Positions 1-40,348 of a stretch of DNA of 40,348 bases are shown in pieces. Both the position numbers and the translations under genes were made by a program. Below the pieces are notes generated by a model. The model made no database searches. It was not told the DNA's origin and was given only the letters and a program-made list of their open reading frames with translations. Origin of the DNA: Mariprofundus sp. (lineage in GTDB: Bacteria > Pseudomonadota > Zetaproteobacteria > Mariprofundales > Mariprofundaceae). Positions within the stretch are counted from its first letter, which is position 1. Each line of letters begins with the position of its first letter. Location of the stretch: assembly GCA_021772775.1 (NCBI GenBank), contig JAJFLH010000013.1:1-40348 (forward strand), in the 5' to 3' direction.

Positions 1-132
1 ACTGATGAGGAGGTTGACTTCATCATGCACAGGCTAAATCATCGACCAAGAAAGACGCTGGGCTACAGAACACCCCACGAAGTGTTTTTCAATACCAAAA
101 CTCAACTCACTGGAGTTGCACTTGGGAATTGA
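1..132 (+). CDS. IS30-family transposase, C-terminal fragment
   Basis: This is the reading frame of the last 43 residues of a DDE transposase of the IS30 family (rve-type integrase core). The catalytic residues lie outside the window. It is partial because the window begins inside the gene, not because of a visible mutation. The reading frame is open and ends in the same place as the right-hand copy. Confidence 0.85.
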   Translation, partial: TDEEVDFIMHRLNHRPRKTLGYRTPHEVFFNTKTQLTGVALGN

Positions 133-139
133 ATCCGCG
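1..139 (+). mobile_element. IS30-family element, right end (partial, cut by window edge)
   Basis: Positions 1-132 encode the last 43 codons of an IS30-type transposase, ending in the typical HRPRKTLGYRTPHEV stretch and a TGA at 130-132. The copy at the other end of the window matches through position 139 (...TTGAATCCGCG), after which the two sequences diverge, so the element's right edge is placed near 139. This terminal sequence resembles known IS30 inverted repeats (GATTCAAT...). Only three base differences are seen between the two copies over this stretch, one giving Phe instead of Ser after HEV. Confidence 0.85.
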
Positions 140-407
140 AATCACTTTTAGAGCAATGCTGAGCAGCTAAAGATTAGCGTCATTTCGGCATAGTTGTAGC
201 CGGAATCCATCGTGCAGCAAAAGCGGGCTCCCTCTGCTTGACTGATGAAGCCACTCAGAAATGACGAACAGTCGATTCTCCATTTCTCTTCGTTTGAAGC
301 TAATGATGGTCAAATTATTATGAGTTTTAAGCTCTATAATACTTGAGTTGGAAAGCAGGCGTTACTCACGAAAGATTCTGGGAATGCAATATAGATGGTT
401 TGGAGAA
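133..407. other. Non-coding spacer between IS30 and the acyl-CoA ligase gene
   Basis: I see no convincing gene, RNA or terminator here. The stretch lies downstream of both the IS30 transposase and the minus-strand acyl-CoA ligase, so it should hold transcript ends, but no hairpin with a U-tract stands out. Confidence 0.4.
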
Positions 408-2186
408 TTATAAATAGAGTGAAGCGATGGCATCAGCATAGCGCTCACAGATAGCGCGGCGTTTGATTTTCATGGTTGGGGTTAATGTTCCATCTTCTGT
501 GCTGAATGGCTCATGCAGCAGATGAATACGACGTACCTGCTCGAATGGATTCAGTGGTTTGAGTATGGTGTTGATTTTAGTCTGCAGGTGTTTTTTCAAA
601 ATATTCGATTCACATAGATGCTGCCAATCTGATTCGGGTAACCCCTGCTCCTTAGCCCAAGCAATACAGGCTTCTTTGTTGGGAGTGATCAAGGCAACAA
701 GGTACGGTTTTTTGTCACCGTAAACGACGCTTTGCTCAATCTTTTCATCAGCATTGATAAGGCTTTCGACCCGCTGTGGTGCAATGTTTTCACCGCCGGA
801 ATTGACGATGATATCCTTTTTACGGTCTGTAATGGTGAGATAACCATCGCTGCTCATTGAACCGATGTCACCAGTATGCAGCCAGCCATCAATCAAGGCT
901 TCCCGGGAGGCTTGTTTGTTGTTCCAGTAGCCGGGCATAATATTTGCACCGCGAGCCAGAATCTCACCATCATCTGCAAAACAGAGCTCGACACCCTTTC
1001 CAGCTGTCCCGACAGTGCCGAGTCTGCGATCAGACATGGGATTGACACTCAACAGTGGTGCCGATTCAGTTAAACCATAACCTTCTAGAATAGGCAGCCC
1101 CAAAGCTTCGAAAAACTCTGCAATATCAATGGGTAAAGGAGCTCCGCCGCATATGAAAACGCGTAAATGACCACCAAAGCGTAAGCGTATTTTGCGAGCA
1201 ATGCTTTTATCAAGCAGGCTCAACAGGCTTTGGGTAAAAAAACCTGTTTTTTTCTGTGAGGAGCGGGTAATAAAGAAGTGAAATAGTTTCCGCTTCAAAG
1301 TGGGCTGTTTATTGACCTGTGCTAAAATTCGACCTCGGATTACTTCCAGCATACGGGGAACCGTTATAACTACACTGGGCTGCACTTCAATCATGTTTTT
1401 TGCCACAGTGTCGGGCCGTTCGGCAAAGGCGACTGACAAACCAAATGAGTAGGGCAGGAAATGACTTGCGGTACGCTCCAGCATATGTGCTAAAGGTAAG
1501 AATGAAAGAAAGCGATCCCCATCATTGGCGTTGTTCAGATCAATGACAGAAGGTACTGATTCAAGGTTTGTTATGATGTTGCCATGCGTGAGCATAACGC
1601 CCTTCGGGCTGGCTGTGGTGCCAGATGTATAAGCTAATGTGGCCAATGTATCTCTATCAACATTGATCAACCGTTGAGCCAGTGCGTCGTGTGCAACTTC
1701 CCCCGACTCAAGTGAGCTCATTAACTGCACTTTGTTGCTGCTACATGTGCTTTCAATGGCATAAATATGTTGAATGTCCGGGCATTGTTCAACCGCTGCC
1801 AAGAGATTTCGTAGCAATTTATCACTGGATGTGATGACTGCGATGGAGCCTGAATCATTCAGTACATAACTAATGTCGAGTGTGCGATAAGAGCAATAAA
1901 GAGGTACGGTGACTGCCCCAATAGATAATAGGGCATAATCGAATACGGCCCATTCCGGGCGATTTTCCATCAATAGGCCAACGCGGTCACCAGCCTGGAT
2001 GCCGGCGCGCATAAGGCCGGATGCGATATGTTTAACTCTCTTTTGCAGCTCGGCATAGCTAATGGGCAGATAGGTGTCGTTTTTGCGATACCATTGGGCA
2101 GGGCTGGATGCGTGATGTTTCACCGTATGAAACAGGGCCTGTGGCAGATTATGAATGCCGTCGATATGTGATGCTGAAGCGCTCAT
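408..2186 (-). CDS. Long-chain fatty-acid--CoA ligase (AMP-forming, FAA1 type)
   Basis: It activates fatty acids to acyl-AMP and then acyl-CoA, and is probably membrane-associated. The 592-residue protein shows the adenylate-forming signature TSGTTASPKG at about 187-196, the GYGLTES motif at about 367-373, the HTGD motif near 437 and the C-terminal RKKD and GGENIAP motifs. Length and order fit the long FAA1/COG1022 class rather than short acetyl-CoA synthetases. It stands alone on the minus strand and is divergent from serB, with 148 bp between the starts. No good Shine-Dalgarno precedes the ATG at 2184-2186; GGGAA lies some 15 bases upstream. Exact chain-length preference cannot be read from sequence. 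Confidence 0.9.
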   Translation of the reverse strand: MSASASHIDGIHNLPQALFHTVKHHASSPAQWYRKNDTYLPISYAELQKRVKHIASGLMRAGIQAGDRVGLLMENRPEWAVFDYALLSIGAVTVPLYCSYRTLDISYVLNDSGSIAVITSSDKLLRNLLAAVEQCPDIQHIYAIESTCSSNKVQLMSSLESGEVAHDALAQRLINVDRDTLATLAYTSGTTASPKGVMLTHGNIITNLESVPSVIDLNNANDGDRFLSFLPLAHMLERTASHFLPYSFGLSVAFAERPDTVAKNMIEVQPSVVITVPRMLEVIRGRILAQVNKQPTLKRKLFHFFITRSSQKKTGFFTQSLLSLLDKSIARKIRLRFGGHLRVFICGGAPLPIDIAEFFEALGLPILEGYGLTESAPLLSVNPMSDRRLGTVGTAGKGVELCFADDGEILARGANIMPGYWNNKQASREALIDGWLHTGDIGSMSSDGYLTITDRKKDIIVNSGGENIAPQRVESLINADEKIEQSVVYGDKKPYLVALITPNKEACIAWAKEQGLPESDWQHLCESNILKKHLQTKINTILKPLNPFEQVRRIHLLHEPFSTEDGTLTPTMKIKRRAICERYADAIASLYL

Positions 2187-2334
2187 TGAAATATGATTAT
2201 TTCCCTTCCCCGTTCATTCACTTGATCAACATAGTCGAGTTTTTACAGACTGCAATGAAAAATTCAATGCTGTGGTGCGATGTTGCCTAATAGTTACATC
2301 TTTTGAAATTTAAAAAAACTGGCATGATTGCGGC

Positions 2335-2988
2335 ATGTCATCTTTTCCTTCTCTCTCTCAGCCCGGATTATTATTCATGGATATGGATTCGACTCTGATT
2401 CAATGCGAATGCATTGATGAAATAGCCGATTTTTTGGGTATCAAACAACAAATATCTGAAATTACTGCGCGTGCAATGCGTGGCGAGTTGGACTTTACAG
2501 CTTCGCTGACTGAACGGGTTCAGCTATTGGCAGGCTTGGATGCTGATGTGTTGGAGCGTGTGTATGTTGAACGCATTCAATTGACCGATGGTGCAGAGAA
2601 TCTTATTCGTACGGTTCAAAAGAATGGCTGGAAAGTAGGGTTGGTATCTGGTGGTTTTACTTATTTCACTGACAAGTTTAAATCGCGTCTGGATTTGGAT
2701 TTTACCCGTTCCAATGTATTGGAAATTCATCATGGCAAACTGACTGGCTCAGTCGTTGGTGATATTGTGGATGCGGAGACCAAGCGGTGCTGTCTGCTCG
2801 AACAGGCAGATATTTATAGTATCCCGATGTCACAGACCGTGGCGATTGGCGATGGAGCCAATGATCTGCCTATGATCCAGGCCGCAGGTCTGGGTATTGC
2901 CTTTCATGCTAAGCCAAAGGTGGTTGAACAGGCGCCCTATGCTTTTAATGAAGGTGGTTTGGATCAGGCGCTAACTCTGTTCGTTTGA
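2335..2988 (+). CDS. serB: Phosphoserine phosphatase SerB
   Basis: It removes phosphate from O-phosphoserine in the last step of serine synthesis in the cytoplasm. HAD-superfamily motifs are complete: DMDST (nucleophile D16, acid D18), the VSGGFTYF motif II, a Lys in the ETKRCCL region and GDGANDLPMI as motif III/IV. At 217 residues it lacks the N-terminal ACT-like domain of the 322-residue E. coli enzyme, so feedback control through that domain is not expected. Its 3' end overlaps the convergent DUF455 gene by 18 bp (2971-2988). Confidence 0.93.
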   Translation: MSSFPSLSQPGLLFMDMDSTLIQCECIDEIADFLGIKQQISEITARAMRGELDFTASLTERVQLLAGLDADVLERVYVERIQLTDGAENLIRTVQKNGWKVGLVSGGFTYFTDKFKSRLDLDFTRSNVLEIHHGKLTGSVVGDIVDAETKRCCLLEQADIYSIPMSQTVAIGDGANDLPMIQAAGLGIAFHAKPKVVEQAPYAFNEGGLDQALTLFV

Positions 2989-3798
2989 TGATGTGGGCTG
3001 TTTTAGAGGGTGATTCAGCAAAGAGAGTTCAGCAGCTGTAAAACCAGCCTGTTCACGGGCAACCATATTATATGGCCCCATCAATCCCTTCGGATAAAAT
3101 TCAGCCAAGAGATTGGTAAAGGTGGCGACGGTATCTAAACCGCGTTGATCACAACAGTAGCGAAACCATCGGTTGCCAATAGCGACATGTTTGATTTCAT
3201 CGCGCAAAATGATGTCGAGAATACTCACCGCGTGATGATCGCCTGCCTGAGCTAACTTGGTTTGAATGCCGGGTGTTACATCGAGTCCGCGTGCTTCTAA
3301 AACTCTGGGGACCAAGGCCATGCGTTGCAAAACATCAGCAGCGGTTTTTTCACACATCTCCCACAGACCACCATGGGCAACATGATCACCATATTCACCA
3401 CCCAAATGGCGCAAATGGGCACGAACCAACTCAAAGTGATACACCTCTTCAGCAGCAACCTGTAACCAGTCACTGTAATAATCATCGGGCATATTTGGAA
3501 AGCGTTGTATCGCATCCAGAGCTAGGTTAATGGCGTTGAATTCAATATGAGCAATGGCATGCATCATAATTGCACGACCTTCAGGTGTACCAAAACCACG
3601 GCGGCGCATTTTACTGGCTCGGGCCATTTCTGGTTTCTCGGGCCAGCCCGGCAGGCCGGTTTCAATCTGTTCACTGCTGCTGTCGATTTTGATTTCGCCC
3701 TTATGATAGGCGCGCTGTAATTTTCGAACACGGCACAGCTTTTCATCCGGGTCGGTTGCACTCAGGCATGCAGCAGCCACAGTTCGTATCTCATTCAT
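2971..3798 (-). CDS. DUF455 ferritin-like protein (probable di-metal four-helix bundle)
   Basis: This belongs to the COG2833/DUF455 ferritin-like family, whose biochemical role is unknown to me. Likely metal ligands follow the ferritin-like spacing: E86 in HAHIEFNA-type sequence, E118/H121 in AAEEVYHFE, and E201/H204 in RDEIKHVAIG. The family hallmark VLEARGLDVTPG is present near 166-177. It is convergent with serB and divergent from hflD, with only 38 bp between the two starts. A diiron oxygenase or redox function is a reasonable inference from the fold but untested. It should not be called MiaE, which is a different ferritin-like family. Confidence 0.85.
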   Translation of the reverse strand: MNEIRTVAAACLSATDPDEKLCRVRKLQRAYHKGEIKIDSSSEQIETGLPGWPEKPEMARASKMRRRGFGTPEGRAIMMHAIAHIEFNAINLALDAIQRFPNMPDDYYSDWLQVAAEEVYHFELVRAHLRHLGGEYGDHVAHGGLWEMCEKTAADVLQRMALVPRVLEARGLDVTPGIQTKLAQAGDHHAVSILDIILRDEIKHVAIGNRWFRYCCDQRGLDTVATFTNLLAEFYPKGLMGPYNMVAREQAGFTAAELSLLNHPLKQPTSSNEQS

Positions 3799-3836
3799 TA
3801 CTTGAGCATCCTCTCATCCGTCTTCAGCATAGCGGC

Positions 3837-4484
3837 ATGTCTTCTCATATCTCTGCATTGACTCAGCGTGCTATAGCCCTTGCCGCTATGACTCAGGCGA
3901 TTTATCTGGTTAACACGATTGCCCGCAAGGGTGTGGTGGATACTGATGATTGTGGCGTCATGATGGAAAGTATTTTTGCCAAAGCACCGGATTCTCCCAT
4001 CCAGCCAATATATGAACTCTATGGTGGTGTGCACTGTTTGGATACAGGCATGCGCATATGTATTCAACTGTTGCAAGGGGAGAAGTTGCCTGAGGCAAAA
4101 GATTTAATGCTCTATAGTGCAGGTCTGACGGCTCTTGAGAAAGGCTTGGGGAAAGACGATGCGATGCGCCAGAAACTGGCTGATGGCATGCAGCGTATCA
4201 CACAGCAGTGCCAATATTTCGGTGATGCGATGCATGGTAATGTCATTGCTGCGATTGCTGATCTCTATGGTGATACCCTGAGTACGATGAAACCACGCAT
4301 CATCGTGCGCGGCAAAACAGAGTATTTGAGCCAATCGTGTCATACGCAGCGTGTTCGGGCCTTGTTGATGTCGGGTTTGCGTGCAGCGCACTTTTGGCAT
4401 CAGCATGGTGGTGGTCATTTAACCCTGTTGTTGAGGCGTAAGGCGCTATTACGAGAGCTGGAGGCGTTGCGCAGTCAAGCGTAA
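3837..4484 (+). CDS. hflD: HflD homologue (lysogenisation regulator / UvrC-like accessory family)
   Basis: The 215-residue product matches HflD (YcfC) in length and in the C-terminal signature LRAAHFWHQHGGG. In E. coli HflD is a peripheral inner-membrane protein that binds phage lambda CII; its housekeeping role is unclear. The frame is open upstream to 3756, but the added 27 residues would overlap the divergent DUF455 gene, so the ATG at 3837 is chosen because it lines up with the usual family start (SSHISALTQRAIALAAMTQ). In many gammaproteobacteria hflD follows mnmA; here it does not. Confidence 0.82.
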   Translation: MSSHISALTQRAIALAAMTQAIYLVNTIARKGVVDTDDCGVMMESIFAKAPDSPIQPIYELYGGVHCLDTGMRICIQLLQGEKLPEAKDLMLYSAGLTALEKGLGKDDAMRQKLADGMQRITQQCQYFGDAMHGNVIAAIADLYGDTLSTMKPRIIVRGKTEYLSQSCHTQRVRALLMSGLRAAHFWHQHGGGHLTLLLRRKALLRELEALRSQA

Positions 4485-4550
4485 TTGCGGCTCCCAAAGT
4501 TAGGCTTGAGCTGTTATGCTTTGAGTCTTGTTATAAAAAAGGAGGGTTTA

Positions 4551-4808
4551 ATGAAAGCAATTCTATTGATTTTAACATTATTTACATTCGCACTGCCTGC
4601 GACCAGTGGCAGTTTCTTTGTTAGCATTGATGAGCGCAGTGATACGATGAATGAGCAGTTGCAGGGTAAAAATGATTATCACGCACATTTAGCTCGCGAA
4701 TTGGCCGATATTGCGGCTGAAGAGAAGCTTCAACGTGATAGCTCTGTTGCCAAAGAGTTTATGAGCATGGCTGAAGCGCATGCTGCACAGTCTGGAGGTA
4801 CAAAATGA
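4551..4808 (+). CDS. Small secreted protein of unknown function
   Basis: This 85-residue product starts at ATG 4551 behind a strong GGAGG Shine-Dalgarno (AAGGAGGGTTTA). An upstream in-frame extension to 4485 has no comparable site. The first 20 residues form a signal peptide (hydrophobic core ILLILTLFTF, cut probably after ATSG); the rest is hydrophilic and charged, and probably helical. It overlaps the OmpA-like lipoprotein gene by 4 bp (ATGA), so the two are translated together and the protein probably works with it in the periplasm. I do not recognise a family. Confidence 0.75.
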   Translation: MKAILLILTLFTFALPATSGSFFVSIDERSDTMNEQLQGKNDYHAHLARELADIAAEEKLQRDSSVAKEFMSMAEAHAAQSGGTK

Positions 4809-5443
4809 TGCATCGTTTAATTCTTTTATGCGCAGCTTTATCGATGACTGCCTGTGTGCACAACATGAATATTGATCGTTCTGAGTTGGATGATGCCCGT
4901 GCAGCAATCGCAGCTGCTAAAGCAGCCGGTGCTGAGAAATGTGCCCCTAAACTACAGGCTCAGGCTGTAGCGTCGTTATATTGGGCAGCCCATGAAATGA
5001 CAGAGGTTGGTTATCATCCTGAGGAAAATGCTGAATTGGCTGCCGAAGCTGAAGAGAAAGCGAAAGCGGCGCATCAGAAAGCACTCAAAGGTTGTGCTGT
5101 TGAAGTGATCAGTCTTGATGGTGTCTATTTTGAGAACAACAGCGCTGAGCTGTTACCCGCATCGGTCACTATACTTGATAACGGTGTGAAAGCACTCAAG
5201 CAGCGCGCAGATATAAAGGTTGAAGTTGCAGCTCATACAGATAGCCGAGGTTCGAGTGCATATAATCAGGCTCTTTCCGAACGTCGGGCTGCCAGCGTGA
5301 AACAATACTTACTGTCTCATGGTATTGATGCAGCGCGTTTGACCTCGAAGGGTTACGGCGAATCCATGCCAATCGCTGATAATATGACTGCTGTAGGTCA
5401 GGCTAAGAACCGACGTGTCGAACTACGAGTGTTGACGAAATAG
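4805..5443 (+). CDS. OmpA-family lipoprotein (DUF4398-like helix + peptidoglycan-binding domain)
   Basis: The product is a lipoprotein: the signal peptide ends in LSMTAC with Cys17 as the lipidation site. Residues ~25-95 are Ala/Glu-rich helices with two Cys (AEKCAPK, ALKGCAV) resembling DUF4398. Residues ~105-212 are an OmpA C-terminal domain with the TDSRGS, NQALSERRA and NRRVEL motifs that bind diaminopimelate in peptidoglycan. It probably tethers the outer membrane to the wall, as Pal does. It is the last gene of a two-gene unit with the small secreted protein and is followed by a clear terminator. Confidence 0.85.
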   Translation: MMHRLILLCAALSMTACVHNMNIDRSELDDARAAIAAAKAAGAEKCAPKLQAQAVASLYWAAHEMTEVGYHPEENAELAAEAEEKAKAAHQKALKGCAVEVISLDGVYFENNSAELLPASVTILDNGVKALKQRADIKVEVAAHTDSRGSSAYNQALSERRAASVKQYLLSHGIDAARLTSKGYGESMPIADNMTAVGQAKNRRVELRVLTK

Positions 5444-5461
5444 ACGATCAAGCGACGGCAC

Positions 5462-5493
5462 AATGCGGGTCGCTTGCGGCCCGCATTTTTTTT
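5462..5493 (+). terminator. Rho-independent terminator
   Basis: A 10-bp stem, AATGCGGGTC (5462-5471) with GGCCCGCATT (5478-5487), including one T-G pair, closes a GCTTGC loop. It runs straight into eight T (5486-5493). It lies 19 bp after the OmpA-like gene and should end that transcript before argS. Confidence 0.93.
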
Positions 5494-5616
5494 GATACTT
5501 TGAAATGAGATATAGATTGATGGTTAGACAATAAAACGCATGCTCATGACGATAGATAGTATTCAACGAACAGCTGGTTATGATGCGGCTGAAGCAACAA
5601 ACAATGGAGACATATT

Positions 5617-7338
5617 GTGAAACAGGCATTGGAAGAGGCACTACAGCAAGCATTGCTAACATTACTGGCGGAGCATCCCGATGCCTCTGTGCCTGCAGTT
5701 GTATTAAACCGTCCTAAACAGAAAGAACACGGTGATTACGCGGCCAATGTGGCGATGCCTTTAGCGCGTATATTAAAGCGCAGTCCACAGCAGATTGCTG
5801 CTGCGATTTTGGAGACAGTGGTTTGGCCGGATGCAGTTGAAGGGGCTGAAATTGCTGGACCTGGTTTTATCAATATTCGTCTGAAACAAGCTTCAGAAGC
5901 GACTGTTTTGAAAACAATTATTGCAGCTGGAGAGCAATATGGACGTGTTGACGTCGCAGCTACCGCTGAAAAGATTAACTTGGAGTTTGTTTCGGCGAAT
6001 CCGACAGGCCCTATGCATGTTGGTCATGGTCGTGGTGCTGTTGTGGGTGATGCCTTAGCCAATGTGTTGATGGCCGTTGGTCACGATGTGCAGCGTGAAT
6101 ATTATATTAATGATGCAGGCGCCCAGATCGGGGTGTTGACCAACAGTGTATGGCTGCGCATGCAGGAGCTACAGGGTGAGAGTGTTGAGTTCCCTGATGG
6201 TGCTTATCCAGGTGAATATATTATTCAAATTGCCCGAGAGCTATTGTTGAAACATGATTATCAGGCTCTTAAAGCAATGGATGAAAGTGGCCGTTTAAAA
6301 GCCATCTCTCAGGACGCGATTGATGGCAATATGACTATGATTCGTGATGATCTGGCAGCTATCGGCATTAACTTTGATTTCTTTTTCTCTGAGCAAGACC
6401 TGCATAGCAGCGGTCGCGTCACAACATTGATCGAGCAGCTACAAGCCGATGGCGTGGTCTATAGAGGCACTCTACCACCGCCAAAAGGCAAGGAAGTGAG
6501 TGATTACAGACCTGTAGAGCAGTTACTGTTTCGTACCACCGATTTTGGTGATGATGTAGACCGTCCTTTGGCTAAACAAGATGGTACGGCGACATATTTC
6601 GCTGCTGATATAGCTTATCATTTCGATAAACATCAGCGTGGTTTTGATCGCATGATTGATATTTGGGGCGCGGATCACGGTGGTTATGTGAAGCGTGTTC
6701 AGGCTGCGATGAAAGCCTTGATTCATCGCGAGGCTCAACCTGATGTAATTCTGGTGCAGATGGTGAATCTGACCCGTGATGGTAAACCTGTGAAGATGTC
6801 CAAACGGGCTGGTACGTTTGTTACACTGCGTGAAGTGGTTGATGAAGTGGGCTCCGATGCGGTTCGTTTCAACTTTATGACGCGTAGGGTCGAAAGCCAA
6901 CTTGATTTCGACTTGGAAGCAGCCAAAAAGAAAAATGATGAAAACCCTGTTTATTATGTACAGTATGCTTATGCGCGTATTCAGGCCATTTTGCGTAAGG
7001 CTTTGGATGAAGGTGTTGATGCAGAGTTGATCAGTGGTAGCGATATAGCAAATATTGATCTCTCTGTTTTGACGGCTCATGAGGAGCAGCGACTTGTTTC
7101 ACATATGCTGGCTTATCCAGATACCTTGAAAAAGGCTGCCGAGCGCTTGGAAGCTTATCGTGTGGCGACTTATGTGATGCGATTGGCGGCGGACTTCCAC
7201 AGCTTTTATCATAAGAACAGAGTTGTCAGTGACGATGCTGCGCTAACAGCAGCCAGGGTCTTGTTGATTCGTTCGGTGGCTCAAGTGATCAGCAATGGCC
7301 TATCTATTCTGGGTGTATCGGCGCCGGAGAGAATGTAA
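5617..7338 (+). CDS. argS: Arginyl-tRNA synthetase
   Basis: This class I tRNA ligase charges tRNA-Arg. The 573-residue protein has the N-terminal additional domain, the HIGH-type motif HVGHGRG at about 133-139, KMSKRAG near 392-398 (KMSKS motif), and a C-terminal DALR anticodon-binding domain. Translation starts with GTG at 5617 behind GGAGA at 5606-5610; the ATG at 5604 is out of frame. It heads a run with the SPOR protein and the AmgK-like kinase. An argS followed by a SPOR-domain gene is a common proteobacterial arrangement. Confidence 0.97.
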   Translation: MKQALEEALQQALLTLLAEHPDASVPAVVLNRPKQKEHGDYAANVAMPLARILKRSPQQIAAAILETVVWPDAVEGAEIAGPGFINIRLKQASEATVLKTIIAAGEQYGRVDVAATAEKINLEFVSANPTGPMHVGHGRGAVVGDALANVLMAVGHDVQREYYINDAGAQIGVLTNSVWLRMQELQGESVEFPDGAYPGEYIIQIARELLLKHDYQALKAMDESGRLKAISQDAIDGNMTMIRDDLAAIGINFDFFFSEQDLHSSGRVTTLIEQLQADGVVYRGTLPPPKGKEVSDYRPVEQLLFRTTDFGDDVDRPLAKQDGTATYFAADIAYHFDKHQRGFDRMIDIWGADHGGYVKRVQAAMKALIHREAQPDVILVQMVNLTRDGKPVKMSKRAGTFVTLREVVDEVGSDAVRFNFMTRRVESQLDFDLEAAKKKNDENPVYYVQYAYARIQAILRKALDEGVDAELISGSDIANIDLSVLTAHEEQRLVSHMLAYPDTLKKAAERLEAYRVATYVMRLAADFHSFYHKNRVVSDDAALTAARVLLIRSVAQVISNGLSILGVSAPERM

Positions 7339-7367
7339 TGCACGCAGTCATGGGAATGAGACGCTAA

Positions 7368-8075
7368 ATGGCAGGTCAGGATTTTGCGCATAATGCTGCG
7401 CCAAGTAAGAACGTTGCAGCGGGCGGGGCTACTTCAGCGCTACCTGTAGTGGCAATTATTATTGTGGCTGGTGCATGTTTTGCTGCCGGTTACTGGTTGG
7501 GTGCGGCTGATATTCAGCAGACTGGGAATAGAATTGATGTCGATGCCATTGAGGCACAGCTGGCAGTAAAAGATGCTGAAGCAAAAATGCAGCAAGCCAG
7601 GGTTGAAACATTGGAGGCTCTGGTTGAGCAGTGGAAAAACAAGGCAGGACAAGGGGCACACACCAAAGTTGGTGAGCTTAACTTTTATAAGTCTTTGCCC
7701 AAACAGTCAGTAACACCGGCTCCTGTTTCTGCAAAAGCCGATAAACCAACGCCTAAACAGGTTGTCAAACGCCCAGACCAGTCTGTGAGAGTCCAGCAGC
7801 CATTAAATTCAGAGCATGCGAAAAAAGCTATTGATCGTTCTGCTTATCGTATTCAGATCGCTTCGTTTCGTAAGCATAATGATGCGGCACCGATACTGTT
7901 GAAGCTATCTAAAGCAGGTTTTCCGGCATTTGTTGAAAAAGTTAATTTAGGTGACAAAGGGCTCTGGTTTCGAGTCTATGCAGGCCCCTTTGCATCCAAA
8001 TCGATGGCTGAGAGTAATCAACAGAAAATTGAACAGAAAGTGAATATTAAAGGGCTTCTGGTTCGTGGTAGTTAA
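7368..8075 (+). CDS. SPOR-domain inner-membrane protein (FtsN-like)
   Basis: The 235-residue protein has a cytoplasmic N-terminus of about 25 residues, one membrane helix (~25-45, ALPVVAIIIVAGACFAAGYW), a linker with a short coiled coil and a Pro/Lys-rich part, and a C-terminal SPOR domain (~158-235, YRIQIASF...LWFRVYAGPF). SPOR domains bind denuded peptidoglycan at the division site, so a septal role like that of FtsN or DedD is likely. It follows argS by 29 bp and overlaps the kinase gene by 11 bp. The Shine-Dalgarno is weak. Confidence 0.85.
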   Translation: MAGQDFAHNAAPSKNVAAGGATSALPVVAIIIVAGACFAAGYWLGAADIQQTGNRIDVDAIEAQLAVKDAEAKMQQARVETLEALVEQWKNKAGQGAHTKVGELNFYKSLPKQSVTPAPVSAKADKPTPKQVVKRPDQSVRVQQPLNSEHAKKAIDRSAYRIQIASFRKHNDAAPILLKLSKAGFPAFVEKVNLGDKGLWFRVYAGPFASKSMAESNQQKIEQKVNIKGLLVRGS

Positions 8076-9045
8076 CGACAGGGCACAAGCTCGTCAAAGT
8101 TGGTTACAGCAGGTGCTGGGCGATGGTGTGATTATTCATCCTCTGGCGGGCGATGCCTCCTTTCGCTGTTATTTCAGAATCCAGCGTGGTGAGCACTCTT
8201 ATGTATTGATGGATGCGCCACCCCAGCACGAAGATGTGCGACCTTTCCTGGCAGTACGTGCCTGGTTTGAGCGCTCAGGCTTGCGGGTTTCAACTCTAAG
8301 GGCTGAAAATCAGACGCTGGGTTTTTTGTTGCTGGAAGATTTTGGCGATGTGTCATGGGCCAGCTTTCGAGCTGCTGGTGGTGAGATGAAGGTTTTATTT
8401 GATGATGCGTTGCGTCAATTGCACCTTCTACAGGCATCAGAGCCGGGTATGGAGCTGCCAAGGTTCGATGTGGCTCGCATGCGGCGTGAATGTGATCTCT
8501 ATCTGGATTGGTATTTGCCCAAAGAGGTTGGGAAAGTACCTCACCATGTTGAACGGGATAGCTTTCACGATGCGTTATCGGAGTCATTGGAAAAGCTGGC
8601 TGCCTTACCGCGGGTTCCTGTTCATCTGGATTATCACAGCCGCAATCTGATGTTGCCGAACTCTCATACCCCACTTGGCCAGATTGATTATCAGGATGCT
8701 GTCATGGGCCCACCGACTTATGATCTGGCATCACTGCTGTACGATTGTTATCAGGATTATCCTGAAGATGAGCGTAAATATTGGAGTCGAAGCTTTTTCG
8801 AAGGCCTCCCTGAACAACTATCAGCAGCCTTTGATGGCTTTGAAGGTTGGCATCACTGCCTGCGTTTAACGGCATTACAGCGCCACATCAAAGCGATTGG
8901 TATTTTTGCACGTTTAGCTTATCGGGATGGTAAAACTCAGTTTTTGGATGAAATTCCATTGACGCGAAAGCATCTTATGGAAGAGATGTCGGCGCTGAAT
9001 ATCTCTGTTAACGATCTCCCCTTGTTGTTTGTGGAACCAGTTTAG
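8065..9045 (+). CDS. amgK: AmgK-like sugar kinase (aminoglycoside phosphotransferase family)
   Basis: This is a COG3178-type small-molecule kinase. In AmgK the reaction is anomeric phosphorylation of N-acetylmuramate and N-acetylglucosamine in cell-wall recycling. Motifs seen are the catalytic loop HLDYHSRN (~187-194) and the metal-binding QIDYQDA (~206-212) followed by GPPTYDLASLLYD. GTG at 8065 is the start that fits the N-terminal family sequence and overlaps the SPOR gene by 11 bp. In many genomes murU, which makes UDP-MurNAc from the product, is the next gene; here it is absent. Substrate is inferred from family only. Confidence 0.75.
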   Translation: MVVNDRAQARQSWLQQVLGDGVIIHPLAGDASFRCYFRIQRGEHSYVLMDAPPQHEDVRPFLAVRAWFERSGLRVSTLRAENQTLGFLLLEDFGDVSWASFRAAGGEMKVLFDDALRQLHLLQASEPGMELPRFDVARMRRECDLYLDWYLPKEVGKVPHHVERDSFHDALSESLEKLAALPRVPVHLDYHSRNLMLPNSHTPLGQIDYQDAVMGPPTYDLASLLYDCYQDYPEDERKYWSRSFFEGLPEQLSAAFDGFEGWHHCLRLTALQRHIKAIGIFARLAYRDGKTQFLDEIPLTRKHLMEEMSALNISVNDLPLLFVEPV

Positions 9046-9376
9046 AGCGCATCAGTGAACGCTTTTGTGCGAGTCGAAGCAAACTAGAAATATTGTGATG
9101 AAGTGTTTTGAGTCGACTCATCATCATTTCTCTGTCGAATTACCTAAAATAGATGAAATAAAATGAGTTTTATCATCAATATTGATGATGAAATATTGTT
9201 TATGGTTTGTAGGATAGCAAACTTAAGTGTACTTTGTCCGGAGGGGCATAAGAGAGTGGGTGGCATTCCATTTGCTTGTGTAGTGGATGCATGAAACTGG
9301 CTAGCCAGCTTTGAAAGCTCGTTGGGTAAAACTGGTCATTATTGCAGTAGTTTTGTATGGAATTAGGGGGGCTGGA
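9046..9376. other. Regulatory spacer upstream of the porin operon
   Basis: This 331-bp spacer holds no gene I can support. It carries the palindrome TGAGTCGACTCA (9109-9120), the AT-rich motif AAAATAGATGAAATAA (9146-9161), and the perfect 18-bp palindrome at 9172-9189 inside a 28-bp sequence that recurs at 39749-39776. No strong sigma-70 promoter could be fixed by eye. Confidence 0.55.
9167..9194. promoter_or_regulatory. 28-bp duplicated operator-like site with 18-bp perfect palindrome (copy 1)
   Basis: The core ATCATCAATATTGATGAT (9172-9189) is a perfect palindrome. The flanks GTTTT on the left and GAAAT on the right are also identical in copy 2 at 39749-39776. It lies about 190 bp before the porin start codon. 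Dyad symmetry plus exact recurrence suggests the binding site of a dimeric regulator, which is not identified. Confidence 0.6.
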
Positions 9377-10780
9377 TTGATAAAGAAGATCTGCCAGAGC
9401 GGTGTGTTTATTTTGGCGCTGCTTATCATGGCAACACCTGTAATTGCGGACGATATTCTTAGTCAGTTGCAAGCTATGCAGCGGCAGATTCAGGCCTTGC
9501 AGGATGAAGTACAGCAAAAACAGCAGCAGATTGATCTCATGCAAAACAAAATTGATCAGGTTATCAAAAAGCAGGAATTCCAGCAGAACAACAGGCCACA
9601 GACTGCTGATTCGGCTCAATCTCAATCAGTGTTATCGACAACTCAAGCCTCTAAAAACACAAGTGATGATGAAGTATTGTTCAGCGATAATGAAGTGTTT
9701 GCATCAGAAGAAAAACAGCAGGCATGGCCGGGCTGGTTAAATACCTTCAATATCAATGGTAATACCGCGCTTCGTTTTGAAGCGGGAAGTAATCAGCAGT
9801 TGAATCAGGGCTTTACCGATACATACCGACTCAGTGATTTTAACCTAGACTTTAGTTTTGAACCAACTCCAGTGCTAGATGTGAAGCTGGGTTTACAGAT
9901 GAAGGAGTTGATTACCAAAAATCCGGTGCGACAAGGTTTGAAAATCGATGATAATGGTGTGTTCAATCATCAGTTTGTGATCAAATATGCTTATGCAGAT
10001 TATGAGTTTAAAGATTGGTTTCAGTTACGTTTTGGTGCATTTCTGACTCCCTTTGGTGTCTACAATGAGTCGTTGCATGCTGATTATGACTCCAAGCTGG
10101 TTGAGCGTCCTTTCCTGGCTGAGGAAATTATTCCTGCACCATGGACTCAGCTGGGTATACAGCTGCATGGTGATATCATGTTCAGTCCTGCATGGCAGAT
10201 GAATTATGCCCTCTATTCTAGCAATGGTCTGGAAGCAGAACAGGATAATAACGGTCAGCTTAAGTCCAGTCGCATCAAAGATATGAGTCATCAACTGGTC
10301 AGTCGTTTTAACTCTAATCGAGCTACCGGTGGACGATTGGGGTTGTTGGGCAATGATGGTCAGCATCACTTCGAGTGGGGTGTGTCTACATATCGTGGGG
10401 CATGGAATCCGTTGGCGACATTGAACCTAAACATGTTGGGTAGTGATGTATGGTATCATTATAAGGGGCTGGATCTGCGCGCGGAGTGGGCGTTAGCGGT
10501 GCAGGAAATAGCACTGGGTAAACAACATAACTATAGCTGGTATACTCAAGCGGCATATCGCTGGCGTTTGTATGAACCTGTTTTCCGCTTTGACCGTTTG
10601 CGTAATCGTTATTTTGATCAAAATGGGGCATTTGTTGATGATCGCCACCGCTTTAGTGTTGGTTTAAATCTCTACTTGGGTAAATTCTTTATTCTCAAAA
10701 CATCGTTTTCAGAATCTATATTTTCGGTTGCTCAACGCCATGATCATAGAGTTATAACCACTCTAACGGCTGGTTTTTAA
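9377..10780 (+). CDS. Outer-membrane porin-like beta-barrel with N-terminal coiled coil
   Basis: Start is set at TTG 9377, with AGGGGGG at 9365-9371 at good spacing and a clean signal peptide directly after it (IKKICQSGVFILALLIMATPVIA). The frame is open to an earlier TTG at 9311, but that start has no ribosome site and would put a second hydrophobic segment in front. The 467-residue product has a heptad-rich Gln/Leu coiled coil (~28-70), a Ser/Gln linker, and a beta-barrel ending in the BAM-type terminal Phe (TLTAGF). The stop codon touches the next start with no gap. It probably lets a ligand into the periplasm or anchors to the wall through the coiled coil. The exact porin family is uncertain. 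Confidence 0.75.
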   Translation: MIKKICQSGVFILALLIMATPVIADDILSQLQAMQRQIQALQDEVQQKQQQIDLMQNKIDQVIKKQEFQQNNRPQTADSAQSQSVLSTTQASKNTSDDEVLFSDNEVFASEEKQQAWPGWLNTFNINGNTALRFEAGSNQQLNQGFTDTYRLSDFNLDFSFEPTPVLDVKLGLQMKELITKNPVRQGLKIDDNGVFNHQFVIKYAYADYEFKDWFQLRFGAFLTPFGVYNESLHADYDSKLVERPFLAEEIIPAPWTQLGIQLHGDIMFSPAWQMNYALYSSNGLEAEQDNNGQLKSSRIKDMSHQLVSRFNSNRATGGRLGLLGNDGQHHFEWGVSTYRGAWNPLATLNLNMLGSDVWYHYKGLDLRAEWALAVQEIALGKQHNYSWYTQAAYRWRLYEPVFRFDRLRNRYFDQNGAFVDDRHRFSVGLNLYLGKFFILKTSFSESIFSVAQRHDHRVITTLTAGF

Positions 10781-11683
10781 ATGAAATCGGTATATTTTTT
10801 ATTGGGAGTGGTGCTGAGCTGTACTGCGTGGAGCCAGGCAAGCCATGCTCGCAGTGTTTTTGTGATCAATAGCATCAACTGCTGCTCCTATGATGACTCT
10901 TTGCGTGGGTTTGAAGCATCGCTGGATGCTAAAATTATTCAGGTTTGTTTGGCAGAGAATAATGATCATGCAGGCATTTTGGAGACTGTTCGGCAAATCG
11001 CCCCTGATTTGATTGCAGCAGTAGGCTCAACAGCCGCACACTTTTCAGCCCGACATATTTCAGATATTCCGATTGTCTATTTCATGGTGATGAATCCTGA
11101 TGATGTACTGCTGCAATCAAAAAATACGCAAGGTGTGGTTCTGAATCAAAACCCGGCTTTGATGTTGGAAATGCTGACGAGTTTACATCTGGGTGCTGAA
11201 CGAATCGGTACATTAAGCAGTGATGGTATGCAGAATGCTTTTGCTATGCGTCATCTGCAACAGGCTGTAGAAAAAAAAGGTTTGAGTCTGAAGATTGGTC
11301 GAGTTGGCAATAAATTGGATAGTATTGATGCTATTACCCAACTGGTTGAAAGCAGTGATGCCATCATTTTGTTACCCGACCGTATGGCTATTTCGGCTCG
11401 ATCTTTCCGGCAAATGGTAGAAATAAGTAGGCAACACAGGGTACCGCTGTTGGTGCCGACGGGCCTGTTTGTGAAGCTGGGAGGCTTGGCAAGTTTTGCC
11501 CATGACGCTGCGGATATTGGTCATCAGGCAGGCGAAATGGCCAATCGGATACTCGATGGTGATACAGTAGAGCGGGTTGAGTATCCCAGGCATAATCAGT
11601 TGGTATTAAATCGAACAACGGTGAAGTGGAACCGCTTAAGGTTACCTCGTTCTTTGCAGCAGGGGGCCAAATTGTATGATTAA
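10781..11683 (+). CDS. Periplasmic substrate-binding protein (ABC_sub_bind / PF04392-like)
   Basis: The 300-residue product has a signal peptide (cut near SHA) and the two-lobed binding fold of the COG2984 type: LRGFEASL, IAAVGSTAAHF, PIVYFMVMNP, and the SSDAIILLPDR and VPLLVPTG regions. A CC pair sits near the mature N-terminus (INCCSYDD). It abuts the porin stop (TAA then ATG) and overlaps the kinase by 8 bp. No ABC permease or ATPase is nearby, so it more likely presents a ligand to the kinase sensor domain than feeds a transporter. The ligand is unknown. Confidence 0.8.
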   Translation: MKSVYFLLGVVLSCTAWSQASHARSVFVINSINCCSYDDSLRGFEASLDAKIIQVCLAENNDHAGILETVRQIAPDLIAAVGSTAAHFSARHISDIPIVYFMVMNPDDVLLQSKNTQGVVLNQNPALMLEMLTSLHLGAERIGTLSSDGMQNAFAMRHLQQAVEKKGLSLKIGRVGNKLDSIDAITQLVESSDAIILLPDRMAISARSFRQMVEISRQHRVPLLVPTGLFVKLGGLASFAHDAADIGHQAGEMANRILDGDTVERVEYPRHNQLVLNRTTVKWNRLRLPRSLQQGAKLYD

Positions 11684-14249
11684 CTTTCGTGTTGATATGA
11701 GTCTCTCCGCAAAAGCAATGTTCATTAATAGTGCTGTTACATTTTTGATCGTGTTGCTCTTTGCTGTACTGTTATTCTCACATCAACAGAGGGTTGAACA
11801 GCAGATTCAGCAGCAGACACTCATGTTATCCAATAGTCTTAACGATACCTTTCATAGTAAGCAGCGGGTGATTGATAACGAAGTTGAATTGTTGCGCCAT
11901 AATGAGGCGTTGATGGATCGACTGCTGCAGGTGGAATTGGAAAACAATGCTAGTACGCTGCCACTTCCGAAGCCCTTATTAGATCAGCTTAATCATGATA
12001 TTTTTATTCTTTATGATACCAAAGGTGTGGTTGTTGCTCGCCATGGCATCCATGCTCAGGCTATTTTATCGGCTTCGAAAAACAGACCATCGCACAACTT
12101 TTATGATAATAACGGCGTAGCAATGCATGGCCAAACAGGGCTCAGTGATGATCTGATCCCTATGGCTTTGAGGAGCAAACCCTTGCGTGGTTTTTTGCAA
12201 AGCACAGAGGGTTTAATGCTTATCGCTCAAGCTCCAGTGGTGTATGGTAAAGAGATTGTTGGATACGTCACACTTGGCGATCTGTTGAATAAAGATACCT
12301 TGCCTGATTTATTAACCGATAGAGGGGATGGCGCAGCCATCCGACTTTTTGTGAATCACACAGAGTGGATGACAACGGATGCAGCATTTGAATTTTCTGG
12401 CGGGCCACAGATTAACCTGGGTTATGCTCTGGATAGTGGCGATGATGTAACCTTTTCTGTGGGCATAGATTCTGAAGCAATTCGTAGTGCGGGTTATCAA
12501 TTCTTTATTTGGCTAGCTTTGGCCTTGTTGCTTGGTGTTCTGACATGGTGGTTTTTATACCATCGTCTGATTGGTGATATTGTAATCCGTTTGGAGAGCA
12601 TGCAGGAGTCGCTGGGCAAATTACAAATTGGTGATATTTATCCGGCCCCTGAACGTGTGGTAGATGCGATTGATATGGTTGGTCGTGGTCTGTATAGCAT
12701 GAGTCGACGTCTGCAGATGAAAACAGAAAAACTGCAGATGGAACGCCAGACACTGTTGAGTATTACCAATGCAGCTCCCATCTGGATTTGGCAAACAGAT
12801 GACTCCGGACGTCTGATTTTTACCAATAAATCGATGTGTGAGATGTTGTATGTGAAGCGACCAGAAGGACGTTATTTGAATGAATTAATGAGTCTGGAAG
12901 CTGGAGGACAGAGTTCCAAACTGCCTGATTTAAATGATAATTGCGAAGCCATCTGTAAAGTAAGAGTGAATGATCAGGTGCATGATATGCATATCATTAT
13001 GGTTAAACAGAAATCTTCTAGTGGCCACATTATTGGTATGATCGGCTTGGCCGTTGATATGACCGAGCAACTTAAACTTGAGTCTGATTTTCGACATGCC
13101 CAAAAAATGGAGTCTCTGGGCACCCTGGTTGGAGGGGTGGCGCATAATTTCAATAATATACTGGCTGGTATGGTGGGACATATCTTTCTGGCTAAAAAGA
13201 AGTCAGTAGCACAAACGGATGTACTGAAGCATCTAGATAAGCTGGAGGATGCATCCTCTCGAGCCACAGATATGGTCAAACAACTGTTGGCCTTTGCCCA
13301 GAAAGATATGGACAGAAAAGAGAATGTTGATTTAAAGGCTGCCATAGAAGAGTCCCATGGCATGATTAAATCGGCTCTGACCGCTGATATCCGCTTTGAG
13401 ATGGAGCTATGTGAAGAGAGCATATCTGTTTATGGCAATATCTCTGCACTGCAGCAGGTATTTGTGAATCTGGTAGTGAACGCGCGTGATGCAGTAGAAG
13501 CAGCATCAGATAAATTGATCACAGCGCGCTTGGATTATCTTGCTGTTGATGGTGAGGTGAAGCAGGCACATCCGGCATTAGAAGCTGATCATCTGGCTTG
13601 CCTGAGTGTGGAAGATCATGGCATGGGGATTGATGGCGACGAGATAGAGCATATTTTTGAACCATTTTTCTCAACCAAGGTGGTCGGAGAGGCTACAGGG
13701 CTGGGGCTTTCGATGTCGGTTGGTACAGTGGAATCCTGCGGTGGCTGGATTGATGTTGACTCGGTCGTGGGAGAAGGAACTGTTTTTCGTGTATATCTGC
13801 CCCTCTCCAGTGGCGAGCAGGGAGAGAGACACCCTACTGAGTTATGTTTGTCTGAAGGGCATGGTGAACAGGTCTTGCTGGTTGATGATGATGAGATGTT
13901 GCTGGAAGTGGGTAAAGAAATTCTGGAATCGTTGGATTATCGTGTGCTCATTGCCAGCAACGGCGAAGAAGCTTTGGCACTATTCAAGCAGCATGCATCT
14001 GAAATTAATCTGGTAATGAGTGATGTGACCATGCCTGTGATGGGTGGCATTGAATTGTGTAAGCTGATTCGAGAGCAGAATGGAGCGATGCCGATCGTGT
14101 TTGTCAGTGGTTATCACAAAGATGCTCTGGGCATGGTTGATATAGATCAACGCTGTAATGGCGTGCTAAGCAAGCCGTATAATATTGAAGAGGTGAGCTG
14201 CTTGTTGTCTGAGCTATTATCTGCTGGTAAGGCTCAGGTCGATTCATGA
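11676..14249 (+). CDS. Membrane-bound hybrid sensor histidine kinase with PAS and receiver domains
   Basis: In the 857 residues the order is: membrane helix ~17-35, a periplasmic sensor region of about 240 residues (Cache-like in layout), membrane helix ~275-296, HAMP-like linker, PAS (~365-470), HisKA with phospho-accepting His490 (GGVAHNFNN), HATPase (N-box NLVVNARDAV; GMGIDGDEIEHIFEPFFSTK; GLGLSMS), and a receiver with Asp783 (LVMSDVTMPVMGG). No HPt domain or DNA-binding output is in the gene or next to it, so the signal must pass to an unlinked partner. It overlaps the binding-protein gene by 8 bp; AGGGGG at ~11660 supports the ATG at 11676. Confidence 0.9.
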   Translation: MINFRVDMSLSAKAMFINSAVTFLIVLLFAVLLFSHQQRVEQQIQQQTLMLSNSLNDTFHSKQRVIDNEVELLRHNEALMDRLLQVELENNASTLPLPKPLLDQLNHDIFILYDTKGVVVARHGIHAQAILSASKNRPSHNFYDNNGVAMHGQTGLSDDLIPMALRSKPLRGFLQSTEGLMLIAQAPVVYGKEIVGYVTLGDLLNKDTLPDLLTDRGDGAAIRLFVNHTEWMTTDAAFEFSGGPQINLGYALDSGDDVTFSVGIDSEAIRSAGYQFFIWLALALLLGVLTWWFLYHRLIGDIVIRLESMQESLGKLQIGDIYPAPERVVDAIDMVGRGLYSMSRRLQMKTEKLQMERQTLLSITNAAPIWIWQTDDSGRLIFTNKSMCEMLYVKRPEGRYLNELMSLEAGGQSSKLPDLNDNCEAICKVRVNDQVHDMHIIMVKQKSSSGHIIGMIGLAVDMTEQLKLESDFRHAQKMESLGTLVGGVAHNFNNILAGMVGHIFLAKKKSVAQTDVLKHLDKLEDASSRATDMVKQLLAFAQKDMDRKENVDLKAAIEESHGMIKSALTADIRFEMELCEESISVYGNISALQQVFVNLVVNARDAVEAASDKLITARLDYLAVDGEVKQAHPALEADHLACLSVEDHGMGIDGDEIEHIFEPFFSTKVVGEATGLGLSMSVGTVESCGGWIDVDSVVGEGTVFRVYLPLSSGEQGERHPTELCLSEGHGEQVLLVDDDEMLLEVGKEILESLDYRVLIASNGEEALALFKQHASEINLVMSDVTMPVMGGIELCKLIREQNGAMPIVFVSGYHKDALGMVDIDQRCNGVLSKPYNIEEVSCLLSELLSAGKAQVDS

Positions 14250-14329
14250 TAGGGCTGGTAAACTTGTTTGCTTGTAATGATTGCGTAGTGTGATGCGCTA
14301 ATTATTTATGAGACAGTCAGGAGAGTTGC

Positions 14330-14809
14330 ATGCAAATTGCTAAAGACAGAGTGGTATCGATCCATTATACGTTGAAAAATGATGCGGGCACGGTTATTGA
14401 TTCATCGGAAGGTGCAGAGCCATTGGTTTATCTGCATGGCGCGCAAAATATTATTCCGGGTTTGGAAAAAGCTTTGGAAGGCAAAGTGGCAGACGATGCT
14501 TTGCAAGTGAGCATTGATCCTACTGAAGCTTATGGCGAATATAAAAAGGCGCTTACCCAAGTCGTGCCAAGTAGCATGTTTCAAGGCGTTGAAACGATTG
14601 AAGTAGGTATGGAGTTTCAGGCACAGACTGACCAGGGCATGGAAGTGATTCGTATTGCTGATGTCGATGGTGATAATATTACCATTGATGGCAATCACCC
14701 CTTAGCTGGCGAACGTTTACATTTCGACGTTGCTATCGCTGAAGTGCGTGAGGCCTCAGAAGATGAACTGCAGCATGGTCATGTACATTCAGAAGGCTGT
14801 CAGCACTAA
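14330..14809 (+). CDS. slyD: FKBP-type peptidyl-prolyl isomerase, SlyD-like
   Basis: This is a cytoplasmic prolyl isomerase and chaperone. The 159 residues show the SlyD layout: FKBP half-domain (VSIHYTLKNDAGTVIDSS, PLVYLHGAQNIIPGLEKAL), the inserted flap (IF) domain (~70-130) and the return strand with NHPLAGERLHFDV. The short tail HGHVHSEGCQH can bind metals such as nickel, though it is much shorter than the E. coli tail. AGGAGAG lies well placed before the ATG. It is followed by a strong hairpin shared with the convergent smr gene. Confidence 0.9.
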   Translation: MQIAKDRVVSIHYTLKNDAGTVIDSSEGAEPLVYLHGAQNIIPGLEKALEGKVADDALQVSIDPTEAYGEYKKALTQVVPSSMFQGVETIEVGMEFQAQTDQGMEVIRIADVDGDNITIDGNHPLAGERLHFDVAIAEVREASEDELQHGHVHSEGCQH

Positions 14810-14831
14810 ATAATACTATATATACTATCGA

Positions 14832-14864
14832 AATAATGCCCGCCACAATGTGGTGGGCATTATT
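14832..14864. terminator. Hairpin between convergent slyD and smr
   Basis: Arms 14832-14846 and 14850-14864 pair over 15 positions with one G-T pair, with a 3-base loop. The stop codon of smr (14860-14862) lies inside the right arm. U-tracts on both sides are short, so it probably acts as a bidirectional terminator of moderate strength. Confidence 0.75.
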
Positions 14865-15399
14865 GTTTGTGCAGACGGCGCAATAATACGATGCAGGCAC
14901 CACCGCCACTGTTGGGCTGAGGTATGACAGCCAAAATAATGTGCGCCAAAGGCCCATCGCTCAGCCAGTGGTAAACCGCTTGTTTTAATATCGGTTTTCC
15001 TGCTTCTGAATGTAGGCCTCTCCCATGCACAATAGAGAGTGCCCGTGTGCCCTCTTGTAAGGCCTCTTCCACACCTTGTTGCAGCAGTGATAAGGCTTGC
15101 TCGCGTGTCATACCATGCAGATCGAAACCCAGGCCGACAGCTGGGCGACCTGCGGCTAATTGTTTAAGTGTGTCTCGGGAAATGCCGTTGGCGGTCAATA
15201 CCCAGGGATCATTGTTAGTGGTTTTGGCACGTCGTGAAGTAAGCGGCATAGTAGAGATATCAAATGGCTGTTTAGTTCGAATAATAGTTTTTGAACGATC
15301 TTTTTTGTTTCTTTCAATGTGGGCTTTATTGCTTTTTTCGAGCGGCTTTACTTTGCCCATGGCGTCAGAAAAGAGCGCTTGGCTATTATCGGAATCCAA
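14860..15399 (-). CDS. Smr-domain protein
   Basis: The 179-residue product has a basic, disordered N-terminal half and a C-terminal Smr domain with the hallmarks FDLHG (LDxHG), HGRGLHSEAGKPILK (HGxG) and the SGGGA turn. Small Smr proteins such as YdaL/SmrA are nicking DNases or RNases; SmrB acts on collided ribosomes. Which applies here is unknown. The start is TTG at 15397-15399 with GGAG seven bases before it; an in-frame TGA just upstream rules out a longer form. It is the last gene of the miaB operon, 15 bp after gpsA, and its stop lies in the terminator hairpin. Confidence 0.85.
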   Translation of the reverse strand: MDSDNSQALFSDAMGKVKPLEKSNKAHIERNKKDRSKTIIRTKQPFDISTMPLTSRRAKTTNNDPWVLTANGISRDTLKQLAAGRPAVGLGFDLHGMTREQALSLLQQGVEEALQEGTRALSIVHGRGLHSEAGKPILKQAVYHWLSDGPLAHIILAVIPQPNSGGGACIVLLRRLHKQ

Positions 15400-15414
15400 C
15401 TCTGGACTCCATCA

Positions 15415-16404
15415 TTATTCAGGACGCTCTGGGCGGGATAAGAGTTGGGCTAAAGCATGTTGAATATCAAGTTGACCGGCTAATACCTGATCCACACTTA
15501 GCATAAGCGGTAATTCAATATCCAACTCCTTAGCCATGAGTGCAACCGCTTGTGCGGTTCTCACGCCTTCAACGACCTGACCGATCTCAATTTCGGCTTC
15601 AGCGATGCTTTTCCCCTGCGCAATCGCGATGCCAAAGCGCCTGTTACGGGATAGGTTACCTGTACATGTGAGCACCAGATCACCAAGGCCGGATAGACCC
15701 ATCAAAGTCTCTGTGCGGCCGCCACAAGCCACTGTTAAACGTGCTATTTCAGACAGGCCTCGGGTGACGGCTGCAGCCACTGAGTTATGCCCAAAACCTA
15801 AGCCGTCAGCCATACCTGCGGCAATTGCAATGACGTTCTTCAGTGCACCACCCATGGCCACTCCAATGACGTCATCACTGAGATAAATACGAAAATTGGT
15901 GTCATCGAAAAAAGCAGCAGCCTGTTGTGCCAGTTCAAGGCTCTCAGCCGCCATGGTGATCGCTGTGGGCTGATTTTGGGCGACCTCCATGGCAAATGAT
16001 GGGCCGGATAAAATTGCAATGCGGGATCGGTCAATATATTGCGCAAGCATCTCATCAGTACGGGTCAAATGTTGAGGGTGCAAACCTTTGCAGGCAGCAA
16101 TCACCGGGTAATCGCCCTGTGCCAGTTGCGGCAGATAATTATCTACTGCGATGCAGGGAAGTGCATAAATACAGGCATCAATTTTGTTGATGGCAGTGGC
16201 AAGGTTTGAGGTGAGGTGAATATTCTCCGGCAAATTAATGCCGGGAAGATAATCGTTGTTCTGTTTTGTTGCTTTGATAGCAGCAGCATGCTCAGCTTCA
16301 CGCGTATACAGGCGCACGTCTCGTTTGCCGGATCGAGCCAGAACCAAAGCCAGCGCTGTTCCCCATGAGCCGGCTCCGAGTACACATACTTGTTCTTTGC
16401 TCAT
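15415..16404 (-). CDS. gpsA: NAD(P)-dependent glycerol-3-phosphate dehydrogenase
   Basis: It reduces dihydroxyacetone phosphate to sn-glycerol-3-phosphate, the backbone for phospholipid synthesis. The 329 residues have the N-terminal Rossmann motif GAGSWGTALA, the SGPSFAMEV and GALKNVIAIAAG motifs with the catalytic Lys, and the NSVAAAVTRGLSEI and GLGDLVLTCTG motifs. A good AGGAAAA site lies within the end of lnt, and the start overlaps the lnt stop (ATGA). Pairing with lnt groups two membrane-lipid functions in one transcript. Confidence 0.95.
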   Translation of the reverse strand: MSKEQVCVLGAGSWGTALALVLARSGKRDVRLYTREAEHAAAIKATKQNNDYLPGINLPENIHLTSNLATAINKIDACIYALPCIAVDNYLPQLAQGDYPVIAACKGLHPQHLTRTDEMLAQYIDRSRIAILSGPSFAMEVAQNQPTAITMAAESLELAQQAAAFFDDTNFRIYLSDDVIGVAMGGALKNVIAIAAGMADGLGFGHNSVAAAVTRGLSEIARLTVACGGRTETLMGLSGLGDLVLTCTGNLSRNRRFGIAIAQGKSIAEAEIEIGQVVEGVRTAQAVALMAKELDIELPLMLSVDQVLAGQLDIQHALAQLLSRPERPE

Positions 16405-17882
16405 AGCTTTTCCTCGCGAATACGACCCAATATCAACGGCATAGCTAACAGTATCAACATGATGAGTAATGGCCAGTCACCCCAGCGTACATAAGGCGTG
16501 AGCAGATTGGAACTGACAAAAGAGCCTTTTAACACTGTCGGTGTCCACCATGGAATGCGACTGGCAACTTCACCATTGGGCTGAATAATAGCAGTGACAC
16601 CTGTATTGGCAGCCCGCAACACATAGCGGCCTGTTTCAACTGCACGCATGCGAGCGGCTTGAAAATGCTGCCAGGCTGCCGGAGTTTCGCCATACCATGC
16701 ATCATTGGTGACATTCACCAAGATCTGCGCACCGGCAAGCACTCGCGCTCTAGCCTCTTCCGGGAAGAGGGATTCGTAACAGATTAATGAGCCATAAGTC
16801 ATGCCGCGCGCCTGCACCAGACCACGATCTTCGGCGGCTTTGAAATCAGCAATTTCAGGTACCAGCGTATGCAAAAAAGGAATCCAGGCAGGTATATATT
16901 CACCAAAAGGAACAAGGTGGTGTTTGCCTGCAAAGCTCTGTTCGGAAAGGGCGGGATCATGTGCGAAAAGGCCATTCTGAGCAGATCGTTTGCCGGTCAA
17001 CTTCAGTCCACCGTATAATAAAGGGGTATGCCAGCTTTGGATTTTCTCATTCAACCATTGACTCCAGCTCGGTGAACGCTCCAGAAAAAAGGGAACAGCG
17101 GCTTCCGGCCAGATAATGATATCGACATCTTCAGCAACCTGGCTTGAAAGTGAGGCATAGCGTTGCATGGTTTCATTCACAAAAGATGCATCCCATTTTT
17201 GGTCTTGAGGGATGTTGCCTTGCACCAGCGCAACGCGATGTGTTGATCCTTCAGGCGTTGCTGGAGCAGGAGCGCATATAAAGAGCAACAGAGTGATAGC
17301 CACTCCAATAGCTCCGGTACGTCTGTTTTGATGGAAGCCAGATGGTCCCGAAATAAGTAACACCAGCGAAGCCGCCAGCAGGGCTGGCAGTAAAGCTAAG
17401 CCATAGACGCCAAACCAGGAGGCCCAGCCAATAGCTGGGGTGTCGAGCAAGAGGTTACCGAGAGCTGTCCACGGTAATCCGGTTAACATATTGCCTCTTA
17501 GCCACTCTTCAATAACTGCGGCAGCCGGGAAAACCAATAGTAGCCAGTAGCTTTTTTTGGTAAAACGCCATGTTAACCATGCCCATAAAGCTGGAAACAG
17601 CGCCAGAACAGAACCAAGCAGTAACACGCAGATAGCTGCTACTAACCATGGCAGGTGACCGTAAATATGCAGTGTGGGAGCGACCCACCATGCACCTAAA
17701 GCAAACCAGCCCAAGCCAAATGCAAAGCCGGTCAGAACTGGATAACCACGCTGGATAAGCCACAACCAACCGGTTAAAGCGGGGATTGCTAACCATGCGT
17801 AGTCAAATGGAGAAAAAGTGAATGGCATCAATGCGCCAAGTATTAAGGCGAGGGAGGCGTGAAACGTCCGAGTTGCGAACAT
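16401..17882 (-). CDS. lnt: Apolipoprotein N-acyltransferase
   Basis: It adds the third acyl chain to lipoproteins in the inner membrane. The 493-residue protein has about six membrane helices in the first 200 residues, then a nitrilase-fold periplasmic domain with the Glu-Lys-Cys triad: E260 (WPEAAVPFF), K320 (GKHHLVPFGEY) and C368 (ICYESLFPE). A last helix lies at the C-terminus. It follows corC by 22 bp and overlaps gpsA by 4 bp, as in many proteobacteria where ybeX (corC) and lnt are neighbours. Confidence 0.95.
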   Translation of the reverse strand: MFATRTFHASLALILGALMPFTFSPFDYAWLAIPALTGWLWLIQRGYPVLTGFAFGLGWFALGAWWVAPTLHIYGHLPWLVAAICVLLLGSVLALFPALWAWLTWRFTKKSYWLLLVFPAAAVIEEWLRGNMLTGLPWTALGNLLLDTPAIGWASWFGVYGLALLPALLAASLVLLISGPSGFHQNRRTGAIGVAITLLLFICAPAPATPEGSTHRVALVQGNIPQDQKWDASFVNETMQRYASLSSQVAEDVDIIIWPEAAVPFFLERSPSWSQWLNEKIQSWHTPLLYGGLKLTGKRSAQNGLFAHDPALSEQSFAGKHHLVPFGEYIPAWIPFLHTLVPEIADFKAAEDRGLVQARGMTYGSLICYESLFPEEARARVLAGAQILVNVTNDAWYGETPAAWQHFQAARMRAVETGRYVLRAANTGVTAIIQPNGEVASRIPWWTPTVLKGSFVSSNLLTPYVRWGDWPLLIMLILLAMPLILGRIREEKL

Positions 17883-17904
17883 TAGTCGATTATCTGTTCT
17901 TATC

Positions 17905-18765
17905 TTAATTAGATTGTTGCTGATTCGATGAAGATGAATCTGATGCGGGTTTGCTCGAGCGGCGTTGAATGCGCACTTTGTTAATGCGTCGTGGATCAGC
18001 TTCTATAACCTGGATTTTTAGCGTCAGAATGTTGACCTGTTCACCGACCTGAGGAATGCGCCCAAGGTGGGCCATCAACCAGCCGCCCACCGTATCATAA
18101 TCACCTTGCGGTAGTGTTATATCCAGTTCTTCAGCCAGCTCTTCGATATGCATGCGTGCCTGCACCATATAGCTACCATCGGGGAGGCTATCGAGTTCGC
18201 TCTCCTCTTCTTCACCATCTTCACCAATTTCACCAATAATATTCACGATGAGGTCGGCCAGTGAAATCAGCCCTGCCGTTCCACCATATTCATCCAATAC
18301 AATAGCAATTCGACAAGAGTGTTCGCGCATTTCAGATAGCAGGCCGGATACCTGCTCCAGTTCGAGGACTCGTAAACAGGGGCGTAGCAGTGTTTTTAGG
18401 GCGGGCTTCTCACCCTTGATACGTGCTTTGACAACATCCTGCACATGCACAACACCTAATACATGATCGATATCGCCATCCATAACAGGCAGTCGGCTGA
18501 TACCATGCTCGAGCATGACCTGCTCGATATTGGCCAGCGAGTCTTCTAATCCAACAGCATGAATTTTGGAGCGTGGGATCATCACCTCACGCACACGTGT
18601 ATCATGAAAATCTATCAACTGCTCCAGCATGCTGCGTTGCGCATCGGATTGCACCGCTTCGGCACGCCCGAGTACAGACAACAACTCTTGTTCATCGCGG
18701 CCTGGACGCAGATGCTCGATAAGCAACTTGCGCATACTTTTCATCCAGCTTTGAACAACACTCAT
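17905..18765 (-). CDS. corC: CorC/YbeX-type CBS-domain protein
   Basis: The 286-residue soluble protein has two CBS domains (~65-185, with RLPVMDGDIDHVLGVVHVQDV and IAIVLDEYGGTAGLISLADL) and a C-terminal CorC_HlyC domain (~200-275). It lacks the DUF21 membrane domain of the larger CorB-type transporters. YbeX is linked to magnesium/cobalt homeostasis and ribosome metabolism; the exact role is not settled. The ATG overlaps the ybeY stop by 4 bp. Confidence 0.9.
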   Translation of the reverse strand: MSVVQSWMKSMRKLLIEHLRPGRDEQELLSVLGRAEAVQSDAQRSMLEQLIDFHDTRVREVMIPRSKIHAVGLEDSLANIEQVMLEHGISRLPVMDGDIDHVLGVVHVQDVVKARIKGEKPALKTLLRPCLRVLELEQVSGLLSEMREHSCRIAIVLDEYGGTAGLISLADLIVNIIGEIGEDGEEEESELDSLPDGSYMVQARMHIEELAEELDITLPQGDYDTVGGWLMAHLGRIPQVGEQVNILTLKIQVIEADPRRINKVRIQRRSSKPASDSSSSNQQQSN

Positions 18766-19268
18766 GGTTTCTCTCTCTCCGCTGTATTGTTTGTTGCGAT
18801 GACGGACTTTGTATCATCTACTTCAGGATAAGGGTCGTGTAGTTTCATGCGTTGCATGGCTTGTTTTTCAAGGCTCTGCATCTGCATGGCATCTTCGTCA
18901 TCAATATGATCATAACCCAAGAGGTGTAATGTGGCATGGATAATCAGGTGCAGACAATGGTCAGATGCAGGTAGATTGAGTCGAGTGGCTTCGTGAGTGA
19001 TGAACGGCACTGCCAGGGCGATATCACCGAGCGATTCGGCTGTGTTACATGGTGCTTCCTGCATAGGGAATGAAAGTACATCAGTGACTTTATCCTTGCC
19101 CCGCCACTGTTGATTCAGCTGTTGTACCGTCTCATCAGCGGCGAAACGCAGGCATAACTCTACTTGTTTAGTTTCAAAACCAGCACAGCTACAGGCTGCC
19201 TGGATGGCTGTTTCAATATGTTCAGGCGCTTCAAAAGAGATATCTTCATCAACAACAATATCAATCAT
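18762..19268 (-). CDS. ybeY: Endoribonuclease YbeY (16S rRNA maturation)
   Basis: This is a zinc-dependent RNase for 16S rRNA 3' processing and ribosome quality control. The metal-binding motif [11 protein letters not shown] (three His) is intact. The frame extends upstream to 19337 inside phoH, but the ATG at 19266-19268 gives the normal family start (MIDIVVDE) and a 168-residue protein, so it is preferred. It overlaps the end of phoH by 8 bp, and translation is probably coupled. The C-terminal tail after the His motif is a little longer than usual and is charged. Confidence 0.93.
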
Positions 19269-20223
19269 GTGAAGGATCATCTTCGCGTTTTTCATAGGCA
19301 TTAACGATTTTCTCAACCAGTTGGTGACGCACCACATCCGCGCTGTTCAAGCGGCAGAGGGCAATGTCACTGACGTGTTCCAATACCTGTAAAGCATGCA
19401 GTAGACCGCTTTTTTGATGGCGGGGTAGATCAACCTGGGTGATATCACCAGTCACGACCATTTTGGCACCAAAACCCAAACGAGTGAGGAACATCTTCAT
19501 CTGTTCGCGGGTAGTATTTTGCGCTTCATCGAGAATCACGAAGGCATCATTGAGAGTGCGTCCGCGCATATAAGCCAGCGGAGCTACCTCAATCCGACTC
19601 TGTTCCAACAGGGCATTCATTTTCTCTACACCCAACATATCCGACATCGCATCATATAATGGGCGCAGATAAGGATCGACCTTCTGTTGCATATCACCAG
19701 GTAAAAAACCCAAACGTTCACCGGCTTCTACAGCAGGTCGGGTGAGAATAATACGCTCTACCTGATTGCTGTTCATGGCGGCTACGGCTGCGGCTACGGC
19801 CAGATATGTTTTTCCCGAGCCGGCCGGGCCAACGGCCAGCGTCAGTGTTTTTTTCTGGATGGCTTCTAAATAAGTTCGCTGGTTGGCTGTTTTTCCGCTG
19901 ATGCGCCGGCGTCCGGCAACCAGTACATTGGATGTCTCTTCGCCCTTGCTCTTGTCGCTGACATCTTCACCGTTATCGCGTAAGACACCTTCAACATCGA
20001 CATCGGTGAGTTCACCCGTTTGCCGTGATAGCTGTTTCATTAAACGATGCATAGCCTGTCTGGCGGCACCTGGACGCTCGCCTTCAATTTTCCAGTTGCC
20101 CGGTTGGCCCAGGAAATGTACCTTAAAAAACTGCTCTACACGCTTCAATATCCAGTTGTCTGCACCGCATAGATTACGCAGTGAAATTGGATCAAGCGCC
20201 TCAAGGCGCAATGAAATAGTCAT
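19261..20223 (-). CDS. ybeZ: PhoH-like ATPase (YbeZ)
   Basis: This is a cytoplasmic P-loop NTPase thought to act with YbeY in RNA metabolism. The 320 residues have an N-terminal domain, Walker A GPAGSGKT (~132-139), Walker B with FVILDEAQN, and the sensor region [14 protein letters not shown] charged insert around 85-105 separates the N-terminal part from the ATPase core. It lies 24 bp after miaB and overlaps ybeY, the standard miaB-ybeZ-ybeY-ybeX-lnt order. Confidence 0.94.
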
Positions 20224-20247
20224 GTTCTCGATCCTATTAGTCTAAAA

Positions 20248-21606
20248 TCAATCACCGGTAAGAACCAGCTCGCCTCGCAGTGATTGGCCATAAGCTTCGA
20301 TGATACGAACCGGCATGATCTGACCGATTTGACGCGGATTGCCCTTGAAATGCACAATTTTAAAGTCAGCCGAGCGGCCTTGCATATCACCCTCTTCACG
20401 ACTTGTTTTTTCAACCAGTACATGCAAAGTTTTACCCACAGCTTTCTCCATCGCATCACGCGTCTGTTCGCGCATCAAGGAGAGCAACTGTTGTAAACGA
20501 CGGTCTTTAACCGTTTTGGGTACATCATCTTCTATTTTCCCAGCCGGTGTGCCGGGACGAGGGCTATAGTTGAAACAGAAGGCAGAGTCATAACCAACAC
20601 GGCGTACCAAATCGAGTGTAGCCTCAAAATCGGCATCGGTTTCACCCGGATAACCAACAATGAAATCAGAAGAGAGAGCCAGATCAGGACAGTGTTGACG
20701 CAGTTCATCAATGAGGCGGAAGTAGTGTTCACGATCATGGCCTCGATGCATCGCTTTGAGCAGGTTGTCTGAACCACTTTGAATAGGCAGATGCAGATAG
20801 GGCATCAGTTGTGGAATTTCGCCAAAGGCAACACATAACTCGGAGGTCATTTCCATCGGATGACTGGTGGAAAAACGTAAGCGCTTCAAGTTTGCCAGTT
20901 CAGCCACTGCATAAAGTAGCATGGTAAAGTCCCACTCTTCACCATCAGGGCCGATGCCACGATAAGCATTTACATTTTGTCCCAGCAGGCTGATTTCAAT
21001 AACTTCACCAGCCAGCAGCTGCTCACACTCTTGCAATATATCGACAACCGGACGCGATAATTCAGGCCCACGTGTATAGGGCACCACACAGAAGGTGCAG
21101 AACTTGTCGCAACCCTCCATGATCGTGACACATCCGGTGATACCATGGCTTTCTGCTTTGGGCAGATGATCAAACTTTTCGATCTCAGGCATATCAATTT
21201 CGGTCAGGCAAACTCGCTCACGGCGAATTTTCTTTACCATCTCAGGTAGACGATGATAGGTCTGAGGGCCAAAGACGATATCAACATAGGGGGCACGTTT
21301 TTGAATGCGCTCACCTTCCTGTTGACCAACGCAGCCACCGACACCAATGATCATATCGGGGCGTTTGTCTTTTAACTTCTTGTAACGGCCCAATTCAGAA
21401 TAGACCTTTTCTTCAGCCTTTTCGCGTACCGAGCAGGTGTTCATTAAAATCACATCTGCATCGGCAGGGGTGCCGACCAGGCGGAGGCCATAGGCTTCTT
21501 TCATCATATCGGCCATGCGTGATGAATCATATTCATTCATTTGGCAGCCGTAGGTTTTGATAAAAAGGGTATCGAGGCTTTTTGGAGTATTGGCTTGTTT
21601 TTTCAT
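20248..21606 (-). CDS. miaB: tRNA-2-methylthio-N6-dimethylallyladenosine synthase MiaB
   Basis: This radical-SAM methylthiotransferase adds the 2-methylthio group to i6A37 of tRNAs. The 452-residue protein has the N-terminal cluster Cys C21, C58 and C92, the radical-SAM CxxxCxxC motif C166/C170/C173 (CDKFCTFC), the YSPRPGTPA motif and a C-terminal TRAM domain. It is the first gene of a seven-gene minus-strand operon and is divergent from the HDOD gene. No clear Shine-Dalgarno precedes its ATG. Confidence 0.96.
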   Translation of the reverse strand: MKKQANTPKSLDTLFIKTYGCQMNEYDSSRMADMMKEAYGLRLVGTPADADVILMNTCSVREKAEEKVYSELGRYKKLKDKRPDMIIGVGGCVGQQEGERIQKRAPYVDIVFGPQTYHRLPEMVKKIRRERVCLTEIDMPEIEKFDHLPKAESHGITGCVTIMEGCDKFCTFCVVPYTRGPELSRPVVDILQECEQLLAGEVIEISLLGQNVNAYRGIGPDGEEWDFTMLLYAVAELANLKRLRFSTSHPMEMTSELCVAFGEIPQLMPYLHLPIQSGSDNLLKAMHRGHDREHYFRLIDELRQHCPDLALSSDFIVGYPGETDADFEATLDLVRRVGYDSAFCFNYSPRPGTPAGKIEDDVPKTVKDRRLQQLLSLMREQTRDAMEKAVGKTLHVLVEKTSREEGDMQGRSADFKIVHFKGNPRQIGQIMPVRIIEAYGQSLRGELVLTGD

Positions 21607-21695
21607 GGAATGGCAAACGCTAAAGGGGGATTTCTATACAGGCAAATTCTATGCAATTCACGCAATGGCAGCAGACTTGCTGATTCAGGCTAAAA

Positions 21696-21716
21696 CAGCT
21701 GCAAATTTAGCAGCTG
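21696..21716. repeat. Inverted repeat between miaB and the HDOD gene
   Basis: CAGCTGC (21696-21702) and GCAGCTG (21710-21716) are perfect 7-bp arms around AAATTTA. It lies in the divergent promoter spacer, so an operator or RNA leader element is possible. No U-tract follows. Confidence 0.4.
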
Positions 21717-21764
21717 GCGGCATATACAACAGGCTTTGATAGTTTAAATATTTTGGAGGTAATC

Positions 21765-22931
21765 ATGTCTTGGTTGAGTAATTTATTTGATCAGTTATTT
21801 AACCGCAAACGAGAAAGTACGAACTCACCGAAGCAAGCGGTCAAGAGCAACAGTGCTGCCAAGAAAGGAGCTCCAAGGCAGAACTTTGAAACGGACGCTG
21901 AATATAGTGAGCATTCGTTAGGGCACCTGCTTAAGCAGATTCCTCGTCCAACACCAGAGACCTATGCTTATGACCTGAACACTCCCCCAGAGATCTCCAA
22001 AGAAGCTCGTGATCATTTACAGGCTCGCATCACTCAAATCCCACCGATGCCAGAAATTTGGCACCGAGTGCAGGAGATTCTGCAGCGCGATGACGCTTCT
22101 GCCAGCGATTTGGGTCAATGTGTGGCACAAGATCCCGTGCTTACAGCGCATATTTTACAAGTCTGTAACTCCTCGGCTTATGCTGCGACGGGTGGTTCTG
22201 AAATCAGTAATATCCCTTTAGCCATTGCACGGCTTGGCCTGGATGAAGCCAGTAGTGTTATTTTTCGCGCCTTAGCTCCAAATATGGGCGGTAGCGAACA
22301 GCGCAAGCTGGAGATTCGACACGTTTGGTTCCACAGCCAGGCGATTGCTCTATTATCAAAGATATTGGCTGAGCCATCGCATCAATTAAGTCGCCATGAT
22401 GCGACGATGATTGGTATGTTACACGATATTGGTAAACTGGTGATTCTGCATCTTGAGCCGGAACAGCAGTTAAATCGTCTGAAAGCATCCATTGAGCAGA
22501 GCATACCGGTGCTGGTGGCGGAGCAACAAGCGCTGGGTTATACGCATATTGATGCTGGTATGATGTTGGCTCTACACTGGCGTCTGCCCAAGCAGGTGCG
22601 CAGCGCAATTGCATTCCATCATCACCCGACAGTAATGAAGGCGAATGATCTGCCTCAGGATTTACGTCAAGCCATGATGGTTGTACACACAGCTCACCTG
22701 ATTCTGCAGCATGTCATTCAGACAGAGCCGAAGGCCGAAGGCGATGCTGAAAATGGTTCGGTTTGGCACTCTCATCAGCGCACCTGTTTGTTTGAGATAC
22801 GACGCTTTGTGCAGCAGGAGATGTCTATTTCACTGAGCAGTGAATCATTTTATGGGCAAGTTGTTGCTGAAATCGAGCGCTTGAAACTATCTTTTCCCGA
22901 CCTGTTTACCTCGGAAGCTAAATCGGATTAA
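21765..22931 (+). CDS. HDOD-domain protein with intact HD motif
   Basis: The 388-residue soluble protein has a basic, disordered N-terminal stretch (~1-55) and an HDOD domain (~85-290: IPPMPEIWHRVQEIL, QDPVLTAHILQVCNSSAY, and HDIGKLVIL with the HD pair kept). HDOD proteins control motility, cell cycle or c-di-GMP signalling by unclear means. Start is ATG 21765 with GGAGGT six bases before. Its stop overlaps by 4 bp the end of a convergent HDOD gene. Confidence 0.85.
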   Translation: MSWLSNLFDQLFNRKRESTNSPKQAVKSNSAAKKGAPRQNFETDAEYSEHSLGHLLKQIPRPTPETYAYDLNTPPEISKEARDHLQARITQIPPMPEIWHRVQEILQRDDASASDLGQCVAQDPVLTAHILQVCNSSAYAATGGSEISNIPLAIARLGLDEASSVIFRALAPNMGGSEQRKLEIRHVWFHSQAIALLSKILAEPSHQLSRHDATMIGMLHDIGKLVILHLEPEQQLNRLKASIEQSIPVLVAEQQALGYTHIDAGMMLALHWRLPKQVRSAIAFHHHPTVMKANDLPQDLRQAMMVVHTAHLILQHVIQTEPKAEGDAENGSVWHSHQRTCLFEIRRFVQQEMSISLSSESFYGQVVAEIERLKLSFPDLFTSEAKSD

Positions 22932-23782
22932 AAGTTGAAGATCCCTTGTAGCTCTTCCATGCCATCCTCCAGTTCGATTTCAACAGCGGCCAAATGTGTT
23001 TCATTCAGACCTAGTCGCTGCATGGGTGGGTAATGTAGAGCATCAATAGCTTCTGGCACATCATCGAAGGGCAGGCTATGGCCGCTATCTGCCAGCATGA
23101 ACTGCACAGCATCAATCAGATCAATCAGGTTTTCACGCGGTCGATCATCCGATTCAACGCCGTGATGTGAAGCCAGTGAAATAAATGAATCGGGCATCTC
23201 CCAGTAGGTGAGCAAGCGACCGCCCATCTCCCTATGCAGTTGGCGCAGAATATGATGGCTCTCCTCTGAACTGCATTTGCCCAGATCTTCTGGCACAGCG
23301 CAGACAATAGCCGATACGCCGACGTCAAATAACATACCGGCCATAAATGCTTCTTCCGGATCGACGCTGCCAACCAGTTTGGCCAGGTGCTGGGCTGCGA
23401 CTGCCACCAACAGTGAGTGTTTGGCGCTTTCTCGCAGCAGTTTTTGCAGGCTTTTGTCTTTCACAGCCAAATGCAGCTGCGAAGAGATAGCCGTCATCAA
23501 TTGTAGTGTTCTGCGTCCACCAAGGCGCTGGATGGCTATCGATAGATTGCGGATTTCATGATTGCCTGTTCTGAAACGAGCACTATTGGCAATACGTAGC
23601 ACGGTTGTGGAAAAGGTTGTGTCGGCACCGATAACACGCGCAATATCAGCTGCCCCTTTGCTTTCATCTTTAACTATCTTCCTTACTTCAATAACGGCTT
23701 CGGGTAGAATGGGTAAACGGGCATCACCATCACGAAAGCGACGTCGTATTTCTGTTGCCAGCTCAAATGTATCTGTATTCAT
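22928..23782 (-). CDS. HDOD-domain protein, HD pair degenerate
   Basis: The 284-residue protein is almost all HDOD domain (LPILPEAVIEVRKIV near the start, TTFSTTVLRIANSARF, NLSIAIQRLGGRRTLQLM). At the place of the HD pair it has FMAGMLFDVG, so the His is replaced by Phe and hydrolase activity is not expected. The start overlaps the end of the GspE-type ATPase gene (ATGA), so the two are cotranscribed. A role as regulator or adaptor of that ATPase is an inference from context. Confidence 0.85.
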   Translation of the reverse strand: MNTDTFELATEIRRRFRDGDARLPILPEAVIEVRKIVKDESKGAADIARVIGADTTFSTTVLRIANSARFRTGNHEIRNLSIAIQRLGGRRTLQLMTAISSQLHLAVKDKSLQKLLRESAKHSLLVAVAAQHLAKLVGSVDPEEAFMAGMLFDVGVSAIVCAVPEDLGKCSSEESHHILRQLHREMGGRLLTYWEMPDSFISLASHHGVESDDRPRENLIDLIDAVQFMLADSGHSLPFDDVPEAIDALHYPPMQRLGLNETHLAAVEIELEDGMEELQGIFNF

Positions 23783-25689
23783 GCTTCATGCCCCATCAAT
23801 TGATAAATCTCTTCGACGCTACGGTGCGACGGTGAACGTGGAGCAATACGATAAACTTCCTCAACGGTTGTGAATCCTTGTAGTACTTTGTACATGCCAT
23901 CTTCCATCAGTGATAATAGATCCGTACTGTTACAGCTGATTTGGCGTACCTCTTGTGACGTTTTGCGCTCTAGCAAGGCCTCACGAACATCTTCATTGAT
24001 CACTAGCAGTTCATGCAAGGCGGTGCGTCCATGATAACCAGTTCCATAACATGTGCCACAGCCAGTACCGCGATAAAAGGTATGATTGCGTAGCGTGGTA
24101 TCATCAACTCCAATCAAATTGGCAATACGTTTGTTGGGCATATAAGCCTGCCGACAGTCGGGGCAGATGGTTCGAATCAGCCGTTGTGCCAAAATACTCA
24201 CGACAGTAGATGAAATAAGAAATGTCTCAATGCCCATATCAATCAGACGCAATAGGCCGCCAATCGAATCTTCGGTATGGAATGTGGTTAAAACTTTGTG
24301 TCCGGTCAATGCTGCCTGTACGGCGACCTGAGCTGACTTTTTATCACGCACCTCACCCATGACAATAATATCGGGATCCTGACGTACTACCGCTTTCAAT
24401 GATTCATCAAATGTACGACCGGCGATTTTATCCACTGAACATTGAATAATACCGGGCACAATATATTCCACCGGATCTTCCACGGTAATAATTTTAGTTG
24501 TTGACCTATTCAGATAATCAATGGCGGCATACAGCGTTGTTGTTTTGCCCGAGCCTGTTGGGCCGGTAATCAGGATCACTCCGGTCGGTACATCCAGAGC
24601 TTCATGTTTGAAACGTTCCAGTAGCGCCCTGCTCATGCTGATCTGTTCAAGGTTTTTCAAACCACCACTACTGCGTAATACGCGCATGACCATGTTTTCA
24701 CCATAAATAGTCACATAGGTTGAAACACGGTAATCCGCACAGATATGGCCAACTTCACGGCTAAATCGCCCATCCTGATGACGGCGGCTATCTGAAATAT
24801 CCATTTCCGCCAGCACCTTGATACGAGCGGTTACCCGTTGCGCGAGCTCCTGGGGTAGATCCATTTTATGAATCAATACACCATCAAGTCGCAATCGGAT
24901 GCGAGTGTTGAGATCCATCGGTTCGACATGAATATCGCTGGCTCCTTCACGAATGGCCGCCAGCAAGATGCTATCGACGACCTCAGAGACTTGATCGCTA
25001 GGTTCACCTTTACCATCGACGGCTTCAAGTTTCCCCAGCATGGATAATATAGCGCTTTCAGCGGCAATGGAGACGACGGCTTTCTTTTTTAGCTGGCGCT
25101 CAATCTCTTCGATAGCACTATTGTTTAAAGGGTTGGCTGTGGCGATGGATACTTTCGTTTCACTGGCTTCATAAGGCACTGTCAGGTGCATGCGCATAAA
25201 TTTACTTGGAAACTGACGTAATAATTTGTGATCAGCGGTATCAATATCGACATGAATCAACGGTAAACTTAGTTGTTCAGACAATGCTTGTGCCAATTGA
25301 CGGTCATCAATCAGCCCTAACTGGCGGATGACTTCTCCCATACGCTGACCAGGTGATGTGGAGAGTTTCTGCTCTGCCTGCTGTAGCTGTTCGAGGCTGA
25401 TATAGCCCAGTTCACAGATGAGCTCACCAATGCGAAAGCTCTTACCATGTTTGCGAATTAAGCGCCGTTGTTCATTTTCAGTGAGTAGGCCAAGCTCTAC
25501 AAAAATAGTAGAAAGGAGCTTTTTATTGCCCAGTTTTTGCTGAATACGTATGGCCTTTTTGGCATCGACATCTCGCAGTACATGCTCAGCGACCAACATG
25601 GCTGCAAAATAACCACCCGGACACTGCCCCAGCGCATCAATGATCGCTTTGTGCTCGGGATTCGCTGCTGGATTGTTCTCTTTGCTCAT
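23779..25689 (-). CDS. GspE/PilB-family secretion or pilus ATPase with N-terminal MshEN-like domain
   Basis: The 636-residue ATPase has an N-terminal helical part (~1-110), an MshEN/T2SSE_N-like region (~110-215; such domains often bind c-di-GMP), Walker A GPTGSGKTT (~376-384), the Asp box VEDPVEY, Walker B DIIVMGEVRD (~440-449), the His box LTTFHTED, and a four-Cys zinc site (C509, C512, C544, C547). GspE and PilB power type II secretion and type IV pilus assembly. No pseudopilin, platform (GspF/PilC) or secretin gene is near, so it is an orphan here. AGGAGA precedes the start; it overlaps the HDOD gene downstream. Confidence 0.88.
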   Translation of the reverse strand: MSKENNPAANPEHKAIIDALGQCPGGYFAAMLVAEHVLRDVDAKKAIRIQQKLGNKKLLSTIFVELGLLTENEQRRLIRKHGKSFRIGELICELGYISLEQLQQAEQKLSTSPGQRMGEVIRQLGLIDDRQLAQALSEQLSLPLIHVDIDTADHKLLRQFPSKFMRMHLTVPYEASETKVSIATANPLNNSAIEEIERQLKKKAVVSIAAESAILSMLGKLEAVDGKGEPSDQVSEVVDSILLAAIREGASDIHVEPMDLNTRIRLRLDGVLIHKMDLPQELAQRVTARIKVLAEMDISDSRRHQDGRFSREVGHICADYRVSTYVTIYGENMVMRVLRSSGGLKNLEQISMSRALLERFKHEALDVPTGVILITGPTGSGKTTTLYAAIDYLNRSTTKIITVEDPVEYIVPGIIQCSVDKIAGRTFDESLKAVVRQDPDIIVMGEVRDKKSAQVAVQAALTGHKVLTTFHTEDSIGGLLRLIDMGIETFLISSTVVSILAQRLIRTICPDCRQAYMPNKRIANLIGVDDTTLRNHTFYRGTGCGTCYGTGYHGRTALHELLVINEDVREALLERKTSQEVRQISCNSTDLLSLMEDGMYKVLQGFTTVEEVYRIAPRSPSHRSVEEIYQLMGHEA

Positions 25690-25732
25690 GCATGCTCTCC
25701 TGATATGGTTAGATAGTTTGAGCAGGATTCAT

Positions 25733-25791
25733 GCCAGTTGTTAAGCTTAGGGTGAAATCGATAGGAGTAAGGCGGCGTAGCATCAACTGGC
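25733..25791. repeat. Long-loop inverted repeat upstream of the GspE-like gene
   Basis: GCCAGTTG (25733-25740) and CAACTGGC (25784-25791) are perfect 8-bp arms 43 bp apart, between the smc relic and the ATPase start. Role unknown; chance is possible. Confidence 0.35.
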
Positions 25792-25812
25792 CTCTGCGAT
25801 TTAGCTACTTTC

Positions 25813-26210
25813 TCAAGCTTCATGCGATACATTTTCGAGATCGACAGAGATGATTTTTGAGATACCGGGGTGTGGCATCGATACTCCAATCACTTGATCG
25901 GCTTTTTGCATGGTGATTTTGTTGTGTGAAATAGTTAAAACTGCACCCTGTCTGATATCTCCCGCACCACATCGTTAGAACGGGCCACATTGGCATCATC
26001 AAGCGGTGCATCGACTTCATCACGCACACAGAATGGCGCCGGCTTAATTTTGAAAATGGAGAATACCAGAGCCACTGTAGTCAGTGCTTTTTCGCCGCCG
26101 GAAAGCAAGGCTCATACCTTGTAATCGTTTACCAGGAGGCTGTGCGATGATCTCGACTCCAGCAGTTAAGGTATTGTCACCATCTAATTTTAGTTCAGCC
26201 CGGCCAGCTC
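25813..26210 (-). pseudogene. smc: smc relic: C-terminal fragment of chromosome segregation SMC protein, two frameshifts
   Basis: Read on the minus strand from about 26205, three frames together give [28 protein letters not shown], then LSGGEKALT (ABC signature), [16 protein letters not shown] (Walker B; normally [13 protein letters not shown]), and finally TISHNKITMQKAD (H-loop) through SKIISVDLENV to a stop at 25813-25815. This is the last ~130 residues of a ~1150-1200-residue SMC. One base is gained near 26106 and one lost in a T-run near 25937-25940. The rest of the gene is missing. A working copy is expected elsewhere in the genome. Confidence 0.88.
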
Positions 26211-26394
26211 AATCCGTTCAGTCGCAAAAGCTTCCTATCCTACAGATCATGAAATGAGCCTTGCTCATTAGCTAACATTCGTAAGAAAATCGTTGCACTA
26301 CAAGGTGGTTATGGGTGATAACTATATGATCCTTGCTCGTAGCGATGGAGTTTGTTCGCTATCGTGGTGCTGACTATTGGGGAGTACCAAGCTC
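26211..26394. other. Non-coding remnant region between smc relic and hybrid kinase
   Basis: I see no intact gene. The hairpin AATGAGC/GCTCATT (26253-26259 and 26263-26269, loop CTT) is perfect but lacks a U-tract. This may be decayed DNA left by the event that truncated smc. Confidence 0.4.
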
Positions 26395-28443
26395 TTATGG
26401 ATTCAGTTTATCCCTGATGATGCTGCTCAATATATCGAAATTCACCGGCTTGCTAAGTATGCAGCAGTTTTGTAACTGCTTATCGCCTGCAAGCACATCC
26501 TCTTTATCGTATCCGGTTAAAAATATCAGAGGTAAATGAGGTGATATTTCCCTGATCTGTTTGGCCAGAGGCATACCTCCACAGTGGGGCATTACCACGT
26601 CCAGCAGAGCAAGTTTAATCTCCTGCTGATGGTTTTTGAATATTTCAATGGCTTGCAGCCCATCTTTTGCCTGCACTACTTTACAACCCATAGACTCTAG
26701 CACCTCAGCCATGGTCTCACGCACAATGGTTTCATCATCAGCAAGGAGAATGAGCTCTCCGTGCCGTTCAATTATGTCTGTTTTATGCTCATCTTTAGCA
26801 CTCATAGCCTCTTCAGTTAAAGGGATATAAATGTGAAAGGCTGCCCCTTCTCCTTGTTGGCTATCCACTTCAATAAAACCATGATGTGTTTTGACCATAC
26901 CAAATACCATGGATAGGCCAAGGCCGGTCCCCTTACCCTGCTCCTTGGTGGTGAAAAAAGGCTCAAACAGGTGTTCGATCTGTTTTTTAGGGATGCCGCA
27001 GCCATTATCTTTTATGCTGATGTGGGCATAAGGATAGATTTCAAAGTCGGGTCGTTTTTCCAGCCATATAGCATCGGCAAAAAAAGTGTCCACATTGATC
27101 GTAATAGATGGTTCATGCATAGATTCAACGGCATCACGCGCATTGTTGAGCAAATTCATCAGGGCTTGATGAATCTGAGTACTATCACCTTTGATCATAA
27201 GCTCTTCAGCGCAAATATTCTGTTTGATGGTGATGTTTTCAGGTATTGAAAATTGCAAAAGTAGAAGTGCTTCTTGCAGGAATGATCTCAGGGGCATGAC
27301 TTTCATACTGACTCTGTCTTTACGGGCGAAGGTGAGGAGTTGCTGAATCATATCAGCGGCGCGGAAAGAGAGCTGTTCAATATTATTCAGTTTATTGGAT
27401 AATTCAGGCATCTCCTGAGCACGACGTTTGGCCAGATGCAGGTTGGCTGTGATGCCCGCCAGCATATTGTTGAAGTCGTGCGCAATACCACCAACCAGAG
27501 TGCCAATCGCCTCCATTTTTTGAGCTTGATGGAACTGTTTTTCCATATTCTGCTGTTCGGTGATATCCTGGTGATAGCCGACGAAATGAGTGATTTCACC
27601 ACTATGATCCATAATCGGTGCAATGGACAACATGGCGGGATAAAAGGAACCATCCTTGCGTTTTTCGACTACCGTTGAGCTCCAGGCTTTGCCGCTGCTG
27701 ATGGTTTGCCACAGCTTTTGATAAAATGCTGCATCCTGATTGTCGCTTTTAAGTATTCTAGGGGTTTGGCCAATGACTTCATCGATGCTGAAGCCGGTCG
27801 TATCCATGAACGACCTGTTCACGTATTCAATGCTCCCACTTCGATCGGTGATAAGAATGGCTTCCGGTGCCTGCTCAACCGCTTCGCTTAACTTTCTCAG
27901 CTTGAGTGTTCGTTCTGCCACACGCTGTTCAAGTTCGTTCAGAATACCTTTATGAGCGCTGATATCTCTGATCGTGGCCATAATTTGGGGATCACCTGTA
28001 TTCAATTCCGAAAGGTTGAGTTCGATGGGGAAGGTATGCCCATCCTGATGTAAACCTTCCAATTCAATACTCTGATTTGCCATCAGTTTATCAGTATGGT
28101 CTGTATAGTGACTAAAACCATGCTGATGCTGTTGACGTAAATACTCAGGGATCAGGGTGGTGATCGACATGCCGGGCCATGATTCCAGTGGGTAACCAAA
28201 GATGCGTTCTGCAGCCGGATTGCTTTGTTGTATGATGCCATTCTGATCGGCAATGATAATGGCATCAAATGCACTTTTAATGATTTGACGATGGAGGTTA
28301 TCACTTACCTTTAAAGCATGCTGGGAATCGGCCAATTGGCTACTGGCTGTTTGCCATTGCGTACGAATGCGATTTGATTGCGCTAGTGCCTCTTCAAGCA
28401 GCGCTATTTGCTGCGATAGGCCAATATCATCTTGAATACTCAT
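26395..28443 (-). CDS. Cytoplasmic PAS-PAS hybrid sensor histidine kinase
   Basis: The 682-residue protein has no membrane helix. In order: coiled coil (~8-50), PAS (~52-165), PAS (~187-298), HisKA with His322 (GGIAHDFNNMLAG), HATPase (N-box NLLNNARDAV ~430-439, DNGCGIP, GTGLGLSM), and a receiver with Asp615 (LALLDVVMPH). The kinase core closely resembles that of the membrane hybrid kinase at 11676. It begins on the base right after the stop of the ODP-type gene, so both are one transcript and the ODP protein is its likely input partner. No response regulator with an output domain is adjacent. Confidence 0.9.
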   Translation of the reverse strand: MSIQDDIGLSQQIALLEEALAQSNRIRTQWQTASSQLADSQHALKVSDNLHRQIIKSAFDAIIIADQNGIIQQSNPAAERIFGYPLESWPGMSITTLIPEYLRQQHQHGFSHYTDHTDKLMANQSIELEGLHQDGHTFPIELNLSELNTGDPQIMATIRDISAHKGILNELEQRVAERTLKLRKLSEAVEQAPEAILITDRSGSIEYVNRSFMDTTGFSIDEVIGQTPRILKSDNQDAAFYQKLWQTISSGKAWSSTVVEKRKDGSFYPAMLSIAPIMDHSGEITHFVGYHQDITEQQNMEKQFHQAQKMEAIGTLVGGIAHDFNNMLAGITANLHLAKRRAQEMPELSNKLNNIEQLSFRAADMIQQLLTFARKDRVSMKVMPLRSFLQEALLLLQFSIPENITIKQNICAEELMIKGDSTQIHQALMNLLNNARDAVESMHEPSITINVDTFFADAIWLEKRPDFEIYPYAHISIKDNGCGIPKKQIEHLFEPFFTTKEQGKGTGLGLSMVFGMVKTHHGFIEVDSQQGEGAAFHIYIPLTEEAMSAKDEHKTDIIERHGELILLADDETIVRETMAEVLESMGCKVVQAKDGLQAIEIFKNHQQEIKLALLDVVMPHCGGMPLAKQIREISPHLPLIFLTGYDKEDVLAGDKQLQNCCILSKPVNFDILSSIIRDKLNP

Positions 28444-29250
28444 CTAGCTTAAATTGGGATAACTAATGTCAGTGCCGCATCGCAATGTGCGTAAATAATC
28501 GAGTGCATCAGCAATATGCTCTTGGGGGATGATAGAGCCGTGCTGAGGCAGGATAGCATCAACTTTAAGCCCATCTAATTTATCGATGAAACCTCTTGCC
28601 GCGATATTGGAGGCCATGTAATCCATATGAAACATATCCATCTGTATACGATGATGTGTGAAATCAATAACAGTTGGTGACCATGAGGTCATCAGAGCAG
28701 CCCAGATGTCACCGGAAAACAGAAAATGGGACCTATCATCATAGGTCGTGAAAGCGGCTGGAGAATGCAGGAATGGGGCGGTGATGAAGCGCAGCTGTTG
28801 TCCGGATTCGAATCGAAGAGTTGGCTCTTCTTCGATATCTTGCCAATTATAATCATGCGCACCGAAATGCGGTAGTAGCACCTGAGCACGGGGAGATGTA
28901 TAAACCACGCAGTCCGGGCAGAGCTCAAGCCAGTCCACCATTGATGCCGCTACATCGGGATCCTGATGGCAGAGAATCATGCCGGTGACCGCTGTTGGAT
29001 CAATGATTTGAGCCACTCGGGATTTAACCTGATCGAAATAATTGCGTGAGCCGGGATCAACAAGGATAACGTCTTTGCCATTCACAATAAGATAAACATT
29101 ACAGCGGAAGATAGTGTTTTCGGTAATACCCAGCCAGTAGATTGAATGTCCAGCTTGCTGAAAAAGAAGTGTTGGCTGTTGCATATTCACTTCAACGTGA
29201 TGAAGTATGATGTTGTTTTGCTCTTGCATAGTCGCCTGCCGTGTTGCCAT
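28444..29250 (-). CDS. ODP-type diiron protein with metallo-beta-lactamase fold
   Basis: The 268-residue protein resembles the ODP (oxygen-binding diiron protein) branch of the flavodiiron/FprA fold. Probable iron ligands are H95, D97, D99 (CHQDPDV), H162 (PFLHSPAAF), D181 (FSGDIWAAL) and H237 (PQHGSI). As in ODPs and unlike hydrolases, HxDxD is followed by Val rather than His. There is no flavodoxin domain, so NO or O2 reduction by the usual route is unlikely; reversible O2 or NO sensing is more likely. In Treponema a related ODP feeds CheA. Here it is fused by operon structure (zero-base gap) to a PAS hybrid kinase. Confidence 0.82.
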   Translation of the reverse strand: MATRQATMQEQNNIILHHVEVNMQQPTLLFQQAGHSIYWLGITENTIFRCNVYLIVNGKDVILVDPGSRNYFDQVKSRVAQIIDPTAVTGMILCHQDPDVAASMVDWLELCPDCVVYTSPRAQVLLPHFGAHDYNWQDIEEEPTLRFESGQQLRFITAPFLHSPAAFTTYDDRSHFLFSGDIWAALMTSWSPTVIDFTHHRIQMDMFHMDYMASNIAARGFIDKLDGLKVDAILPQHGSIIPQEHIADALDYLRTLRCGTDISYPNLS

Positions 29251-29323
29251 ATTACTACATTAGCATGAAATGGATGGATAAGGTGAAAAGAGTATTATCA
29301 TGCAAGTTGCGTGCCACTACAAT

Positions 29324-29335
29324 AGGAAATTTCCT
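29324..29335. promoter_or_regulatory. 12-bp palindrome upstream of the ODP-kinase operon
   Basis: AGGAAATTTCCT is a perfect palindrome 74 bp before the ODP start codon. Overlapping it, CTTATA (29334-29339) and TATAAG (29348-29353) could form a hairpin. It may be an operator or part of the transcript end of the fetB-like gene. Confidence 0.35.
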
Positions 29336-29369
29336 TATACGGGGAGCTATAAGCCCTAACTTTAGCTTT

Positions 29370-30053
29370 TTACGCCTTACTTTTATTCAAATGATTTATG
29401 CATAAAAAGCTGATGAGACAAGCTGTAAAGCTGGAGGCGACGATCATGTATAAGATTGTCAATTGTGCTACTGCAGCATCGATAGCGGTAGCTCCAGCTA
29501 AAAGCATGCCAACGAAAATGCCTGGCATATGCACCAGCCCCACCAATCGCAGCGTGTCGAGAGTCGGAATCATTGCCGTTTTCAGACCGTCCCCGACGGG
29601 GCCACCGGATTTCAGGCGTTCAAACATGATTGAAATCGCATTCATGCCATTGGCTGCAATCATGCTGCCCAGCGGTACCAAGGTACGTGTGTCATCGGCG
29701 ATTGAACCGGCCACAGTTAACCAAGGCAGGGTGACCAGGCAGGCGCAGACAAGTCCGATAGCGCTTGCTGCCCAGGTGCTGCGAGCACCATCGTAATGAC
29801 TGGCGCTATTGTGGCCGGCCAGCAGGCAAAATCCGACGATGAACAGAGCTTGAGCCCAATGTGACTGGATATCGAAAATCCAGTGCAACACCAAGGCCAG
29901 TCCCAACAGTTGCAAAAGGCCCCGCCCGGAAGCGATCAGCATGCGGCGTGATAAGCCCAATTGTTCGCGATGAGCCCAATAGGCAACAGCTGCGATGAGC
30001 AACCATGCCGCAAACAGTTTAATTAAGGTGTCGGTGATATGGGCATCAATCAT
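29370..30053 (-). CDS. FetB/YbbM-like membrane permease (UPF0014), shortened
   Basis: The 227-residue membrane protein with about seven hydrophobic segments matches the UPF0014 family (E. coli FetB, linked to iron export). The signature PLGSMIAANGMNAISI and the block AMIPTLDTLRLVGLVHMPGIFVG are clear. Between them the family normally has about 30 more cytoplasmic residues with an LGATP coupling motif; here only a short SGGPVGDG-type turn remains. No FetA-like ATPase gene is adjacent. It lies 26 bp after the methyltransferase gene and may be cotranscribed. Transport direction and substrate are unknown. Confidence 0.8.
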   Translation of the reverse strand: MIDAHITDTLIKLFAAWLLIAAVAYWAHREQLGLSRRMLIASGRGLLQLLGLALVLHWIFDIQSHWAQALFIVGFCLLAGHNSASHYDGARSTWAASAIGLVCACLVTLPWLTVAGSIADDTRTLVPLGSMIAANGMNAISIMFERLKSGGPVGDGLKTAMIPTLDTLRLVGLVHMPGIFVGMLLAGATAIDAAVAQLTILYMIVASSFTACLISFLCINHLNKSKA

Positions 30054-30079
30054 CAGCGTGCCGCTTATCGAGAACTGCT

Positions 30080-30820
30080 TTAGCTGATGATGCGGGTGGC
30101 AACCTGATTAAAACCACGGATTTTTCCGATGTACTCCATTTTTAGACCGGACTCAGCCAAGAACTCCATCAGAGCTTTGTATTCGCAATCGCCATCGACC
30201 GGAATAGAGACATACTCATCAAACAAAATGACAGTGCCCGGTTTAATCATATGACCCAGTGATTCAAAGATTGTTTTTGTTGAAGAGTAGAGATCACAAT
30301 CGACATGCATAAAAGAGATTTTTTCACCCTCATGCTGTTTGGCGAACTCTGGCAGTGTTTGATCAAACCAGCCTTTGACCGGGTTAATGTTAGGGCGAAT
30401 ATCGGGGATATCGCCTTCAATGCCAAAGGTGCCCTTGTCAACGCCTACATGCCAATCTTCAGGTAGACCTTCAAAGGAGTCGAAACAATAAAATTGTGTG
30501 TTGGGGCTCAGGCTGCCCATAATGTTCATTGATTTACCTTTGTAGGTACCAAACTCGAGGTAAAGACCTTCAGCCTCCGCTTGATTTAAACCATGTGCAT
30601 AATGTTGCATGATGGTCGAAAACTCAGGGCAGTTGGGCATATGTTCCAGCTCAAACTTTGCAAATGCAGTAGCGACTTCGATGGCTTGAATCGAATCTTT
30701 ATGTGACAGACCCAGAATGATCATACGTTGCAGCATTTTACGGAATTTACGGCGTACTGTTTCTTCCGTTTTGATGTAGATCAGCTTTGATTCTAAACGT
30801 ATGGTTTTCATCAATGACAT
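30080..30820 (-). CDS. TylF/Methyltransf_24-type SAM-dependent methyltransferase
   Basis: The 246-residue cytoplasmic protein has the SAM site LEFGTYKGKS (~88-97), the acidic FDSFEGLP (~113-120), the metal-binding MHVDCDLYSST (~171-181) and FDEY (~200-203). These fit the macrocin O-methyltransferase (TylF) superfamily, whose members methylate sugars in natural products or surface glycans. No glycan or antibiotic genes lie nearby, so the substrate is unknown. AGGAG before the ATG is good. It is divergent from the cNMP-domain gene with 119 bp between. Confidence 0.82.
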   Translation of the reverse strand: MSLMKTIRLESKLIYIKTEETVRRKFRKMLQRMIILGLSHKDSIQAIEVATAFAKFELEHMPNCPEFSTIMQHYAHGLNQAEAEGLYLEFGTYKGKSMNIMGSLSPNTQFYCFDSFEGLPEDWHVGVDKGTFGIEGDIPDIRPNINPVKGWFDQTLPEFAKQHEGEKISFMHVDCDLYSSTKTIFESLGHMIKPGTVILFDEYVSIPVDGDCEYKALMEFLAESGLKMEYIGKIRGFNQVATRIIS

Positions 30821-30939
30821 TGAGGGGCTCCTGAAAAAAATGGAATTGTGGACACACTGCTTAAGATTTCAATATTATTCGATTGATCTGTTGGATAAGC
30901 GTTCGCCAAATCCGTTGTCTTGAGTAGTCTGGGCTTATC

Positions 30940-32028
30940 ATGTCGAAACTCAGAAAACGCCCGAAACCTCCCAGTCGCAATGAGACATTGTTGACTGTTT
31001 ATGCCGATATGGTGCGCCTGAACCCCGACAATGAGGTTTATATCAAACAATATGCTGAACTGTTGTTGCAGATGGGCAAAGAGGCATCAGGCCTTGATAT
31101 GTTGCGGCATCTGCACGATCTGTTGCTCAAAAAGAGTGACACCCGCAGAGCGGACGCTCTAATCAAACAATATCCAATGATTGGGCGTGTGCGTGAAGCT
31201 CAGCATTGGCAGGAGGATCTTCAAGAGCTGCTGCCAGCCTTTGTGCGAAATCGGCTATGGATTAAACTCCATCAGCAGCGTTTGTCTGAAGGCCAACACC
31301 TGTTTCATCGTGGTGATAAGTTGAATACGCTCTATTTTGTCTGTGCCGGAGAGCTGGCTGAGTTTTCAGAAGCCGAAGATGGCACACCTATACTACTCAG
31401 CCTTATCAAACAGGGAGATGTGGTGGCTGAAAATAAATTGCTCAATGCGGGACGACACAAATCTGACGTGGTGGCCAACAAAAAAAGCCTTGTCGTTAAG
31501 CTGCCTCGCAAACAAATGATGCAAGCCTTATCGACAACGCCTGTTTTGAAAAAGATAATAGAGCGGAAAGTTGAGCGTCGTAGTTTGATGCGCTTCATTT
31601 CAGAGAGCCCTGTATTACAAGTTATTCCGCTGGATATGCGCCAGCATCTGGCCGAGGGCAGTTATGTGCAGGAATATGCCAGCCAAACGATCATCCACAA
31701 AGCTGGTGAGAAGTTAAACCATGTTGATCTAATCATTGCCGGTGAAGCGCACTATCAATTGGATAGTCAGACTAGCGGCGGAAACTTAAAAACATTTAGA
31801 TCAGGGACGCTTATTGGTGAGACATCAGCCATTCATGATTTTGGCTGTCCGGCGGATCTGTTGACTGAATCCGGTGTTACGATTGTGCATATTTCCTATG
31901 CTGCTTTTATCAATGTCGTTGAGGCTTATTCTCCATTACGGAAAAAACTCACTGCATCTACTTCAGTCCAACGTGTTCAGTTGATGAGTAAACTCAATGA
32001 ACTCCATACTCAGGAGTTGAGACAATAG
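30940..32028 (+). CDS. Protein with two cyclic-nucleotide-binding (CRP-type) domains
   Basis: The 362-residue soluble protein starts with a helical, TPR-like part (~15-95; QYAELLLQMGKEASGLDMLRH), then has a first CRP-type beta-roll (~105-215, with HLFHRGDKLNTLYFVCAGEL and GDVVAENKLL) and a second one (~225-340, with IIHKAGEKLNHVDLIIAGEA and GTLIGETSAI). Neither roll shows the full phosphate-binding cassette of a cAMP binder (GExALL..RAA), so nucleotide binding is doubtful. There is no helix-turn-helix, so it is not a transcription factor. It may be a scaffold or regulatory partner. The Shine-Dalgarno is weak. Confidence 0.75.
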   Translation: MSKLRKRPKPPSRNETLLTVYADMVRLNPDNEVYIKQYAELLLQMGKEASGLDMLRHLHDLLLKKSDTRRADALIKQYPMIGRVREAQHWQEDLQELLPAFVRNRLWIKLHQQRLSEGQHLFHRGDKLNTLYFVCAGELAEFSEAEDGTPILLSLIKQGDVVAENKLLNAGRHKSDVVANKKSLVVKLPRKQMMQALSTTPVLKKIIERKVERRSLMRFISESPVLQVIPLDMRQHLAEGSYVQEYASQTIIHKAGEKLNHVDLIIAGEAHYQLDSQTSGGNLKTFRSGTLIGETSAIHDFGCPADLLTESGVTIVHISYAAFINVVEAYSPLRKKLTASTSVQRVQLMSKLNELHTQELRQ

Positions 32029-32069
32029 CTCGCCCCTCCATCAATGCATGCAAAACAGTCAGCTGTAGA

Positions 32070-32393
32070 TTAAAAAAGTGAAGTGCCCTCTTTGCTGATA
32101 GTGGCTTTTACACCCTCTTTATCACAGGAGAGGGTAACAGTCGTAAAGTCCAGCGGCAGTGAGCGCGGTTTATGCAGATCAAAATTGCCACCGAGTGATT
32201 TAACACCATCAGTAATCACCTCATAAGGAATCTTATTGCAGTCACCCGATGCGATGATGACCAAACGTGCCATTTTGGATTCACTGGCAATCACCCCTGG
32301 TGTGCCGTGGTCAATACCGTAAGTATATGTCGCAGCATTGGCGTTGATGGCAGTCAGACTGAGCAAAGCCAGCAATAATGTTATACGTAACAT
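32070..32393 (-). CDS. Small periplasmic protein of unknown function
   Basis: The 107-residue protein has a signal peptide (LLLALLSLTAINANA, cut before ATYTYG) and a compact domain with two Cys (GDCNKIP, LSCDKEG) that probably form a disulfide. AGGAGA before the ATG is good. It lies 118 bp after the PAS-EAL gene on the same strand. I do not recognise a family; the mature part may be a beta-rich sandwich. Confidence 0.75.
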   Translation of the reverse strand: MLRITLLLALLSLTAINANAATYTYGIDHGTPGVIASESKMARLVIIASGDCNKIPYEVITDGVKSLGGNFDLHKPRSLPLDFTTVTLSCDKEGVKATISKEGTSLF

Positions 32394-32511
32394 AGCGTCT
32401 CCTGATGAAGCAGTAAGCTACCGCATAATAATGAGTTTCCAGAAGAGTATGCAAGCGATAAGCAAGCGGATTCATTCAACTCTTCTATTTCACTTTCGCG
32501 CAGAAGAAGGG

Positions 32512-34158
32512 TTAAAAAAGTGAATTTCTGCTTTTTACAAAGGCCTCAAATTCATCCGCTGGGAGTGGTTTGCTGAAATAATAGCCTTGAATTTCATTGC
32601 AGCGATGTTGCTGTAACCAGCCAAGCTGATCGGCATCTTCAACACCTTCGCAGATCACATTCAGCTTAAGATTATGTGACAGGCCGATAATAGCCTCGAC
32701 AATCTTGGCATCATCCTCACTTGAAATGACATCGTCGATAAATGATTTATCAATCTTTAGTTTATTGATAGGGAACCGTTTCAGGTAACTCAGTGATGAA
32801 TAACCGGTTCCAAAATCATCAATGGAGAGTGCGAGCCCCATCTCTGCCATTTGCTCCAGCAGGGCAACGGTTGATTCAATATCTTTCATAATGATGGATT
32901 CGGTGATCTCCATCTCCAGAAACGTTGGATCAAGACCGCTCCGATTTAGTGCACTCTCTATTTTACTGATTAACATTCTGTCCGAGAACTGGCGTGCTGA
33001 GAGGTTCACAGCAACCTTTAAATTTCCCAGCCCGGAATCTTGCCATGCTCTGTTTTGGCGACAGGCTTCATTCATAACCCAATCACCAATCGGAATAATC
33101 ATTCCGGTCTGCTCTGCGACGGGGATAAAGTGGAATGGGGGCACCATGCCTCGTTCAGGGTGGTGCCAGCGAATCAATGATTCCATGCCGACAACATGGC
33201 CACTGGCGATATCGATTTGAGGTTGGTAATGCAGTACAAACTCTTCGCGTTCAATTGCTTTTCTTAATTCGCTTTCAAGACTCAACCGGTTAATCGCAGA
33301 GCTTTGGATGGATGCCTTGAAAAAGTGGTAATTGTTGCCGCCATCCTCTTTGCTTTTGTACATTGATCGTTCGGCATTTTGCAGCAGTGTTTCATTGTCA
33401 TCACCATCACCTGGAAATATGACAATGCCCGTACTGATTGTGAGAACGATTTCGTGATCATCGATCTTAAAGCCATTCTCCAGCACGCTCATCAGCTTGA
33501 GTGTGACAATGGTGGCATCTTCTGGATGAGCCAGATCGGGCAGTAGTATGGCAAACTGGTTGCCACTAAGGCTCGCGATGAGGTCATTCCCGCGTAACTG
33601 AGACTTCAGCCGCTGTGCGACCTGCTCCAGCAACTGGTCACCTTTGGCATAGCCGAGCGAGTCATTGACCACCTTGAAATGATCGATATCGATAAACAAA
33701 ACGCCTAGTTTGAAATGTTTACGTTTCGCATTTTCCAGCTCCTGCGCCAAGATCTCTTTGAACATATTCCGATTAGGCAGGTGGGTATTATGATCGAAAG
33801 CACCATTATTTCGCTCTGAATTGAGTGGCTCGAATATATGGATATAGTGGGTCGCACCGATATCTTTATCATTGCTGGCAACCGTCATCTGCCTTCCCTG
33901 AATGATATCGCCGTTCTCTTTTTTGATGTTTACGCTTTCCGTCCAGATGCTTTCACTTTTCAAGCTCTTCAGCTTGACCGTGTTATCTGCAGCCAGCTGC
34001 TCCGACCGTTCATACAGCACTGAAGCATGGCATCCTGTGATTGATTCGGGTGAGTGGCCGGTAAGTGTAGAGAATGCCGGGTTTATTCGAATGATCCGCT
34101 CATTCATATCGGTAACCATGACAGCCTCTGTTACGGATGGATCATCTTCTATGCTCAT
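32512..34158 (-). CDS. PAS-GGDEF-EAL protein, degenerate GGDEF, probable c-di-GMP phosphodiesterase
   Basis: The 548-residue cytoplasmic protein has a PAS domain (~5-112), a GGDEF domain (~115-283) and an EAL domain (~292-540). The cyclase signature reads SGNQF (~198-202), so diguanylate cyclase activity is unlikely. The EAL motif is ESL at 326-328 with the needed Glu, Leu and Arg (ESLIR), and the other catalytic blocks VNLSARQF, EITES, DDFGTGYSSLSYLKR and KIDKSFI are kept, so phosphodiesterase activity is expected, perhaps tuned by GTP on the GGDEF part. GGCGGGAA precedes the ATG. It is a single gene, divergent from the Omp85 gene. Confidence 0.9.
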   Translation of the reverse strand: MSIEDDPSVTEAVMVTDMNERIIRINPAFSTLTGHSPESITGCHASVLYERSEQLAADNTVKLKSLKSESIWTESVNIKKENGDIIQGRQMTVASNDKDIGATHYIHIFEPLNSERNNGAFDHNTHLPNRNMFKEILAQELENAKRKHFKLGVLFIDIDHFKVVNDSLGYAKGDQLLEQVAQRLKSQLRGNDLIASLSGNQFAILLPDLAHPEDATIVTLKLMSVLENGFKIDDHEIVLTISTGIVIFPGDGDDNETLLQNAERSMYKSKEDGGNNYHFFKASIQSSAINRLSLESELRKAIEREEFVLHYQPQIDIASGHVVGMESLIRWHHPERGMVPPFHFIPVAEQTGMIIPIGDWVMNEACRQNRAWQDSGLGNLKVAVNLSARQFSDRMLISKIESALNRSGLDPTFLEMEITESIIMKDIESTVALLEQMAEMGLALSIDDFGTGYSSLSYLKRFPINKLKIDKSFIDDVISSEDDAKIVEAIIGLSHNLKLNVICEGVEDADQLGWLQQHRCNEIQGYYFSKPLPADEFEAFVKSRNSLF

Positions 34159-34282
34159 ACTTATTCCCGCCTTTCTGTTTGATGCCTTTTGTTTGTAAGC
34201 AAGAACAAAACCATATTTCTCCTTCGGGCTGTTTTTTGAAAAATTTCATTGTATTTGGCACTAGCTATGCTTGAATGAAGCT

Positions 34283-35560
34283 ATGGCGAAGTTTGTTCAT
34301 CTCCCACTTCTAATATTTGCATCGCTGTTTGTTACTTGCACTGCTCACGCCTCTTCTGATCTCATCATCGGAAGTATAAAAATTGCTGGCCTAGAGCGAA
34401 CAGAAGAGGTTACAGTCTTGCGCGAATTGCCGTTTGTGGTTGGCTCAATTTGGCAGACTGAATTTTCGGAGTATGCCGAACGGCGATTACGCAATCTTGG
34501 CATCTTCAGTGAAGCGACTGTCCGGCCTCCAGATGAAAAGGGGGAGGTGCATATTCAACTGAAAGAGAGGTGGTCATTATGGGTGTTACCGCAGGGGGCT
34601 CGTGCCGACAATGGTGCTTCATCCGCCTCGGTTGTGCTGGATGAATATAATTTATGGGGTTTGAATCACCACGCTCGCCTAGCTTATAAACGTGAGACGG
34701 GCACAAACTTCTCTTCTCTTAGAGGGATCTCTTATGACGCAGCATATGATTGGCGCAGGATTGCTGATTCGAAGTTGAGCATGTCGCTCAGTGGCAGTTG
34801 GGGACGTTCCATATTTGATGCTTATGATCGGGGAGTTCAGACAGCTGAGTACATGCATACCGGTAAAAGCGCCTCTATCTCTTTTTCTTATGCTTTAGAT
34901 GAAGTACCAAACGAAGGGTGGAGCGTGAATGCTGGATTCACTGGCTCAAATTCGGATTATCGTTTTTTGTCGGGTATACCGCAGGTTGATGTGGTTGGTG
35001 AGCGTGTGCGAGCCGTCGTCGCAGGTCTGAATTACACCCGAATGAATGACCACATTACCTGGTTAACAGGCAGAACTCTGTCGTATTCGTTGAAGATTGC
35101 GCATCGCAGCCTTGCCTCAACGATAAACAGCTATAGCCATGCCGGTTCATGGCGGAAATATTATGCATTTGCGCAAGACCGTACATTGAACCTGCGTTTG
35201 AATGCCGGCTTGAGCACGGGGGATGTATTGCGAGCGGGTGTGTATGATATTGGTAATCGTAATGGTTTGAGGGGTTATTATCCGGGTGAGCTTCAGGGTA
35301 CGCAATATCTGTACGGTACAATTGAGGGCCGCTTCCCAGTTATACCCAACTCCAATTTTCAATTGGTTACATTCACCGATTTCGGCAAGATCGGAGGCAG
35401 GATAGGCACATCAGTCACTCGTGGTCTGGCTATCGGTATGGGGGCTGGTTTTCGCTGGACCTTGCGCTGGCTGGTGAATGGAACAATTAGAGGTGATGTG
35501 GCCTATGGCAGATCCACCAAACGCTGGCGTTTTTATCTGGGCACTGGTCAGGCATTCTGA
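34283..35560 (+). CDS. Small Omp85-family outer-membrane protein (one POTRA plus barrel)
   Basis: From ATG 34283 the product is 425 residues; the frame extends to TTG 34271, but neither start has a good ribosome site. A signal peptide (LPLLIFASLFVTCTAHA) is followed by one POTRA-like domain (~27-100, IAGLERTEEVTVLRELPF...RRLRNLGIF) and a beta-barrel that ends in Phe. The Omp85 signature is seen as GLRGYYPGEL. One POTRA is fewer than BamA (5) or TamA (3), and recalls TpsB-like or patatin-linked Omp85 forms. No secreted partner is obvious nearby. It lies 61 bp before the transglutaminase-like gene, so they may share a transcript. Confidence 0.82.
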   Translation: MAKFVHLPLLIFASLFVTCTAHASSDLIIGSIKIAGLERTEEVTVLRELPFVVGSIWQTEFSEYAERRLRNLGIFSEATVRPPDEKGEVHIQLKERWSLWVLPQGARADNGASSASVVLDEYNLWGLNHHARLAYKRETGTNFSSLRGISYDAAYDWRRIADSKLSMSLSGSWGRSIFDAYDRGVQTAEYMHTGKSASISFSYALDEVPNEGWSVNAGFTGSNSDYRFLSGIPQVDVVGERVRAVVAGLNYTRMNDHITWLTGRTLSYSLKIAHRSLASTINSYSHAGSWRKYYAFAQDRTLNLRLNAGLSTGDVLRAGVYDIGNRNGLRGYYPGELQGTQYLYGTIEGRFPVIPNSNFQLVTFTDFGKIGGRIGTSVTRGLAIGMGAGFRWTLRWLVNGTIRGDVAYGRSTKRWRFYLGTGQAF

Positions 35561-35621
35561 TTTTTCAAACGGTTTTTCTTTTGACTCTTTTCTCCGGCTG
35601 AAATTGAAATAGAGTGGAAAA

Positions 35622-36886
35622 ATGTTCGCTCGATTTTATATTATAGTTTTAACGATAATTATAGGCACGGCGTGTGCTGTTACTCCTACCTTCGGGGCAA
35701 CCATTTTTGATAGCTCAAAAACTGAATATGTGAATACGCGCTATCCCGTTGTCGCGGTCTCATTGGCCAATATTTCTGATGAAGAGGTTTTAACGGTACC
35801 GCATTTGGCAAAACAACTGCTGGAGATTTCGCACAGCGATGAACAGAAGGCATTTGCTATTTTTCGTTGGATTACAACGCATATCTCCTATGACTTTGAA
35901 AAACTTCAGCGCGGCATGCGCAGGAACTTAAATGCAGCCGAGGTGCTGGAAGAGAGAAAAGCTGTGTGTGGCGGCTATGCGGCGCTGTTCCAAGCATTAG
36001 CACAAGAACTGGGCTTGCGCTCGTTCGTCATAAAAGGGAAAGCTAAAGCTTATGGATTTAATGCACTAAGCCATGCATGGAATGCGATTCAACTTGAGGG
36101 AGACTGGTATCTGATCGATGCCACCTGGGGATCAGGTTACCTTGATGAGAAGCAGCGCTTTGTGAGGCGATATAATGATTATTATTTTTTACCTGCTGCT
36201 GAAGAGCTGATATTTACCCACTATCCGGATGAGGCAAATTGGCAGCTGCTGGATAAGCCGATTTCGATGGGTGAATTCTTAGATTCGGAACAGCTCTTTC
36301 CGCTTTTTTTAAATTGGGCATTGCTGCTCAGGTGATTGAGCTGCCCAGACATGGGGCTGTACATAAAATTGACTTTAAAAGTCCAGAGAGAGTCAAATTT
36401 ACTGCACGATTGTTAATGAATGGACGGGAGATGAAGGGTAATCACTTTATGGTTCATTATAGAGCAGGGCATGCTGATTTGGAGATGAAATTTCCGGCAA
36501 CGGCTGATTATGAGCTGGAATTGTTTGCCAAGGAGTGGGAAGCAACGGGGCTTTATAAGCCGATACTAAAAAAGAAACTTAAGGTATCAGTGGCAGATGC
36601 ATCGGGCTATCCAACCGTTATGGAGGCCTATCAAAATTCCTCCAGCCAACTGATCGGGCCTAAACGTTCTCTGCTTCGCAAAGGCAAAAAATATAACTTT
36701 AAAATTATCGTACCCAATGCGAGGAAAGTTGCGCTGATTGATGGCGAGCAGTGGCACTGGTTAAAGTCTGATTCAGCGACCTATTCGGGTCATTTTGCTG
36801 TTAACAGTAGTAAGGTGATTGTTGCAGCTGCATTCAGCTCACAAACGAGTCGGTTCGAATACCTTCTAACGTATGATATTCGTTAG
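35622..36886 (+). CDS. Transglutaminase-like (KY-type) secreted protein, interrupted by a -1 frame change
   Basis: The first frame (35622-36335, 237 codons) has a signal peptide (cut near TFG) and a transglutaminase-like core with the Cys-His-Asp triad in AVCGGYAAL, LSHAWNAI and LIDATWG. The second frame (reading on to 36886) gives a C-terminal beta-rich region of ~190 residues as in kyphoscoliosis-peptidase-like proteins. The two join exactly at T_TTT_TTA (36305-36311): after a -1 slip the reading continues AAA TTG GGC into the second frame, while the zero frame stops at 36335. This may be programmed slippage, a real frameshift mutation or a sequencing error in T7. Confidence 0.72.
36305..36344 (+). 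promoter_or_regulatory. Candidate -1 frameshift signal: slippery heptamer and downstream stem
   Basis: The heptamer T_TTT_TTA (36305-36311) sits in the right phase of the zero frame. A stem (36323-36330 with 36337-36344, seven pairs and one T-T mismatch, loop GGTGAT) begins 11 bases after it, slightly farther than usual for a stimulator. Confidence 0.4.
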
Positions 36887-36987
36887 CCCGTTAAACATAA
36901 TACGATAAAGCTGACTGTTCTGCGCCTACGCCAGTGCAGTGAAAGTTACTGAAAAGATTCCAAATCCAACAGTTTTAGGCCTATTTT

Positions 36988-37015
36988 TTGATTTTTGAGC
37001 GATTCTTTTTATAGT
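36988..37015 (+). promoter_or_regulatory. Sigma-70-like promoter placing the start at the ATG of the PRMT-like gene
   Basis: TTGATT (36988-36993) and TATAGT (37010-37015) are 16 bases apart. A start about seven bases after the -10 element falls on the ATG at 37022, so the mRNA would be leaderless. There is no Shine-Dalgarno before that ATG. Confidence 0.5.
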
Positions 37016-37021
37016 GTCTGT

Positions 37022-37939
37022 ATGAGTCAGGAAATTAATCCGTTTAAAGGCAGTGACATTAATAATAACTCCATCGCCGAAGCAGACAATCTGCTCGGCC
37101 AGTATATTCCTATGCATTATCATTTTCAGATGCTGGAAGATGAAGCTCGGATGACTGGTTTTAAAGCTGCTCTCGATTATCTGGTGCCGGAAGGTGGGAA
37201 GGTTCTTGATATGGGCGCTGGAACGGGTGTGCTCTCATTTATGGCAGCTCAAAAAGCTTCGCGCGTCTACAGTGTTGAACGTCAACCGGAGATGGTTCAG
37301 TGCGCCAGGGGCTTACTTACTGAGAATGGTTGCGGAGGCAAAGTGGAACTGGTGCAGGGTGATGCCAGGGATTATTTGCCACCTGAGCCGGTGGATGTGG
37401 TTGTGTGCGAGATGCTGCATTCAGGTCTGTTGCGTGAAAAACAGCTTGAAGTGATCCAGTCATTTAAAGATCGTTATCGTGAAAAGTTCGGTGAAAAGTT
37501 GCCTGTGTTTATTCCTGACGCAACGATTTTGGGTGTTGAACCCATCTCAGCCGACTTCTCCTTTCAGGGCTATCAGGCTCCTATCTCCTTTTTTGAAGAT
37601 CCCGGCATACTCTCAGCTCGTTATCTCTCTCTTGGGGAGGTTATACCTTACTGTGTTCTGGAGTATCAGGCAGAGATTCCTACGCAGCTAAGTTTTGATG
37701 GTTTACTCTCGGTCTCGAAAGAGGGGCGTTTCAACGCTCTTCGTTTTATCACCAAAAATCTGCTGGCCATTAATCTCAAAAATGGTGCAACCATTGATTG
37801 GATGAATCTGAACCTTATTCTGCCCATCAATGAACCCATTGATGCAAAAGCAGGCGATCAGTTCCAGGTGAGTTTTAATTACGAAGCCGGCGGCGAAATT
37901 CAGGCGCTAAAGAGCTCCATTGTGGTGATGAAGTCATAA
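37022..37939 (+). CDS. PRMT-like SAM-dependent methyltransferase
   Basis: The 305-residue protein resembles protein arginine methyltransferases. The start region MHYHFQMLEDEARMTGF matches the PRMT pre-core helix, followed by the SAM motif VLDMGAGTGV (61-70), the acidic SVER (E86), and CEMLHSGLLRE with E130 and E139 at the nine-residue spacing of the PRMT double-E loop. A beta-rich C-terminal region follows as in PRMT barrels. I cannot identify the THW loop. ATG 37022 is preferred over an upstream in-frame TTG at 36995. Bacterial substrates of such enzymes are largely unknown. It stands between the transglutaminase-like gene and a convergent lipoprotein gene. Confidence 0.75.
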   Translation: MSQEINPFKGSDINNNSIAEADNLLGQYIPMHYHFQMLEDEARMTGFKAALDYLVPEGGKVLDMGAGTGVLSFMAAQKASRVYSVERQPEMVQCARGLLTENGCGGKVELVQGDARDYLPPEPVDVVVCEMLHSGLLREKQLEVIQSFKDRYREKFGEKLPVFIPDATILGVEPISADFSFQGYQAPISFFEDPGILSARYLSLGEVIPYCVLEYQAEIPTQLSFDGLLSVSKEGRFNALRFITKNLLAINLKNGATIDWMNLNLILPINEPIDAKAGDQFQVSFNYEAGGEIQALKSSIVVMKS

Positions 37940-37972
37940 TTTTTTGAAGCCTTCAAGCTTAATAGTGAGGCG

Positions 37973-38635
37973 TTAAATCCCAACCTCTTTGATAAATGCG
38001 TCAGCTTCACGAATAGATTTTTCCATATCTTTTACCAGAGCTGAAATATTTGATTTCACCGCGCGCAGCTCCTTTTGCAGGGAGAGGATGGCTTTGGCAT
38101 TAAGGTTATGTTTTAAGTAGAGCACCTGATCCTTGAATGCATTGAGTACAGGATCCATCTTCTTTTCTGCCCGGCGCATGGCGCGAATGAGTTTTTTATA
38201 CTGTTGACGCGTTTTCTTTAGTTTCTGACTGCTGTCCCGTTTGAGTGCTGCATTGCTATACTGCTTAAGTTCAGTTTCCCACTCTTCAAAAAGAGCCTCT
38301 GCAACGGACTCAACTGAGTCGATTCTGTCACGGACATCGTTAGCGGCATCTTCACTATCTTCATACTCTGCATTGAGTTTATTGTACTTATCTTCCAGCT
38401 CACCACCTTTAAAGTTGAGCACCGATGAGAACTCTTCCAGTGACGATTTGAACTGCTCTTTGCCTTCCTGCTGTGAATCACGCGCCTTGCCAACTCGATC
38501 AACTAGGATGTCACGTTTGTGATAACCCACCTTTTCCATAGTCGAGTAATAGGCCTTCTGGCATCCACCTAGCAGTGCGATGAGAGCAATGCATAGAACG
38601 GTTTTTATCAGCGCTGAATGGTTATCAATTTGCAT
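37973..38635 (-). CDS. DUF2959 coiled-coil lipoprotein
   Basis: The 220-residue protein has a lipobox (IALLGGC, Cys25) and the DUF2959 start AYYSTMEKVGYHKRDILVDRV. The rest is long, charged coiled-coil helix (~50-215). No function is established for the family to my knowledge. AAAAGGGAC before the ATG is a good ribosome site. It is convergent with the PRMT-like gene with a 33-bp gap. Confidence 0.85.
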   Translation of the reverse strand: MQIDNHSALIKTVLCIALIALLGGCQKAYYSTMEKVGYHKRDILVDRVGKARDSQQEGKEQFKSSLEEFSSVLNFKGGELEDKYNKLNAEYEDSEDAANDVRDRIDSVESVAEALFEEWETELKQYSNAALKRDSSQKLKKTRQQYKKLIRAMRRAEKKMDPVLNAFKDQVLYLKHNLNAKAILSLQKELRAVKSNISALVKDMEKSIREADAFIKEVGI

Positions 38636-38792
38636 GTCAGTCCCTTTTCATAAAGATCTGTATTTAAAGCCTACTATAACCATAACATAGCTATCGTGCT
38701 GTAACTTGGCCAGTCGAAGCTCATAGGCATACGTCAGCCAAGATAGTGAGAGTGCTTTGAGGGTCATTGGAGATGACTCCACTTGATCCATG

Positions 38793-38976
38793 CCCGTCAT
38801 ACCCTAGGGCAGCTTCTCTGCCTTCGCATTCACCTTCTTCCACGAAGGCGGGACAGAGAGGCGAAGTCGCTTGGACGGCTGCAAGCCGCCCGTAGGGTGA
38901 GGCGCAAAGCGCTGAATCAATCCAGTCACTCAACGTGTTTCTGGATACCCGATCAGGTCGGGTATGGCGAGGTGAA
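38793..38976. repeat. Palindromic intergenic repeat-like block
   Basis: The block starts with CCCGTCATACCC and ends with GGGTATGGCG, so its ends are roughly inverted. Inside are CTCTGCCTTCG...CGAAGGCGGGACAGAG, the stem GACGGCTGCAAGCCGCC, CGCAAAGCG, and the perfect hairpin ATACCCGA/TCGGGTAT (near 38947-38967). The GC content and text look unlike the flanks and like dispersed REP/MITE-type intergenic repeats seen in many proteobacteria. No second copy is in this window. Confidence 0.5.
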
Positions 38977-39267
38977 TGGCGCAGCCAGAGAGGGGGCCTT
39001 GGGGTGCAAAATAATTTAAGTGGGATAGGCGTGGTTTTTTCATCCATTTTTGCTGTTGGATTCAGTCCTGTGATCGAATTGGGGCAGATTAAACTAAAAG
39101 ATTGATTCTTCTAAAATGAAAAGAGAGTAGAGCGGGATAGGGACTTTTCAAAGTTCCTTTTGAGGTCAGAATAAAGATATCAGCTGCTCCAGGTTTTGCT
39201 CCTGGGCAGTGAGAGGTTTCATTTCTCTCGATCTTGCAGTGCAGCCGTAGTGGTTCCAGTTCGGTTA

Positions 39268-39290
39268 AGGGAGCTATAGTGGAGCTCCCT
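39268..39290 (-). terminator. Hairpin after the small membrane protein gene
   Basis: Perfect 8-bp arms AGGGAGCT (39268-39275) and AGCTCCCT (39283-39290) lie 8 bp after the stop of the minus-strand small gene. The U-tract is weak, so it is a possible terminator or RNA-end stabiliser. Confidence 0.55.
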
Positions 39291-39297
39291 GTTGTTC

Positions 39298-39429
39298 TTA
39301 CATGTGATATTCTACGTGGTGGGCTGTGTCTTTGGTCATACCGTGTGCACGCATATATAAGTGGTATAAAACAACTGATGTGATGGCGATAATTGCGATT
39401 AAACCAAAGATATTGAAAAATAGTTCCAT
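39298..39429 (-). CDS. Small single-span membrane protein (43 aa)
   Basis: On the minus strand, ATG at 39427-39429 follows AAGGAG at good spacing. The 43-residue product has one membrane helix (about residues 4-25, FFNIFGLIAIIAITSVVLYH) and a short His-rich tail (YMRAHGMTKDTAHHVEYHM) facing the other side. A hairpin follows the stop. The size, helix and His-rich tail recall small subunits of respiratory oxidases or small transport-complex subunits, but no family is recognised and no such complex lies in the window. Confidence 0.68.
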   Translation of the reverse strand: MELFFNIFGLIAIIAITSVVLYHLYMRAHGMTKDTAHHVEYHM

Positions 39430-39700
39430 CCTATACTCCTTGTTATCCGATAAATTAAAACTGAATGACCAAGATCAGGGGAGGGGGAGTGATTAACTTG
39501 GCCACTCAGCTTGGATATAAGTGTATAGGGGCTGTAAGTGCTGAACATACGACTAAAGTATGATTCTGTTTTTGCCGCTTGTGCTTCTGCCGAAGACCTC
39601 GGCCTGACGGATATATTCCAGAACTCTGGCTCTCAGGGCTCTACCCGACCGCCTCAGAATAATCGGTGCAGCCTGATCTGAAAGGCTCTTTCTTCAAAAA

Positions 39701-39723
39701 TATTTTGCATGAGATGCAAAATA
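39701..39723. promoter_or_regulatory. Perfect 10-bp-arm inverted repeat
   Basis: TATTTTGCAT (39701-39710) and ATGCAAAATA (39714-39723) flank GAG. Its right arm merges into AAAATAATCGAAATAA, a motif that also precedes copy 1 of the 28-bp site. Operator-like; the regulator is unknown. Confidence 0.45.
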
Positions 39724-39748
39724 ATCGAAATAACAGCAAATTAATTGC

Positions 39749-39776
39749 GTTTTATCATCAATATTGATGATGAAAT
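39749..39776. promoter_or_regulatory. 28-bp duplicated operator-like site with 18-bp perfect palindrome (copy 2)
   Basis: It is identical to 9167-9194, with the palindrome at 39754-39771. It lies 325 bp before the small membrane protein (minus strand) and about 250 bp before the IS30 end (plus strand), so the gene it controls is not clear; the IS insertion may have removed it. Confidence 0.58.
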
Positions 39777-40029
39777 CGTTGTTCAGGGGGGCGCATAGCC
39801 CGTTGTCTGATTTCTGAATTGATGTGCTGTTGTTTTCAGGAAGAGGTTTTGAAGTAAGTGGGGTAGATATTTGGATTTACAGGAAATGATTGAGCAAGAA
39901 GGCGCATTCATGCAAACTGATTCGCTCTGTCCATCACCTTTCCTTTTGCTACTGTGATCTCTCGTTGCTGTTGTTGAATTCCGTTAGTAAGTTTGGCGTT
40001 ATATAATTATAACCGTTGGTTTTATAAAA

Positions 40030-40348
40030 CGCGGATTCAATTTCCAAGTGCAACTCCAGTGAGTTGAGTTTTGGTATTGAAGGACACTTCGTGGGGTGTT
40101 CTGTAGCCCAGCGTCTTTCTTGGTCGATGATTTAGCCTGTGCATGATGAAGTCAACCTCCTCATCAGTGACCGTATTGAACCTTCGGCTCTTGGGAATGT
40201 ATTGCCGCACCAAGCCATTGGTGTTTTCATTCAAACCTCTTTCCCATGATGCATATGGGTGCGCGAAATAAATATCAGCCTTGAGTTGCCTAGCCACTTT
40301 CTGATGCCCTGAAAATTCCAAACCGTTATCTTGAGTGATGGTATGCAC
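40030..40348 (-). mobile_element. IS30-family element (partial, cut by window edge)
   Basis: The element runs off the right end of the window. Its inner edge is near 40030, where identity with the left-hand copy ends (CGCGGATTCAATTT on the plus strand, an IS30-type terminal repeat). With the left copy it forms an inward-facing pair around about 39.9 kb. Confidence 0.85.
40037..40348 (-). CDS. IS30-family transposase, C-terminal 103 codons
   Basis: This is the C-terminal part of a DDE transposase. The second catalytic Asp (TQDNGLEF) and the Glu (ERGLNENTNGLVRQY) are present, followed by RRFNTVTDEEV and NHRPRKTLGYRTPHEV as in IS30. The frame is open to the window edge, so this copy may be intact outside the window. 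Confidence 0.92.
   Translation of the reverse strand: MHTITQDNGLEFSGHQKVARQLKADIYFAHPYASWERGLNENTNGLVRQYIPKSRRFNTVTDEEVDFIMHRLNHRPRKTLGYRTPHEVSFNTKTQLTGVALGN

Follow-up and report, generated by a model that had tools for sequence, protein, structure and literature searches.

A diiron protein of the ODP family encoded with a soluble hybrid histidine kinase in Mariprofundus sp.: a candidate oxygen/iron sensing unit

Genes and features of the locus

The window analysed here, a stretch of 40,348 nucleotides from Mariprofundus sp., contains two abutting genes on its reverse strand, to which all coordinates of features given below refer. The first (28444..29250) encodes a protein of 268 aa belonging to the ODP family (oxygen-binding diiron proteins), as judged from its profile match, its PDB matches and its predicted fold; the second (26395..28443), recognised as an open reading frame with domain matches, encodes a soluble hybrid histidine kinase of 682 aa. 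The stop codon TAG of the ODP gene (28444-28446) touches the ATG of the kinase (28443, offset 0), as had been stated in the first-pass annotation of this DNA.

Upstream of the ODP gene, an exact match to the sigma-54 consensus (TGGCACG-N4-TTGCA, 29301..29316) has its -12 GC 52 nt ahead of the ATG of the ODP; the site reads TGGCACGCAACTTGCA (29316-29301(-)) and is matched over its full length. The exact pattern occurs in only two copies in the 3.12-Mb genome (reversed-pattern control: 0), and RpoN is encoded in the same genome. The second copy (L206:1501-1516) precedes a porin-like ORF by about 80 nt. Judging from the promoter-like sequence, transcription of the ODP-kinase pair probably needs sigma-54; a search upstream of the orthologues found no such site, which was present in the window only and should therefore be regarded as local wiring. 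An Rfam scan found no RNA elements, and scans for sigma-70 promoters and terminators gave no more matches than shuffled sequences. Next to the pair, a divergent FetB/UPF0014 membrane protein, possibly involved in iron efflux, is encoded at 29370-30053 (-), although with 93 bits against an NCBIfam cut-off of 410, and the gap after the kinase holds a frame-broken remnant resembling an SMC C-terminus (25938-26190 (-)).

The diiron protein and its metal site

Family membership of the 268-aa protein is clear from its PF19583 (ODP) score of 208.3 bits (curated cut-off 27.2). Its top sequence matches in the PDB are both solved ODPs (6qrq, E=7e-47; 6qnm, E=2e-36), and its predicted model agrees with the ODP of T. 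maritima (TMt 0.90, rmsd 1.8-2.4 Å) and with the peroxo form of the T. denticola ODP (TMt 0.90-0.92), the range across the ODP structures of both species being 0.85-0.92. The Lactamase_B profile scores 52 bits, and in the domain profile search the protein gave MBL matches only and no flavodoxin domain. Both the assignment to the ODPs and the lack of a flavodoxin domain, proposed earlier from the letters alone, are thus borne out.

According to the alignments, the metal ligands comprise H95, D97 and D99 of an HQDPD motif (28954..28968), H162 (28765..28767), D181 (28708..28710) and Q236-H237 of the sequence PQHG (28540..28545), whereas V100 stands at the place of the third His of the MBL/FDP motif. 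The protein thereby carries the whole ODP ligand set, H-x-D-x-D-(not His), H, D and Q-H (PQHG). The Gln is an ODP-specific ligand, and Q236 deserves attention because in the T. maritima ODP the Gln of motif 5 substitutes for the absent third His of motif 2 (PMC7785958). The six ligands named in the first-pass annotation (H95, D97, D99, H162, D181, H237) are all present, but its list was incomplete, as it missed Q236. None of these seven residues varies among the 110 non-redundant ODPs compared. For HQDPD and a section of the H162 region this invariance is partly built in, since both also served as search patterns, while D181, Q236 and H237 lie outside the patterns with which these ODPs were collected.

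Flavodiiron proteins (FprA, ROO, flavorubredoxin) have the MBL diiron core in common with the window ODP, but as PDB matches they follow far behind the solved ODPs (E-values from 6e-12). They combine a flavodoxin domain with HxExDH, whereas the window ODP has HxDxDV, the PQHG Gln and no flavodoxin, and hence does not have the make-up of an NO/O2 reductase.

The partner kinase

The kinase has the domain order PAS-PAS-HisKA-HATPase-RR, preceded by an N-terminal helix (residues 9-61, 28261..28419) supported by a profile, a 30-sequence alignment and a model, in which Q22 is invariant. PAS1 (27949..28293) is FixL-like by profile and by sequence match to the structure database, and PAS2 (27550..27897) finds its closest solved relatives by sequence in the sensor protein 3ewk and the NifL PAS domain 2gj3. 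The HisKA domain (27316..27504) with the phospho-acceptor H322 (27478-27480) and the C-terminal receiver domain (26416..26751) with the acceptor D615 were located by profile and alignment, the HATPase_c domain (26815..27189) by profile match. With H322, N430, D479/G481 and D615 all in place, the protein qualifies as a hybrid histidine kinase, and a hydropathy analysis of its 682 aa found no transmembrane-like segment. The partner therefore is, as had been suggested, a soluble two-PAS hybrid kinase with intact catalytic residues, and its domains are those of a two-component protein rather than of a chemoreceptor (MCP) without sensor domain.

The PAS domains raise the question whether the kinase senses by itself, PAS1 holding heme like FixL or PAS2 holding FAD like NifL, while the ODP would be an accessory that consumes O2 or NO and in this way tunes the signal or shields the kinase. 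PAS1 indeed matches FixL structures (E about 1e-14) and carries a His at the heme-ligand position (H200 of FixL), and PAS2 matches 2gj3 with E=5e-23 and 3ewk with E=3.5e-28. However, this His is absent from PAS1 of the kinase orthologues L035-L038, in three of them via a deletion, and by alignment the position of FixL R220 is not Arg. An accessory enzyme is also hard to reconcile with ODPs lacking the flavodoxin electron donor that flavodiiron enzymes use for turnover. Since the orthologues lose the His, we treat a heme-PAS as main sensor as a rival explanation only, and an unlikely one; from their sequence, the PAS domains may nevertheless carry a cofactor of their own and contribute a heme or FAD input.

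Conservation of the pair

An orthologous PAS-PAS-HK-RR kinase follows the ODP in six other Zetaproteobacteria (G017, G030, G003, G001, G013, G029), with ODPs 60-70% identical to that of the window and a gap to the kinase of -31 to +6 nt; the flanking genes differ among these pairs where long contigs permit comparison. Other close ODPs are followed by a PAS-HD-GYP protein (G011, G020, G062, G030) or, in G003, fused to GGDEF in a protein of 837 aa. Beyond this group, HK, HK-RR, GGDEF, GGDEF-EAL and HD-GYP partners are found in Sulfuricurvum, Sulfurimonas, Thiodiazotropha, Thiohalophilus, Thiobacillus, Gallionellaceae, Methylococcales and Bacteroidales, and most ODPs sharing 50% or more identity with that of the window, from several phyla, stand directly before a signalling protein or are fused to one. 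A survey of 110 non-redundant ODPs, biased toward relatives of that in the window, assigned the adjoining or fused part to HK in 39 cases, to GGDEF/EAL in 27, to MCP in 7, to HD-GYP in 6, to roadblock in 5 and to PAS only in 2; in 24 nothing was recognised. The 110 include 23 fusions. Three close ODPs (L066, L072, L082) have no partner adjoining.

That an ODP enzyme merely happens to lie beside one of the many kinases of this genome (about 110 HATPase_c matches) would be conceivable from their number, yet it is hardly credible for a pair that is kept across many genomes with different flanks, occurs as natural fusions and is joined by a common helix; chance adjacency was rejected on the conservation of the pair. 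The first-pass annotation had itself made conservation the test of its proposal, and the outcome favours the pair.

A common N-terminal helix in the partners of ODPs

The earlier reading of an ODP with a two-component partner was right as far as it went, but overlooked that one N-terminal helix of about 50 residues is common to HK, GGDEF, GGDEF-EAL and HD-GYP partners of ODPs. Its approximate consensus is L..RI..LE.KNKLLEE.L.Q.ERIR......A...LK, the Gln (Q22 in the window kinase) being invariant in 30 sequences. This segment also occurs in the ODP-GGDEF fusions L040 and L077, separated from the preceding ODP by a linker, and AlphaFold renders residues 300-364 of L040 as a single helix (pLDDT 80-96) after a disordered stretch. 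Likewise, residues 9-61 of the window kinase form one continuous helix in a read-through model; the alignment rows used for folding were in-frame read-throughs. The structure models show the helix and no ODP-kinase interface; it should be noted that the window model joins both proteins by one residue, with TAG read as Q, and is therefore uninformative on docking geometry.

The link of this helix to ODPs is near-exclusive. A profile built only from non-zetaproteobacterial partners (A3) found the window kinase as its sole match in the own genome (E=1.2e-7; next E=0.044), and among 78 Zetaproteobacteria it gave 12 matches at E<=1e-4, 11 of which adjoin an ODP or are fused to one. The exception, in G026, is a kinase with the helix and no ODP at the locus; it is preceded by a gene of the same kind (736-751 aa) as the one that precedes the ODP in the congener G028, and the ODP of G026 probably was lost or is absent from the assembly. 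With the full profile (A5), 15 matches at E<=1e-4 were obtained in 398 Pseudomonadota, 13 of them either immediately following an ODP gene or fused to it, the remaining two being G026 and G061, whose match neighbours an ODP-GGDEF fusion in a different order. As A5 contains most of its own matches, the only independent test among them is G098, the sole match outside Zetaproteobacteria, and there an ODP overlaps a helix-PAS-GGDEF gene by 4 nt. Conversely, the ODPs at least 50% identical to that of the window and without a helix partner are those of G023-G025 (56-58% identical), which have an RR-PAS-HK-RR gene upstream and no helix on the kinase; the G028 locus ends at a contig edge.

Two partners, L056 (236 aa) and L061 (239 aa, Sulfuricurvum), consist of the helix and GGDEF only, so that no sensor other than the ODP is visible there. 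The arrangement of helix and ODP consequently needs no PAS, a further point against self-sensing through PAS domains, and these minimal partners make the mechanism directly assayable.

In a tree of the 110 ODPs, those with helix partners group together, with 5 changes where shuffles gave 25.8 and 0 of 500 shuffles was as low, while the output class switches at least 6 times among them and 17 times overall. The close ODPs L060, L064 and L083, for example, have helices 79-83% identical and the outputs HK, GGDEF-EAL and HK, respectively. Close ODPs with near-identical helices thus occur with different outputs, from which it follows that ODP and helix travel together as outputs change, and this is our main reason for reading the helix as the contact and transmission element. 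Whether the ODP with a standard docking helix amounts to a plug-in sensor, in which one soluble diiron O2/Fe subunit would recognise a conserved connector of some 50 residues on unrelated and exchangeable outputs, is in our view about evenly balanced.

Proposed mechanism and relation to known systems

We favour, with a probability of roughly 0.68, the reading that the ODP and kinase genes are an operon encoding a single oxygen/iron (redox) sensing unit, in which the ODP docks on the N-terminal helix of the kinase. The ODP probably is a detachable oxygen/iron sensor and not an enzyme: by analogy with its Treponema relatives, it would act as the sensory subunit, binding O2 at a flavin-free diiron site in an Fe(II)-dependent manner and without turnover, and the soluble kinase would be the transmitter. 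The same analogy suggests that the ODP modulates the kinase via residues 9-61, where it would sit on the helix running into PAS1. Any change in the metal centre would then alter the helix and, along the PAS-HisKA axis, raise or lower autophosphorylation of H322, from which the phosphoryl group could pass to D615 or to an unlinked partner. The diiron-peroxo form of ODP reportedly destabilises phospho-CheA.

The model for this reading is the ODP of Treponema, an oxygen sensor for chemotaxis that is genetically coupled to an MCP homologue without a sensing module (PMC7666581) and interacts with its receptor (PMC6978683). The ODPs of T. denticola and T. maritima (TDE2498; PDB 6qnm, 6r9n, 6qrq, 6qwo) are of the same family, fold and ligand set, including the PQHG Gln, and are likewise separate sensor subunits whose genes accompany that of a signalling partner. 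The known partner, however, is a chemoreceptor without sensor domain (TDE2496) and acts on CheA, whereas in the window it is a cytoplasmic PAS-PAS hybrid kinase with an N-terminal helix. Kinases and cyclases coupled to hemerythrins or globins (e.g. AfGcHK/NmpU) similarly bring an iron-based O2 input to kinase, GGDEF and HD-GYP outputs, but their sensors are fused domains of other folds, while the ODP usually is a separate subunit. FixL and NifL resemble PAS1 and PAS2, respectively, but the FixL-type heme-ligand residue is not conserved among the kinase orthologues.

According to the TREND paper (PMC7319448), Muok 2019 had already observed that ODP genes can share an operon with other signal-transduction genes and that ODPs can be fused to domains of this kind, and the pairing as a class is thus known in outline since then. 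Compared with the ODP groups of that study, as far as they are described there, the partner helix, its specificity, the swapping of outputs and the window pair are added here. A literature search that covered mainly papers available without subscription found no description of a helix common to the partners, of its use for prediction or of the zetaproteobacterial system. If our reading is right, a diiron O2 sensor known from chemotaxis would extend into two-component and c-di-GMP control, the helix would serve as a sequence tag predicting kinases and cyclases driven by an ODP, and bacteria that need to position themselves where Fe(II) meets O2 would have a testable candidate O2/Fe(II) sensor.

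A variant in which the ODP mainly is an Fe(II) sensor or iron-loading switch, so that metal occupancy and not O2 sets kinase activity, appears rather improbable to us. In its favour, Muok 2019 (as cited in PMC7785958) presents the Treponema ODP as a sensor of both Fe[II] and oxygen, Fe(II) oxidation is a trait of the host group (PMC3179512), and the divergent FetB/UPF0014 gene lies upstream of the ODP. In the relatives compared, however, a FetB-like neighbour was not seen next to the ODP. Many ODP relatives, moreover, are not known as iron oxidisers, which also counts against a mainly iron-sensing role.

Other ODP loci

A second ODP is encoded in the own genome (L003:7250-9578, contig C11), between two roadblock/LC7-like proteins and followed by a protoglobin-like protein, which brings a diiron and a heme O2 binder together in one cluster; the roadblock-ODP-roadblock order is kept in many Mariprofundus-group genomes. 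A small protein of about 90-106 aa follows the ODP in Nitrospirae, Nitrospinota and a Heimdallarchaeote (L102:3420-3692, L104:6747-7019, L124:743-1063). Two further types of ODP fusion were seen (L101, L106, L108, L109; L115, L130, L132, L133): in Sulfurimonas, a histidine kinase is directly fused to the ODP with a response regulator adjoining, and in Clostridia and others, the ODP is part of a fusion with a long protein that gives GGDEF- and receiver-like matches, and a protein of about 960-1000 aa is encoded after it.
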